This document shows positions 1-43,327 of a DNA stretch of 43,327 nucleotides, one piece after another. Position 1 is the first letter of the stretch; each line of letters opens with the position of its first letter. The translations under genes and the position numbers were made by a program. The stretch spans positions 1 through 43,327 of the IMG/VR virus record IMGVR_UViG_3300013126_000071. One strand, given 5' to 3'. The notes below the pieces were generated by a model. The model saw only the letters and a program-made list of their open reading frames with translations, was not told where the DNA came from and ran no database searches. The stretch is from a virus.

Positions 1-2906
1 GGGGTTATGTTTCCAATTTCTTCTTCCGTGGAAGCAAGATTATTAATCTCGAATGATTTTTCTTTTCCTTTAAGAACGTCAATAATTGCATCTTCAAACC
101 GTTTTGTCGTTTCTTTATCGGCTCCCCCGGATGAAGACGCAAAGCCTTCTCTTACCGCCCTATTTTGAGAGTCTCTATCCAATCTTTCCGAAACTTCATC
201 ACCGACTGGGTCGTTTCGCATTCCACGGCCCGGTTTTCTTTCGCGAGGACCGAATGCCTCGTCGTAAGAGGCTGGTCCGTCTTCCTCCGTGTCCGTGCGT
301 CCAGAAGACGCAAAGCCACGAAGTCTTTCTTTTTCTGCTTTGCCGCGTTCTGGCCTATATTTTGAGTTTTTTTGGATTCTGCGAAGTTCGTCAATCAAAT
401 CCCCACCAGTAATATCGTCATCACCCCATAAGTCTGCAATTTCCTTAAGTTTGGGATTTTTTTCACCACCCTTTTTGAGGGCTTTTCTCAGGTCGTTGAC
501 TAGGTCTTCTGGGTTGAGGGTCGGGTCAAGTTCTTGTGCGTACTCAAGAACCATTTCCAATTCGTACTGAAGCGTCTGAAGCGTCTCGGTGTCAATTTCA
601 CCACTTCTGATATCTGCCATCGTTCTGCGAGAAAGTGTATTGTTTGGTCTGCTATTAAGCCAGGAAGCAAAGTCTTCATACGCACCCGCTTCGCCCTCTA
701 GGCCATTGCCAACAATATCTATTAAGTCTTCAATCCGCTGACGTGCTTCCATTTTTGCAGATTCTGGGTCTAACTCTGTTTCGTAGCGACCCCATATTGG
801 GCTAAGTGTTGTTTCTTTTTTGCGCTTAGACCAGAAATCTTTTGCTTTTTCTGCAATTTTTTCCGTCATGTCTCTGAAGTCTTCTTCTATGTCCGAAGAA
901 AGTTCCTCAAATTCTGAAACATCAGAAGCGGTTCCGGTTTTTTTTATCTCATTAAACCTGTCCGTAAATGCTGCTTCAAGCATTTCTTCCACAGAAGCAA
1001 CAAAGTTATCAATATCTTCTTTTGAATCGAATCTTTCAATAAATTTTTCGTCAGAAAGTTTTTCAACTAAATTTTTTCTTAGTTCAGAGGCAACTTTTCC
1101 AGGACTTTCTTTTACTTTGTTTCTGGATAATGGAGTTGCAATTTCTTTAAGAACGGAAAGAACTTGGTCATATTCTTCCTGCTTACTAGAATAAATATTG
1201 CCATATCTATCTGTGACGCTTTGTGGCCTGCCTTTGCCAATTATTGTTTGGGCGGCAACGTCTAAAATTCTGTCAATTTCTTCAATTTCATTATTGACAA
1301 TTTCTGGTTTTCCGGAAGACGAAGCAAACCCAGCGCCCCCCTGGTATGCCTGAGTTGCTCTTCTGGCATTAACCTTCCCGCCAGTTGCTCTATCATTTAT
1401 TCCTGGTATTGCCGGCCTTTGAAACGGAGTGCCTTCTTGAACTAGTCCGTCGCCATCGCCGTCCCATGCGTTTGGGTCGAAGCGCGCAAAAGCGGCCCTA
1501 CCGGCCGCTCGAACTTTTCCCAGGCCACCACCGAGATTGCGCCCGAGTCCTTTCTGGGCATTATCGATTGCCTCCACTAAATCCTTTGTCACCCCTGACG
1601 TAATTAATATTCCGTTTTCCGTTACTACAGATTCAACCCTGTGATAATCAAAGATTGGGTCAAGTATCGATTTTGTGTGAAAAGCGCTTTCAAGTTCAAC
1701 TGGTATGAGATAACCCTTTGTTTCAAGGTCTTCTTTTTCTGCTGAAGCAATCACATCCTGAAGGTTTTCGAGAATCGTCTTAAGTTTTGAAAGATTTCTC
1801 TTGTTGATTGTTCTTCCAACTTTTTCGTCCATTTCCTCCATTAGTAGGTCTTCCAGTTCCTCTAGTTGGCCAGATAAATCAGATTTAGGAAGAATCGCCA
1901 TACCATTTGGGTCGTACCCTGGTTTTACCTGCATCGGCATTGATGGCATTTGAGATGGAACAACGACTCTTGAGCCAGAAGGTTTACCGCCCAGTTGTGA
2001 TGGTTTGTTTTGACCATCTACAAGTTCTGGTTTGCCAAACATGAAGGTGGAGTAATTATCTGGAGTGTGATATCCGACTCTAAAAGTCATCGGCGTACCG
2101 TTGGGCATCATTCTCTGAAATACTGCTGTATTTTCTGTTGCCTCAACAAGCCTTACCTGGGAACCAGTTCTTTCCATTATTTCTTTTTCAAGACGCTGTC
2201 TTTGTTGGCCGCCTATTGGCTGAGCAAGTCCCTCGGCAAAAATAGGCTTCTCGCTTTCGTACTTGTCATCATCGTCATCTTCGCGAATGACAATGATGTT
2301 TGGCTTCATCTGTCCATATCCAGCGTGTTGGCCACCCATGTGATGCGGACCCATCATTCCCCAGCCCTTCTCCTCCTCAGCCAAAACCAATTCGTCGGAC
2401 TTTACGGATATTGTCCCAGTCAATTGGTTGGCACCATGTAGAACTGGAGAAACCTCGTACAGTTCAACTTCCCTAAGAACATTGGCCTGAATGTTGGGGT
2501 CAAAAATTGCATCTAAGGTTTTGTACCCGATTGACCATTCTTGCTCTTGGCCAAAGAAGGCAACATTTGCAAAAGCCTCTTTTCCCTTTTCCGAATTCAG
2601 ATTGAATTGGACTCTTGCATAAAGACCGCCGATACCGGCATTCAACATCTTGACCGGAAGTCTTCTGTCTCCGGGCGGAACTTCATAAATCTCTAGAACT
2701 TTACCGATTGGGTCATTCCAGTTGTGACCCCAGACAACTCTTGGCTTTCTCCTTGTGAGGCTCTTGGAAAATGCGCCCGAGATGAGGACATCGCCAACTG
2801 AGTCCTTATTTCCTATTCCAGCCACAAAACACTCAACAATTCCCTGCGCCTCATCCACGTTGAATTGTCCTGGCATAGCCTTAAATTCGATATTGCTATT
2901 AGACAT
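1..2906 (-). CDS. HK97-type prohead (capsid maturation) protease with long C-terminal extension, partial at left edge
   Basis: The frame is open from ATG 2906 to the window edge (at least 968 codons, no stop). A GGAG site (GTAGGAGAGACG) sits just upstream of the ATG. The first ~170 residues look like a serine protease of the S78/U35 prohead family: VVWGHNW supplies the likely catalytic His61, EWSIGY the likely Ser125, followed by ELYEVSPVLHGAN. These enzymes cleave scaffold and capsid during head maturation. The rest is unusual: a long charged, helix-rich region with a D-x-D-x-DG stretch near residue 480 (DPNAWDGDGDG, calcium-loop-like) and three copies of GFASS(S)G near residues 525, 864 and 921. 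S78 proteases are usually 200-350 aa, so this is a fusion, perhaps with a scaffold-like domain. The capsid gene is expected further left on this strand. Family call is firm; the role of the extension is inference. Confidence 0.85.
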   Translation of the reverse strand, partial: MSNSNIEFKAMPGQFNVDEAQGIVECFVAGIGNKDSVGDVLISGAFSKSLTRRKPRVVWGHNWNDPIGKVLEIYEVPPGDRRLPVKMLNAGIGGLYARVQFNLNSEKGKEAFANVAFFGQEQEWSIGYKTLDAIFDPNIQANVLREVELYEVSPVLHGANQLTGTISVKSDELVLAEEEKGWGMMGPHHMGGQHAGYGQMKPNIIVIREDDDDDKYESEKPIFAEGLAQPIGGQQRQRLEKEIMERTGSQVRLVEATENTAVFQRMMPNGTPMTFRVGYHTPDNYSTFMFGKPELVDGQNKPSQLGGKPSGSRVVVPSQMPSMPMQVKPGYDPNGMAILPKSDLSGQLEELEDLLMEEMDEKVGRTINKRNLSKLKTILENLQDVIASAEKEDLETKGYLIPVELESAFHTKSILDPIFDYHRVESVVTENGILITSGVTKDLVEAIDNAQKGLGRNLGGGLGKVRAAGRAAFARFDPNAWDGDGDGLVQEGTPFQRPAIPGINDRATGGKVNARRATQAYQGGAGFASSSGKPEIVNNEIEEIDRILDVAAQTIIGKGRPQSVTDRYGNIYSSKQEEYDQVLSVLKEIATPLSRNKVKESPGKVASELRKNLVEKLSDEKFIERFDSKEDIDNFVASVEEMLEAAFTDRFNEIKKTGTASDVSEFEELSSDIEEDFRDMTEKIAEKAKDFWSKRKKETTLSPIWGRYETELDPESAKMEARQRIEDLIDIVGNGLEGEAGAYEDFASWLNSRPNNTLSRRTMADIRSGEIDTETLQTLQYELEMVLEYAQELDPTLNPEDLVNDLRKALKKGGEKNPKLKEIADLWGDDDITGGDLIDELRRIQKNSKYRPERGKAEKERLRGFASSGRTDTEEDGPASYDEAFGPRERKPGRGMRNDPVGDEVSERLDRDSQNRAVREGFASSSGGADKETTKRFEDAIIDVLKGKEKSFEINNLASTEEEIGNIT

Positions 2907-2976
2907 CGTCTCTCCTACAGACTAGATAAATGAATGATAAACCACAATGCTTCCGCCTAGTGCAAGTATTGATTCG

Positions 2977-3001
2977 GTTTATTTATTTAGAATAAATAAA
3001 C
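2977..3001. other. perfect 11-bp inverted repeat between portal and prohead protease genes
   Basis: GTTTATTTATT, a TAG loop, then AATAAATAAAC form a perfect 11-bp stem with a 3-nt loop. It overlaps the last base of the portal stop codon on the minus strand. It lies at the 3' end of the portal gene, in a 94-bp gap before the protease. The stem is all A/T apart from one G/C pair and has no U-tract, so it is a weak terminator candidate. An RNA processing or stability element is equally possible. Confidence 0.4.
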
Positions 3002-5040
3002 TACATGCGAGAACCCATTGACCAAGCAATTCGTGCTTCGCTTTGGGCTATTTCATACTTTTTCTTGGCGATTAAGTTTGTAAATATTCCCACCAGTGAT
3101 GTCCTCAACGCAGTTGAACGCTCTTCGCCATCGGAAATATTCATTGTTGCAAGAATTGAGTTTGTTATTTCTTGAGCCGTTTCATCATTAATTGATTTAA
3201 TTCTGAACACCTGTGAGTTGACCTGAGCAACAATGTCTTCTTTTTTGATTGGTGTCTTGATTAATGATTTCTCCGCAAAAACATTTTGCGCGTCAACAAT
3301 TATTGCGTTAAGGACAGGCTTAATATCCTCTTCAATCTGCCTGGACCAAACATCAAGTTGGAAAATGCTTTCTGTATCCAAAAATCCGGTTGACAACTGT
3401 TTTCTAGACTTCGCCCCTGCTGCTTTTTCTAAAACAACGCGCTGTTGTCTTTCAAAAATTCTCTCCAGACTTCTGTCCAGAATTTCTGTCCATCTATCGA
3501 GGGTGTTGTCTTCCTCTGATTTTGTCTGCATTCCACCGTATGGTGCCGAAGCCTGCTGTGGTGCAGTTTCCATAGAAGCCTGTTCCGGTGGGGCGACCTC
3601 TGGGCCCATTCCGGCCTGCGCCGCCATTGATTGGTTTTCTGCTGCCAATGCCATGGCACCCTGCATGGTTGTTGGGTCTGGTGGTGCAGCACCTTCTGGC
3701 GGCATCCCAGGCATACCACCGGGAGCACCTGGAGCACCTGGAGCACCCGGCATTCCTGGCGGCGGAGGTGCGCCCATAACTCCAGCCTGTGCTGGCTGTT
3801 CCATCTTCTTTTTTGTATTGGCGATGGGGGTCAGGTTTGGGTTTAAGAGAAGAGAGTCGGCAAGGTCGCTTTCTACCTCTTTTCTTCCAGTTCTGTCTCT
3901 GTATTCATTGAGGCTAATTAGCCCTTGCGTGAACTCTTCTTTTGTGTATCTGTTTCTTTCCTGTTCGTACAGAATAAGAACAGGCACATTTGAGACATCA
4001 AAGTCTATGTAGTACTGCTCGTCTAGTTCATCCAACGCTCTACCTATTGGCTCTAAGTGCGGAAGCATTGTTTCGTTCCAGAAAACCCTAATTTCTTCTC
4101 CAGCATTGGAGAACGTACGACCAGCGGCATTGCCTATCACTGATTCTGGAACACCAAAAGAAGCAAGAATTTCCTCCTTTGTTATTTGCCGCATCTGGAT
4201 GTACGCAGCATCTCTGGGCGAGGCAGAGGTATCAACAAAGTCAGCACCATCGTCAGAAGAAATAACAGTTGTTGCACCAGCGCGGGATATGTTTCCCCTG
4301 AATCTGCTCTTTAGTTCTTCTTTGTCGTCGTCATCAATTTCACCGCGAAGAACAAGAAGACCTCCCGGTCTTCCGTCGTTTATCAAATAATTTCTGTTGT
4401 ACACCTTCGCAAGGTTCTCAATCTCAACAGCGATTCCCGCTGATTCAAGTGGCGTCATTGAAAGATAGGGGTCAAGTGGGTGTGGTTTTCGAATCCAAAC
4501 CACATCCTCTGGCTTCATGGTGATGATTGCGCCATTGGGCATTCTCACCTCATAACCAGCGACAAACTTCTTTGGGTCGGGTATCGGAGCAGTACTTTGC
4601 GGGGGTAGAAGGTTTAGTCCAATGATTGCTCCATCTCGCCCATATATCTTCTCTATGAAGACACCGCGAGTACTCATCAGCAATTGAGAAGACATTCTGT
4701 ATCTAAAAATAAAAGAGTTTTCTCCTATGTTTGATTTTGTATTGAGGAGTTTGAGTATCTCTGAGTTTTTTGCTTTAGAGCCCTTGATTATCTCGCCGTG
4801 CGGAGAATTGTCTTTTCTGAGAACGATTGGCAAGCGTGCCTGGTTTCCGGCAATTGCATCAACGCACCTAGCCACCCATGTGACTTTCTGCATTCCTTCT
4901 CTGTAAACACGCTCAATATCCCATGAGTCGGTGTATGGCTTTCCTATAAAACCAGGGTTATGGGATACGGGCGCACCGGGCCCGACAGCCTTTGACGACC
5001 CATTACTTAATGATTTGTTGTTGTAATTATTCCACGCCAT
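3001..5040 (-). CDS. phage portal protein (HK97-like) with collagen-like linker and minor-head-like C-terminus
   Basis: A 679-residue protein at the portal vertex, where DNA enters the head and the tail docks. Residues 1-400 match the HK97-type portal fold: WVARCVDAIAGNQARLP near the N-terminus, then GVFIEKIYGRDGAIIGLNLLPP, and the late signature EEILASFGVPESVIGN followed by TFSNAGEEIRVFWNETMLPHLEPI. Residues ~417-450 are a Pro/Gly tract with repeated PGAPGAPG-type triplets. The last ~150 residues are helical and end in INDETAQEITNSI...KKKYEIAQSEARIAWSMG, which resembles the closing motif of Mu gpF/SPP1 gp7 minor head proteins, so a portal-minor head fusion is inferred. Usual portals are 400-520 aa. 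It lies directly upstream of the prohead protease on the same strand, the canonical head order. Confidence 0.9.
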   Translation of the reverse strand: MAWNNYNNKSLSNGSSKAVGPGAPVSHNPGFIGKPYTDSWDIERVYREGMQKVTWVARCVDAIAGNQARLPIVLRKDNSPHGEIIKGSKAKNSEILKLLNTKSNIGENSFIFRYRMSSQLLMSTRGVFIEKIYGRDGAIIGLNLLPPQSTAPIPDPKKFVAGYEVRMPNGAIITMKPEDVVWIRKPHPLDPYLSMTPLESAGIAVEIENLAKVYNRNYLINDGRPGGLLVLRGEIDDDDKEELKSRFRGNISRAGATTVISSDDGADFVDTSASPRDAAYIQMRQITKEEILASFGVPESVIGNAAGRTFSNAGEEIRVFWNETMLPHLEPIGRALDELDEQYYIDFDVSNVPVLILYEQERNRYTKEEFTQGLISLNEYRDRTGRKEVESDLADSLLLNPNLTPIANTKKKMEQPAQAGVMGAPPPPGMPGAPGAPGAPGGMPGMPPEGAAPPDPTTMQGAMALAAENQSMAAQAGMGPEVAPPEQASMETAPQQASAPYGGMQTKSEEDNTLDRWTEILDRSLERIFERQQRVVLEKAAGAKSRKQLSTGFLDTESIFQLDVWSRQIEEDIKPVLNAIIVDAQNVFAEKSLIKTPIKKEDIVAQVNSQVFRIKSINDETAQEITNSILATMNISDGEERSTALRTSLVGIFTNLIAKKKYEIAQSEARIAWSMGSRM

Positions 5041-5043
5041 TGC

Positions 5044-5289
5044 TTACTCAAGACCTAGTAGGAATCCCAATATTCCGCATGTAACACCCGCCGCTAGAAA
5101 ACCAAGAGCAGGGGAGATTAAGCCCGCTCCGATGCTTGTAAATATAATAAATCCTACCATCAGTAGGTAAGATATAGATGACCTTGTTGTTGCAGTTCTT
5201 GCTTTTGTCAAAAAAGTCTTAATACTGTTTACTAACTTGCGCCTTGTGTTGGTGATGAAATTGTTCATACAGGAAATACCGTAGCGCAT
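5044..5289 (-). CDS. small membrane protein upstream of portal
   Basis: An 81-residue ORF ending 3 bp before the portal start. A basic N-terminal half (RRKLVNSIKTFLTKAR) is followed by two hydrophobic segments, about residues 40-57 (ISYLLMVGFIIFTSIGAG) and 60-80 (LGFLAAGVTCGILGFLLG), so two membrane helices are likely. No family is recognised. A holin is possible because of the two-helix plan, but no endolysin lies nearby. Neither ATG 5289 nor the alternative ATG 5268 (MNNFITN) has a good ribosome binding site. The 5268 start would leave more room for a divergent promoter towards the terminase gene. Confidence 0.6.
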   Translation of the reverse strand: MRYGISCMNNFITNTRRKLVNSIKTFLTKARTATTRSSISYLLMVGFIIFTSIGAGLISPALGFLAAGVTCGILGFLLGLE

Positions 5290-5327
5290 AAATGGTTTTT
5301 ATGCAGCAATACTCTGATGGGAAAAAA

Positions 5328-6632
5328 ATGACAGACTGGGCGAAGGTCTTAGAATATCTCGAGCCGAAAAAATCATTTTTCTGCCCTGAAGAGCCATCTT
5401 TGACGCAAAAAGTATTTTTGAGAACAAATGCAATTGAGGCATTGTTTGGTGGCGCTGCTGGTGGGGGCAAGTCATCAGCACTTCTCATGTCTGCCCTTCA
5501 ATATGTTGATGTTCCCGGTTATTCCGCAATTCTTTTCAGAAGAACATTCGCCGACCTATCACTTCCCGGCGCTCTCATGGACAGATTTAAAGCATGGATT
5601 GACGAGATAGACGGAATCCACTGGAATGCAAACAGTTACGTCGCCACATTCCCCTCTGGAGCAAGAATTTCATTTGGTTACTTGAACAACACAAACGACT
5701 ACCTCAGATACAAGGGTTCCGAATTTCAGTTCATAGGAATGGACGAAGTAACTGAAATCAGAGAATCTGATTACAGATATTTGTTCTCTCGTCTCCGCCG
5801 TCCTGCATCTGGACCGCTTTCGCAAATACCACTAAGAATGAGGGCTGCATCAAACCCAGCACCCAATTGGGTGAGACAGCGCTTCATTATTGAGGGGCTG
5901 GATAAAGGGCGCATTTTCGTTCCTTCAAAGTTGACGGACAACCCAGGAATTGACGCTGATTCGTACCGTCAGGCACTGCAGGCCCTGGACCCGATAGAGC
6001 GCAGAAGGCTGGAAGAGGGTGACTGGTGGTCAACAACTCTCGGGACAATGTTTGAAAGAGAGTCAGTTGTTATAATTGATAACTCCGACATACCCGTTGT
6101 CACATCATCTGCTAGGGCTGTCCGTTTTTGGGACTTAGCGGCTACTGAGCCATCCCAGACAACCCCCAATCCAGACTGGACTGTTGGTACATTGATGTTG
6201 TTTGATTCTGGTATTGCCTACATCCTTGATGTGCGTAAAATAAGGGCCAAAGGCGAAAAAGTAGAACAATTTGTCGCCCAAACAGCCTATGAGGACGGCA
6301 GGGGGGTGAGTATCAGAATGGAGCAGGAGCCTGGTTCTGCTGGAAAAGCCCTTGTTGACCAGTACGCCAGATATGTGGTTCCTGGTCACGATTTTCAGGG
6401 AATTCGCTCAACTGGCGACAAAGTGACAAGGTCTAGGCCATTTGCTGCCGCCGTGGCTAACGGAAATGTGCGCATTGTCCGTGGCCCGTGGCTGACCGAG
6501 TGGATGGATGAACTTTCTTCATTCCCCGAGGCTTGCGACCACGACGACCAAGTTGACTCCGCTGTTGGGGCTTTTACATTTCTTACCGGACTGGGGTTGC
6601 CACAAAGAAAAATCGTCAGTATCATCGTCTGA
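5328..6632 (+). CDS. terL: terminase large subunit
   Basis: The ATPase-nuclease motor that packages DNA through the portal and cuts concatemers. Counting from ATG 5328 (434 aa), the Walker A is GGAAGGGKSS (41-50) and the Walker B FIGMDE (135-140). The RuvC-like nuclease has VRFWDLAA (Asp269) and the C-terminal acidic cluster DHDDQVDS (404-411). The length is normal for a complete large subunit. Earlier in-frame ATGs exist at 5292 and 5301 but lack a ribosome binding site. ATG 5328 is preceded by GATGGGAAAAAA and gives the MTDWAKVLEYL N-terminus, so it is preferred, not proven. No small terminase is recognised in the window. The gene is transcribed away from the portal gene, an unusual split. 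Confidence 0.93.
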   Translation: MTDWAKVLEYLEPKKSFFCPEEPSLTQKVFLRTNAIEALFGGAAGGGKSSALLMSALQYVDVPGYSAILFRRTFADLSLPGALMDRFKAWIDEIDGIHWNANSYVATFPSGARISFGYLNNTNDYLRYKGSEFQFIGMDEVTEIRESDYRYLFSRLRRPASGPLSQIPLRMRAASNPAPNWVRQRFIIEGLDKGRIFVPSKLTDNPGIDADSYRQALQALDPIERRRLEEGDWWSTTLGTMFERESVVIIDNSDIPVVTSSARAVRFWDLAATEPSQTTPNPDWTVGTLMLFDSGIAYILDVRKIRAKGEKVEQFVAQTAYEDGRGVSIRMEQEPGSAGKALVDQYARYVVPGHDFQGIRSTGDKVTRSRPFAAAVANGNVRIVRGPWLTEWMDELSSFPEACDHDDQVDSAVGAFTFLTGLGLPQRKIVSIIV

Positions 6633-6655
6633 TAACTGATGATTGGAGTTTATAG

Positions 6656-7159
6656 GTGCTAAAACCCGAGCATATTTTGCCCCTTCTGGAAGAATTAGAA
6701 AACTTTCTGAACAGTGACGACATCACTGGGGCGCCCCTAAATGAGGCGTTGAGTCAGTTGGTAGCGCTCAACGAATTGAAAAAAGAACTGTCTGTGGTTT
6801 ATGACTCATACGCTGCAAAACTGGCACATCGTATGCAGTCGGAGAAATCAACAATAGTCACGCTTGAGTCGGGTGCGGAAATCAAGTGTATGACTAGTGC
6901 GCCTCGCAAGAAATGGGATAACCAAAACCTGATGTCGGTTGTCTACGACAGACTGAAGAGTTCCTCCGTAAACATGGATACTGGGGAAGTCGGGTTGTCG
7001 GACAGGGAGATAGTCGCTAAACTTCTTGACTATCTGAGCCCTTCGTACTGGAGGGTAAAGGCCCTTAACGAACTAGGAATCAATGCCGATATGTATTGCG
7101 AAACAGGTGAACCCAAAACCAATATTGCAATCTTCGGCGCTCACAAGGAGAGTAAGTAA
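6656..7159 (+). CDS. hypothetical protein at head of recombination operon
   Basis: A 167-residue protein starting at GTG 6656, with GGAG 8 nt upstream. The first half is helical (PLLEELENFLNSDD, ELKKELSVVYDSYAAKL). The second half contains VTLESGAEIKCMTSAPRKKWDN and a Trp-containing LDYLSPSYWRVKALNELGI. No family is recognised. It overlaps the start of the Rad52-like gene by one base (TAATG), so the two are translationally coupled. Similarly sized proteins of unknown function commonly precede phage annealing proteins, and a role in DNA replication or recombination is the likely guess from context only. Confidence 0.75.
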   Translation: MLKPEHILPLLEELENFLNSDDITGAPLNEALSQLVALNELKKELSVVYDSYAAKLAHRMQSEKSTIVTLESGAEIKCMTSAPRKKWDNQNLMSVVYDRLKSSSVNMDTGEVGLSDREIVAKLLDYLSPSYWRVKALNELGINADMYCETGEPKTNIAIFGAHKESK

Positions 7160-7905
7160 TGCCAACCAAAAAGGTTGAAACAATGGACCAGCAATTTTCG
7201 GAAGTCCTGACTACTGGTCTGGAAACAGATTGGCAGGAAGTCCGCAAGAAGGAAATGCGCGAGGCTCAAGAGAGAACCGCCAAAATGCATCAAGAACTTT
7301 CTGAACCGTTCCCCAAAGAGGTGGAGCGTCAGTTGAAGAAGAGCGGAACGTACCTCACCTACATTCCTGTCAGTGAAGTCATCAATCGCCTGAACAAGGT
7401 TCTTGGTTTTGATGCGTGGTCATACGAAATTATCAAGTGCGAGCGTGATGCGCTTGACCCGGAATTCATCGTTGCCCATGTTCGCATGACCGTCTACCCG
7501 GGCACTGAAAAATTCAACAGCGTAACCAAGGATGGTTTCGGTGGTCAGAAAATCAAGAGGACGAAGACTGGGGAAATTGTTGACCTTGGTGACGAGTTCA
7601 AGGGCGCTGTTTCTGATGCACTGAAGAAAGCGGCTCAGGCCCTCGGCGTCGGGCTTTACCTTGCCAGAACCGAAGAGGCGATGGAGGCAGAAGCGGAAGC
7701 ATCTGTTGACCCGCAGGTTGAAGCGCTTTGGGACCAGTTCGTTGAACTTTCCAAGAGCCTTTCTGCTGAGGCAAAAATTGGTCTCAACGAATTTTGGAAA
7801 ACACATGCTGGCGATAGACCAAAGCCGACTCGTCAAACAGCAAAAATAGCGGACCTTGAAGCCTTGATTCAGCGTTGCATCGACCTAACAATGCTTGCTG
7901 AATAA
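7159..7905 (+). CDS. Rad52-like single-strand annealing protein
   Basis: 248 residues with a strong AAGGAG site before ATG 7159. The core, residues ~55-170, carries the Rad52/Rad22 pattern: LTYIPVSEVINRLNKVLGFDAW, then VAHVRMTVYP, then a conserved DLGDEFKGAVSDALKKAAQALGVGLYLA block, the most diagnostic segment. Such proteins bind ssDNA and anneal complementary strands in phage recombination. The N-terminal 45 residues are charged. The C-terminal 70 (after EAMEAEAEA) are helical and may bind a partner. It abuts a RecB/Cas4-like nuclease gene, the usual pairing of a resecting nuclease with an annealase. Confidence 0.85.
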   Translation: MPTKKVETMDQQFSEVLTTGLETDWQEVRKKEMREAQERTAKMHQELSEPFPKEVERQLKKSGTYLTYIPVSEVINRLNKVLGFDAWSYEIIKCERDALDPEFIVAHVRMTVYPGTEKFNSVTKDGFGGQKIKRTKTGEIVDLGDEFKGAVSDALKKAAQALGVGLYLARTEEAMEAEAEASVDPQVEALWDQFVELSKSLSAEAKIGLNEFWKTHAGDRPKPTRQTAKIADLEALIQRCIDLTMLAE

Positions 7906-8667
7906 ATGCCATTCCAGCCACCACCGCATTTATCGCCATCTTCAATAGGCACTTATAAACAGTGCCCGCTCAAGTTCAAGTATTCAAAAATAGACTTGAT
8001 GCAGGAAGACCCGACAGAAGCAACCCTGATGGGGAACTTTGTTCACGCGGTTCTTGAGACCCTTTATACTCTTGAACCAGCACAGAGGACACAAGAAAAA
8101 GCAAAGCACATAGCCGCAAATATGTGGGAAAACTCGTGGATGGACAGGGTAGTTCCGTGGGTTAGAGGCGAAGAAAAACTGCGACTCTTTAGATGGAAGT
8201 CGTGGTGGTGCATAGAAAACTTGTGGAAAATAGAAAACCCCGAAAAGACTGAACCATCAGGAATAGAACATGAACTGAATGGTCAAATTGGTGGCGTAAC
8301 CATCAAAGGTTTCATAGACAGATATTCATGGGAAGGATTCGGTTATGTCATTTCTGACTACAAAACAGGCAAAACACCCAAAGCCGCTTGGGTACAGGAT
8401 AAGTTCTTCCAACTTATTGTGTATTCACATCTCCTTCAATCAACTGGAGTTGGACATGTTCAAAGCGTTGAACTCCTCTACCTCAAAGACGGTGTTTCTT
8501 TCAAGCAAGAAGTCACAGAAAAAATGCTTAGCGACGTTGAGGAGCAGGTTGTTTCGGTGAAAAGACAGATAGACTTGAGTTGCGAAAACGAAGATTTTCA
8601 ACCAAATAAATCAATCCTTTGTGATTGGTGTTCATTTAGAAAGGTATGCCCTGCATGGCGGTCATGA
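7906..8667 (+). CDS. PD-(D/E)XK nuclease, RecB/Cas4-like
   Basis: 253 residues, ATG immediately after the stop of the annealase gene. Nuclease motifs appear in order: SPSSIGTYKQCPLKFKY with the first Cys, GNFVHAVLE (motif I His), GFIDR (Asp), ISDYKTGK (Asp-x-Lys) and QLIVYSHLL (Gln/Tyr motif). The C-terminus has CDWCSFRKVCP, giving three more Cys, so a Cas4/AddB-style 4Fe-4S cluster is likely. Expected to act as an exonuclease making ssDNA for the neighbouring Rad52-like protein. All active-site residues appear present. Confidence 0.88.
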   Translation: MPFQPPPHLSPSSIGTYKQCPLKFKYSKIDLMQEDPTEATLMGNFVHAVLETLYTLEPAQRTQEKAKHIAANMWENSWMDRVVPWVRGEEKLRLFRWKSWWCIENLWKIENPEKTEPSGIEHELNGQIGGVTIKGFIDRYSWEGFGYVISDYKTGKTPKAAWVQDKFFQLIVYSHLLQSTGVGHVQSVELLYLKDGVSFKQEVTEKMLSDVEEQVVSVKRQIDLSCENEDFQPNKSILCDWCSFRKVCPAWRS

Positions 8668-9170
8668 TTAGTGATGATGCTTTCGCTCGAATGGTTTCGG
8701 AGGATGTGAAGAACAAAATCTCATCCGCTGAAAAAGGCGTCCTGATGCAACCAGAAAACTGGGGCAGATGGAAAGAAACCCTTTTGGTTCTGATTGAGAA
8801 CCTTGACCGTCAGATTGAATCGTTGGCAAACGATGCCGACACAGATGCCGAACGGTATTCATCAATGGGGCGAAGTGGCGAGCGTCTTGCCTCTGCTGCT
8901 GCTCGTGACTACCAGTTCAGAATCAAGAAGATTGACAGATTCAAGTTCCACGTCAATCGTCGTCTTGATGAAGTGATGGTCATGATTGAGACCGGCGATG
9001 TCAAGGAAGAAAATGGCTGGGAGAAGGCAGCGTTCTTGGAAAACGCAATCTACAGACATAGGGCGATGCTCAAAGAGTTTGAACTTGAGGAGACCCCCAT
9101 TGACAGAGCCCTGTGGTCGGCACTTGAAGGCAAGTGGGATTTTGACACGATTGACGAGGACAGCATTTGA
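8664..9170 (+). CDS. hypothetical helical protein
   Basis: 168 residues from ATG 8664, which overlaps the nuclease stop as ATGA; a longer frame from 8646 is possible but less likely. The sequence is charged and helix-rich (GRWKETLLVLIENLDRQIES, RIKKIDRFKFHVNRRLDEV). It ends acidic (ALEGKWDFDTIDEDSI). No family is recognised. It sits in an overlapping chain of recombination genes, so a DNA-metabolism accessory role is plausible by context alone. Confidence 0.75.
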   Translation: MISDDAFARMVSEDVKNKISSAEKGVLMQPENWGRWKETLLVLIENLDRQIESLANDADTDAERYSSMGRSGERLASAAARDYQFRIKKIDRFKFHVNRRLDEVMVMIETGDVKEENGWEKAAFLENAIYRHRAMLKEFELEETPIDRALWSALEGKWDFDTIDEDSI

Positions 9171-9322
9171 TGCAGGTAGACATAGACAAAGTTGTTTCTG
9201 CTCTGGCAGAACAGATTGCATCCCTGTACAGAGATAACGCAATTCTCAGAGTTCTTGTATCTCAACTCGAGGCTGAACTAGAATCTGTCCGTGCGGCACA
9301 GGTCGAAGAAAAAGCAGGATGA
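9170..9322 (+). CDS. small coiled-coil protein (50 aa)
   Basis: Starts at ATG 9170 within a TGATG junction with the upstream stop. It encodes MQVDIDKVVSALAEQIASLY and continues with heptad-like leucines (ILRVLVSQLEAELESVRAAQ). It ends at TGA 9320-9322 and overlaps the HNH gene start by 32 bp. The regular heptads suggest a short dimeric coiled coil. Function is not known. The coupling at both ends argues that it is a real gene. Confidence 0.6.
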   Translation: MQVDIDKVVSALAEQIASLYRDNAILRVLVSQLEAELESVRAAQVEEKAG

Positions 9323-9593
9323 GTACAAACTCAGGGTTCCGCTCGTAAAGCGACTTCTTGAGGAAAAACCATTCTGCGAGGCGTGCCCCATATTTGCGGA
9401 ACATGACGGCTTGGTCACCTATAGAAGACAGCGTTCCGTTGACATACATGAGATAGTGAGACGTTCTCAGGGTGGCTCCATTCTTGACGAAGGCAATCTC
9501 CTTGCCGTCTGTAGGCCATGTCATAGCAGAATAGGCAGAGAGCCAGCACTTGCTTTTGAACTCGGCCTAGCCAAGCACGGGTGGGAAAAATGA
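9291..9593 (+). CDS. HNH endonuclease
   Basis: About 100 residues from GTG 9291, the only reasonable start in this frame. A zinc knuckle is formed by CEAC (near residue 29) and CRPC (near 74). The catalytic core VDIHEIVRRSQGG...EGNLLAVCRPCHSRI contains the His-Glu, Asn and His of the HNH motif. Small stand-alone HNH proteins in phages can act as packaging partners of terminase or as recombination nucleases. Here the gene lies in the recombination block, between a coiled-coil gene and a RuvC-like gene, overlapping both. Confidence 0.85.
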   Translation: MRHRSKKKQDEYKLRVPLVKRLLEEKPFCEACPIFAEHDGLVTYRRQRSVDIHEIVRRSQGGSILDEGNLLAVCRPCHSRIGREPALAFELGLAKHGWEK

Positions 9594-10114
9594 ACCTTCT
9601 CGGTTTAGACATATCTCTTACGTCAACTGGATACAGCAATCAAGGTTCTACCAGTCTAATAAAAGCCAAATCTCGCGGTCCTCAACGTCTTTACGAAATA
9701 AGCAACATGGTGATTGATGCCTGCATTGAGTATGAAATAGACGCAGTAATCCTAGAGGGGTATTCGTTTGCTTCCAGAAATTCTCAAGCGCACAGCATCG
9801 GTGAATTAGGCGGGTGCATCAGAATGCGTTTATGGGAAAATAAAATCCCCTACATAGAGGTTCCACCAACTTTAAGGGCTAAGTTTGCCACAGGAAGAGG
9901 AAACGCTGGAAAAACAGAGGTTATATCCGCCATCTCATCTAAGACCGGTTTGGTTTTTTCTGGAGCCGGAGCAGACGATGAATGCGATGCATGGATTCTG
10001 GAGCAAATGGGATTGACCTATCTAGGGTTATCCAAATATAGTTGGACAGCCGAACAAAAGACCGCCTTGGAAAAAATTGATTGGTCATCAATGGAGGAAA
10101 AAAGCAATGAATAA
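9590..10114 (+). CDS. RuvC-like Holliday junction resolvase
   Basis: 174 residues from ATG 9590, which overlaps the HNH stop as ATGA and follows GGTGGGA. RNase H-fold residues are in the right order: LLGLDISLTSTGY (Asp7), AVILEGYSF (Glu56) and the C-terminal GADDECDAWIL (Asp129, Asp130, Asp133). The length equals bacterial RuvC. It should resolve branched DNA before packaging. The upstream Rad52-like protein would generate such branches. Confidence 0.85.
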   Translation: MNLLGLDISLTSTGYSNQGSTSLIKAKSRGPQRLYEISNMVIDACIEYEIDAVILEGYSFASRNSQAHSIGELGGCIRMRLWENKIPYIEVPPTLRAKFATGRGNAGKTEVISAISSKTGLVFSGAGADDECDAWILEQMGLTYLGLSKYSWTAEQKTALEKIDWSSMEEKSNE

Positions 10115-10457
10115 GCGCAGTGGCCCAATCAGCCAAGTCGAGATTGAGGGCGAGTTAATGCGCTTAATGGACATGCTTGAATCAGAAACAGAAGCGTTTG
10201 AATCTCTCGCAGAAGACCTTGCAAAAAAAGAAGCGCTGCACAAGTCCAACTGGGCGAAAGAATACCTTTCCGCAAAGGGTTCTATTAAAGAACGTGAGGC
10301 ATGGGCTGACTACAAACTCGCCGACGAAAATTTTGACTACAAAATTGCTGAAGCACTTCTAAAGTCAAAGCGAGAAAAACTGCTATCTTTGCGAACCTCA
10401 ATAGATGCGCTTAGAACCCTAAACGCAAATGTCCGTGTGCAGGTTGGTAATCAATGA
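10107..10457 (+). CDS. hypothetical coiled-coil phage protein
   Basis: 116 residues from ATG 10107, preceded by GGAGG at good spacing and overlapping the resolvase by 8 bp. Nearly all helical: an acidic N-half (ELMRLMDMLESETEAFESLAE), a central KEYLSAKGSIKEREAWADYK, and a basic C-half (LLKSKREKLLSLRTSIDALRTLN). Proteins with the KGS-xxER centre and a terminal RTS-IDALR-type helix are common next to phage replication genes, as I recall, but have no assigned function. Confidence 0.75.
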   Translation: MNKRSGPISQVEIEGELMRLMDMLESETEAFESLAEDLAKKEALHKSNWAKEYLSAKGSIKEREAWADYKLADENFDYKIAEALLKSKREKLLSLRTSIDALRTLNANVRVQVGNQ

Positions 10458-11227
10458 CAAAAATATCAAATGACTTATTGTCTCTTGCTCTCCCGATAGA
10501 AAACTTAATACCGCTTCAGAACAACCCGCGCAGGGGAAATGTTGAAGCGATTATGGCTTCATACAAAGAGTTCGGGCAAATGAAGCCGATAGTTGTTCGG
10601 CCCGAAAAAGACGGAACATATGTTGTCGTAGCGGGCAACCATCAACTCCAGGCTGCAAAGAATCTAGGCTGGACAGAGATAGCAGCAGTGCAGATGAATG
10701 CTGACGAAGAGAGGGCTATTGCGTTCGCCCTTGCAGATAACAGAACGATGGAACTCGGACATACAGACTCTTCATTACTGAACGACATAGTTGTTGACAT
10801 ATGGGACGGATATCCAGAACTTTTTGAGGGTCTTGGATGGGATGAGTTTGAACTTGCCGCTATTCAGGAAAGCCAGTTTGAGACGGAAGACATATCTCCA
10901 ACAACAAGTGGATATGTTGCGCCTGTTCTGGTAGCCGAGCCAGTTCAGCCAACAAACATCGTTATTGAGCAATCTGATGATGGTGAGCGAAAGATTTTTG
11001 CTAACAACGACTTTGACCACAACAAGGTTGCTGTTTCGGGAAGCACAATAGTTTCCCCTGGTTCTGCTCCACAGGCAGTCGTTCAATACACGCTTGTTTT
11101 TGATAATCCCGACCAACAGAGACGGTGGTATGAATTCATCAGATGGCTTAGAAATGACCCAGCGATAGAAGGAAGTACAACTGCAGAAAAACTAATAGAT
11201 TTTATCGACCAACACATTGAAATATAA
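10454..11227 (+). CDS. ParB-like nuclease-domain protein (first copy)
   Basis: 257 residues, overlapping the previous gene by ATGA. The N-terminal ~110 residues match the ParB/Sulfiredoxin fold: LIPLQNNPRRGN, IMASYKEFGQMKPIVV, VVVAGNHQLQAAKNLGWTEI, then ERAIAFALADNRTMELG. In this family the box II GxxR-type loop binds nucleotide; here it is GNHQLQAA, so the usual Arg is replaced. The C-terminal 110 residues are less conserved, with a final helical module (YEFIRWLRNDPAI). It begins a block with a PP-loop enzyme and a second ParB-like gene. Confidence 0.82.
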   Translation: MTKISNDLLSLALPIENLIPLQNNPRRGNVEAIMASYKEFGQMKPIVVRPEKDGTYVVVAGNHQLQAAKNLGWTEIAAVQMNADEERAIAFALADNRTMELGHTDSSLLNDIVVDIWDGYPELFEGLGWDEFELAAIQESQFETEDISPTTSGYVAPVLVAEPVQPTNIVIEQSDDGERKIFANNDFDHNKVAVSGSTIVSPGSAPQAVVQYTLVFDNPDQQRRWYEFIRWLRNDPAIEGSTTAEKLIDFIDQHIEI

Positions 11228-11448
11228 TGGCAATTGGCAGCGGCTCAGAAATCGGCACAAACTTCAAGCAAGTAAAAGACTTTACTGAAGAAGATTGGGA
11301 TAACTGGTTTCAATACATGCGCGACAACTGGGGTCAACAACTTCAGGCTGGATATGCTCATCTAATTCACAAAAAAGAAGGAAACCCTTTCTACGACATA
11401 GAAGAACGTAGGCGTATAAACTTGTTAAAGGAAAAACAAAATGACTAA
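11227..11448 (+). CDS. small hypothetical protein within ParB/PAPS-reductase block
   Basis: 73 residues starting at a TAATG junction with the ParB-like gene and overlapping the PP-loop gene by 8 bp. Acidic and aromatic N-half (FTEEDWDNWFQYMRDNWG), basic C-half (EERRRINLLKEKQ). No family recognised. The position between two functionally linked genes suggests a helper, but nothing in the sequence shows a function. Confidence 0.65.
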   Translation: MAIGSGSEIGTNFKQVKDFTEEDWDNWFQYMRDNWGQQLQAGYAHLIHKKEGNPFYDIEERRRINLLKEKQND

Positions 11449-12583
11449 GCAGAGAATGTTCCTGAACATCAGTTGCCTCGAAGCGGCTCGGCAGAGAATA
11501 CGCCACGTTTACGACACTTTTGATACCGTCTGCGTTCAGTTCTCTGGTGGTAAAGATTCAACAGCAATTCTTTATCTAGCAAAAGAAGTTCACGAAGAGC
11601 GTGGGCTTGGGCCGGTAAAAGTCATCTTTAGAGATGAAGAGATGGTTAGCCCTGCTATTTATGAGTACGTGAATAAAGTCAGACAATATGACTGGGTTGA
11701 CATGGAGTGGTACTGCCTTCCGTACGCAAACGAAGTTTGGGTTCTAGGCATACGCCAGAATGTTCTGCAGTGGGACCCGATTAGGGCTGCGGAAGGAAAA
11801 CTAGTCAGAGAAATGCCGTCGTGGGCAATCAATGCATCTCACTACGGTTTGCCAATGGACGAGACTCCACCAGAGGGAATTGACTACTACACACTCCAAG
11901 GAAAGAAGGGAAGCGTTGCCTTTCTTACTGGCGTTAGGGCAAATGAGTCAATGGTTCGTTACCGCTCTCTTGTCCAAAAGGTGCATGAGAACTACATCGT
12001 CAGCCCTTATAAAATGAAAAAGTCGATTCCATTAAAGTTTGCCAAAGTCATTTATGACTGGCAGACAAATGATGTATTCAAGTTTATTTCGGAAGAACAC
12101 AATGCCGAATACTGCGAGTATTATGACCTTGCCGCAATGACGGGTTCCAATACCAGGGTTGGTATACCGCTTCATGCGGTAGCAATTCGCCGAATCGGTG
12201 ACGTTGTTTCAACAGAGCCAGAATTTTACGACAAACTGTGGGACACATGGCCAGAGATAGACGCTCAGCGAAGATGGTGGCCGGATTTTGATATGGAAAA
12301 ATACATCGAGAGTTACGCTCTTGATGGTTTTGATGGGGCAAAGCGGTGCATAGAAGAGAACACTTCTGACGACCTGGATAAGCGTAGGGCAATGGCATAC
12401 GTTGCTGACTTTAGAAAGAAACACCTGAAAGACCCATACTCATATCCGATGAACTGGCTTATCAGGAATCTATTAACTGCAGAACTTACTGGCGTTGCCG
12501 CAGCACCAGTTGGTCCAAAAACAAAAGCGGATACGCTTAGGCAAAAAGCAGCACAACAGGAGTTGGATAATGAACAATATTGA
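11441..12583 (+). CDS. PAPS-reductase-like PP-loop protein (IbrA/DUF3440-like)
   Basis: 380 residues. The PP-loop QFSGGKDSTAIL (SGGKDS at 35-40) and the downstream FLTGVRANESMVRY mark an ATP-pyrophosphatase of the PAPS reductase/adenine hydrolase superfamily. The Trp-rich middle and the length of about 380-400 fit DUF3440/IbrA better than assimilatory CysH (about 240 aa). No C-terminal CysH ECGLH motif is seen, so sulfate reduction is unlikely. IbrA acts with ParB-like IbrB in gene activation in E. coli, by an unknown mechanism. Here ParB-like genes lie on both sides and the downstream one overlaps. A nucleotide-activating or nucleic-acid-modifying role is inference. Confidence 0.85.
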   Translation: MTKQRMFLNISCLEAARQRIRHVYDTFDTVCVQFSGGKDSTAILYLAKEVHEERGLGPVKVIFRDEEMVSPAIYEYVNKVRQYDWVDMEWYCLPYANEVWVLGIRQNVLQWDPIRAAEGKLVREMPSWAINASHYGLPMDETPPEGIDYYTLQGKKGSVAFLTGVRANESMVRYRSLVQKVHENYIVSPYKMKKSIPLKFAKVIYDWQTNDVFKFISEEHNAEYCEYYDLAAMTGSNTRVGIPLHAVAIRRIGDVVSTEPEFYDKLWDTWPEIDAQRRWWPDFDMEKYIESYALDGFDGAKRCIEENTSDDLDKRRAMAYVADFRKKHLKDPYSYPMNWLIRNLLTAELTGVAAAPVGPKTKADTLRQKAAQQELDNEQY

Positions 12584-13121
12584 GATGGTTGATTTCTCGG
12601 AACTTAAAATTGCTCCCTTCAAAGCCACCCACATTCTTAGACCCGACCTATTGGCTCTTTCATCTTCGCTTGGTGATTTTGGGTTCATCATTCCGATTGT
12701 CGTTCAGAAGTCAACAAATGTGGTGATAGATGGAAATGAGAGAGTTCTGCTGGCAGTTCATCAGAAAAATATCGCCAAGAAGGTGGGGGATAAATGCCCT
12801 GTTGTATTTATTGACTGCGACAATATGGAGGCACAGATGCTCCACATCAGACTCAATAGGTCTAGGGGCAATCTATTAGCAAAACCTATGTCTAGAATAA
12901 TTAGAAATCTTGTGCAATCAAAGAGGTATAGCCGTGCAGACTTGGGCTCACTTCTTCAAATGAAACACGACGAGATTCAATTATTGCTTGACGGTTCCCT
13001 GTTGAAGCACAAAAAAATATCTGAGCATTCCTATTCCCGAGCATGGGTTCCAATTGAAGCAGACCCCAAAATTACGCAGGCTCCAGTTTCAATCGAAAAA
13101 CCGCCCAATGCAGACCGATGA
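12570..13121 (+). CDS. ParB-like protein (IbrB-like, second copy)
   Basis: 183 residues from ATG 12570, with AGGAG 7 nt upstream and a 14-bp overlap with the PP-loop gene. The ParB N-terminal fold is recognisable: PFKATHILRPDLLALSSSLGDFGFIIPIVVQ, VVIDGNERVLLAV, and later MLHIRLNRSRGNLLAKPMS followed by a helix-turn-helix-like stretch (SRADLGSLLQMKHDEIQLLL). The nucleotide loop is DGNERV, closer to canonical GERR than in the first copy. Position right after the PAPS-reductase-like gene makes it the better IbrB counterpart. Confidence 0.8.
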   Translation: MNNIEMVDFSELKIAPFKATHILRPDLLALSSSLGDFGFIIPIVVQKSTNVVIDGNERVLLAVHQKNIAKKVGDKCPVVFIDCDNMEAQMLHIRLNRSRGNLLAKPMSRIIRNLVQSKRYSRADLGSLLQMKHDEIQLLLDGSLLKHKKISEHSYSRAWVPIEADPKITQAPVSIEKPPNADR

Positions 13122-13127
13122 ATTATC

Positions 13128-13140
13128 TATAATGTACACT
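13128..13140 (+). promoter_or_regulatory. candidate -10 region before the head-completion operon
   Basis: TATAAT at 13128-13133, running into TGTACACT (13133-13140), lies just after the second ParB-like gene and 28 bp before ATG 13168. The same TGTACACT octamer precedes ATG 15356 at nearly the same distance. No convincing -35 (TTGACA) is visible at 16-18 bp, so this rests on the -10, the shared octamer and the gene boundary. Confidence 0.4.
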
Positions 13141-13167
13141 TGGTGAAACTGACCGAGGAGATTCACA

Positions 13168-13362
13168 ATGCCACCAGCCGGAAGAAGATATCGCAGAGGC
13201 GGGCGCGCTGTCCGCGCAGGAAGACTACGTCGTGCAGCAGGCGCTGCCGCTGAAGGATTTGGTCGCAGATTTGGTCGTGGCGGCGTCCAGACAGAGACGG
13301 TTGGCGATGTCATCCGCGAGGCCGGAAGAGCCGTACGAAATAGATTTAGACGGCGTCGTTGA
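13168..13362 (+). CDS. small Arg/Gly-rich basic protein
   Basis: 64 residues with an excellent GAGGAG site 7 nt before ATG 13168. The composition is extreme: MPPAGRRYRRGGRAVRAGR at the start and AVRNRFRRRR at the end, with more than a quarter Arg and few acidic residues, confined to a short VQTETVGDVIREAG segment. It should bind nucleic acid, or the inside of the capsid. The upstream promoter-like element and position before head-completion genes suggest a late, possibly virion-associated product. No family recognised. Confidence 0.6.
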   Translation: MPPAGRRYRRGGRAVRAGRLRRAAGAAAEGFGRRFGRGGVQTETVGDVIREAGRAVRNRFRRRR

Positions 13363-13391
13363 AATTTCCTTCCCAGGTTTGGGGGTAAATC

Positions 13392-14282
13392 ATGCTTGTT
13401 TCAATACAAGAACTTGTTACATATATGGACATTTCGTTTTCATTAAGGCAGCAAGACTCCGCTGAATTGGTTCTTACTGGCCTTCAATCGGAACTCGAGA
13501 CATACCTAAGACGCCCAATAGAAGTAACAGAATTTACCGAAGAATACAAAATACCGGCCGACCACCTAGCGTCGCCAATGTCCTCGTTCTTCTACCAAAG
13601 AAACCTTGAATCGTCCTTCTACGGCTACAGCGGAAATGCAATGCAAAGCACAATGAACTACGCAATGCCACCAGAAACCATTTATTTGAGAAACTCTCCA
13701 GTATCAAAAGTCAAGAGTGTTTTGATAAACAACGAATGGACCACGCCTGCCTATCTTGGCGAGGCTGTTAAAAAAGAAGGCTCAATATCTTCTGCTTCGT
13801 ATTCTTCAGGGAAAATAACCTTTACATCTGCTGGTCATAAATTGACACCTGGTCTTTATTTGACGGTAGACGGTTTATTGCCTACTACATACAATGTCGA
13901 TAAGAAAAAAATTATTGAAGTTTCATCTAGCACTTTTTCTGTTGAGGTTGACTCCAACCCTGGTGCTTTTACTTCTGCAGTTTCAGCCACATATTCTGCT
14001 ACTGGAACTGATTACATAGTTCGCAGATATGGAATAGACATCGCAAATATGGTGGCAGGTGACACCGTAACAATCAATTACGAAGCAGGTCTTGACGGTG
14101 ATTCAATACCGTTTTTCAAATTGTTAATACTTAGGGCAGCAACAAGAGAAATGCAAAATATGCACGATGATGTTGTCGGAATCAAAGATTTGGAATCAAG
14201 AAATGTTGCTCCAATGGAAACCGGATTTTCCGAAAGAGAACTGCTTTCTGTCAAAAAGTACAGGAGAAACAGGGTTGCCTGA
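13392..14282 (+). CDS. head-tail connector/adaptor-like protein
   Basis: 296 residues; GGGGG precedes ATG 13392. The N-terminus (VSIQELVTYMDISFSLRQQDSAELVLTG) and the C-terminal helices (FFKLLILRAATREMQNMHDD) look like gp6/gp15-type adaptor proteins that stack below the portal. In between lies a β-rich insertion of about 130 residues (around SSASYSSGKITFTSAGHKLTPG) that standard ~100-aa adaptors lack. Position ahead of a virion-morphogenesis protein and a tail terminator-like protein supports the call. Confidence 0.65.
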   Translation: MLVSIQELVTYMDISFSLRQQDSAELVLTGLQSELETYLRRPIEVTEFTEEYKIPADHLASPMSSFFYQRNLESSFYGYSGNAMQSTMNYAMPPETIYLRNSPVSKVKSVLINNEWTTPAYLGEAVKKEGSISSASYSSGKITFTSAGHKLTPGLYLTVDGLLPTTYNVDKKKIIEVSSSTFSVEVDSNPGAFTSAVSATYSATGTDYIVRRYGIDIANMVAGDTVTINYEAGLDGDSIPFFKLLILRAATREMQNMHDDVVGIKDLESRNVAPMETGFSERELLSVKKYRRNRVA

Positions 14283-14287
14283 TTGCC

Positions 14288-14731
14288 ATGCGTTTAGATG
14301 TAGATGTCGAATTTAATCCCGATGAAATAATAAGGGTTTACAGGGAAATAGAAAGAGCAGCGACACATCTAAAACCCGTTTTTAGATGGGCCAGGGAAGA
14401 CCTTAGGGAAACCTACATAAATCATTTTCTTAGCAATGGTGGTGGGACATGGAAACCGCTTGACCCGGAGTATGGCGCGTGGAAAGCATCAAGATACCCA
14501 GGAGCGCCAACATTAATTAGAACTGGAAAATTATTTCAGTCAGTGTCAAAACTTGAGATTGACAAAATAAACAACATGTCCGCTTCGTTTGGAACAAATT
14601 CCGAAGTTGCCAAGTTTCATCAATACGGAACATGGAGTATGCCAAAAAGAGAAATTATATTTGAGCCTCCTATGTTTGCAAAAAGACTTGTTGACAAAAT
14701 TGTCGAACACATTGAAGACGCGGTTGACTAA
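14288..14731 (+). CDS. virion morphogenesis/head-tail completion protein (Mu gpG-like)
   Basis: 147 residues. The family pattern is clear: GGGTWKPLDPEYGAWKAS, then PTLIRTGKLFQSVSK, then FGTNSEVAKFHQYGT and a Pro-Lys-Arg segment before the C-terminal helix. This is the phage virion morphogenesis family (Mu gpG/HK97 gp10-like), which joins the connector to the tail. It overlaps the next gene by one base. Confidence 0.75.
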   Translation: MRLDVDVEFNPDEIIRVYREIERAATHLKPVFRWAREDLRETYINHFLSNGGGTWKPLDPEYGAWKASRYPGAPTLIRTGKLFQSVSKLEIDKINNMSASFGTNSEVAKFHQYGTWSMPKREIIFEPPMFAKRLVDKIVEHIEDAVD

Positions 14732-15318
14732 TGGACGTAATGTTTGGCGCACACTTTCCGAAGAGTTATGTAAACGAATATCTTCAGCAAGATATTCCGG
14801 TGAGAATTATTGACTATAGGAACGAATGGAATCTTGACGACGAACAACTTCCGGCTCCTGCGGCATATTTTATTTACGAGCCGATAGCGCTTGATACATG
14901 GCCATCAATTATTACTGTTGTCATGTCAACGAACTCAATAAGCAGAATCGGATACAGTTCATCTAATCCTCTTTACAGGGTTTCTTATTCTATGAGAACC
15001 TATGTGTGGGTCAGAACAGAACAGTCAGAACCCACTACCGTGATGAGAGACAGGCTCACAACCGTTGTTCGTTCGGCATTGCTTGACTACCCATGCCTTA
15101 ATGCGGTTGACCCACATGACTATTTCAAAGCAGAGATAGACGAGTCAACAATGCAGGAACAGTTTTCTGATTTGACCCTTTTGAAGGGCGACAGGGTGCT
15201 GGCCGGTGCATACTTGTCATATACCCTTAACATGGACGAGACTATAGGTAGGCGCAATAAGGGCATATTTGATGAAAAAGAAATTGAGTACCTCCAATTG
15301 TCATTTCTGCCAGAATGA
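14731..15318 (+). CDS. tail terminator/completion-like protein
   Basis: 195 residues starting at a TAATG junction. The α/β sequence includes YRVSYSMRTYVWVRTEQSEPTTVMRDRLTTVVRSALLDYP and a final ERxD-like β segment, a plan similar to tail terminators (gpU-like) that cap the tube. The family match is by position and general shape, not by a diagnostic motif. Confidence 0.6.
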   Translation: MDVMFGAHFPKSYVNEYLQQDIPVRIIDYRNEWNLDDEQLPAPAAYFIYEPIALDTWPSIITVVMSTNSISRIGYSSSNPLYRVSYSMRTYVWVRTEQSEPTTVMRDRLTTVVRSALLDYPCLNAVDPHDYFKAEIDESTMQEQFSDLTLLKGDRVLAGAYLSYTLNMDETIGRRNKGIFDEKEIEYLQLSFLPE

Positions 15319-15322
15319 TTGT

Positions 15323-15330
15323 TGTACACT
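15323..15330 (+). promoter_or_regulatory. candidate -10 octamer before the tail operon
   Basis: TGTACACT, identical to the octamer at 13133-13140, sits 26 bp before ATG 15356 in the 37-bp gap after the tail terminator-like gene. TACACT fits a TANNNT -10. An AGGAG site follows in the leader. No clear -35. Confidence 0.35.
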
Positions 15331-15355
15331 AATTCACTGAGTAGCAGGAGTATTT

Positions 15356-15703
15356 ATGGCGCATAAGCATGGATTGCAAAAGATAAAAACCGACGCAACG
15401 TTCGATGGTGATGGCGACTATGTCGTACTAAAGAACGTCTCGGGAAGAACGGTTTTTGCTGGTGGGGTCAATCTTTTCCCGGAAGACACGGCTTGGTATT
15501 GCGGCAAAGATGAAAAGGTCGACAAACTGATTGCTAAAAAAATTTTAAGAACCATTGAAGTCAGCATTCCAAAGCCAAAAGTCAAAAAACAAAAAGAAGA
15601 AAAATCAGAGGAAACTTCAGCAACAGTTGCAGAGCCAGACGGTGAAGCATCTGTACAATTAAGTTCATCCGAAGATGACGTTGCGCTTACAACTGAGCAA
15701 TAA
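15356..15703 (+). CDS. hypothetical protein upstream of tail sheath
   Basis: 115 residues with a CAGGAG site. The first 65 form a compact β-rich domain (DYVVLKNVSGRTVFAGGVNLFPEDTAWY) ending in a basic helix. The rest is a low-complexity Lys/Glu then Ser/Glu tail, probably disordered. Its place before the sheath gene and strong ribosome binding site suggest a minor virion or assembly protein. No family recognised. Confidence 0.7.
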   Translation: MAHKHGLQKIKTDATFDGDGDYVVLKNVSGRTVFAGGVNLFPEDTAWYCGKDEKVDKLIAKKILRTIEVSIPKPKVKKQKEEKSEETSATVAEPDGEASVQLSSSEDDVALTTEQ

Positions 15704-15724
15704 ATATAAACGGAGAGAGGTCAT

Positions 15725-17185
15725 ATGCCCGGAGTAGTAATAACCACATCAGTTCGAACAGGCCCAACAAGCGAAACTGTTCGCGAGTCATCGCAGGCTT
15801 TTTTTACTGGTCTCGCACAGCGTGGACCCTCAGACGAGGCACTTCTCGTACAAAGCCTCGCAGAGTTTGAGGAGACATACGGTACATATGTTTCATATGC
15901 ATACCTTCATCCAACAGTCCAAACATTTTTTGAAGAGGGTGGCACACAGGCTTACATCGCAAGAGTAGTCGGACCTGGTGCAACAACCGCGTCTCTTGAC
16001 CTTGACGATTCAGCCGCCGCAACAGCAATTACGCTGACCGCAAATGGTCCTGGCGACTGGGCACATAATCTTGATGCGCAAGTTGTTGCTTCTGGAGAAA
16101 AAAGAAATCTAAAACTTATTTACAATGACGACATTGTTTATACAACCGGTCTTAAGTCTTCTAACACAGATTTGGTTAACGCAATTAACAATAGTCCAAT
16201 TGCAAGCAAGTATGTTTCTGCCGCTGTTGGCGCTGGAAACAAGGTTGCTGCAGTAGCCGCAACACCACTTGCCGGTGGAGACGACGACAGAGGTGACAAT
16301 ACGGTTGATACAACATTCTCTGCTTTTGTTGACGCACTTGAACTTTTCCTTGATTCTTTTGGTCCTGGCGCTGTTTCCTGCCCAGAGACACACACAATCA
16401 ATGCTGAACTGATTGCTCACGCAAGTGCATACAGCAGAGTTGCCATTCTTCATACCGCTTCGGGCGATGAAGCCGCTGATGCAAAAGACGAAGCAGATAA
16501 CCTGAGTGGTGAAGATGGCGCAGAGCACGGAGCCCTGTACTACCCATGGGTGTACATTCCAACAAACGTAACTGGTGTTAATCGCCTGATTCCGCCAGAC
16601 GGTCTTGTTGCTGGCGCAAGAGGTTCTGCACATAACAGCGTTGGTCCACATCAGCCAGCAGCGGGTCTTATCTCTGCAGCCTCATTCGTGAATGGCGTTG
16701 AGGTTGACGTAAACAAAACTGTTGGCGATGACCTGGATGACAACTACGTCAATGCGGTCAGAGTCATTGCGAACGGTGTACGAGTTTATGGTGCTCGCTC
16801 ACTTTCAACGGACACCGAAAATTTCAGATTTGTCAGCACCCAGGACACAGTAAACACTGTTGTTCATCAGGCAAACAGGTCAATGGAAGACCTTCTTTTC
16901 TCGCCAATTGATGGCAGAAATGCTCTGTTCACAGAGATTCTGGGTCGACTTAAGTCAATTTGCGAAATCCTTGCTCGCGAAGGCGCTCTATACCCCGCTT
17001 ACGATACAAGCGGCAAACTTATTGACGAGGGTTTCACTGTCAAGTGTGATGACTCAATCAATACAACCGCTCAGTTGGCAGAGGGCAAAGTAAAGGCTCA
17101 GATAGGTCTCAGGGTTTCGCCAATCGGCGACAAAATTGAGGTAACAATTATTAAATCAAATCTCACTGGTTCAGTGACGGTATAA
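15725..17185 (+). CDS. contractile tail sheath protein
   Basis: 486 residues with a strong GGAGAGAGG site. N-terminal PGVVITTSVRTGPTSETVRESSQAFFTGLAQRGP and FEETYGTYVSYAYLHPTVQTFFEEGG-AYIARVVG are typical of phage tail sheath proteins. The C-terminal domain (RSMEDLLFSPIDGRNALFTEI, ILAREGALYPAYD, LRVSPIGDKIEVTI) is the conserved sheath core that interlocks subunits. It surrounds the tube and contracts at infection, fixing the morphology as myovirus. Confidence 0.93.
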   Translation: MPGVVITTSVRTGPTSETVRESSQAFFTGLAQRGPSDEALLVQSLAEFEETYGTYVSYAYLHPTVQTFFEEGGTQAYIARVVGPGATTASLDLDDSAAATAITLTANGPGDWAHNLDAQVVASGEKRNLKLIYNDDIVYTTGLKSSNTDLVNAINNSPIASKYVSAAVGAGNKVAAVAATPLAGGDDDRGDNTVDTTFSAFVDALELFLDSFGPGAVSCPETHTINAELIAHASAYSRVAILHTASGDEAADAKDEADNLSGEDGAEHGALYYPWVYIPTNVTGVNRLIPPDGLVAGARGSAHNSVGPHQPAAGLISAASFVNGVEVDVNKTVGDDLDDNYVNAVRVIANGVRVYGARSLSTDTENFRFVSTQDTVNTVVHQANRSMEDLLFSPIDGRNALFTEILGRLKSICEILAREGALYPAYDTSGKLIDEGFTVKCDDSINTTAQLAEGKVKAQIGLRVSPIGDKIEVTIIKSNLTGSVTV

Positions 17186-17198
17186 CAGGAGAATATTC

Positions 17199-17654
17199 AT
17201 GGCCAAGTTATCACAGAGACAAATCGTTGCATCGATTGAGCCAGTGACTGCTGCTGCTCCCAAGTGGGGTTCATTCAAGTTTGCACAGGTTTCTGGTGGT
17301 GAGATTACCGCATCTGTAGAAAAAATCTACTTGGGTGGCCAACTCTTTCCTGAGGTACTTTGTGCTCCAGCGGAAATCGGTGACATCACCCTGACTGCCC
17401 ATTTTGACGATGACACCACGCCGGGCGACACACAGGCGGGAATTGCAACGAAACTTACAGCCCTAAGAAAACTGGTTGGTCAGGCTTATTACAACATCCA
17501 GGTGCAGACACTTGACTGCGGTATTAACGTCAAGAATCTTTCAAGAACTTACTCAAGTGCTCTTCTTGTCGGCATTACCGAGCCAGATGGTGATTCATCT
17601 TCGGGTGCGCCGGCAACCTTTGCCCTAACATTCTCAATTCAAAGCGTCTCCTGA
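17199..17654 (+). CDS. tail tube protein
   Basis: 151 residues, 13 bp after the sheath stop with a CAGGAG site. It is β-rich (GSFKFAQVSGGEITASVEKIYLGG, IGDITLTAHFDDDTTPG) with a central helix (LTALRKLVGQAYYNIQV), the plan of T4 gp19/P2 FII-type tube proteins that polymerise inside the sheath. Position between sheath and chaperone is canonical. Confidence 0.85.
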   Translation: MAKLSQRQIVASIEPVTAAAPKWGSFKFAQVSGGEITASVEKIYLGGQLFPEVLCAPAEIGDITLTAHFDDDTTPGDTQAGIATKLTALRKLVGQAYYNIQVQTLDCGINVKNLSRTYSSALLVGITEPDGDSSSGAPATFALTFSIQSVS

Positions 17655-17700
17655 TAACCAAATAATAAAAATTGGATAGTTGCGCATTGACGCTATTCGT

Positions 17701-17710
17701 GTGCTAGTGT
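17701..17710 (+). promoter_or_regulatory. candidate extended -10 giving a leaderless chaperone mRNA
   Basis: GTGCTAGTGT (TGn plus TANNNT) ends 7 bp before ATG 17718, which has no Shine-Dalgarno site (CTGCCCC). Transcription would therefore begin at or next to the A of the start codon. A TTGACG at 17687-17692 is too close to act as a standard -35. The gap between the tube and chaperone genes is 63 bp, enough for a promoter. Confidence 0.4.
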
Positions 17711-17717
17711 CTGCCCC

Positions 17718-18257
17718 ATGACAGAAAACTCCCTTTATTCAGAGCCAGAAGAGACTAAGAAGACAGAGACAAAGAAGGCTGTGCCACTTGCAAAGCCAGC
17801 AGAGCCAAATCTTCTAGACAGACTTAAGGACGCAATCCAAAAGAAAGTTGAGCGTCCGATTGTTCGTCTTGACGTTCCGGAGCGCCCTGGTGTTTCTCTT
17901 CGAATCAGCCCCAACATCACACAGCATCAGTTGAAGCAGTGGAGAAAGCAGTCTGGAGAGGACACCAAACAGGGTCTTGATTCAATCAAGTTTTCCACTC
18001 ACGTCATTGGGCACACAACAGTTGGCGTTGTTTTTGACGGTGAGGAAGTATTTGATGCAGACGGCTATGAGTTGAACTTTGCGTCACCCGAAATTCTTGA
18101 GATGACCGAAACAACCAGGCCAATTCCGGAGGCTGTTCGTTCATTCTTTGGCGTTGACCCGCATCTTGAGGCTGCTGCTCTTGCAATTCTTGATGCTGCC
18201 GGTTATTCAGATACTGTTGACACGACGGACCCTACGATGGAGTCTTCGACGAATTAG
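17718..18257 (+). CDS. tail assembly chaperone, short form (G-like)
   Basis: 179 residues. An acidic/basic flexible N-terminus is followed by a compact domain (RPIVRLDVPERPGVSLRISPNITQHQLKQWRKQSG) and a C-terminal Ala-rich helix (DPHLEAAALAILDAAG), ending DPTMESSTN. Location between the tube and the tape measure genes, and a second frame overlapping the 3' end, identify it as the chaperone that coats the tape measure during tail assembly. By analogy with lambda gpG/gpGT, a minority of ribosomes should shift into the next frame. Confidence 0.8.
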   Translation: MTENSLYSEPEETKKTETKKAVPLAKPAEPNLLDRLKDAIQKKVERPIVRLDVPERPGVSLRISPNITQHQLKQWRKQSGEDTKQGLDSIKFSTHVIGHTTVGVVFDGEEVFDADGYELNFASPEILEMTETTRPIPEAVRSFFGVDPHLEAAALAILDAAGYSDTVDTTDPTMESSTN

Positions 18258-18427
18258 TAGCCGAACCTCTCATCGTGTCTGCGGCACGACTGGGCGAACT
18301 GTTCGGAACTGACCCTCTAAGGCTCCTACAATGCAACGACGTTGAATGGATGATACGTCTGGCCTGTGCTAAAGTTATAGCAAACGATAAGGAAGAGCAG
18401 GAAAAACGGGCAAAAAACGCCGGTTAG
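18221..18427 (+). CDS. tail assembly chaperone frameshift extension (T-like, -1 frame)
   Basis: The -1 frame is open from 18221 (after TGA at 18218-18220) to TAG 18425-18427. It encodes PYDGVFDELVAEPLIVSAARL, then GELFGTDPLRLLQ and a charged end. It has no ribosome binding site, and its only early start, GTG 18275, would truncate it. It overlaps the G-like stop by 37 bp, the standard layout for a G-GT frameshift. If slippage occurs at the CCCT of 18230-18233, the fusion is 172 + 64 = 236 residues. Confidence 0.75.
   Translation, partial: HDGPYDGVFDELVAEPLIVSAARLGELFGTDPLRLLQCNDVEWMIRLACAKVIANDKEEQEKRAKNAG
18227..18233 (+). other. candidate -1 slip site in tail chaperone gene
   Basis: GGACCCT, read G GAC CCT in the G frame. 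The Pro codon CCT can re-pair as CCC one base back, after which translation reads TAC GAT GGA in the T frame. The preceding GAC would not re-pair well. No X-XXY-YYZ heptamer exists anywhere in the 18221-18257 overlap, so this is the best available candidate. Confidence 0.4.
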
Positions 18428-18458
18428 TCTCTAGTTTTTTTATTTTATTGGAGCGGGT

Positions 18459-21400
18459 ATGGCCGAGGCTAAGACAGAAATAACAATTGATGTCGACTAT
18501 AAAGGCCGCGCAGAGGTCCGTAGAGCAATCCGCGACATGAAACGCCTGGATAGGCAGGTAGCAAAAACAAACGCAGGATTTGCATCTGTTGGTGGCGGGG
18601 GGGTTGGCTCAGCAAGAAGAGCCGCATCTGGCGGCAGCCCTGTAGAAAAATTCTATGTTCGCCTAAGAAAGCAAGTTACCGAATTCGACAAAGCGGTAAC
18701 GATAATGGGCAAGGTCGGCCTCAAGGGCCTTAATCTCGCATTAAAAGGCTCGGCCTTGACCATGGCCGCGATGGGTGCCGCAATGCTTGCTGTTCACGCC
18801 GCATTTGTTCTTGGAAACGGCGCGATGAAGGCTATGAAGGCGACTCTTGGGCCGCTTGCCGCTGGCATGGCTGGTTTTGTTGCGACCATTAGTGCCGCTT
18901 CTGCTGCGATAAGAGAACAACAAGCCGCCATGTTTGCCTATAAAAATCACAACAAGGGCGAATTTGGGTCTGGATTAAACCAGGCCAGGCAGGTGATGAG
19001 GGCGCTACACACGGATACATACCTGGCGGCGGTCGGTGTAGAAAACCTCAATAAGGCTTTTGCAACAGTTTCCAAGAACTCAACTTTTACAATGAAAAGC
19101 CAAAACATGCTTAAAGGTCTTATGGACTTTGCATCTGCTGGTCAGCCAATTGAAGAGGGTATTCAAAAAGCGGCAGACCTAATAGCAATATTGCAAGACA
19201 GCAAAAAGGGATTTGCTGAAGCAAAATCATCTGCACAGCAACTGTTCCCCGGCAAAAAAGAAATGGATAAAGCGCTCAAAGACCTTAAAATCACAACCAA
19301 AAAAGGTCTTGAGAAAGCAATAAATGACGGGAGCCTGGCTAAGTCGGCAGGTGTTCAGGGGCAGTTTGAGGCAGTTTCTGGAACTTTAATAAATCGTCTA
19401 AAAGGCTATTTCAACATCATTAGAAATGAGTTGGCCGACATGGGTCAACCCTTGCTTGAACCAATCAAAAGAGCAGCAAACGACATATTCCAAATTCTAA
19501 GAAGAGGGTTTATAAAACTAGCGCCAGCATCAAATAAATTTGGCATGGGCTCAATGCTGGATGGGCTTGTCACAATGGTGCAGAAACTTACTGATTGGTC
19601 TGTCAAGTTCGTTTACAAGAATCTCAAAAGTGTTGATGGGATGTTTGGAAGGATGGGTAAATGGTGGGACAGGTTCCAAGATGGATGGGACAATATGGTC
19701 GACAGACTGAGACCATTCATAGACGGCGCTCGTGTAATTGAGGGATTCTTTGGCGAAATATGGAGGCATGTCAAAAACATATTCTCCGCCAAGTTTCACC
19801 AGTTCAATGGATTTCTTGTTTCAAACAAGGATGAAATGAGAGAATTCGGAGACTCTGTAGGTCAACTGATTGCTGATATTTTTGAACTGATTGGTGAATT
19901 CAACAAACTGACGCAAAAAATGCTTCCTTTTATAAATGACGTTGTCAGAGGTCTATCTCTCATAGTTACGCAATTGACATCGTTGATGGGATTAATGAAC
20001 GGTCTTGGCGGCGGTCCAGCCTCCTCTTTGGCAATGTTGTTTGGTATGCGTGGAGCGTTCCAGGGAATGCAAAAGAGGGGAGTATTGGGTGGATATAAAC
20101 AAACAATAGTCGGAGGTGTTGCTGGCAGAAAAGGCAGGGGAAGGACTGGTGGACCAAGAACACCAAGAGTTCCTGGAACACCACCAACTGGTCCCACTGT
20201 AGTTACTGGTGGCCCAACTGGCGGAATTGGTTCAACACATGCAGACCCGATTGACGGTATCCCACCTACAAGACCTACGGTTATAACAACAGACCCCCCA
20301 ATAGGAACAACACCAGAAACTGGTGGTCCTGGAGCATTTGCAGGTAGTTCAAGAGTTCCTCTCCAGAGACCAGAATACGAAGTTTTCAAACGCGCCCCCA
20401 AAGGTGGAACAACAATTGATGGGAAGTTCTACAGAGGCGGCTCGTTCTTGCCAACCTCACAGATAACGGCAGCAGAACGTTCCTATTACAACATTGAGGA
20501 CATAGCCAGGCCAGGAAGAATGGCTCCAATGGTTGATACTGCTACTGATGTTGGAAATGTTTCAATGCGCGCCGGAACAGTAATACCAGGAACAGCGGCC
20601 GCTTCTGCCCCAAGCCCTGCTGGCGTTGCTTCGTCTGGCGCTGTTGCCCTCAATAAAAAAGGCAAGCCGATGGCACCTCCTGGCGGCATTGAGTACAACG
20701 GCAAGTTTTACACGCAGGGGCAACAACTCCCCGACAGTTTTGCTTCTACCGCTGCTACTGGTGGTACTGGTGGCGGCGGCGGTGGCGGCGGCGGTGGCGG
20801 CGGCGGAGGAGGCGGCGGTGGCGACGTAGGCCCTCCCGGTCCTCGTAGAGGTAGGCAATGGATAAACAGGGCTCAACAAGCAGTTCCCGCTCCTTTGAAA
20901 AGAGTGTTTGGTAGCAACCCAACACATATGTATCTTCCTGGGAAAGATGGAACTTGGGACAATCTTAAAGCGGTCAGCGATATGACCCCCGAAGAGTTCC
21001 GTATGGCTAAAGCATATAGAAGAACATGGGGGGAAAAGGCTTATAAAGGCGGTGTCATTCCACAACCTGGAGACCCTGGTAAATTAACCATGGTTGGCAA
21101 ATTAAGCCAGCGTGCTGTTCAAAATAGAACAAAAATGGACACATATCGCATGAGACAAATGCGTGGTGCCATAGGTAGCACAACGGCAAAAATGGGCGGC
21201 TCGATAGCACTTGGTATGGCTTCTCAATACATGCCAGAAGAGGCACAGGGGGCTATGGCCCTCGGCTCAATGGTAAGCCAGATAAACCCTTTGGCTGGTC
21301 TTGCTGTTGCCGGTCTCGGAACAGCCTACAACTCTAGGACTGCTGCCGGAGGAGGTATGAGCGGTTTAGTGGGCGGCGCTGCAGCGGGAGCGGCTATTGG

Positions 21401-23366
21401 CTCAATGGTTCCAATAATTGGAACAGCGGCAGGCGCAATTGTTGGAGGTCTTACTGGTGCAATAATTGGCGCTTTTAGAGGTCATCTAAATGGAGCCGAA
21501 ATAAGAGCAAAGAAAGCAAAAGCCGTTGCCGACAAACAAGTTGCATCAATAGTTAATATTTCAATGAGTTCGGCATTTCTTACCTCCGCTAGACAATCAA
21601 AATCTGGAAATCTAGATGCTGACGGCAAACCTAAAAAAAGCGCAACTAGAGACATGTTTTCTGAGGCTATAACAAAACTTGGAGCGCAGCAAAAACTTTT
21701 AACAGATGTAACAACTGGCATGGGCGTTTATGACGCAAATGGGTTTTTAAAAAGCGCGGCAGAAATTCAGAAACTTATGGAGGGTGCAGGAGCAAAATTT
21801 TCCGAACAAGACATAGAAAATATTTCATCCAACGCTCAAGACTATGTGAATCAGGCTCAGAAAAAAGGATTGGAAACTCAAAAAGCAGCAACTGTTATAC
21901 AAAATAAATACAACAGTAGATTAGATGCTTTGAACAAAATGACTGGTAAAAGTGACCAGCAATTAATTGAACTTGCGTCAACAATGGGGGTGAACCTTGG
22001 TGATGCAACAATGGAATTCACTGCTATGGTTGAAAAACTTGGCCTTACAATGGTGAAAACAACGGAGGAAATGCAGGGCCTTTCAATAAGTGCTGTGGTT
22101 GATTCGTTTTCTGATTTTGATACTGCCATTACTGCCTGGAAAACACCCGAAATACTTAATGAAACAGCAAGAACCTTCAGAGATAAGGCTGATGCTGGAA
22201 CTTTAACAAGAACAGATAAAGCCCAGTTTCTACAAGATATAGGCGAGCAAAATACTGCACTTTTTGGAACGGGTGGCGTTGCACAAGCGCAGTTTGAAGA
22301 TTCATTTGGTCCAGATGGTTCTGCGTTCAAAAAGGGTGGAACGTTGTTTGGAATGGACCCGGAAACATTTCTTGGCGACCCAGAAATAGCAGAACTATTA
22401 AGAAAACAAAGAGAAAGAGCAAGAACAAGTCTCGGTCAACAATACGGAACTCAGTTAAATGCTACCTTGGGGACTAAATTTAACAAGAGTATAGACGCAG
22501 AAAAATTTACCAGCATGGTCAGGAACATGAGTGGCGACCAGTTGGCACAACTTGAATTACTTGCTAATAGCGGATTTGACATGAACCAATACAAAGAAAC
22601 CTTAAGTCCAGAGGATAGAAAAGAATTCGCTAAAAAAACAGCAAGCATGACCGGCGAACAACAAATAATGACAATGCTTGGGATGAATTCAACACAACTT
22701 GGACTTAAAGATACTTCTGAAGCAAACAAGGACACTGGCGCAATTGATACAGCGGCGCTAGGAATTGCGGATGCATCTAAAACACTTATAGGCCAAATGG
22801 ATGCGTTCTTCCAGAGAGACAAAGAAGAAAAACCTGAATGGTTCACAAAAGAAGCATTTGAAGCGCTTTTTAATGATACATCAACCCCAAGGGGCTCACG
22901 TATTGGCGACACAACATCGAGCCGCCTTGGTTTAACAATGGGTAGACATTCGGCAATGGATGGGATGCTTACTGGGAAAAGAACTGTAACTTCATCGTAT
23001 AGAACATATGGACTCGGTTCAATTAACTCAGACCATGTAACCGGTCGAGCATATGACCTAGTCGGCCAGAATCTCGGTCAATACCAGAGACTAGTTTCCG
23101 CTGGTGGCGGATTTGCTGAATTCCATGGAACTGGAAGAGGAAGACATTTACACGTTGTGCCAGGACCGGGAATTATGGGAGACACAAAAGTTCCAATGGC
23201 TACATCTAATAAACCAATGCCAATGACCATGGGAGGCGGCTCAAGAGGTGACACAAACTATACATTCCATATTCAGGGCGGGGAAAATGCTTCACCGAAG
23301 CAAATAGCGGATGCGGTTATGATGAGAATTAGAGAAACTGAACGCTCAAATAGGGAGAGAAGATAA
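18459..23366 (+). CDS. tape measure protein with C-terminal M15-like peptidase domain
   Basis: 1635 residues with GGAG before ATG 18459. It sets tail length and is ejected on infection. N-terminal coiled coil (VRRAIRDMKRLDRQVAKTN), then hydrophobic helices near 85-150 (MAAMGAAMLAVHAAFVLGNG) and again near 920-1010 (GLVGGAAAGAAIGSMVPIIG). A Pro/Gly/Thr linker and an uninterrupted Gly run (about 768-788) separate the halves. Near 1510-1565, SSYRTYG-SDHVTGRAYDL-HLHVVPGPG carries the His-x6-Asp and His-x-His pattern of M15/VanY-type peptidases, so peptidoglycan cleavage at entry is inferred. At roughly 0.15 nm per residue the tail would be up to about 245 nm. Confidence 0.92.
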   Translation: MAEAKTEITIDVDYKGRAEVRRAIRDMKRLDRQVAKTNAGFASVGGGGVGSARRAASGGSPVEKFYVRLRKQVTEFDKAVTIMGKVGLKGLNLALKGSALTMAAMGAAMLAVHAAFVLGNGAMKAMKATLGPLAAGMAGFVATISAASAAIREQQAAMFAYKNHNKGEFGSGLNQARQVMRALHTDTYLAAVGVENLNKAFATVSKNSTFTMKSQNMLKGLMDFASAGQPIEEGIQKAADLIAILQDSKKGFAEAKSSAQQLFPGKKEMDKALKDLKITTKKGLEKAINDGSLAKSAGVQGQFEAVSGTLINRLKGYFNIIRNELADMGQPLLEPIKRAANDIFQILRRGFIKLAPASNKFGMGSMLDGLVTMVQKLTDWSVKFVYKNLKSVDGMFGRMGKWWDRFQDGWDNMVDRLRPFIDGARVIEGFFGEIWRHVKNIFSAKFHQFNGFLVSNKDEMREFGDSVGQLIADIFELIGEFNKLTQKMLPFINDVVRGLSLIVTQLTSLMGLMNGLGGGPASSLAMLFGMRGAFQGMQKRGVLGGYKQTIVGGVAGRKGRGRTGGPRTPRVPGTPPTGPTVVTGGPTGGIGSTHADPIDGIPPTRPTVITTDPPIGTTPETGGPGAFAGSSRVPLQRPEYEVFKRAPKGGTTIDGKFYRGGSFLPTSQITAAERSYYNIEDIARPGRMAPMVDTATDVGNVSMRAGTVIPGTAAASAPSPAGVASSGAVALNKKGKPMAPPGGIEYNGKFYTQGQQLPDSFASTAATGGTGGGGGGGGGGGGGGGGGGDVGPPGPRRGRQWINRAQQAVPAPLKRVFGSNPTHMYLPGKDGTWDNLKAVSDMTPEEFRMAKAYRRTWGEKAYKGGVIPQPGDPGKLTMVGKLSQRAVQNRTKMDTYRMRQMRGAIGSTTAKMGGSIALGMASQYMPEEAQGAMALGSMVSQINPLAGLAVAGLGTAYNSRTAAGGGMSGLVGGAAAGAAIGSMVPIIGTAAGAIVGGLTGAIIGAFRGHLNGAEIRAKKAKAVADKQVASIVNISMSSAFLTSARQSKSGNLDADGKPKKSATRDMFSEAITKLGAQQKLLTDVTTGMGVYDANGFLKSAAEIQKLMEGAGAKFSEQDIENISSNAQDYVNQAQKKGLETQKAATVIQNKYNSRLDALNKMTGKSDQQLIELASTMGVNLGDATMEFTAMVEKLGLTMVKTTEEMQGLSISAVVDSFSDFDTAITAWKTPEILNETARTFRDKADAGTLTRTDKAQFLQDIGEQNTALFGTGGVAQAQFEDSFGPDGSAFKKGGTLFGMDPETFLGDPEIAELLRKQRERARTSLGQQYGTQLNATLGTKFNKSIDAEKFTSMVRNMSGDQLAQLELLANSGFDMNQYKETLSPEDRKEFAKKTASMTGEQQIMTMLGMNSTQLGLKDTSEANKDTGAIDTAALGIADASKTLIGQMDAFFQRDKEEKPEWFTKEAFEALFNDTSTPRGSRIGDTTSSRLGLTMGRHSAMDGMLTGKRTVTSSYRTYGLGSINSDHVTGRAYDLVGQNLGQYQRLVSAGGGFAEFHGTGRGRHLHVVPGPGIMGDTKVPMATSNKPMPMTMGGGSRGDTNYTFHIQGGENASPKQIADAVMMRIRETERSNRERR
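20757..20823 (+). repeat. GGN microsatellite coding a poly-Gly run
   Basis: A tandem run of GGC/GGT/GGA codons in the tape measure gene encodes about 18 consecutive Gly after GGTGG. It lies between two structured halves and probably acts as a flexible hinge. Slipped-strand length variation between related phages would be expected. Confidence 0.8.
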
Positions 23367-24979
23367 TGTCAACGCCGGAAAACTCATCAATACAAAACCC
23401 GATACGTCTCCGTTTGAATAAAAACAGGGGTGGAGGTGCAGACAATATAACTGGTCTTAGCGTTTTAAAAAATCAAATACCAGGAACTGTTGTTCTTGAT
23501 TATTCTGGAGATTTTTATAAATGCACGAAATGGAAAACTTCTAGCGGAGAACCGGTGTGGGCCGAAATAGGGCCAGGGGGGCAGAATCTTCAAAACTATT
23601 CAATTTTTGTTCGCTTAAAGACTGTCAAGTCTTATGGTAGTAGGGCAAAAAAAACCTTTAGTTCAACAAGAACTTTTTCCGACCCAACAATAATAGAAAG
23701 ATTAGAAAAATCTGTTTTTGATAAGCATCTAATAGGAAATTATTTTTTTCAATCTCTTAGTGAAGCAGAAGTTGACAAAATAGTTGCAGAACCAAATTAT
23801 ACGATTGGAAGTTTTTTATATTCGGAACAGAAAGAAGTAGATGATTTTCCAAGCAGGACAATGCGCTCTATTCAATATATAAATGAAAAATATGAATACA
23901 TGAAAACTGATAGCAACGGCAGGTCTGGACCTGGTTCTACTCCAGATTCATTAGAAGCAAATGCTGATGACCAGGACAACGACGATGTTACTAAAGGTAC
24001 TAATTCTTTATCGTACAGCAGCATCGCGGCGGTGGAAGCGCGGTACGCAGCGGCTGAGGGTAGAGGTGCCAACTCATCCGGGTCGGGCTCTGGGGCTGGG
24101 TCGGGCTCTGGGTCGGGTAATAAAAACACAAGAGGCGGCCAGAAAAAACCAGCAAAAGGAAAGCCTGTACCGAAATCAACAACTACGGTGATTTTAAAAG
24201 AAGATAAAAAATTTTACACCGGTTCGAATGACTTTGCTCTTCCATATATGAAACAAGTCATAAACCATTTTAATTCAGCAGAAAACTCTCGCCAGAGAAT
24301 AGAGAGAATACATGTTTTTGAAATGATTCCAAACAGTTTTGAGTTTAGTCAACTTTCTTCTACGTGGAACGAAGTAGCAAGAAGTGGAAATTATCCATTG
24401 GTTGATTGGTCGAACTACAATCTAACAAAGGTTTCTTTTAGATTTTTGGTAGTTGCAAAAAAACTTGAAACCAATCAGTTTTACTCAGATGCTGCAAAAA
24501 CAAGACTCATAAGGCAAACGTCATCAATAGTAAATGATGGCCTTTTGGTTTCAATAGACGACCAATTAGACAACATAAGGTCAATGGCTGGAGCACCAGC
24601 GCCTGTAACAATGTATAACTTAAACACATTGTTGAGCACGGAATATAGATATCCGTATACAAATAACGCAAGAAATATTCAATGGATTATTGCCGACACA
24701 TCAATAAATGCAACAAGACTAACTGAAGACGGGAAGAGCATATCTGCCGCAGAAGTATCCATAACTCTCACCGAATATCCGGTTATAGCAAGAGAAATAA
24801 TTCCGCTACCCCCACTAACACCAGATAACCCGCCTCCCCCTCCTTGCAAACCAGATTCCGGTGACCCAAAATGCGCGCCGGTTGACCCTACGTATGGTCT
24901 GTGGGTTGAAAACACCTACAGATATCTTAATTATGTAAAAGACGCAGTAACCTACCCAACCGGGAACACACAGAGTTAA
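23366..24979 (+). CDS. baseplate/tail-tube initiator-like protein
   Basis: 537 residues starting at a TAATG junction, with AGGGAGAG upstream. The N-terminal ~60 residues form a β domain (GTVVLDYSGDFYKCTKWKT). A Ser/Gly linker (near 237-250) separates it from a C-terminal domain with HVFEMIPNSFEFSQLSSTWN, GNYPLVDWSNYNLTKVSFRFLVV. That last pattern resembles the N-terminal domain of contractile-injection hub-proximal proteins (gp53/Afp7-type). A final Pro-rich stretch (LPPLTPDNPPPPP) precedes the end. Position between tape measure and hub supports a central baseplate role; the exact family is uncertain. Confidence 0.6.
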   Translation: MSTPENSSIQNPIRLRLNKNRGGGADNITGLSVLKNQIPGTVVLDYSGDFYKCTKWKTSSGEPVWAEIGPGGQNLQNYSIFVRLKTVKSYGSRAKKTFSSTRTFSDPTIIERLEKSVFDKHLIGNYFFQSLSEAEVDKIVAEPNYTIGSFLYSEQKEVDDFPSRTMRSIQYINEKYEYMKTDSNGRSGPGSTPDSLEANADDQDNDDVTKGTNSLSYSSIAAVEARYAAAEGRGANSSGSGSGAGSGSGSGNKNTRGGQKKPAKGKPVPKSTTTVILKEDKKFYTGSNDFALPYMKQVINHFNSAENSRQRIERIHVFEMIPNSFEFSQLSSTWNEVARSGNYPLVDWSNYNLTKVSFRFLVVAKKLETNQFYSDAAKTRLIRQTSSIVNDGLLVSIDDQLDNIRSMAGAPAPVTMYNLNTLLSTEYRYPYTNNARNIQWIIADTSINATRLTEDGKSISAAEVSITLTEYPVIAREIIPLPPLTPDNPPPPPCKPDSGDPKCAPVDPTYGLWVENTYRYLNYVKDAVTYPTGNTQS

Positions 24980-24984
24980 TCACC

Positions 24985-26685
24985 ATGTTTACCTCCCAGT
25001 CTTTGCAAATAGGAGATTTAACATCAAAGCAGATGGCTCTTATTTCAGAAAATTTATTAAACATAAATGTTAGTTACACAATGGATTTAGCGAGCCAACT
25101 TTCTTTCAACGTGGTCGACCCTGGTCTACAAATGGCGTCAAACCGTTATTTTATAGTTGGGAGGGATGTTGTTTATGAGACAACTGCAATAAGGCCGATA
25201 GAGTTGGCAACCGCTAATTCAGAGGTATTTCCAGCAATATCAAGAATAAGACACATATATGAAATAAGCAGAGTGAGCGTTTCTCAGGGGGAAGCAGGTG
25301 CTTCTCCGGTTTATGCAATAGAGGCTCTACCCAAAGCAATTCAACAAATGAAAAGAGACAAGAAAACAGGGAACATAGGCGGTTCCGGTTTTGAATTTGT
25401 AAAACGGGCGGCAAAAAAATATGGACTTGAATTTGTTGGCGAAAAAAGCACGAGAATAAAAGCCGGTTCAAAAAATTCTGGAACAAGTCAGCAAGATTCC
25501 GTGTGGGACAGAATAACGAGCATTGCACAAGCATCTCAATATGTTGTTTTTGTTTCCGATGGAACCCTGTATTTTGGAACACAAAAATGGTTTCTTTTTA
25601 AATGGGGAACAAGTAGGCAACTTGGAAAACCCAAGTTAGATAAGAAGAAAAAAGAAATAAAAGACAAAAACGGCATAACGCAACGCCATCCTTCTAAATT
25701 TTTTATCCCTCTCGAATATCCTGGTACAGGAGATTCAAGAAAACGTTTTGAAGTTCTCTCAATGCCACAATTAACAAAGGGCGAAAATGACCCGATGGAG
25801 GGAGAGGGTTCTGCAATAGTCGCAAGAGATAATGGTGTAGCACTGAGACCCGGAATGACAGTGCGTGTAAATAACATTCCATTCATGGAAAAATATTATT
25901 TGATAACTAGCGTTAGTTATCAAGACCAAGTCACAGAGCCGGTATCAATAGAATTTAGAACACCAGAAAGACTTGAAGTCAACGGAAAACCCGCAAAAAT
26001 AAAACCACTCCCGGTTGGAAAAAGATTTTCTAGCGAATATTATAGAACTAGGCCAAATCTGATGGGCACTGCAACTGTTGGTTTGCCATCTTTCAACGAT
26101 ACGGCTCCTCAAAAAGTTTCTATAGGAACAACACCCACGCCCATTGGCGAAGAAATTAAAGCGCGTATACCAAATTCTAGAAGACAAACTTTTCATCCGA
26201 TTGAAAAGGATGAAATAAAAGCAATTTTCCCGAATTCTCCATACGATGCCCTGTACACAATAACGCCCAGTCATTTTGTTGAGGCTGGGAATATAGACAT
26301 GTGGAACAGGCCGCTATTTGGACCTGAGTCCGGGGTTTTGGGGATATCAGAGTGGAAATGCAGAACACTTTCAATGTTTGTGCACGACACTACTGTTGAT
26401 ATTTCCGGAACAACAACACCAGTATATGTGATATTAGAAAAATTATTCTGCCAAGATGGTTCGGTTATTGAATTAAGCGATGAAGATGCGATAGATGTAT
26501 ATGAGGAGGAAAACAAACATCACGGTGTATTTTTCCAAACTGCCGGAATCTCAAGAGTAAATGCATATATGAGTTTGTTAATACAGATGCAATTCCTGAC
26601 AGTCAAAAAAAGATTTCCGAATAATCATATGAACATATGGTTGACTGGTGCTGATTTACCTGAAAGAAATAGGTGCTTCGGATGA
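24985..26685 (+). CDS. baseplate hub protein (gpD/gp27-like)
   Basis: 566 residues. An early β domain (SYTMDLASQLSFNVVDPGL, NRYFIVGRDVVYETT) is followed by GFEFVKRAAKKYGLEFVGEKS and QDSVWDRITSIAQASQYVVFVSDGTLYFG, the helix plus β segment typical of late-control D/XkdQ hub proteins. The region RPGMTVRVNNIPFMEKYYLITSVSY fits the closing OB-like domain of that family. The final 170 residues (from DEIKAIFPNSPYDALYTITPSH) are extra and unassigned. The hub connects the tube to the spike encoded next. Confidence 0.75.
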   Translation: MFTSQSLQIGDLTSKQMALISENLLNINVSYTMDLASQLSFNVVDPGLQMASNRYFIVGRDVVYETTAIRPIELATANSEVFPAISRIRHIYEISRVSVSQGEAGASPVYAIEALPKAIQQMKRDKKTGNIGGSGFEFVKRAAKKYGLEFVGEKSTRIKAGSKNSGTSQQDSVWDRITSIAQASQYVVFVSDGTLYFGTQKWFLFKWGTSRQLGKPKLDKKKKEIKDKNGITQRHPSKFFIPLEYPGTGDSRKRFEVLSMPQLTKGENDPMEGEGSAIVARDNGVALRPGMTVRVNNIPFMEKYYLITSVSYQDQVTEPVSIEFRTPERLEVNGKPAKIKPLPVGKRFSSEYYRTRPNLMGTATVGLPSFNDTAPQKVSIGTTPTPIGEEIKARIPNSRRQTFHPIEKDEIKAIFPNSPYDALYTITPSHFVEAGNIDMWNRPLFGPESGVLGISEWKCRTLSMFVHDTTVDISGTTTPVYVILEKLFCQDGSVIELSDEDAIDVYEEENKHHGVFFQTAGISRVNAYMSLLIQMQFLTVKKRFPNNHMNIWLTGADLPERNRCFG

Positions 26686-27032
26686 CTGTTGGTGTAAATA
26701 GGTTTAAAGCATCTTCGCATCCAACAAGGTCGGACGGTCTTTATCTTGGAATAGTGAAAAGGGTAATCCCCGGTAATAAGGTGTATGTCTATATACCCAA
26801 ACTGTCCAACACTCTTGGGCCAATGCGTGTTCTTAACGTCATAGAAGGTTCAACAATTAGCCAAGACAGCAGGGTTGTTTGCGGCCATATCGGTGGCGGA
26901 ACAGAAGAGATGTATGTTATAGGACATCTAACGCCATTGTCGCTTGAATACTTAACACCCGGAGCAGCAACAACGCAGATAAATCAATCGGCAAGAGATA
27001 TAAAAATTTCCATATTTATGGATGTGGACTGA
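26682..27032 (+). CDS. baseplate spike-like OB-fold protein
   Basis: 116 residues from ATG 26682, overlapping the hub stop as ATGA; an upstream GTG at 26673 is less likely. The β sequence LYLGIVKRVIPGNKVYVYIPKL, then DSRVVCGHIGGGTEEMYVIGHL, matches the OB-fold of gp5/gpV-type spike proteins. It lacks a long β-helix tip and lysozyme domain, so it is a minimal spike or an adaptor. A separate tip protein would be expected. Confidence 0.6.
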   Translation: MTVGVNRFKASSHPTRSDGLYLGIVKRVIPGNKVYVYIPKLSNTLGPMRVLNVIEGSTISQDSRVVCGHIGGGTEEMYVIGHLTPLSLEYLTPGAATTQINQSARDIKISIFMDVD

Positions 27033-27036
27033 GCGC

Positions 27037-27047
27037 TGTGGGATAAT
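27037..27047 (+). promoter_or_regulatory. candidate -10 giving a leaderless gp25-like mRNA
   Basis: CTGTGGGATAAT has a TG-led GATAAT (27042-27047) whose end lies 6 bp before ATG 27054. That start codon has no Shine-Dalgarno site at normal spacing. The geometry is the same as before ATG 17718. No strong -35 is seen. Confidence 0.3.
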
Positions 27048-27053
27048 CAAATA

Positions 27054-27350
27054 ATGGACTGTCTCTCTTTTCCAATAAAATTTACTGCTGGCCGAGTAAA
27101 GACGTTGACTCGTGGAAGTTTTGAATATTATAGACAAATATTGACACTTTCTATTCTTACTCAAACTGGAGAGCATCCGATAACACCAGATTTCGGAGTT
27201 TTGGACCCAACTTTTATTAGTATCGAACCGGTGGATTTTATTTTGAACTCAGCGAGATTTTTGCCAGAAATAGAAATAACCAATATGAATCCATCTCTGC
27301 GTGACGATGGTTCTCTCAGTGTTGAATTCGACTTTAGGTTGAGGAACTAA
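27054..27350 (+). CDS. baseplate wedge protein, gp25-like
   Basis: 98 residues, the usual length for GPW/gp25 family wedges. VKTLTRGSFEYYRQILTLSILTQTGEHPITPDFGV contains the family's conserved TxxGE/R...PxFG-like core, then IEITNMNPSLRDDGSLSVEFDF. The protein links the sheath to the baseplate and is conserved in all contractile tails. Confidence 0.85.
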   Translation: MDCLSFPIKFTAGRVKTLTRGSFEYYRQILTLSILTQTGEHPITPDFGVLDPTFISIEPVDFILNSARFLPEIEITNMNPSLRDDGSLSVEFDFRLRN

Positions 27351-27351
27351 A

Positions 27352-28557
27352 ATGCCAATTGATTTTTCACAATATATTTCTTTGAGGCCATTTGATGCCT
27401 CGCCAACGGCTATATATCTGGACGCAATAGATTATGCGCGCGTTGTCCTTCCAGAATTTCAACCAAGACAAGGAACCCCCGAAGATGCAATACTTCAGGC
27501 TATTTCCTACATAAGTAGCATGAATATTTCTGCAATAAATAGACTTCCAGACAGACTTATGGCTGGACTCGTAGGAATGATGGGTGTTGATTTAGATGAC
27601 GGAACAAAAACTGTAATAGATATTAAGTTCACTTCTACAACAACAGATGGGACAACAATACCCCAGGGAACAGTTGTCAGATATGACTATGAATTTCTCG
27701 GTGACAGAAATTCTATATATTTTGAAACATCGGAAGAACTCGTCATAGCGGCAGTTGATGAAGAGGACCCATTGCCTTTTGGGGTTGTTGAGGCGGCCGC
27801 CCTAGATGTTGGCCAAACAATACCGTTAGAAGTTGGTTATATATTTGAAATAGAAACACCAACAACAGACATATTGCAGGCAGAACTTGACTCTCTTGTG
27901 ACGGCTGGGACAAATTCAGAAACAGAAGTAGAATATCTGACAAGAGCGGTTAACTTTCTTTCATCTCTTTCTTCATCTTTTGCAAAAGCCGCACAAGTTG
28001 ACTCTTTCATATCATCGAGTTATCTATCAACAATTTCTAGGTCAAAGACATATGACCTCACTGATGCCGAAGGTGATTTAGAAATAGGAGACGAAGATGA
28101 AGTTGGATTTGTAACTATCTTTGTTTATGGCATTAATGATTTTGCAACATCTGAGCAAAAAACAGATTTGCTTGCAGAAGTGCAGGATAAAAGCGTTGCT
28201 GGTCTTGAAATAGGAATCAACGATGTAAGACTTGTAGAAATAACAGTTGAAGCGACCGTTTCTCATGTACCAGAATATGAATCTGCGGTAATTTCTCAAA
28301 ACATTAAATCTGCTTTGTCTTCGTATTTTTCTCCCGCTAATTATAGGTTTTCGGATGGTATTAAACTGTCTGAATTTTATGCAATTATGTCGTCTGTTGC
28401 CGGTGTTTTATACATAACAGATTTAGTTGTAGATGTTGTGAGTGGAGTGGAAGCAACGATTGATGGTGATGGAAATATTGATTATATTTTTAAGGGTTCG
28501 TTACCGTCTATTGCGACAGGCGACATAACAATAACAACAGAGTCAGTGAATGTGTAA
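27352..28557 (+). CDS. baseplate J-like wedge protein
   Basis: 401 residues with GAGG before the ATG. Typical J/gp6 order: an N-terminal helix bundle (EDAILQAISYISSMNISAINR), a β domain (GTVVRYDYEFLGDR), GTNSETEVEYLTRAVNFLSSL, then a domain starting GFVTIFVYGIN and ending with NIKSALSSYFSPANYRFSDGIKLSEFYAIMSSVAGVLYI. It forms the wedge ring that drives baseplate rearrangement. It sits between the gp25-like and gpI-like genes as in P2. Confidence 0.88.
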   Translation: MPIDFSQYISLRPFDASPTAIYLDAIDYARVVLPEFQPRQGTPEDAILQAISYISSMNISAINRLPDRLMAGLVGMMGVDLDDGTKTVIDIKFTSTTTDGTTIPQGTVVRYDYEFLGDRNSIYFETSEELVIAAVDEEDPLPFGVVEAAALDVGQTIPLEVGYIFEIETPTTDILQAELDSLVTAGTNSETEVEYLTRAVNFLSSLSSSFAKAAQVDSFISSSYLSTISRSKTYDLTDAEGDLEIGDEDEVGFVTIFVYGINDFATSEQKTDLLAEVQDKSVAGLEIGINDVRLVEITVEATVSHVPEYESAVISQNIKSALSSYFSPANYRFSDGIKLSEFYAIMSSVAGVLYITDLVVDVVSGVEATIDGDGNIDYIFKGSLPSIATGDITITTESVNV

Positions 28558-30122
28558 TGAAAACAGTTCAAAGACTTAACAAATATCAGTCTCTTTCTGT
28601 ATATGACTATGAATCGACAACCTCTGTAGATATTGCCGAAATAGAATCTAATTCTGGATGGTACATAGACAGTGGTCCTGGAACCCTGGTTTTCAGCGGT
28701 GATAATTATTTTGCAAGTGGTTTTCACAATATAAAAATTATTGCTACTGGCTCATCTTCAATAGTTTTGAGACTTGATTTTGATGAGGAAAATTCACCGT
28801 TTGAGAATGACGATATTGGGCAAAATTTTGTTTTTACATGCGTTCTGCAGTGCACTCAGGGTTCTCCGGATGTAAATGCGAAACTTAGTAACTTTAATGG
28901 TTCAGCAATAGATGGAAACACAAGAGAAATTCTGGGTGGATACTGGGATGCCGTAAGGTCAAATGTGATGACGCTTACAAGCCTTGATTATGAAGAAGAT
29001 TCATATGGGATAACAGTGACAATCTCAAATCACAGCCCCAACCCTGGACAATTTTCTACCATATATGTATCAACTCCAAACTTAGTTAACGATTCGGCAT
29101 GGGCCAACAATCCGGTAATACAAAACATGAGGCCGTACATACCTGACCTGTACGAGTCTTATGACAGCCAGGAAACAGACCCAACATGGCCATTCTTTAG
29201 ACTTGTGGACGTATTGACAGATGCTATTGCAGACACCATGTTTATTTATGCTGAATGGTTTCAACATTATTCATCTGAACTGCCCGCAAATTTCGACCAA
29301 ACAGATATATCAACGAGAAGCAGATTGGTTAATTATCTTTACGTTTCTGATGAATACGCACCGTGGCTTGCTCAGTTTTCCGGAAATAGACTTGTCAAAC
29401 AACTTTATACATCTTCCGGCTCATCAATAGTCTCTGATGCATCGGGATTTCAGGAAAAACAATTATTTCCAGCAATTTACGGAAGAGGTGCAGGCACCCA
29501 GGGCGCTCTCATCAACGCAACAAAATTTGTATTGACGGGCGATAAAAAAGTAGTAGTAAGCCAAAGATATGACGCGGGCAGTGGTTCAAGCCCATGGAAC
29601 ATACGAGTAACAACAGTTGCATCTGAAACACCAGGAGTTGATTACAGAGGTCCTGTAAAAGTAGCAACAACTGCGAATATTACAATTGCGACGGCCTTAA
29701 ATTCTGGGGACACAATTGACGGAATAGTTTTGTCCAATGGCGACAAGGTGCTTGTAAAAAATCAATCAACCTCGTCTCAAAATGGTGTTTACACTGTTTC
29801 GGCAACTCCAACTAGGTCTACCGATTTTGATACTGGGTGGGATGGAACAACCGGTGAAATCAAACATGGCGCAGTTTGGTACGTCGAACAGGGGAGCGTA
29901 AACGGGGATAAATCATTTACAACAACTATTGCTGGCGGAGGAAACGTAACAGTCGGAACTACGGCAATAGATTTCATTCAATTTGCTGGTTCAGAAGAAG
30001 TTCTAGAAGTTTTGGAAGATGCAAGACCGATGGGATACAAAATTTATCACTCAATCGTAGACGAATTTACGCTAACTCTTGGCGATTCTACGTTTGGTGT
30101 TCTTGGTACTGCCATTCTATAA
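28557..30122 (+). CDS. baseplate gpI-like protein with tail-fibre-type module
   Basis: 521 residues starting at a TAATG junction. The N-terminal 170 residues are β-rich (a possible sugar-binding or Ig-like domain). Residues ~190-320 have the gpI helix pattern (MRPYIPDLYESYDSQETDPTWPF, LTDAIADTMFIYAEWFQHY, YAPWLAQFSGNRL). Residues ~355-480 are a module with GDTIDGIVLSNGDKVLVKNQ and GVYTVSATPTRSTDFD that recurs in the fibre gene at 30842. The last 40 residues resume the gpI end. The module is therefore inserted in the gpI-like protein. Confidence 0.75.
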   Translation: MKTVQRLNKYQSLSVYDYESTTSVDIAEIESNSGWYIDSGPGTLVFSGDNYFASGFHNIKIIATGSSSIVLRLDFDEENSPFENDDIGQNFVFTCVLQCTQGSPDVNAKLSNFNGSAIDGNTREILGGYWDAVRSNVMTLTSLDYEEDSYGITVTISNHSPNPGQFSTIYVSTPNLVNDSAWANNPVIQNMRPYIPDLYESYDSQETDPTWPFFRLVDVLTDAIADTMFIYAEWFQHYSSELPANFDQTDISTRSRLVNYLYVSDEYAPWLAQFSGNRLVKQLYTSSGSSIVSDASGFQEKQLFPAIYGRGAGTQGALINATKFVLTGDKKVVVSQRYDAGSGSSPWNIRVTTVASETPGVDYRGPVKVATTANITIATALNSGDTIDGIVLSNGDKVLVKNQSTSSQNGVYTVSATPTRSTDFDTGWDGTTGEIKHGAVWYVEQGSVNGDKSFTTTIAGGGNVTVGTTAIDFIQFAGSEEVLEVLEDARPMGYKIYHSIVDEFTLTLGDSTFGVLGTAIL

Positions 30123-30155
30123 GGCACAATATAGGAAAGGTTTAGGTGATTACTG

Positions 30156-30521
30156 ATGATTGCAGGAAACTACAACATACTATGTGAGCAGGGAACCACC
30201 TTTACCCGCGTAATAGCGCTAGAACAACCGACGGAAGAAGACCCGGAGGTTTATGAACCGTATCTGCTGACTGACCATACTGCGAGAATGCAGGTCAGAA
30301 GAACTATTGAATCATCTACTTCTCTTATTTCTTTGACAACAGAAAATGGAAGAATTTCAATAGATGAAGAAGGGGGGGTCATAACGCTCTCAATAACCGC
30401 TGAAGATACTGCCGACTTGACATCTAGCGGAGTTTACGACCTAGAAATAATAGATGCAGATGGGAATGTGTCAAGAGTTATTCAGGGAACATTCACTCTT
30501 TCATTGGAAGTTACACGATGA
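30156..30521 (+). CDS. hypothetical β-rich virion protein
   Basis: 121 residues with AGGTGA before ATG 30156. The start NYNILCEQGTTFTRVIALEQP, then LTDHTARMQVRRTIESS, then VYDLEIIDADGNVSRVIQGTFTLS resembles a widespread family of small phage structural proteins found before fibre genes. Its role is not established; a fibre-attachment function fits the position. Confidence 0.7.
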   Translation: MIAGNYNILCEQGTTFTRVIALEQPTEEDPEVYEPYLLTDHTARMQVRRTIESSTSLISLTTENGRISIDEEGGVITLSITAEDTADLTSSGVYDLEIIDADGNVSRVIQGTFTLSLEVTR

Positions 30522-30832
30522 GCAACTCAGTTCCAAATAATGTCAATGTTTACCAAGACACTCCCAATAGGGTAACGGTAGACCAAGATTCTCCGAATAT
30601 CGTTGTTGTTCGCTCAACATCACCAAGTTCTGCGTTAACGAAGAGATATGTACACAATCAAGGCGCCGCATCGGCTGAGTGGGTCATAATCCATACTCTT
30701 GGTGGGAGACCTTCCGTAACTGTCGTTGATTCTGCAGGAACAGTAGTAATCGGTGAGGTACAATACGATAGCAACACGCAAGTGACGGTTTCGTTCACTG
30801 CGGCATTTTCTGGTTACGCATATCTGACATAG
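30518..30832 (+). CDS. small fibre-like protein with C-terminal receptor-tip-like domain
   Basis: 104 residues, ATGA overlap with the previous gene. An Asn/Pro/Val repeat N-terminus (NVNVYQDTPNRVTVDQDSPN) precedes YVHNQGAASAEWVIIHTLGGRPSVTVVDSAGT and QVTVSFTAAFSGYAYLT. That C-terminal domain is a common ending of phage fibres and also resembles the end of the next protein. Probably a short fibre or fibre adaptor. Confidence 0.7.
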   Translation: MSNSVPNNVNVYQDTPNRVTVDQDSPNIVVVRSTSPSSALTKRYVHNQGAASAEWVIIHTLGGRPSVTVVDSAGTVVIGEVQYDSNTQVTVSFTAAFSGYAYLT

Positions 30833-30841
30833 GAGCAATTA

Positions 30842-32506
30842 ATGGCCACAAAATTTGTAACAAATTTAGACCTTAATCAGAATCAACTTCTGAACGCTAC
30901 TTTTGAGGTTCTTGCATCCGACCCGGGTTCGAACAATTTTGCAGGCCGGATGTATTACAACTCAGCGGATGGCACAATTCGTTACTACACGGGTAGTGCA
31001 TGGAAGAAACTGGTAACGGGTCTTTCCGCTGGCGGTTCATATACGGATGCAATTTCTTTCAGCGAGTCAGCCGGCACTGTAACCATTACCCTACACCTTG
31101 CTGACACAGATAGCGCTGGTCTGCTTTCAAGCACATTCTGGAACGCTCTTAATGACGCCACCGACGCTGCCACAGCAAGCAAAATTGCCAAAAGAGACGC
31201 CAACGGAAATATAAGCGTTGCAACCCCGACAGACCCTGGCCATGCCGCAACCAAGGGCTATGTAGACGCTGCAAGGTCTGGTCTTGACGTCAAGGCTTCA
31301 GTTCGCGTTGCCACAACAGCAGCAATTACACTGTCTTCACAGTTGGAAGATGGCGACACAATTGATGGCGTTACTCTTGCAACGGGCGACAGAGTCCTTG
31401 TCAAAAATCAGGATACTGCTTCAGAAAACGGTATTTATGTAGTTGCCGAATCTGGTGCCCCAAGCCGTTCCGATGATGCAAATACCAGCGCTGAAGTAAC
31501 AGCAGGAATGTTCACATTCGTTGCAGAGGGTACTGTCAATGCCGACACTGGCTGGGTGCTGACCACCAACGACACAATTACGCTCGGTACAACCGGTTTA
31601 ACGTTTGCTCAATTTTCTGGTGCAGGTTCAATTGAGGCCGGCGACGGTCTTACAAAATCGGGTTCAACACTTAACGTTGTCGGAACCGCCAATAGAATTA
31701 CCGCAAACGCAGATTCAATTGACATTGCATCAACATATGCTGGCCAATCTTCAATCGTAACTGTCGGAACAATTACAACCGGTACGTGGAACGGCACCGA
31801 TATTGCTGTTGCTGATGGCGGTACTGGTGCTTCAGATGCCCCAACAGCAAGAACAAACCTTGGTCTCGCGATTGGTACCGACGTTCAGGCTTATGACGCA
31901 GAACTTGCTGCGCTTGCTGGCCTTACATCGGCAGCCAACAAACTTCCGTACTTCACAGGCTCCGGCACTGCATCCGTAACCGACTTCACATCAACGGCAC
32001 GAACGCTTCTTGATGACTCTTCAACGTCGGACATGCGCACAACCCTAGGTCTCGCTATTGGCACCGATGTCCAGGCTTACGACTCAACCCTTGCGGCGGT
32101 TGCTGACGGAACATACACTGGCGATGACAGCATTACAACACTCGGAACAATCACTACCGGTACATGGAACGGCACAGACATTGCCGTTGCGGACGGTGGT
32201 ACTGGGGCTTCTACTGCATCTGATGCAAGAACAAACCTCGCATCAACTTCTGCTTCTGGCCTGACCACAACTACACCTGTACTGGCAAGAATTTCCGCCC
32301 AGAACTGTGCTGCCTCTGTTGCTGGGGTGTCGTCAACAACTGTGGTTCATAATCTTGGAACATCTGATGTCATCGTTCAGGTTTTTGAAGTTTCTACCGG
32401 GATGACCGTCATTGCAGATGTAGACAGGGACAACACAAATCAGGTAACAGTGGTGATTAATGGGACGGTTTCTCTTGGCGATTACAGAATCGTAGTAACG
32501 GGATAA
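30842..32506 (+). CDS. tail fibre protein
   Basis: 554 residues with GGAG before the ATG. The N-terminal ATKFVTNLDLNQNQLLNATFE is a fibre-type start. Residues ~150-260 hold the module with GDTIDGVTLATGDRVLVKNQ shared with the gpI-like protein. Residues ~290-480 are fibre repeats such as TTGTWNGTDIAVADGGTGAS (twice) and LGLAIGTDVQAYD (twice). The C-terminal STTVVHNLGTSDVIVQVFE...TVSLGDYRIVVTG is the likely tip. It probably forms a trimeric shaft for host recognition. Confidence 0.85.
   Translation: MATKFVTNLDLNQNQLLNATFEVLASDPGSNNFAGRMYYNSADGTIRYYTGSAWKKLVTGLSAGGSYTDAISFSESAGTVTITLHLADTDSAGLLSSTFWNALNDATDAATASKIAKRDANGNISVATPTDPGHAATKGYVDAARSGLDVKASVRVATTAAITLSSQLEDGDTIDGVTLATGDRVLVKNQDTASENGIYVVAESGAPSRSDDANTSAEVTAGMFTFVAEGTVNADTGWVLTTNDTITLGTTGLTFAQFSGAGSIEAGDGLTKSGSTLNVVGTANRITANADSIDIASTYAGQSSIVTVGTITTGTWNGTDIAVADGGTGASDAPTARTNLGLAIGTDVQAYDAELAALAGLTSAANKLPYFTGSGTASVTDFTSTARTLLDDSSTSDMRTTLGLAIGTDVQAYDSTLAAVADGTYTGDDSITTLGTITTGTWNGTDIAVADGGTGASTASDARTNLASTSASGLTTTTPVLARISAQNCAASVAGVSSTTVVHNLGTSDVIVQVFEVSTGMTVIADVDRDNTNQVTVVINGTVSLGDYRIVVTG
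31763..32240 (+). repeat. internal duplication in tail fibre gene
   Basis: Two imperfect copies of the DNA for TTGTWNGTDIAVADGGTGAS lie near 31771-31833 and 32149-32211. Two copies of the LGLAIGTDVQAYD segment lie near 31858-31896 and 32044-32082. Synonymous differences between copies show an old duplication kept at protein level, typical of fibre shafts. Confidence 0.75.
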
Positions 32507-32521
32507 ATATAGGAGATATAT

Positions 32522-32710
32522 ATGAAACTTACAGCAGAGAATAAAGCACTATTGGCTTCTTATGCAAGAAGCGTTTTGGGTGCAGCGGTTGCTACATATG
32601 CTGCAACTAGCGATGTTAAACTTGCCGCAAATGCTTTGTGGGCAGCAGCATTGCCGGTTGCTTTGCGTTACCTAAACCCCAAAGACGCTTCTTTCGGCAA
32701 GAAAGCGTAA
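32522..32710 (+). CDS. small Ala-rich hydrophobic protein
   Basis: 62 residues with AGGAGAT before ATG 32522. LASYARSVLGAAVATYAATS and LAANALWAAALPVALRYLNP form two moderately hydrophobic, Ala-rich helices joined by a short turn. Similar small proteins are common after aquatic-phage fibre genes, as I recall, some labelled holin-like. The helices are weaker than in typical holins, so that function is possible but not shown. Confidence 0.65.
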   Translation: MKLTAENKALLASYARSVLGAAVATYAATSDVKLAANALWAAALPVALRYLNPKDASFGKKA

Positions 32711-32753
32711 TCGGTGGCCTTGAGGGGCCTAAACATAGAAAGCGATTGAGGTC

Positions 32754-33359
32754 GTGGCACAGAAATTTACAGTTCCGGTAACGATTAAACAGTTATCCTC
32801 ATCTGGCTCTGATGCCATAACCATCTTCGTAGATGCCGATACTTATGCGCGCCTAAAAGTTGAAGCGGGTGGACGCCTAACCTGGGGTTCCGGCTCTGGC
32901 TCCGGGGACGTAAATCTCTACCGCGATGGTGCAGATGTACTAAAAACCGACGATACGTTCAAAGCATCTGCTCTTTTTGTTGATGGCATTGAGATTGACA
33001 CAACAGGCGCAACCAGTAACCAAATTCTTAAATATGATGGAACAAAATTTGCTCCAGCAAGCGGAGGTGGCGGCGGTGGGGCGTCCGCAATAGATGACCT
33101 CACGGATGTAACAATCACATCGTCAGCGTCTGGGGATTTCCTTAAATACAACGGAAGCGCATGGGTAAATGACCCAATTGACCTAGGAACAGACACAACC
33201 GGTAGTTATGTCGCATCCCTAGTTGCCGGTACTGGCATAACGCTAACTAATAACTCTGGCGAAGGCGCAACACCAACCGTTGCTGTAACATCAAATACCT
33301 ACGATGCATACAATTCGTCAAGAAATGTTGAAATCAAGTTCCTCATGGAGGTCATGTAA
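32754..33359 (+). CDS. tail fibre/adhesin protein
   Basis: 201 residues from GTG 32754 (GAGG close upstream). The N-terminal β region includes ITIFVDADTYARLKVEAGGRLTWGSG. A poly-Gly/Ser linker (GGGGGGASAIDDL) precedes DDLTDVTITSSASGDFLKYNG, LVAGTGITLTNNSG and other fibre motifs common in phage tails. The last residues reach the next gene through TAATG. Confidence 0.75.
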   Translation: MAQKFTVPVTIKQLSSSGSDAITIFVDADTYARLKVEAGGRLTWGSGSGSGDVNLYRDGADVLKTDDTFKASALFVDGIEIDTTGATSNQILKYDGTKFAPASGGGGGGASAIDDLTDVTITSSASGDFLKYNGSAWVNDPIDLGTDTTGSYVASLVAGTGITLTNNSGEGATPTVAVTSNTYDAYNSSRNVEIKFLMEVM

Positions 33360-33718
33360 TGGCATTAACACAAAAAAGGCTGTCTGGACCGACGCAGTTA
33401 ACCGCATCGTCTGTTGTTCAGTACACGGTTCCACAGAACACAACGACAATTGTGAAGCAAATTATTTTGACGAACACTACCGCATCTGCCAAAACGGTCA
33501 CCGTGCGACTCAAGGTTCTCAACGTCGCAGAAGACAACACGGATGACATCCTCAGTGCATTCTCGCTTTCTGCTAACGAAACCGTCACGTTCAACTGTTC
33601 CATGGTCTTGAACAACAACGGCTCCACTGCCGATGCCACAAACTCAGACCAAATAACGGCACTAGCAAGCGCGGCCACCGCAGTAAACATGACCATGTTT
33701 GGTATTGAGGAGTCGTAA
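33359..33718 (+). CDS. hypothetical β-sandwich virion protein
   Basis: 119 residues at a TAATG junction. The sequence alternates Thr/Val-rich strands (VQYTVPQNTTTIVKQIILTN, KTVTVRLKVL, ETVTFNCSMVLNNNGS), as in small Ig-like or decoration proteins. Family not recognised. The run of adhesin genes makes a fibre-associated role likely. Confidence 0.7.
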   Translation: MALTQKRLSGPTQLTASSVVQYTVPQNTTTIVKQIILTNTTASAKTVTVRLKVLNVAEDNTDDILSAFSLSANETVTFNCSMVLNNNGSTADATNSDQITALASAATAVNMTMFGIEES

Positions 33719-34431
33719 TGCCTGGTATTGCCCGTTATCCAGCAGCAAACGCTTTTGCGGCGTTTTCTGACGCACCCGACCCCGTATACGGAACGGGTAT
33801 GGATGGCGATGCAACACTAGATGGCTCAACAACCGTACTCAGCATGGCACCGTCCTCAAGCGTCTACACAATGACCAAAGACTTGTATTTCAATAATTTG
33901 ACAATCAACGCCAGCGTCAGGCTAAATCCTGCCGGTTACAGAATTTTCGTGAAAAACTTGCTTACTTTTGGGGGGAATAACTCAATCATTGGATTTACTA
34001 CTGGTTTTTCAACTGCCGGTTCTATTTATCAGGGTGGAGCAGCAACAACGGCGGTAACGCATTCGCTTGGCGGTTCTGCTACTGGATACACAGCAACTGC
34101 TCCAACTGCTGCTTTGGGTGGAACCGAATACTTTAAAGTTGGCGCTCAGGCAATTACCGGATATTCAATAACTGCTTCGGGTGGTCCTACTTGGCTAAGA
34201 GGTGGTGCTGGCGGTTCAGGGCAGGCTGGTGGAGGGGTTGTCATACTTGCTGCTCGCTACATTTCTGGACCAGCATCAGGAAGCACCGGATATATTCAGG
34301 CTCCAGCAACAGCGCCGGCTGGTGGTGGTGTTGTGATTATAGTTTCTTCAGCCGCTGAATTGCCATCGACTGTTACAACGAGTGTCACTGGTCAAAACGC
34401 TGGCACGGTTCACTACATTCAGTTGGTGTGA
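33718..34431 (+). CDS. glycine-rich adhesin-like protein
   Basis: 237 residues with GAGGAG upstream, coupled by TAATG. N-terminal YGTGMDGDATLDGSTTV and DLYFNNLTINASVRLNPAGYRIFVKN are shared in pattern with the next protein. The C-terminal half holds Gly runs (LRGGAGGSGQAGGGVVILAAR) and ends with a β domain. The two genes are probable paralogues. Gly-rich repeats of this kind form polyglycine-II bundles in T-even gp38 adhesins, so receptor binding is inferred. Confidence 0.7.
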   Translation: MPGIARYPAANAFAAFSDAPDPVYGTGMDGDATLDGSTTVLSMAPSSSVYTMTKDLYFNNLTINASVRLNPAGYRIFVKNLLTFGGNNSIIGFTTGFSTAGSIYQGGAATTAVTHSLGGSATGYTATAPTAALGGTEYFKVGAQAITGYSITASGGPTWLRGGAGGSGQAGGGVVILAARYISGPASGSTGYIQAPATAPAGGGVVIIVSSAAELPSTVTTSVTGQNAGTVHYIQLV

Positions 34432-34432
34432 T

Positions 34433-35743
34433 ATGGCCAGTGTCGACAGGTATGGGTCTGCCGCGAAAACCCAAAGAACCGGTAATGATTGGGTTTACGG
34501 AACAGGTGCTGATGGCGATGTGACAATTAGTGGAACGGTTACGCTTACATCAGACAAGTATTACAACACTTTGACAGTGCCCCTAGGAAATGTTCTTTTA
34601 ACCAACGGCTATCGTATTTTTGTTAAAGGGGCAGCCACAATCAACGGCGTAATTGGGATTGGCACCGTAACTGGAAACGTCAACAATTCAACTAACGGAA
34701 CTATTTCATCCCCCGGTTCCGCTGTTTCTACGGCAAGTGTGGCTGGCAATCTTTCTTCCGTGCTTACATACCGTCTTGGTGGCCAAGGGGGTGGGGCAAC
34801 TAATCCGAATGTTACTGTTCTCCCGGCGTACTTGGTTAACAGAATTGAGGCGATGGCCGGGGTTGCATTTGACGCGACTGTTGCCTCTTCCACGGCGCAA
34901 ATTTTGAGTGGTGGCTCAGCAGGAACCACGGGTTCTGCTGGCACTACACAAACTTCGTACACAAATGACAGCCCAGCACCATCAGGGTTTACAAATACTT
35001 GGCCGAACAAGGCTGGCTCTGCTGGTTCTCCGGGTTCTGCCGGAGCCGCCGGTGGCTATCCACCGAATGCTCACACTGTAGGAGCGGCAGGAGGCCGGGG
35101 TCACAGTGGCGCCACGGGGGGAACTGGAGTCAGTGGTTCTGCGCCAAACCCACCGATTGCCGCAACCGGAGGCGCAGGAGGCGCAGGAGGCGCAGGGGGC
35201 GGGGTTGTTGCATTGATTGCAAAAACAATTACTGGAACAGGGACAGTCATGTCCTTGGGAGTGGTCGGTGTAGCAGGCTCCGCTGGTGCTACTTCTCCAG
35301 CAGGACCAAACGGTCATACCGGTTCGACCGGAGCCAATGGCTCCACTGCGCCGGGCTTCACTGAACAACACCACCACGCACATTCAGCCCACACCTGTTG
35401 TACCGGGCACGACCCGGTCGTCGGAAAAGGTCATGACCCGTTCCACCTTAGTCACCACTACGTAATTCACGCTCCCCATGCATGTTGTACGGTTACTCCC
35501 GGACACCACTACGCCGGAGGTGCAGGAGGTACCGGAGGCGCCGGCGGTGCAGGTGGGACTGGTTCTCCGGCAGTCACTGGAGGCACTGGAAAAAGAGGGG
35601 GCGCTGGCGGTGGCGGTGCAATTATCATTATCACTGAAACCACTCCATCTAACTTGAACTATGACGTTCGCGCAGGAACTACCGCAGATTCTGATACATT
35701 TTCTGCATCAAACGGCTCAACGTATATCATTCTTAACGCATAG
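34433..35743 (+). CDS. glycine-rich adhesin with His/Cys-rich insert
   Basis: 436 residues from ATG 34433, just after the previous stop. N-terminal YGTGADGDVTISGTVTLTSDKYYNTLTV and TNGYRIFVKGAATINGVIGI match the preceding gene. Residues ~195-310 and 362-400 are Gly-rich repeats (GGAGGAGGAGGG, GGTGGAGGAGGTG). Between them, residues ~313-361 contain 14 His and 4 Cys (HHHAHSAHTCC, HLSHHYVIHAPHACC), an apparent metal-binding segment. HxH motifs coordinate iron in some phage spikes and fibres. The protein is probably a tip adhesin; the insert's role is unknown. Confidence 0.75.
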   Translation: MASVDRYGSAAKTQRTGNDWVYGTGADGDVTISGTVTLTSDKYYNTLTVPLGNVLLTNGYRIFVKGAATINGVIGIGTVTGNVNNSTNGTISSPGSAVSTASVAGNLSSVLTYRLGGQGGGATNPNVTVLPAYLVNRIEAMAGVAFDATVASSTAQILSGGSAGTTGSAGTTQTSYTNDSPAPSGFTNTWPNKAGSAGSPGSAGAAGGYPPNAHTVGAAGGRGHSGATGGTGVSGSAPNPPIAATGGAGGAGGAGGGVVALIAKTITGTGTVMSLGVVGVAGSAGATSPAGPNGHTGSTGANGSTAPGFTEQHHHAHSAHTCCTGHDPVVGKGHDPFHLSHHYVIHAPHACCTVTPGHHYAGGAGGTGGAGGAGGTGSPAVTGGTGKRGGAGGGGAIIIITETTPSNLNYDVRAGTTADSDTFSASNGSTYIILNA

Positions 35744-35751
35744 GAGACATT

Positions 35752-35994
35752 ATGGGAATTTTTGACAGCGTAACGACAGAAGAAAAAAGAAGGCTCATGG
35801 AGGTTCAGTTGTCTCAACTGAAGTTGTCCCTGTGGTCTCATCTTCTAGCCATACAAATTGACCCCGACACTTTTGATGAAAACTCGTGGGAGGGTCCAGA
35901 AGAGTGGATGGGACCTAATCACCCCGCAAGATTCGTGTTGGACCACATTCAGCAAATACAACTACTTGAGCAAAAAATCGCCTCATTAGATTGA
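35752..35994 (+). CDS. small hypothetical protein
   Basis: 80 residues with TAGGAGAC before ATG 35752. Helical: RRLMEVQLSQLKLSLWSHLLAI, an acidic Trp-rich middle (SWEGPEEWMGPNHPAR), then IQQIQLLEQKIASL. No family recognised. It separates the glycine-rich adhesins from the oxygenase/halogenase cassette; a fibre chaperone is possible by size and place but unsupported by motif. Confidence 0.65.
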   Translation: MGIFDSVTTEEKRRLMEVQLSQLKLSLWSHLLAIQIDPDTFDENSWEGPEEWMGPNHPARFVLDHIQQIQLLEQKIASLD

Positions 35995-36001
35995 TTTAGT
36001 T

Positions 36002-36394
36002 ATGAACAGATTTGTGGGCGTTCCATCGTCGTTGATGAATAGTGGAACAATCCCTGTTGATGCAATGAAAATAGCAAACATCTTTTCTTTGGAAATCCGC
36101 TCCATGGATGACTGCTCTGAAATCAAAATATTTTCTGAACCATCAATAAAGGCGCTTGATTACGACAAAGATTACACAAACAATAGAACGTGGTCTTTGG
36201 ACCTAACCAATGAATTTATTGAGATGAGAGAAGCCTGCTACGTCGTAATAGACAACATTGTCTACCCGCCAGCAATAAAAGAAAAACACCGTTTGAAATT
36301 TAGAATCAGGATGTGTGGGATTGGAAAAAAGACAGTCCACGTATTCGTCAACAATACAGAAGTTGAAACAATAGAAGTGATGGAAAAACAATGA
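36002..36394 (+). CDS. hypothetical protein upstream of oxygenase
   Basis: 130 residues, no Shine-Dalgarno site before ATG 36002. The sequence has mixed α/β features: FSLEIRSMDDCSEIKIFSEP, CYVVIDNIVYPPAIKEKHRLKFRIRM, KTVHVFVNNTEVETIEVM, which suggest an Ig-like β domain. It overlaps the oxygenase gene by ATGA and so belongs to the same unit. No family recognised. Confidence 0.65.
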   Translation: MNRFVGVPSSLMNSGTIPVDAMKIANIFSLEIRSMDDCSEIKIFSEPSIKALDYDKDYTNNRTWSLDLTNEFIEMREACYVVIDNIVYPPAIKEKHRLKFRIRMCGIGKKTVHVFVNNTEVETIEVMEKQ

Positions 36395-36954
36395 GTGTTG
36401 AATTAGCGACGTGCATAAATCTGTACAAGTCGTCAATCGATTCCCGTCCATTCATGTCGGAAGTCAATGATGAACTTGATAATCAATGGTCGGAAATACA
36501 GTGGACCAACTCGTCGGTTGGTGAAGGGTCCGTGGGCAACTACAGAACATCTGCGGAAGCCGACATATCTCATCTATCAAAGTTGAACTCTTCGTTAGGA
36601 ATCAAGTTCAAATCAATTGAAGACACAATTGTCAATGATTTAATTCGTGACTACACGAAGCAATATATAGTTTCAACGTCGGGCTATGAGGGATGGAGAA
36701 TTCTCAAGTATTCCGGCGGTGGTGAATATCACGCTCATTATGACCATTCTCCACGCAATCAACGCATTGTCAGCGTGGTGGCTTTTCTTGAAACACCAGA
36801 TGAGGGCGGAAGCCTAGAGTTTCCGTTTTTTGGAGTAACTGTTGAAGCAGTTGCGGGAGATGTGGTGATATTCCCGTCTAATTTTCCCTATGTCCATATA
36901 GCCCATCCAGTAACAGCCGGAACAAAGTGTAGTTTGGTGACATGGTTTCAGTAA
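36391..36954 (+). CDS. 2-oxoglutarate/Fe(II)-dependent oxygenase (prolyl-4-hydroxylase-like)
   Basis: 187 residues. ILKYSGGGEYHAHYDHSPRN contains the iron-binding H116-x-D118. FPYVHIAHPVTAGTKCSLVTWF supplies the distal His169 and Lys179 in place of the usual Arg for 2-oxoglutarate. The RIVSVVAFLETPDEGGSLEFP centre and GDVVIFPS are typical of P4H-type 2OG oxygenases. These hydroxylate protein side chains or small molecules. All ligands are present, so an active enzyme is expected. It overlaps the following unknown gene by 13 bp, next to a halogenase, which hints at joint oxidative tailoring. Confidence 0.88.
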   Translation: MSVELATCINLYKSSIDSRPFMSEVNDELDNQWSEIQWTNSSVGEGSVGNYRTSAEADISHLSKLNSSLGIKFKSIEDTIVNDLIRDYTKQYIVSTSGYEGWRILKYSGGGEYHAHYDHSPRNQRIVSVVAFLETPDEGGSLEFPFFGVTVEAVAGDVVIFPSNFPYVHIAHPVTAGTKCSLVTWFQ

Positions 36955-38078
36955 AACCCCTAAATGAATTGACAATTGCTCCTGACGGATGTTTTGCGTT
37001 CGTGGATTCAACGCAGACTGTGGCAATCAACTACGACAGTCCGTCTGGGAAAGTTGAGTACACAGATTTTGAAGCGTTTTCTCATCCAAATGGGACAATA
37101 ATCAGGTTTGAAAATACGGACCAACACAACAACGTAACTCCATGGTCAATGAGGGTTATTCTTGATAATTCCGAACAAACTCTTCAATGGACATCATATG
37201 AGGACCATGATGATATGTGGGAAAACATTAATAGAACGCCCCATCGTTTCTACGGATTTCTAGAATCGGTTGATGTCGGAGAATTTGACCAAAGCAAGAC
37301 TGTTGTGAAACTTGACGGCAGGTGTGACTACGGTGCATACGGTCCAATGCCTTATCACTCAGTGACCGACGGAATACACAAAACCGTTTTAGACCCAGAA
37401 TTTGCCGTAAAAGTAACTCCTGGAAATTCTTCTCCAGCAATAAGCATCAACGGTCTTGGCCACATTACCTCTTTTTATGCGCACGGGATAAATATGTCTT
37501 GGAGAAATTGGCCAGTCGTAACTTTTGTTGGGAAAACTCTTTCTGGTTTGATAAAACAACTTTCGGAGTGGAAATACATCTATGAACTTGGAATGGACAA
37601 TAACAAGTATTCAAAAGATGCCAGTGAATTTCTTGACAGACTTGGCATAACCGGTGAAATGATAAAGCAACTTGAGCAAACTGAAGTAATGATGCCGACG
37701 GAACGATTTATTCGCGGATATGGTAATCCACGGCATGGATTTACAGAAACTGGAGTTTTGCCAGACTCCATTAAAAATCAACTGATGAGAAACATAAGAT
37801 ATAAAACTCTTTCCGTGTTGGAGAAAAAACATCCTGCGAAACCGGCAATTTCTTCGCTTTTGAAAGAACAAGAACGAAGTGTCCAACTAGAAAAAATTTT
37901 AAAGTGGTTTTACACCTTTAAACCATGGGTGCCCCAAGAAGAAATGTCAACAGAATTGCTTTTGAGCGACCTATATAACAGGGATACTGAAATTCATATC
38001 ATCCCCCCAATTCCAGCAACTGCCAAATTACACTCAGATGGAGTTCATGCGGCACGGTTTTTTGATGCAACAAAATAA
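36942..38078 (+). CDS. unrecognised 378-residue protein between oxygenase and halogenase
   Basis: No family is recognised. The N-terminal half is β-rich (TQTVAINYDSPSGKVEYTDFEAF, WSMRVILDNSEQTLQWTSY) with many aromatic and acidic residues. From ~residue 190, helices appear (KTLSGLIKQLSEWKYIYELGM, EFLDRLGITGEMIKQLEQTE). A late region reads KHPAKPAISSLLKEQERSVQ. Stop-start overlap with both neighbours marks it as part of the cassette. It could be a partner protein, the modified substrate or an unrelated structural protein; nothing distinguishes these. Confidence 0.75.
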   Translation: MVSVKPLNELTIAPDGCFAFVDSTQTVAINYDSPSGKVEYTDFEAFSHPNGTIIRFENTDQHNNVTPWSMRVILDNSEQTLQWTSYEDHDDMWENINRTPHRFYGFLESVDVGEFDQSKTVVKLDGRCDYGAYGPMPYHSVTDGIHKTVLDPEFAVKVTPGNSSPAISINGLGHITSFYAHGINMSWRNWPVVTFVGKTLSGLIKQLSEWKYIYELGMDNNKYSKDASEFLDRLGITGEMIKQLEQTEVMMPTERFIRGYGNPRHGFTETGVLPDSIKNQLMRNIRYKTLSVLEKKHPAKPAISSLLKEQERSVQLEKILKWFYTFKPWVPQEEMSTELLLSDLYNRDTEIHIIPPIPATAKLHSDGVHAARFFDATK

Positions 38079-39546
38079 TCAACTCAGTTTTTGTGTGGTC
38101 GGCTCTGGAACCGCCGGACTTATCACGTCTATTGTTCTCCGTCAGGCGTTCCCTAACTCTACGATTACTAACGTGTACTCGAGTAAGGCCGGAATTGTTG
38201 GAGTCGGAGAAGGCAGTACGGAGCATTGGCGAATGTTCATGGATTCATGCAACATCGGGGTCGAATCGCTCATTAAGAACACCGGAGCCACTCATAAATA
38301 CGGTATTCGCTTTGAAAACTGGACGACAAAAGTACCTGACTACTTCCACAGCGTCGCAGGAATCCCAGAGGTACAGGCTTGGGGATTGTTGGGGGAATAT
38401 CTTTCTTATCTTGAAAACAACAAGATGATAACCACACAAACTGGAAGTGTTGGTCTTGTGAAAGACAAAATCGTAAGAGAAGGGTTGCACCACAACACCA
38501 ATCAATTTCACTTTGATACATTCATGCTCAATGACTTTCTAGTTGGACTTTGTTTCAAACGTTCTATTAAATTCATTGACGACACGGTTGTTAGTGTTTC
38601 TTTGGACGAAAACGGTTACATTGACTCTGCATTACTTGAATCCGGCATAACAGTCGATGCGGATATGTGGATTGACGCAACTGGGTTCAATGGAGTGTTG
38701 ATGACGATGCTGGGAAACAACTCTTGGAGGTCTTTTTCTAACTATCTAATAGTTGATTCGGCAATTGCCTTCCCCACCGAATCTGACCCAAGTGGAAAAA
38801 TCAAACCGTACACGAGGGCAAAGGCCGCGTCATCTGGTTGGATGTGGGAAATCCCAACTCAACAGCGGCGTGGAAACGGGTATGTCTACTCATCTCATCA
38901 CATTTCAGACGATAAGGCAATTGAAGAAGCAAGAAAAATCAGCGGGTATCACATCGACCCAGCAAGGTCATTCAGGTTTGACCCCGGCTATCTAAAGAAC
39001 CAATGGCACAAAAACTGTGTTGCTGTTGGGTTGTCTTCTTCGTTTGTGGAGCCCCTCGAGGCGACAAGCATCGGAAGCACCATTATTCAGGCTTTCAAAA
39101 TTGCCACATACTGCTCATCCTACGTTCGTGGGGCAGAAAAAATGGTCATTGATTACAACCGGAAAATGGAAGACATGATGCTCAACATCAGGGACATGAT
39201 TCGCCTTCACTATATGTCCGATAGAAAAGACTCGACCTTTTGGACAGATGTTTACAACATGCCCGTTCCTGATTCACTTCAATCACTGATTGATTTGTGG
39301 TCAGAGCGGCCTCCGGCGTATCACGATGTTCCAGATACTGGGCATTACATGTTTACTACTAGACATATGACTCACGTTGCACAAGGACAGGGGCTTGTTC
39401 CTGCGTATCCAAGTTCATTGGCCATGGACCGGTTTGCTATCCGTAGTACGGTCGAAAAGAAAGCCGACGAGTTAAGAATGTCTCGGCACGCACGCGAATT
39501 AGTTGACCATAGGGAAGCATTGCTGGAGACAACAGATGAAGATTAA
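38065..39546 (+). CDS. flavin-dependent (tryptophan-type) halogenase
   Basis: 493 residues from ATG 38065; starts at 38038 and 38047 are possible, but this one puts the FAD motif at the usual distance. FAD binding: SFCVVGSGTAGL (GxGxxG). VGVGEGSTEHW follows. THKYGIRFENW places Lys78 where PrnA has catalytic Lys79. SGWMWEIP contains the WxWxIP motif (259-264), a hallmark distinguishing halogenases from monooxygenases. FVEPLEATSI holds the conserved Glu332; the Ser after it in PrnA is Ala here. Such enzymes make HOCl/HOBr/HOI from FADH2, O2 and halide and pass it via Lys to an aromatic substrate. A cyanophage halogenase (VirX1) is known to iodinate small molecules. No flavin reductase gene is in the window. 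Confidence 0.92.
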   Translation: MQQNNQLSFCVVGSGTAGLITSIVLRQAFPNSTITNVYSSKAGIVGVGEGSTEHWRMFMDSCNIGVESLIKNTGATHKYGIRFENWTTKVPDYFHSVAGIPEVQAWGLLGEYLSYLENNKMITTQTGSVGLVKDKIVREGLHHNTNQFHFDTFMLNDFLVGLCFKRSIKFIDDTVVSVSLDENGYIDSALLESGITVDADMWIDATGFNGVLMTMLGNNSWRSFSNYLIVDSAIAFPTESDPSGKIKPYTRAKAASSGWMWEIPTQQRRGNGYVYSSHHISDDKAIEEARKISGYHIDPARSFRFDPGYLKNQWHKNCVAVGLSSSFVEPLEATSIGSTIIQAFKIATYCSSYVRGAEKMVIDYNRKMEDMMLNIRDMIRLHYMSDRKDSTFWTDVYNMPVPDSLQSLIDLWSERPPAYHDVPDTGHYMFTTRHMTHVAQGQGLVPAYPSSLAMDRFAIRSTVEKKADELRMSRHARELVDHREALLETTDED

Positions 39547-40321
39547 TAAGGTAAACCTCAACAAATTAAAGAAAGTTAAGCCGGGGGAATTGAGAATTAC
39601 TCCGGTTGACAATCGATTTTACGCAACCCCCCCGTACGTTAATTCAAAAAGCAATCTTCCCCAATGGTTCCGAAGAGTTCCCAAAGGAGAAGGTTCAATC
39701 AGGTCGTGCTCTGGAATTTCTGATTTTTTGGAGTTAGGAGCAACTATTCCAGCGTGGTCTAATTTTCACTTTTATCCAAAACAGGATGTAGGCATTTGGG
39801 ATATCAAAGTAGACCAACTTAATCCACCTATTGAGTTTTTAGGAGCCAGTGGATTTGTGTTCGACCAAACTGGCCACTGCCCAATGACAGACATTAGAAA
39901 AATTGAAAAGATGTCGTACCCCAAGGTGCATACTCCTTGGAGAATTCAGACGGCTCCGGGATGGTCGTCGTTGCTGCTGCCAATTTATTACGAAGAAAAC
40001 CCAAATTACTCGATTCTCCCATCAGTTGTGCATACAGACTTTTATCAAATTACAAATGTAGTGTTTAATGTCAAAACAGATTCAGAATTTACAATTCGTC
40101 AGGGAACACCTTTGGTCCAAGTAATTCCATTTCAACGAAGGCATGACATCAAAGAGTTGACATTCATAGACGAAGAGTTTTTCAAGTACGCATCATCCAA
40201 CATGTATCTGACCGGAGGTGTACATCCGTCTGGTGGTGGTCGGGCGTATAGAAAGGCAACAAAAGTCGTGGATGCGCACCTTGAACAAGAAAACAAAAAG
40301 CCGTGGCCGTGGAAAAAGTAG
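39536..40321 (+). CDS. DUF6065-like protein downstream of halogenase
   Basis: 261 residues from ATG 39536 with GGAG 8 nt upstream; overlaps the halogenase by 11 bp. Segments WRIQTAPGWSSLLLPI, VVHTDFYQITNVVFNVKT, IRQGTPLVQVIPFQRR match my recollection of DUF6065, whose members often sit by halogenases. The first third (ITPVDNRFYATPPYVNSKSNLPQWFRRVP) and the basic C-terminus (KKPWPWKK) differ. No catalytic residues are known for the family. The tight coupling suggests joint function with the halogenase. Confidence 0.65.
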   Translation: MKINKVNLNKLKKVKPGELRITPVDNRFYATPPYVNSKSNLPQWFRRVPKGEGSIRSCSGISDFLELGATIPAWSNFHFYPKQDVGIWDIKVDQLNPPIEFLGASGFVFDQTGHCPMTDIRKIEKMSYPKVHTPWRIQTAPGWSSLLLPIYYEENPNYSILPSVVHTDFYQITNVVFNVKTDSEFTIRQGTPLVQVIPFQRRHDIKELTFIDEEFFKYASSNMYLTGGVHPSGGGRAYRKATKVVDAHLEQENKKPWPWKK

Positions 40322-40473
40322 AAACGTTTTACAAAAAAACAGACAATAAATTCCTTCCCAACACGCATGAAAATTGGGAGCAGTTCCATTGGTGGATGCA
40401 CTTCATGGGGGGAAGATGCCTCGTGGTGGCGTGGCACCTATATTGGAAAGAAATGAAAAAAAAAGACTATTAG
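40303..40473 (+). CDS. small Trp-rich ORF after the DUF6065-like gene
   Basis: 56 residues from GTG 40303 (or GTG 40309), overlapping the upstream gene by 19 bp. Contains NTHENWEQFHWWMHFMGGR and VVAWHLYWKEMKKKDY, with five Trp and three His. No strong ribosome binding site. The overlap and lack of other content in 40322-40598 make it a plausible tiny gene of unknown role. Confidence 0.4.
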   Translation: MAVEKVETFYKKTDNKFLPNTHENWEQFHWWMHFMGGRCLVVAWHLYWKEMKKKDY

Positions 40474-40526
40474 AAGAACATTTTCTGGGAGGACAAAGAA
40501 TCGTCTGGCCAGACGAAAGTAAATAG
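40416..40526 (+). CDS. possible 36-residue ORF nested in the previous small ORF
   Basis: ATG 40416 is preceded by GGGGGGAAG and reads MPRGGVAPILERNEKKRLLE, then HFLGGQRIVWPDESK and TAG. It lies in another frame from the 40303 ORF and extends past it. The good ribosome binding site is the main evidence. The rest of 40527-40598 is AT-rich and holds only the AGGTGG site for the next gene. Confidence 0.3.
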   Translation: MPRGGVAPILERNEKKRLLEEHFLGGQRIVWPDESK

Positions 40527-40598
40527 TTCGAATAAATATTTACCCGCATAAATAGACATATGGCGTAAAATTAAAACTACAGAGATAGGTGGATTGAT

Positions 40599-41549
40599 AT
40601 GCCCTGGAAAGAGTTCGTAGACGCGGAGATTTTAGACGCATCTGAAGTAAACACGTATTTTATGAACCAGGCTGTTTTGGCTTTTCCAACAGCGGTAGAC
40701 AGAAATACAACAATAACCTCCCCGGTTGTTGGAATGTTTTCTTTTATTACATCTACTGACACTATTGAAATTTACACTTCTGATGAGGAATGGACACCTC
40801 AAATCGCAAGCATTACAGACGGTGCTGTCACTCAAGCAAAAATAGCAACTGGCGCTGTAGTTGAAGCGAAAATAGGAACTGGGGCTGTAACTACTTCAAA
40901 AATAGCAAGTTCCGTTTCGTTGACAACTCCAAATATCGGCGTAGCAACAGCAACTAGCCTTAACGGCTTAACAGTATCTTCCTCGACTGGAACACTCTCA
41001 ATAACCAACGGCAAAACTCTTGCTGCGTCGAACTCAATAACTCTTGCCGGTACCGATTCTTCAACCATATCCGTTAGCGGCAACGTAACCCTTGGTTCAA
41101 GCACCCACGCAATTACCTTGACAACAACGGGTAACACAACTCTCGCCCTTCCCACAAGTGGAACTGTCGCCACTGTTGGCGGAACAGAAACCTTTCTAAA
41201 CAAAACTTTGACTTCTCCAACAATCAATAGTCCAACAATGACAACGCCTGTTCTGGGTGTTGCATCCGGAACTTCTTTGACGGTAAGACCCGCCTCAACA
41301 CAGGACGGAGTTGTTGTTCAGGGACGCGCTGGCGGAACAGGAACGTACGCTGTAACGATTACCCCAACAACTCTTACAGCAAATAAAACCCTTACCCTCC
41401 CAGATAGAAGTGGAATCGTAATTACGAGCAATGATTCTTCAACCGTTACTGAGACAATGATTGACTACACAACTGTTCCTAAACAGACTGTGGGTACGGG
41501 AAGCCCCCCTGCTGGAAAACAACACGATATTTTTATAAAGGTGGCATAA
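40599..41549 (+). CDS. tail fibre protein with Thr/Ser-rich repeats
   Basis: 316 residues with AGGTGG before ATG 40599. The N-terminus (KEFVDAEILDASEVNTYFMNQAV) is a fibre attachment-type start. Residues ~70-105 have GAVTQAKIATGAVVEAKIGTG-type repeats, followed by β-strand repeats such as GTLSITNGKTLAASNSITLA, TLTSPTINSPTMTTPVLG and LTLPDRSGIV that are standard in phage tail fibres. Probably a second long fibre. Confidence 0.8.
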   Translation: MPWKEFVDAEILDASEVNTYFMNQAVLAFPTAVDRNTTITSPVVGMFSFITSTDTIEIYTSDEEWTPQIASITDGAVTQAKIATGAVVEAKIGTGAVTTSKIASSVSLTTPNIGVATATSLNGLTVSSSTGTLSITNGKTLAASNSITLAGTDSSTISVSGNVTLGSSTHAITLTTTGNTTLALPTSGTVATVGGTETFLNKTLTSPTINSPTMTTPVLGVASGTSLTVRPASTQDGVVVQGRAGGTGTYAVTITPTTLTANKTLTLPDRSGIVITSNDSSTVTETMIDYTTVPKQTVGTGSPPAGKQHDIFIKVA

Positions 41550-41550
41550 A

Positions 41551-42402
41551 ATGCCAGATGTAGGCTCTAATGAATTTAGGGCTGCCAATAGTGCAGGCAA
41601 CTTTGTTCCTGGAATCCCAATGGGTAAAGATGGAACAACTGGCGGTCCAAACAATGATGGATGGAAATACGGATATGCCGTGTATGTCCACAATGGAACC
41701 ACGTGGGTGGAGGTGTGGAACGCTCGCCCACAGATGGTGTCCACCTCAATGGCGACGACATCATCTACTGGATTAACATTTACGGGAACAGCAGACCCAA
41801 ACAATTTTTTAACTACAGCAAAGTTTGAATACAAAGAAGTCGGCGCAGGCTCATATGAGAACTCTGGAACAACAACAACTGGTTTAGGCGACAATGTTGA
41901 CGGTGCGGTTTCTTATACAGTAACGGCTACTGTTTCTTCAGGGGACACCTGGAAAAATTGGGAAGCGAGAGCCTCTGGAACAAATGCAGGGGGAACCGGA
42001 ACTGGTTCTACCGTAACGCTTGACTGCCGCAAGCATAATGCTAGTGGTTCTGGGTGGGGAACAAGCGACTCTTCAAATGCGAGTACATGTGATGGTTGTG
42101 GAACGGTAACAACAAGAACTTATACAAAAAGTGGATGTCAGGCATATACCGAACAAATATCTTCATGCGGTTCATGGTCAAACTATTTTGACTTCGTGTG
42201 TATCCAAGTATCTGGTGGAACATATTCGTATGTTGAAGGAACAATCTTTGGATGGTTGTATCACACAAACCCTGGATGCACTAATGTAGTGTCGTGTGAC
42301 CCGGAAAACTTACTTGGACCGGGTGGCGTCGAATACTGTTCTGCAAGTGGGCTATACCGCGTAACGGGTTCAGACCAGTGTATATTCGTCTCGTGCTGCT
42401 GA
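41551..42402 (+). CDS. Cys-rich adhesin/fibre-tip-like protein
   Basis: 283 residues with AGGTGG upstream. Residues 1-60 look like a fibre-attachment segment (NSAGNFVPGIPMGKDGTTGG, YAVYVHNGTTWVEVWNARP). A middle Ig/fibronectin-like β domain follows (GLTFTGTADPNNFLTTAKFEY, SYTVTATVSSGDTW). The last ~125 residues carry all 12 Cys, including STCDGCG and a terminal IFVSCC. Disulfides outside the cell or bound metal would stabilise it. Likely the receptor-binding tip next to the 40599 fibre. Confidence 0.75.
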   Translation: MPDVGSNEFRAANSAGNFVPGIPMGKDGTTGGPNNDGWKYGYAVYVHNGTTWVEVWNARPQMVSTSMATTSSTGLTFTGTADPNNFLTTAKFEYKEVGAGSYENSGTTTTGLGDNVDGAVSYTVTATVSSGDTWKNWEARASGTNAGGTGTGSTVTLDCRKHNASGSGWGTSDSSNASTCDGCGTVTTRTYTKSGCQAYTEQISSCGSWSNYFDFVCIQVSGGTYSYVEGTIFGWLYHTNPGCTNVVSCDPENLLGPGGVEYCSASGLYRVTGSDQCIFVSCC

Positions 42403-42441
42403 TGTATATACTGTTTCATAGGACAATTTGAAGGTAAAGAT

Positions 42442-42645
42442 ATGAGTCATTTTATTCTTGTAGTTGACGGCGAGGTTGCCGGAGAACTGCCAGTTCCGAG
42501 GCTAAAAAATGCTGATGGAAATCTTTTACCTGCAGTTGAAAAACTTGTTGCAATATTGAGCAGTAACCCCCAAATAATTCTATCCGAAGAGCCGGTGCAA
42601 GAAGGCTCTTTGTGGAATGGAACTTCTTTTACTTCTCCTGTATAG
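42442..42645 (+). CDS. small hypothetical protein after adhesin
   Basis: 67 residues with GAAGGTAAAG before the ATG. Sequence begins SHFILVVDGEVAGELPVPRL and ends SLWNGTSFTSPV, with no transmembrane region. Pattern fits small proteins after phage fibre genes, perhaps with a fibre-folding role; no family confirmed. It is separated from the preceding gene by 39 bp. Confidence 0.65.
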   Translation: MSHFILVVDGEVAGELPVPRLKNADGNLLPAVEKLVAILSSNPQIILSEEPVQEGSLWNGTSFTSPV

Positions 42646-42652
42646 TGTCGGA

Positions 42653-42898
42653 ATGACATCACCTTGGCAAGAGTGGAAAAAAAGAAACGCCGAGCGGCAG
42701 GCTCGCGGAGAAGTTTCTCCTGTTGATTTTCTTAATCCAGAAACAGACTATGCGCCTGTTGACGAAATTCGACGCAGATACAGCATGTGCGAGGAATGCG
42801 AGCATTTTATGAAAACAAAACAATGCTCGGAATGCGGATGTTTTATGCCCCTGAAAACCAGACTTCTCAACGCAAAGTGCCCAGTCGGTAAATGGTGA
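42653..42898 (+). CDS. zinc-ribbon-like protein (DUF6171-type)
   Basis: 81 residues from ATG 42653 (preceded by GTCGGA); a frame from 42617 overlaps the upstream gene and would add a poly-Leu start, which looks artefactual. C-terminal MCEECEHFMKTKQCSECGCF then MPLKTRLLNAKCPVGKW carries CxxC, CxxCxC and a final Cys, a zinc-ribbon pattern that I recall from small cyanophage proteins (DUF6171-like). The N-terminal ~40 residues are charged. Function unknown; binding to nucleic acid or protein is possible. Confidence 0.7.
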   Translation: MTSPWQEWKKRNAERQARGEVSPVDFLNPETDYAPVDEIRRRYSMCEECEHFMKTKQCSECGCFMPLKTRLLNAKCPVGKW

Positions 42899-42903
42899 AA
42901 CTG

Positions 42904-42928
42904 CCCCCGTGCTAAAATTGTGCGGGGG
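42904..42928 (+). promoter_or_regulatory. hairpin covering the ribosome binding site of the PA14 gene
   Basis: CCCCCGTGC, loop TAAAATT, GTGCGGGGG form a 9-bp stem with two G-U pairs. The 3' arm contains the GGGGG that would serve as Shine-Dalgarno for GTG 42934. It could keep translation low unless opened, or act as a stem of a terminator after the zinc-ribbon gene, though no U-tract follows. GTGCTAAAAT in the loop side also fits an extended -10. Confidence 0.5.
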
Positions 42929-42933
42929 TAATC

Positions 42934-43327
42934 GTGGGGATACTCAAATATTTTAGATACTTAATATTTTGGCCTGTAGCAATACTATCAATATTTTCAC
43001 CAGTAGTTGTTAATGCCGAACCAGCAGAGACTGGTCTTACGGCGACTGTTTACAACAACTTTGGCTACAACGCTTCGCCACCACTACCTACGGTCAGCGG
43101 TCGTCCGGTCGTTGGAACCACCACTCTCGCTCAAATTAATCAAAACTTTGACAGTGCACCGCTGTTCAATATGTATGAAGACTTTATTGTTAAATATGAA
43201 GGCTACATAACCCTGCCCGTGACGGGCTCGTTCAGATTTCTACCCAGCGCAGATGACGGAACCAAACTCTATATAGACAATGTTTTAATAGACGACAACT
43301 GGATTGACAAGGGCGGCGGGGGCAACC
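42934..43327 (+). CDS. secreted PA14-domain protein, partial at right edge
   Basis: Open from GTG 42934 to the edge (131 codons). N-terminus GILKYFRYLIFWPVAILSIF then SPVVVNAEPAE is a clear signal peptide with a likely cut after VNA. The following YEGYITLPVTGSFRFLPSAD then DGTKLYIDNVLIDDNW matches PA14, a carbohydrate-binding β domain with a conserved Asp-Asp-Gly. A signal peptide is unusual for a virion protein, so it may be exported by the host, or the gene may be acquired. What follows is beyond the window. Confidence 0.7.
   Translation, partial: MGILKYFRYLIFWPVAILSIFSPVVVNAEPAETGLTATVYNNFGYNASPPLPTVSGRPVVGTTTLAQINQNFDSAPLFNMYEDFIVKYEGYITLPVTGSFRFLPSADDGTKLYIDNVLIDDNWIDKGGGGN

Follow-up and report, generated by a model that had tools for sequence, protein, structure and literature searches.

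The window analysed here is the IMG/VR virus contig IMGVR_UViG_3300013126_000071, 43,327 bases in length. It encodes terminase, portal, tail sheath and tail tube genes and thus belongs to a contractile-tailed phage, as the earlier note on this DNA had supposed; among PHROG profiles, the sheath gene matches phrog_23 (E=9.5e-45) and the tube gene phrog_5102 (E=2.9e-16). The window is probably a piece of a larger myovirus, since its terminase is 75-89% identical to the terminases of five contigs of 100-137 kb.

On the + strand, between 33.4 and 40.3 kb, genes for a 119-aa protein, two Gly-rich proteins (gly1 and gly2), an 80-aa protein, orfA, a 2-oxoglutarate (2OG)-Fe(II) oxygenase, unk, a flavin-dependent halogenase and duf follow one another (Table 1). 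From orfA to duf, successive genes overlap by 4, 13, 14 and 11 nt, which is consistent with translational coupling of the five cassette genes. The overlapping set of oxygenase, unknown protein, halogenase and DUF gene described in the earlier note was confirmed, as were its Gly-rich genes upstream and its fibre-like and Cys-rich genes downstream. Two tiny ORFs suggested there as possible genes had no tblastn match outside the window. orfA, which the earlier note did not single out, belongs to the cassette set.

Table 1 Features of the cassette locus in window coordinates (L numbers denote related loci).
Feature	Position	Strand	Evidence and remarks
119-aa protein	33359..33718	+	Found with gly1 and gly2 at the majority of related loci; blastp flank gene common to most of 55 core loci
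gly1, short Gly-rich protein, 237 aa	33718..34431	+	Co-conserved with cassette genes; used as bait in the reverse scans
gly2, long Gly/His-rich adhesin-like protein, candidate substrate	34433..35743 (longest frame from GTG 34382)	+	Alignment; in 107/107 reverse-scan loci
60-codon stretch of gly2 richest in His (14 His; Cys, Tyr and Pro also present)	35330..35509	+	
80-aa protein between adhesin and cassette	35752..35994	+	Position conserved, sequence weakly; tblastn to L008, L009, L014, L015, L017
orfA, 130 aa, core cassette member	36002..36394	+	Profile hmmsearch; no Pfam family
2OG-Fe(II) oxygenase, prolyl-4-hydroxylase-like	36391..36954	+	PF13640 1.7e-13; HxD...H 69/69
unk, 378 aa, optional cassette member	36942..38078	+	AF2 model; no Pfam/PHROG match
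Flavin-dependent halogenase	38065..39546 (ATG 38065; longest frame 38038)	+	PF04820 8.8e-98
duf, dUTPase-fold, DUF6065-related	39536..40321 (ATG 39536; longest frame 39503)	+	HMM matches of relatives; AF2/Foldseek
Two tiny ORFs, unsupported as genes	40303..40526 (40303-40473, 40374-40526)	+	No match beyond the window
Fibre-like structural protein, context, outside the unit	40599..41549	+	PHROG virion structural and tail fibre matches
Protein with Cys-rich C-terminal part, context	41551..42402	+	Inverted homologue in L008 and L009

Proteins encoded by the cassette

The halogenase matches PF04820 over its full length (328.5 bits against a cut-off of 21) and also PHROG 2928. Its sequence, which is related to PrnA, RebH and VirX1, assigns it to the PrnA/VirX1-class flavin halogenases. 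The FAD-binding GxGxxG motif, the catalytic Lys, the WxWxIP motif and the catalytic Glu were all found in the window protein. The catalytic Lys and Glu are kept in all 105 distinct halogenase relatives, and the second Trp of WxWxIP is sometimes Phe. The oxygenase matches PF13640 with 51.8 bits (cut-off 27), and the closest solved structures to its alignment profile are bacterial prolyl 4-hydroxylases (5hv0, E=8.8e-9). Its HxD...H residues (H116, D118 and H169) are present in 69/69 relatives, and the 2OG ligand K179 in 67 of them, the other two having Arg. The statement that both enzymes keep their catalytic residues therefore holds for the window and extends to its relatives.

The last cassette gene had been called DUF6065-like. 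That name is apt for the family, 7 of 55 relatives matching PF19541 (best E=5.8e-5), and fails for the window protein itself, which gave no PF19541 match even at E<=1. With this identity ruled out by HMM, a dUTPase fold with an altered active site took its place: 16 of the 55 relatives match dUTPase (best E=7.6e-10), and all 24 Foldseek matches at E<=1e-3 to the AF2 model (pLDDT 91.8; best E=1.1e-4) are dUTPases. In almost all cassette members, the position that we take, from knowledge of the dUTPase family, to be the catalytic Asp of motif III is His or Asn ('V[HN]TD[FY]Y'), so the predicted protein is probably not a dUTPase. The AF2 model of unk (pLDDT 86.6) has a beta-rich N-terminal and a helical C-terminal part and matched no PDB fold at E<=1e-3. 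Among 35 relatives of orfA, no Pfam family was matched beyond chance.

Recurrence of the cassette and its link to an adhesin pair

A scan of IMG/VR with the single halogenase protein yielded 11 loci with 47-69% identity, each of which has the oxygenase, halogenase and duf genes after the two Gly-rich genes. unk and orfA also occur in these loci, several of them below the tblastn limit and visible only by profiles. Scans with unk or duf alone as single-protein query found nothing, and alignment queries were required; these added about a hundred further loci, some of which overlap. Cassette orthologues thus recur in many more than 50 different phage contigs of IMG/VR. Profile searches placed orfA, oxygenase, halogenase and duf together in at least 20 gene arrangements, including some with the adhesins inverted or on the opposite side. 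They comprise gly1-gly2-orfA-oxy-unk-hal-duf, the same set with unk or a second oxygenase placed after duf, oxy-hal-duf-orfA-oxy, and orfA-oxy-duf-hal-unk with inverted adhesins downstream; dispersed forms were also seen. A genome scan with the halogenase found cassette genes on three MAG contigs (L134-L136, 43-52% identity), which are probably phage contigs binned with their hosts. The other matches listed in that scan were halogenases at about 30-35%, and no clear host emerged.

Gene content that stays constant while gene order varies is typical of functional modules. Scattering of the genes and decay of the halogenase, which the earlier note had named as arguments against a functional unit, are not what the relatives display. 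The co-occurrence search that it proposed found the genes together across divergent phages, and no degraded copy was seen among the 105 halogenases and 69 oxygenases whose active sites were checked. Because the genes recur together in shuffled order and are never degraded, comparative sequence evidence strongly supports orfA, oxygenase, unk, halogenase and duf as a functional unit.

The association with the adhesin pair was then read in both directions. For the reverse test, two IMG/VR scans used gly1 as the only bait, so that the halogenase had no part in the choice of loci, and a locus was counted if at least 6.5 kb lay downstream of gly1. This gave 107 loci, which form 53, 30 and 16 single-linkage clusters at 95%, 80% and 70% identity. 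gly2, halogenase and duf were present in every one of the 107 loci and hence in 30/30 clusters at 80% identity. Among the 61 sequence-distinct loci, 59 had the cassette-family oxygenase, 49 orfA and 24 unk. The forward test found the pair in 36 of 39 flanked loci of the top halogenase score band versus 8 of 24 in the next. One halogenase scan matched at least 600 stretches among the 2.9 million contigs of the collection; halogenases of the cassette kind are so rare there that the adhesin linkage is not chance. Halogenases at about 41% identity and below often lie at other loci, some in islands of 3-5 halogenases, and the adhesin link therefore appears to belong to the window's halogenase branch and not to phage halogenases at large.

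Common descent accounts for some of the linkage, as the drop to 16 clusters at 70% identity indicates. Between the window and the related locus L031, terminases are 89% and sheaths 69% identical, as against 60% for gly1, 43% for the oxygenase, 54% for the halogenase and 43% for duf. Some other contigs, a number of them fragments, carry the module, while neither a terminase nor a sheath of the window type is detectable on them. Halogenase distances are correlated with gly1 distances (r=0.64, 0/999 permutations) and more strongly with duf distances (0.87). This pattern fits exchange or fast joint divergence of adhesin and enzymes, with a contribution from common descent.

gly2 has a conserved N-terminal domain, also present in gly1, together with polyglycine stretches and a His-dense segment that is hypervariable. 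At least 8 His per 60 aa occur in 97% of 77 distinct gly2 proteins, versus 6% of other ORFs of at least 350 aa at the same loci; the paralogue gly1 has no such segment (maximum 3 His per 60 aa). Relative to the rest of gly2, the segment is enriched in His (28-fold, partly by construction, the segment being defined by His), Cys (2.3-fold), Pro (2.2-fold), Asn (1.4-fold) and Tyr (1.3-fold). Both a hydroxylase of the P4H type and a flavin halogenase could use residues found there, and the segment could bind metal. gly2 is too variable for a conserved target motif to be shown, and a tblastn search of cultured phages, limited by low-complexity filtering, gave no match to it.

Interpretation of the cassette

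Given these associations, we consider it reasonably probable, and the best supported of the mechanisms considered, that the cassette is an adhesin-maturation module of contractile-tailed aquatic phages, acting by hydroxylation and halogenation. gly2 would be made together with the coupled enzymes. The P4H-like oxygenase would hydroxylate gly2 residues, most plausibly Pro, Asn or His, while the flavin halogenase, supplied with FADH2 by a host reductase, would halogenate His, Tyr or Trp, as aromatic side chains, where the His-dense segment is exposed. Substrate binding or assembly may be the part played by orfA, unk and the inactivated dUTPase-fold protein. Modification would then make the adhesin tip bind metal, harden it or retune it towards its receptor. 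The locus and its relatives show gene content, catalytic residues, the reciprocal adhesin linkage and joint divergence; that gly2 is the protein acted on, at which residues, with what accessory roles and to what benefit, we infer from them. The evidence for gly2 as substrate is guilt by association. Two points count against the adhesin reading: related halogenases lie at other phage loci without this adhesin, and VirX1 reportedly iodinates diverse substrates in vitro.

The earlier note had left the target open among adhesins, host surface compounds and signalling molecules. The reciprocal association with one Gly/His-rich pair favours the first, with gly2 as the presumed substrate. The enzymes might instead act on a free metabolite of the host (tryptophan, indole, a signal or an antibiotic), hydroxylating and halogenating it, as proposed for cyanophage prnA. 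PF04820 was founded on free-Trp halogenases, and published proposals for the phage genes are antibiotic protection (PMC2984593, PMC9964418) and 2-oxoglutarate/nitrogen signalling (PMC3037559). However, free-metabolite tailoring leaves unexplained why the cassette is linked exclusively to a single pair of structural proteins and why it lies in a tail-fibre locus, and no further biosynthetic genes are conserved at the loci; we regard it as unlikely. Slightly less probable still is another virion or host-surface target, such as a different fibre, a host lipid or a polysaccharide, with the adhesin co-travelling through host range. Further fibre and Gly-rich genes do lie nearby and 2OG enzymes have diverse substrates, yet the other fibre genes differ between loci and gly1/gly2 are constant.

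Recombination is concentrated at fibre loci, and the close terminases and divergent cassettes of the window and L031 indicate that this region recombines, so the cassette might be a selfish or neutral hitchhiker. This seems very improbable, as its content survives reordering with no degraded copies and its presence is obligatory rather than patchy (107/107). That the halogenase and oxygenase, which do sit in a late structural locus, are virion parts that have lost catalysis is scarcely credible given invariant catalytic residues in 105 halogenases and 69 oxygenases.

Returning to adhesin modification, the distribution of the cassette suggests that many aquatic phages carrying it chemically modify their own attachment protein. 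A stronger claim, which we advance tentatively and at a little under even confidence, is that a widespread phage family halogenates and hydroxylates the His-rich part of its own adhesin post-translationally, and that this is the natural substrate class of this halogenase branch. From about 2010 onwards, catalogues of auxiliary metabolic genes have listed halogenases and 2OG oxygenases of phages with only speculative roles, and to our knowledge no natural substrate is known for phage halogenases such as VirX1. The exclusive reciprocal link to one His-rich adhesin names a candidate substrate accessible to mass spectrometry. If the reading is correct, chemistry on the tail tip after translation would let viruses adjust their receptor binding, and host range would evolve partly at a level that sequences do not reveal. 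The cassette would in that case be a protein-halogenation system encoded by viruses and would provide protein halogenases from a new source.

Comparison with known systems

The Nereis jaw contains a Gly/His-rich, metal-binding protein with halogenated residues, though as an animal material protein it offers an analogy only. Bacterial prolyl 4-hydroxylases (5hv0, 3itq) are 2OG-Fe(II) enzymes like the window oxygenase (profile match 9e-9), but at this low similarity their substrate specificity is not transferable to it. RiPP pathways are known to include flavin halogenases that act on peptides: SrpI brominates peptidyl Trp, and a separate part of the substrate guides it (PMC10858898, PMC10286304). 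SrpI and the window protein are both flavin halogenases, but the substrates of SrpI are RiPP precursors and not viral adhesins.

Halogenase genes are common in cyanomyophages (20/153 cyanophage genomes; PMC10452541). P-SSM2, S-H38 and HTVC008M have halogenases 33-39% identical to that of the window with adjoining 2OG oxygenase genes; in HTVC008M one such gene overlaps the halogenase. They differ in that orfA, unk and duf were undetected nearby and no Gly/His-rich pair of the window's family is present. The VirX1-type locus of cultured cyanomyophages (syn9 gp40-gp53; P-TIM40 gp045-gp054) has halogenases, an adjoining DUF homologue and 2OG oxygenases beside tail-fibre genes. In both phages, genes for fibres and fibre assembly are directly followed by two halogenases, the duf homologue and a run of 2OG oxygenases, and these enzyme and DUF genes have no assigned function. 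Further, syn9 gp36 (35% glycine, 3 kb upstream) resembles the window's Gly-rich neighbours. On the other hand, this locus has two halogenases, only about 24-29% identical to the window's, orfA and unk were not found there, syn9 has no His-rich adhesin, and the cultured hosts are marine cyanobacteria.

The earlier note's view that a coupled unit of this composition is new in a contractile-tailed phage was thus not upheld, as syn9 and P-TIM40 already carry comparable genes after fibre genes and the HTVC008M oxygenase overlaps its halogenase. In the literature searched, neither a halogenase link to a Gly/His-rich adhesin nor such an adhesin as substrate was found. Relative to these known loci, novelty is moderate in gene content and high in the testable substrate hypothesis, and what is new here, from gene neighbourhoods, is the reciprocal tie of the cassette to one Gly/His-rich adhesin pair.

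Genes near the adhesins and in the structural half

The 119-aa protein encoded directly upstream of gly1, the short glycine-rich member of the adhesin pair preceding the cassette, accompanies this pair in most loci, and its weak, sub-threshold Pfam match to Tad5 (E 0.032) probably arose by chance. The genome's structural half encodes a PAPS reductase (phrog_2302, 5.8e-75). The portal gene, on the minus strand, adjoins a terminase gene on the plus strand, which is an unusual arrangement.

Positions of further features
Feature	Contig	Position	Strand
Portal	window	3001-5040	minus
PAPS reductase	window	11441-12583	
119-aa protein	window	33359-33718	
226-262-aa gene	L021	7308-7985	
"DNA endonuclease V"	L002	7383-8012	
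"DNA endonuclease V"	L002	10425-10913	
"DNA endonuclease V"	L128	10701-11216	
"DNA endonuclease V"	L128	11824-12405	

Additional genes in related loci

The oxygenase and halogenase genes are separated in several loci (L021, with equivalents in L029 and L048) by a gene encoding 226-262 aa, which may represent an alternative accessory enzyme; the L021 copy resembles methyltransferases only weakly (E 0.045). Each of the phage contigs L077, L080, L081, L088, and L091 has a locus with 3-5 halogenase genes, accompanied by further 2OG-like genes, which makes it a multi-halogenase island.

Findings in a haloarchaeal virus and cyanophages

A weak homologue (E 8e-3) of duf, the last cassette gene, was found in the haloarchaeal tailed virus Halorubrum virus HRTV-2 (L131), between a thymidylate synthase gene and a tail-fibre region, with no halogenase annotation nearby. 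In cyanophages S-H38 and syn9, genes labelled "DNA endonuclease V" match the 2OG-Fe(II) oxygenase families PF13640/PF13759, and one additionally matches DUF6445; because of the oxygenase family matches, this label is probably wrong.
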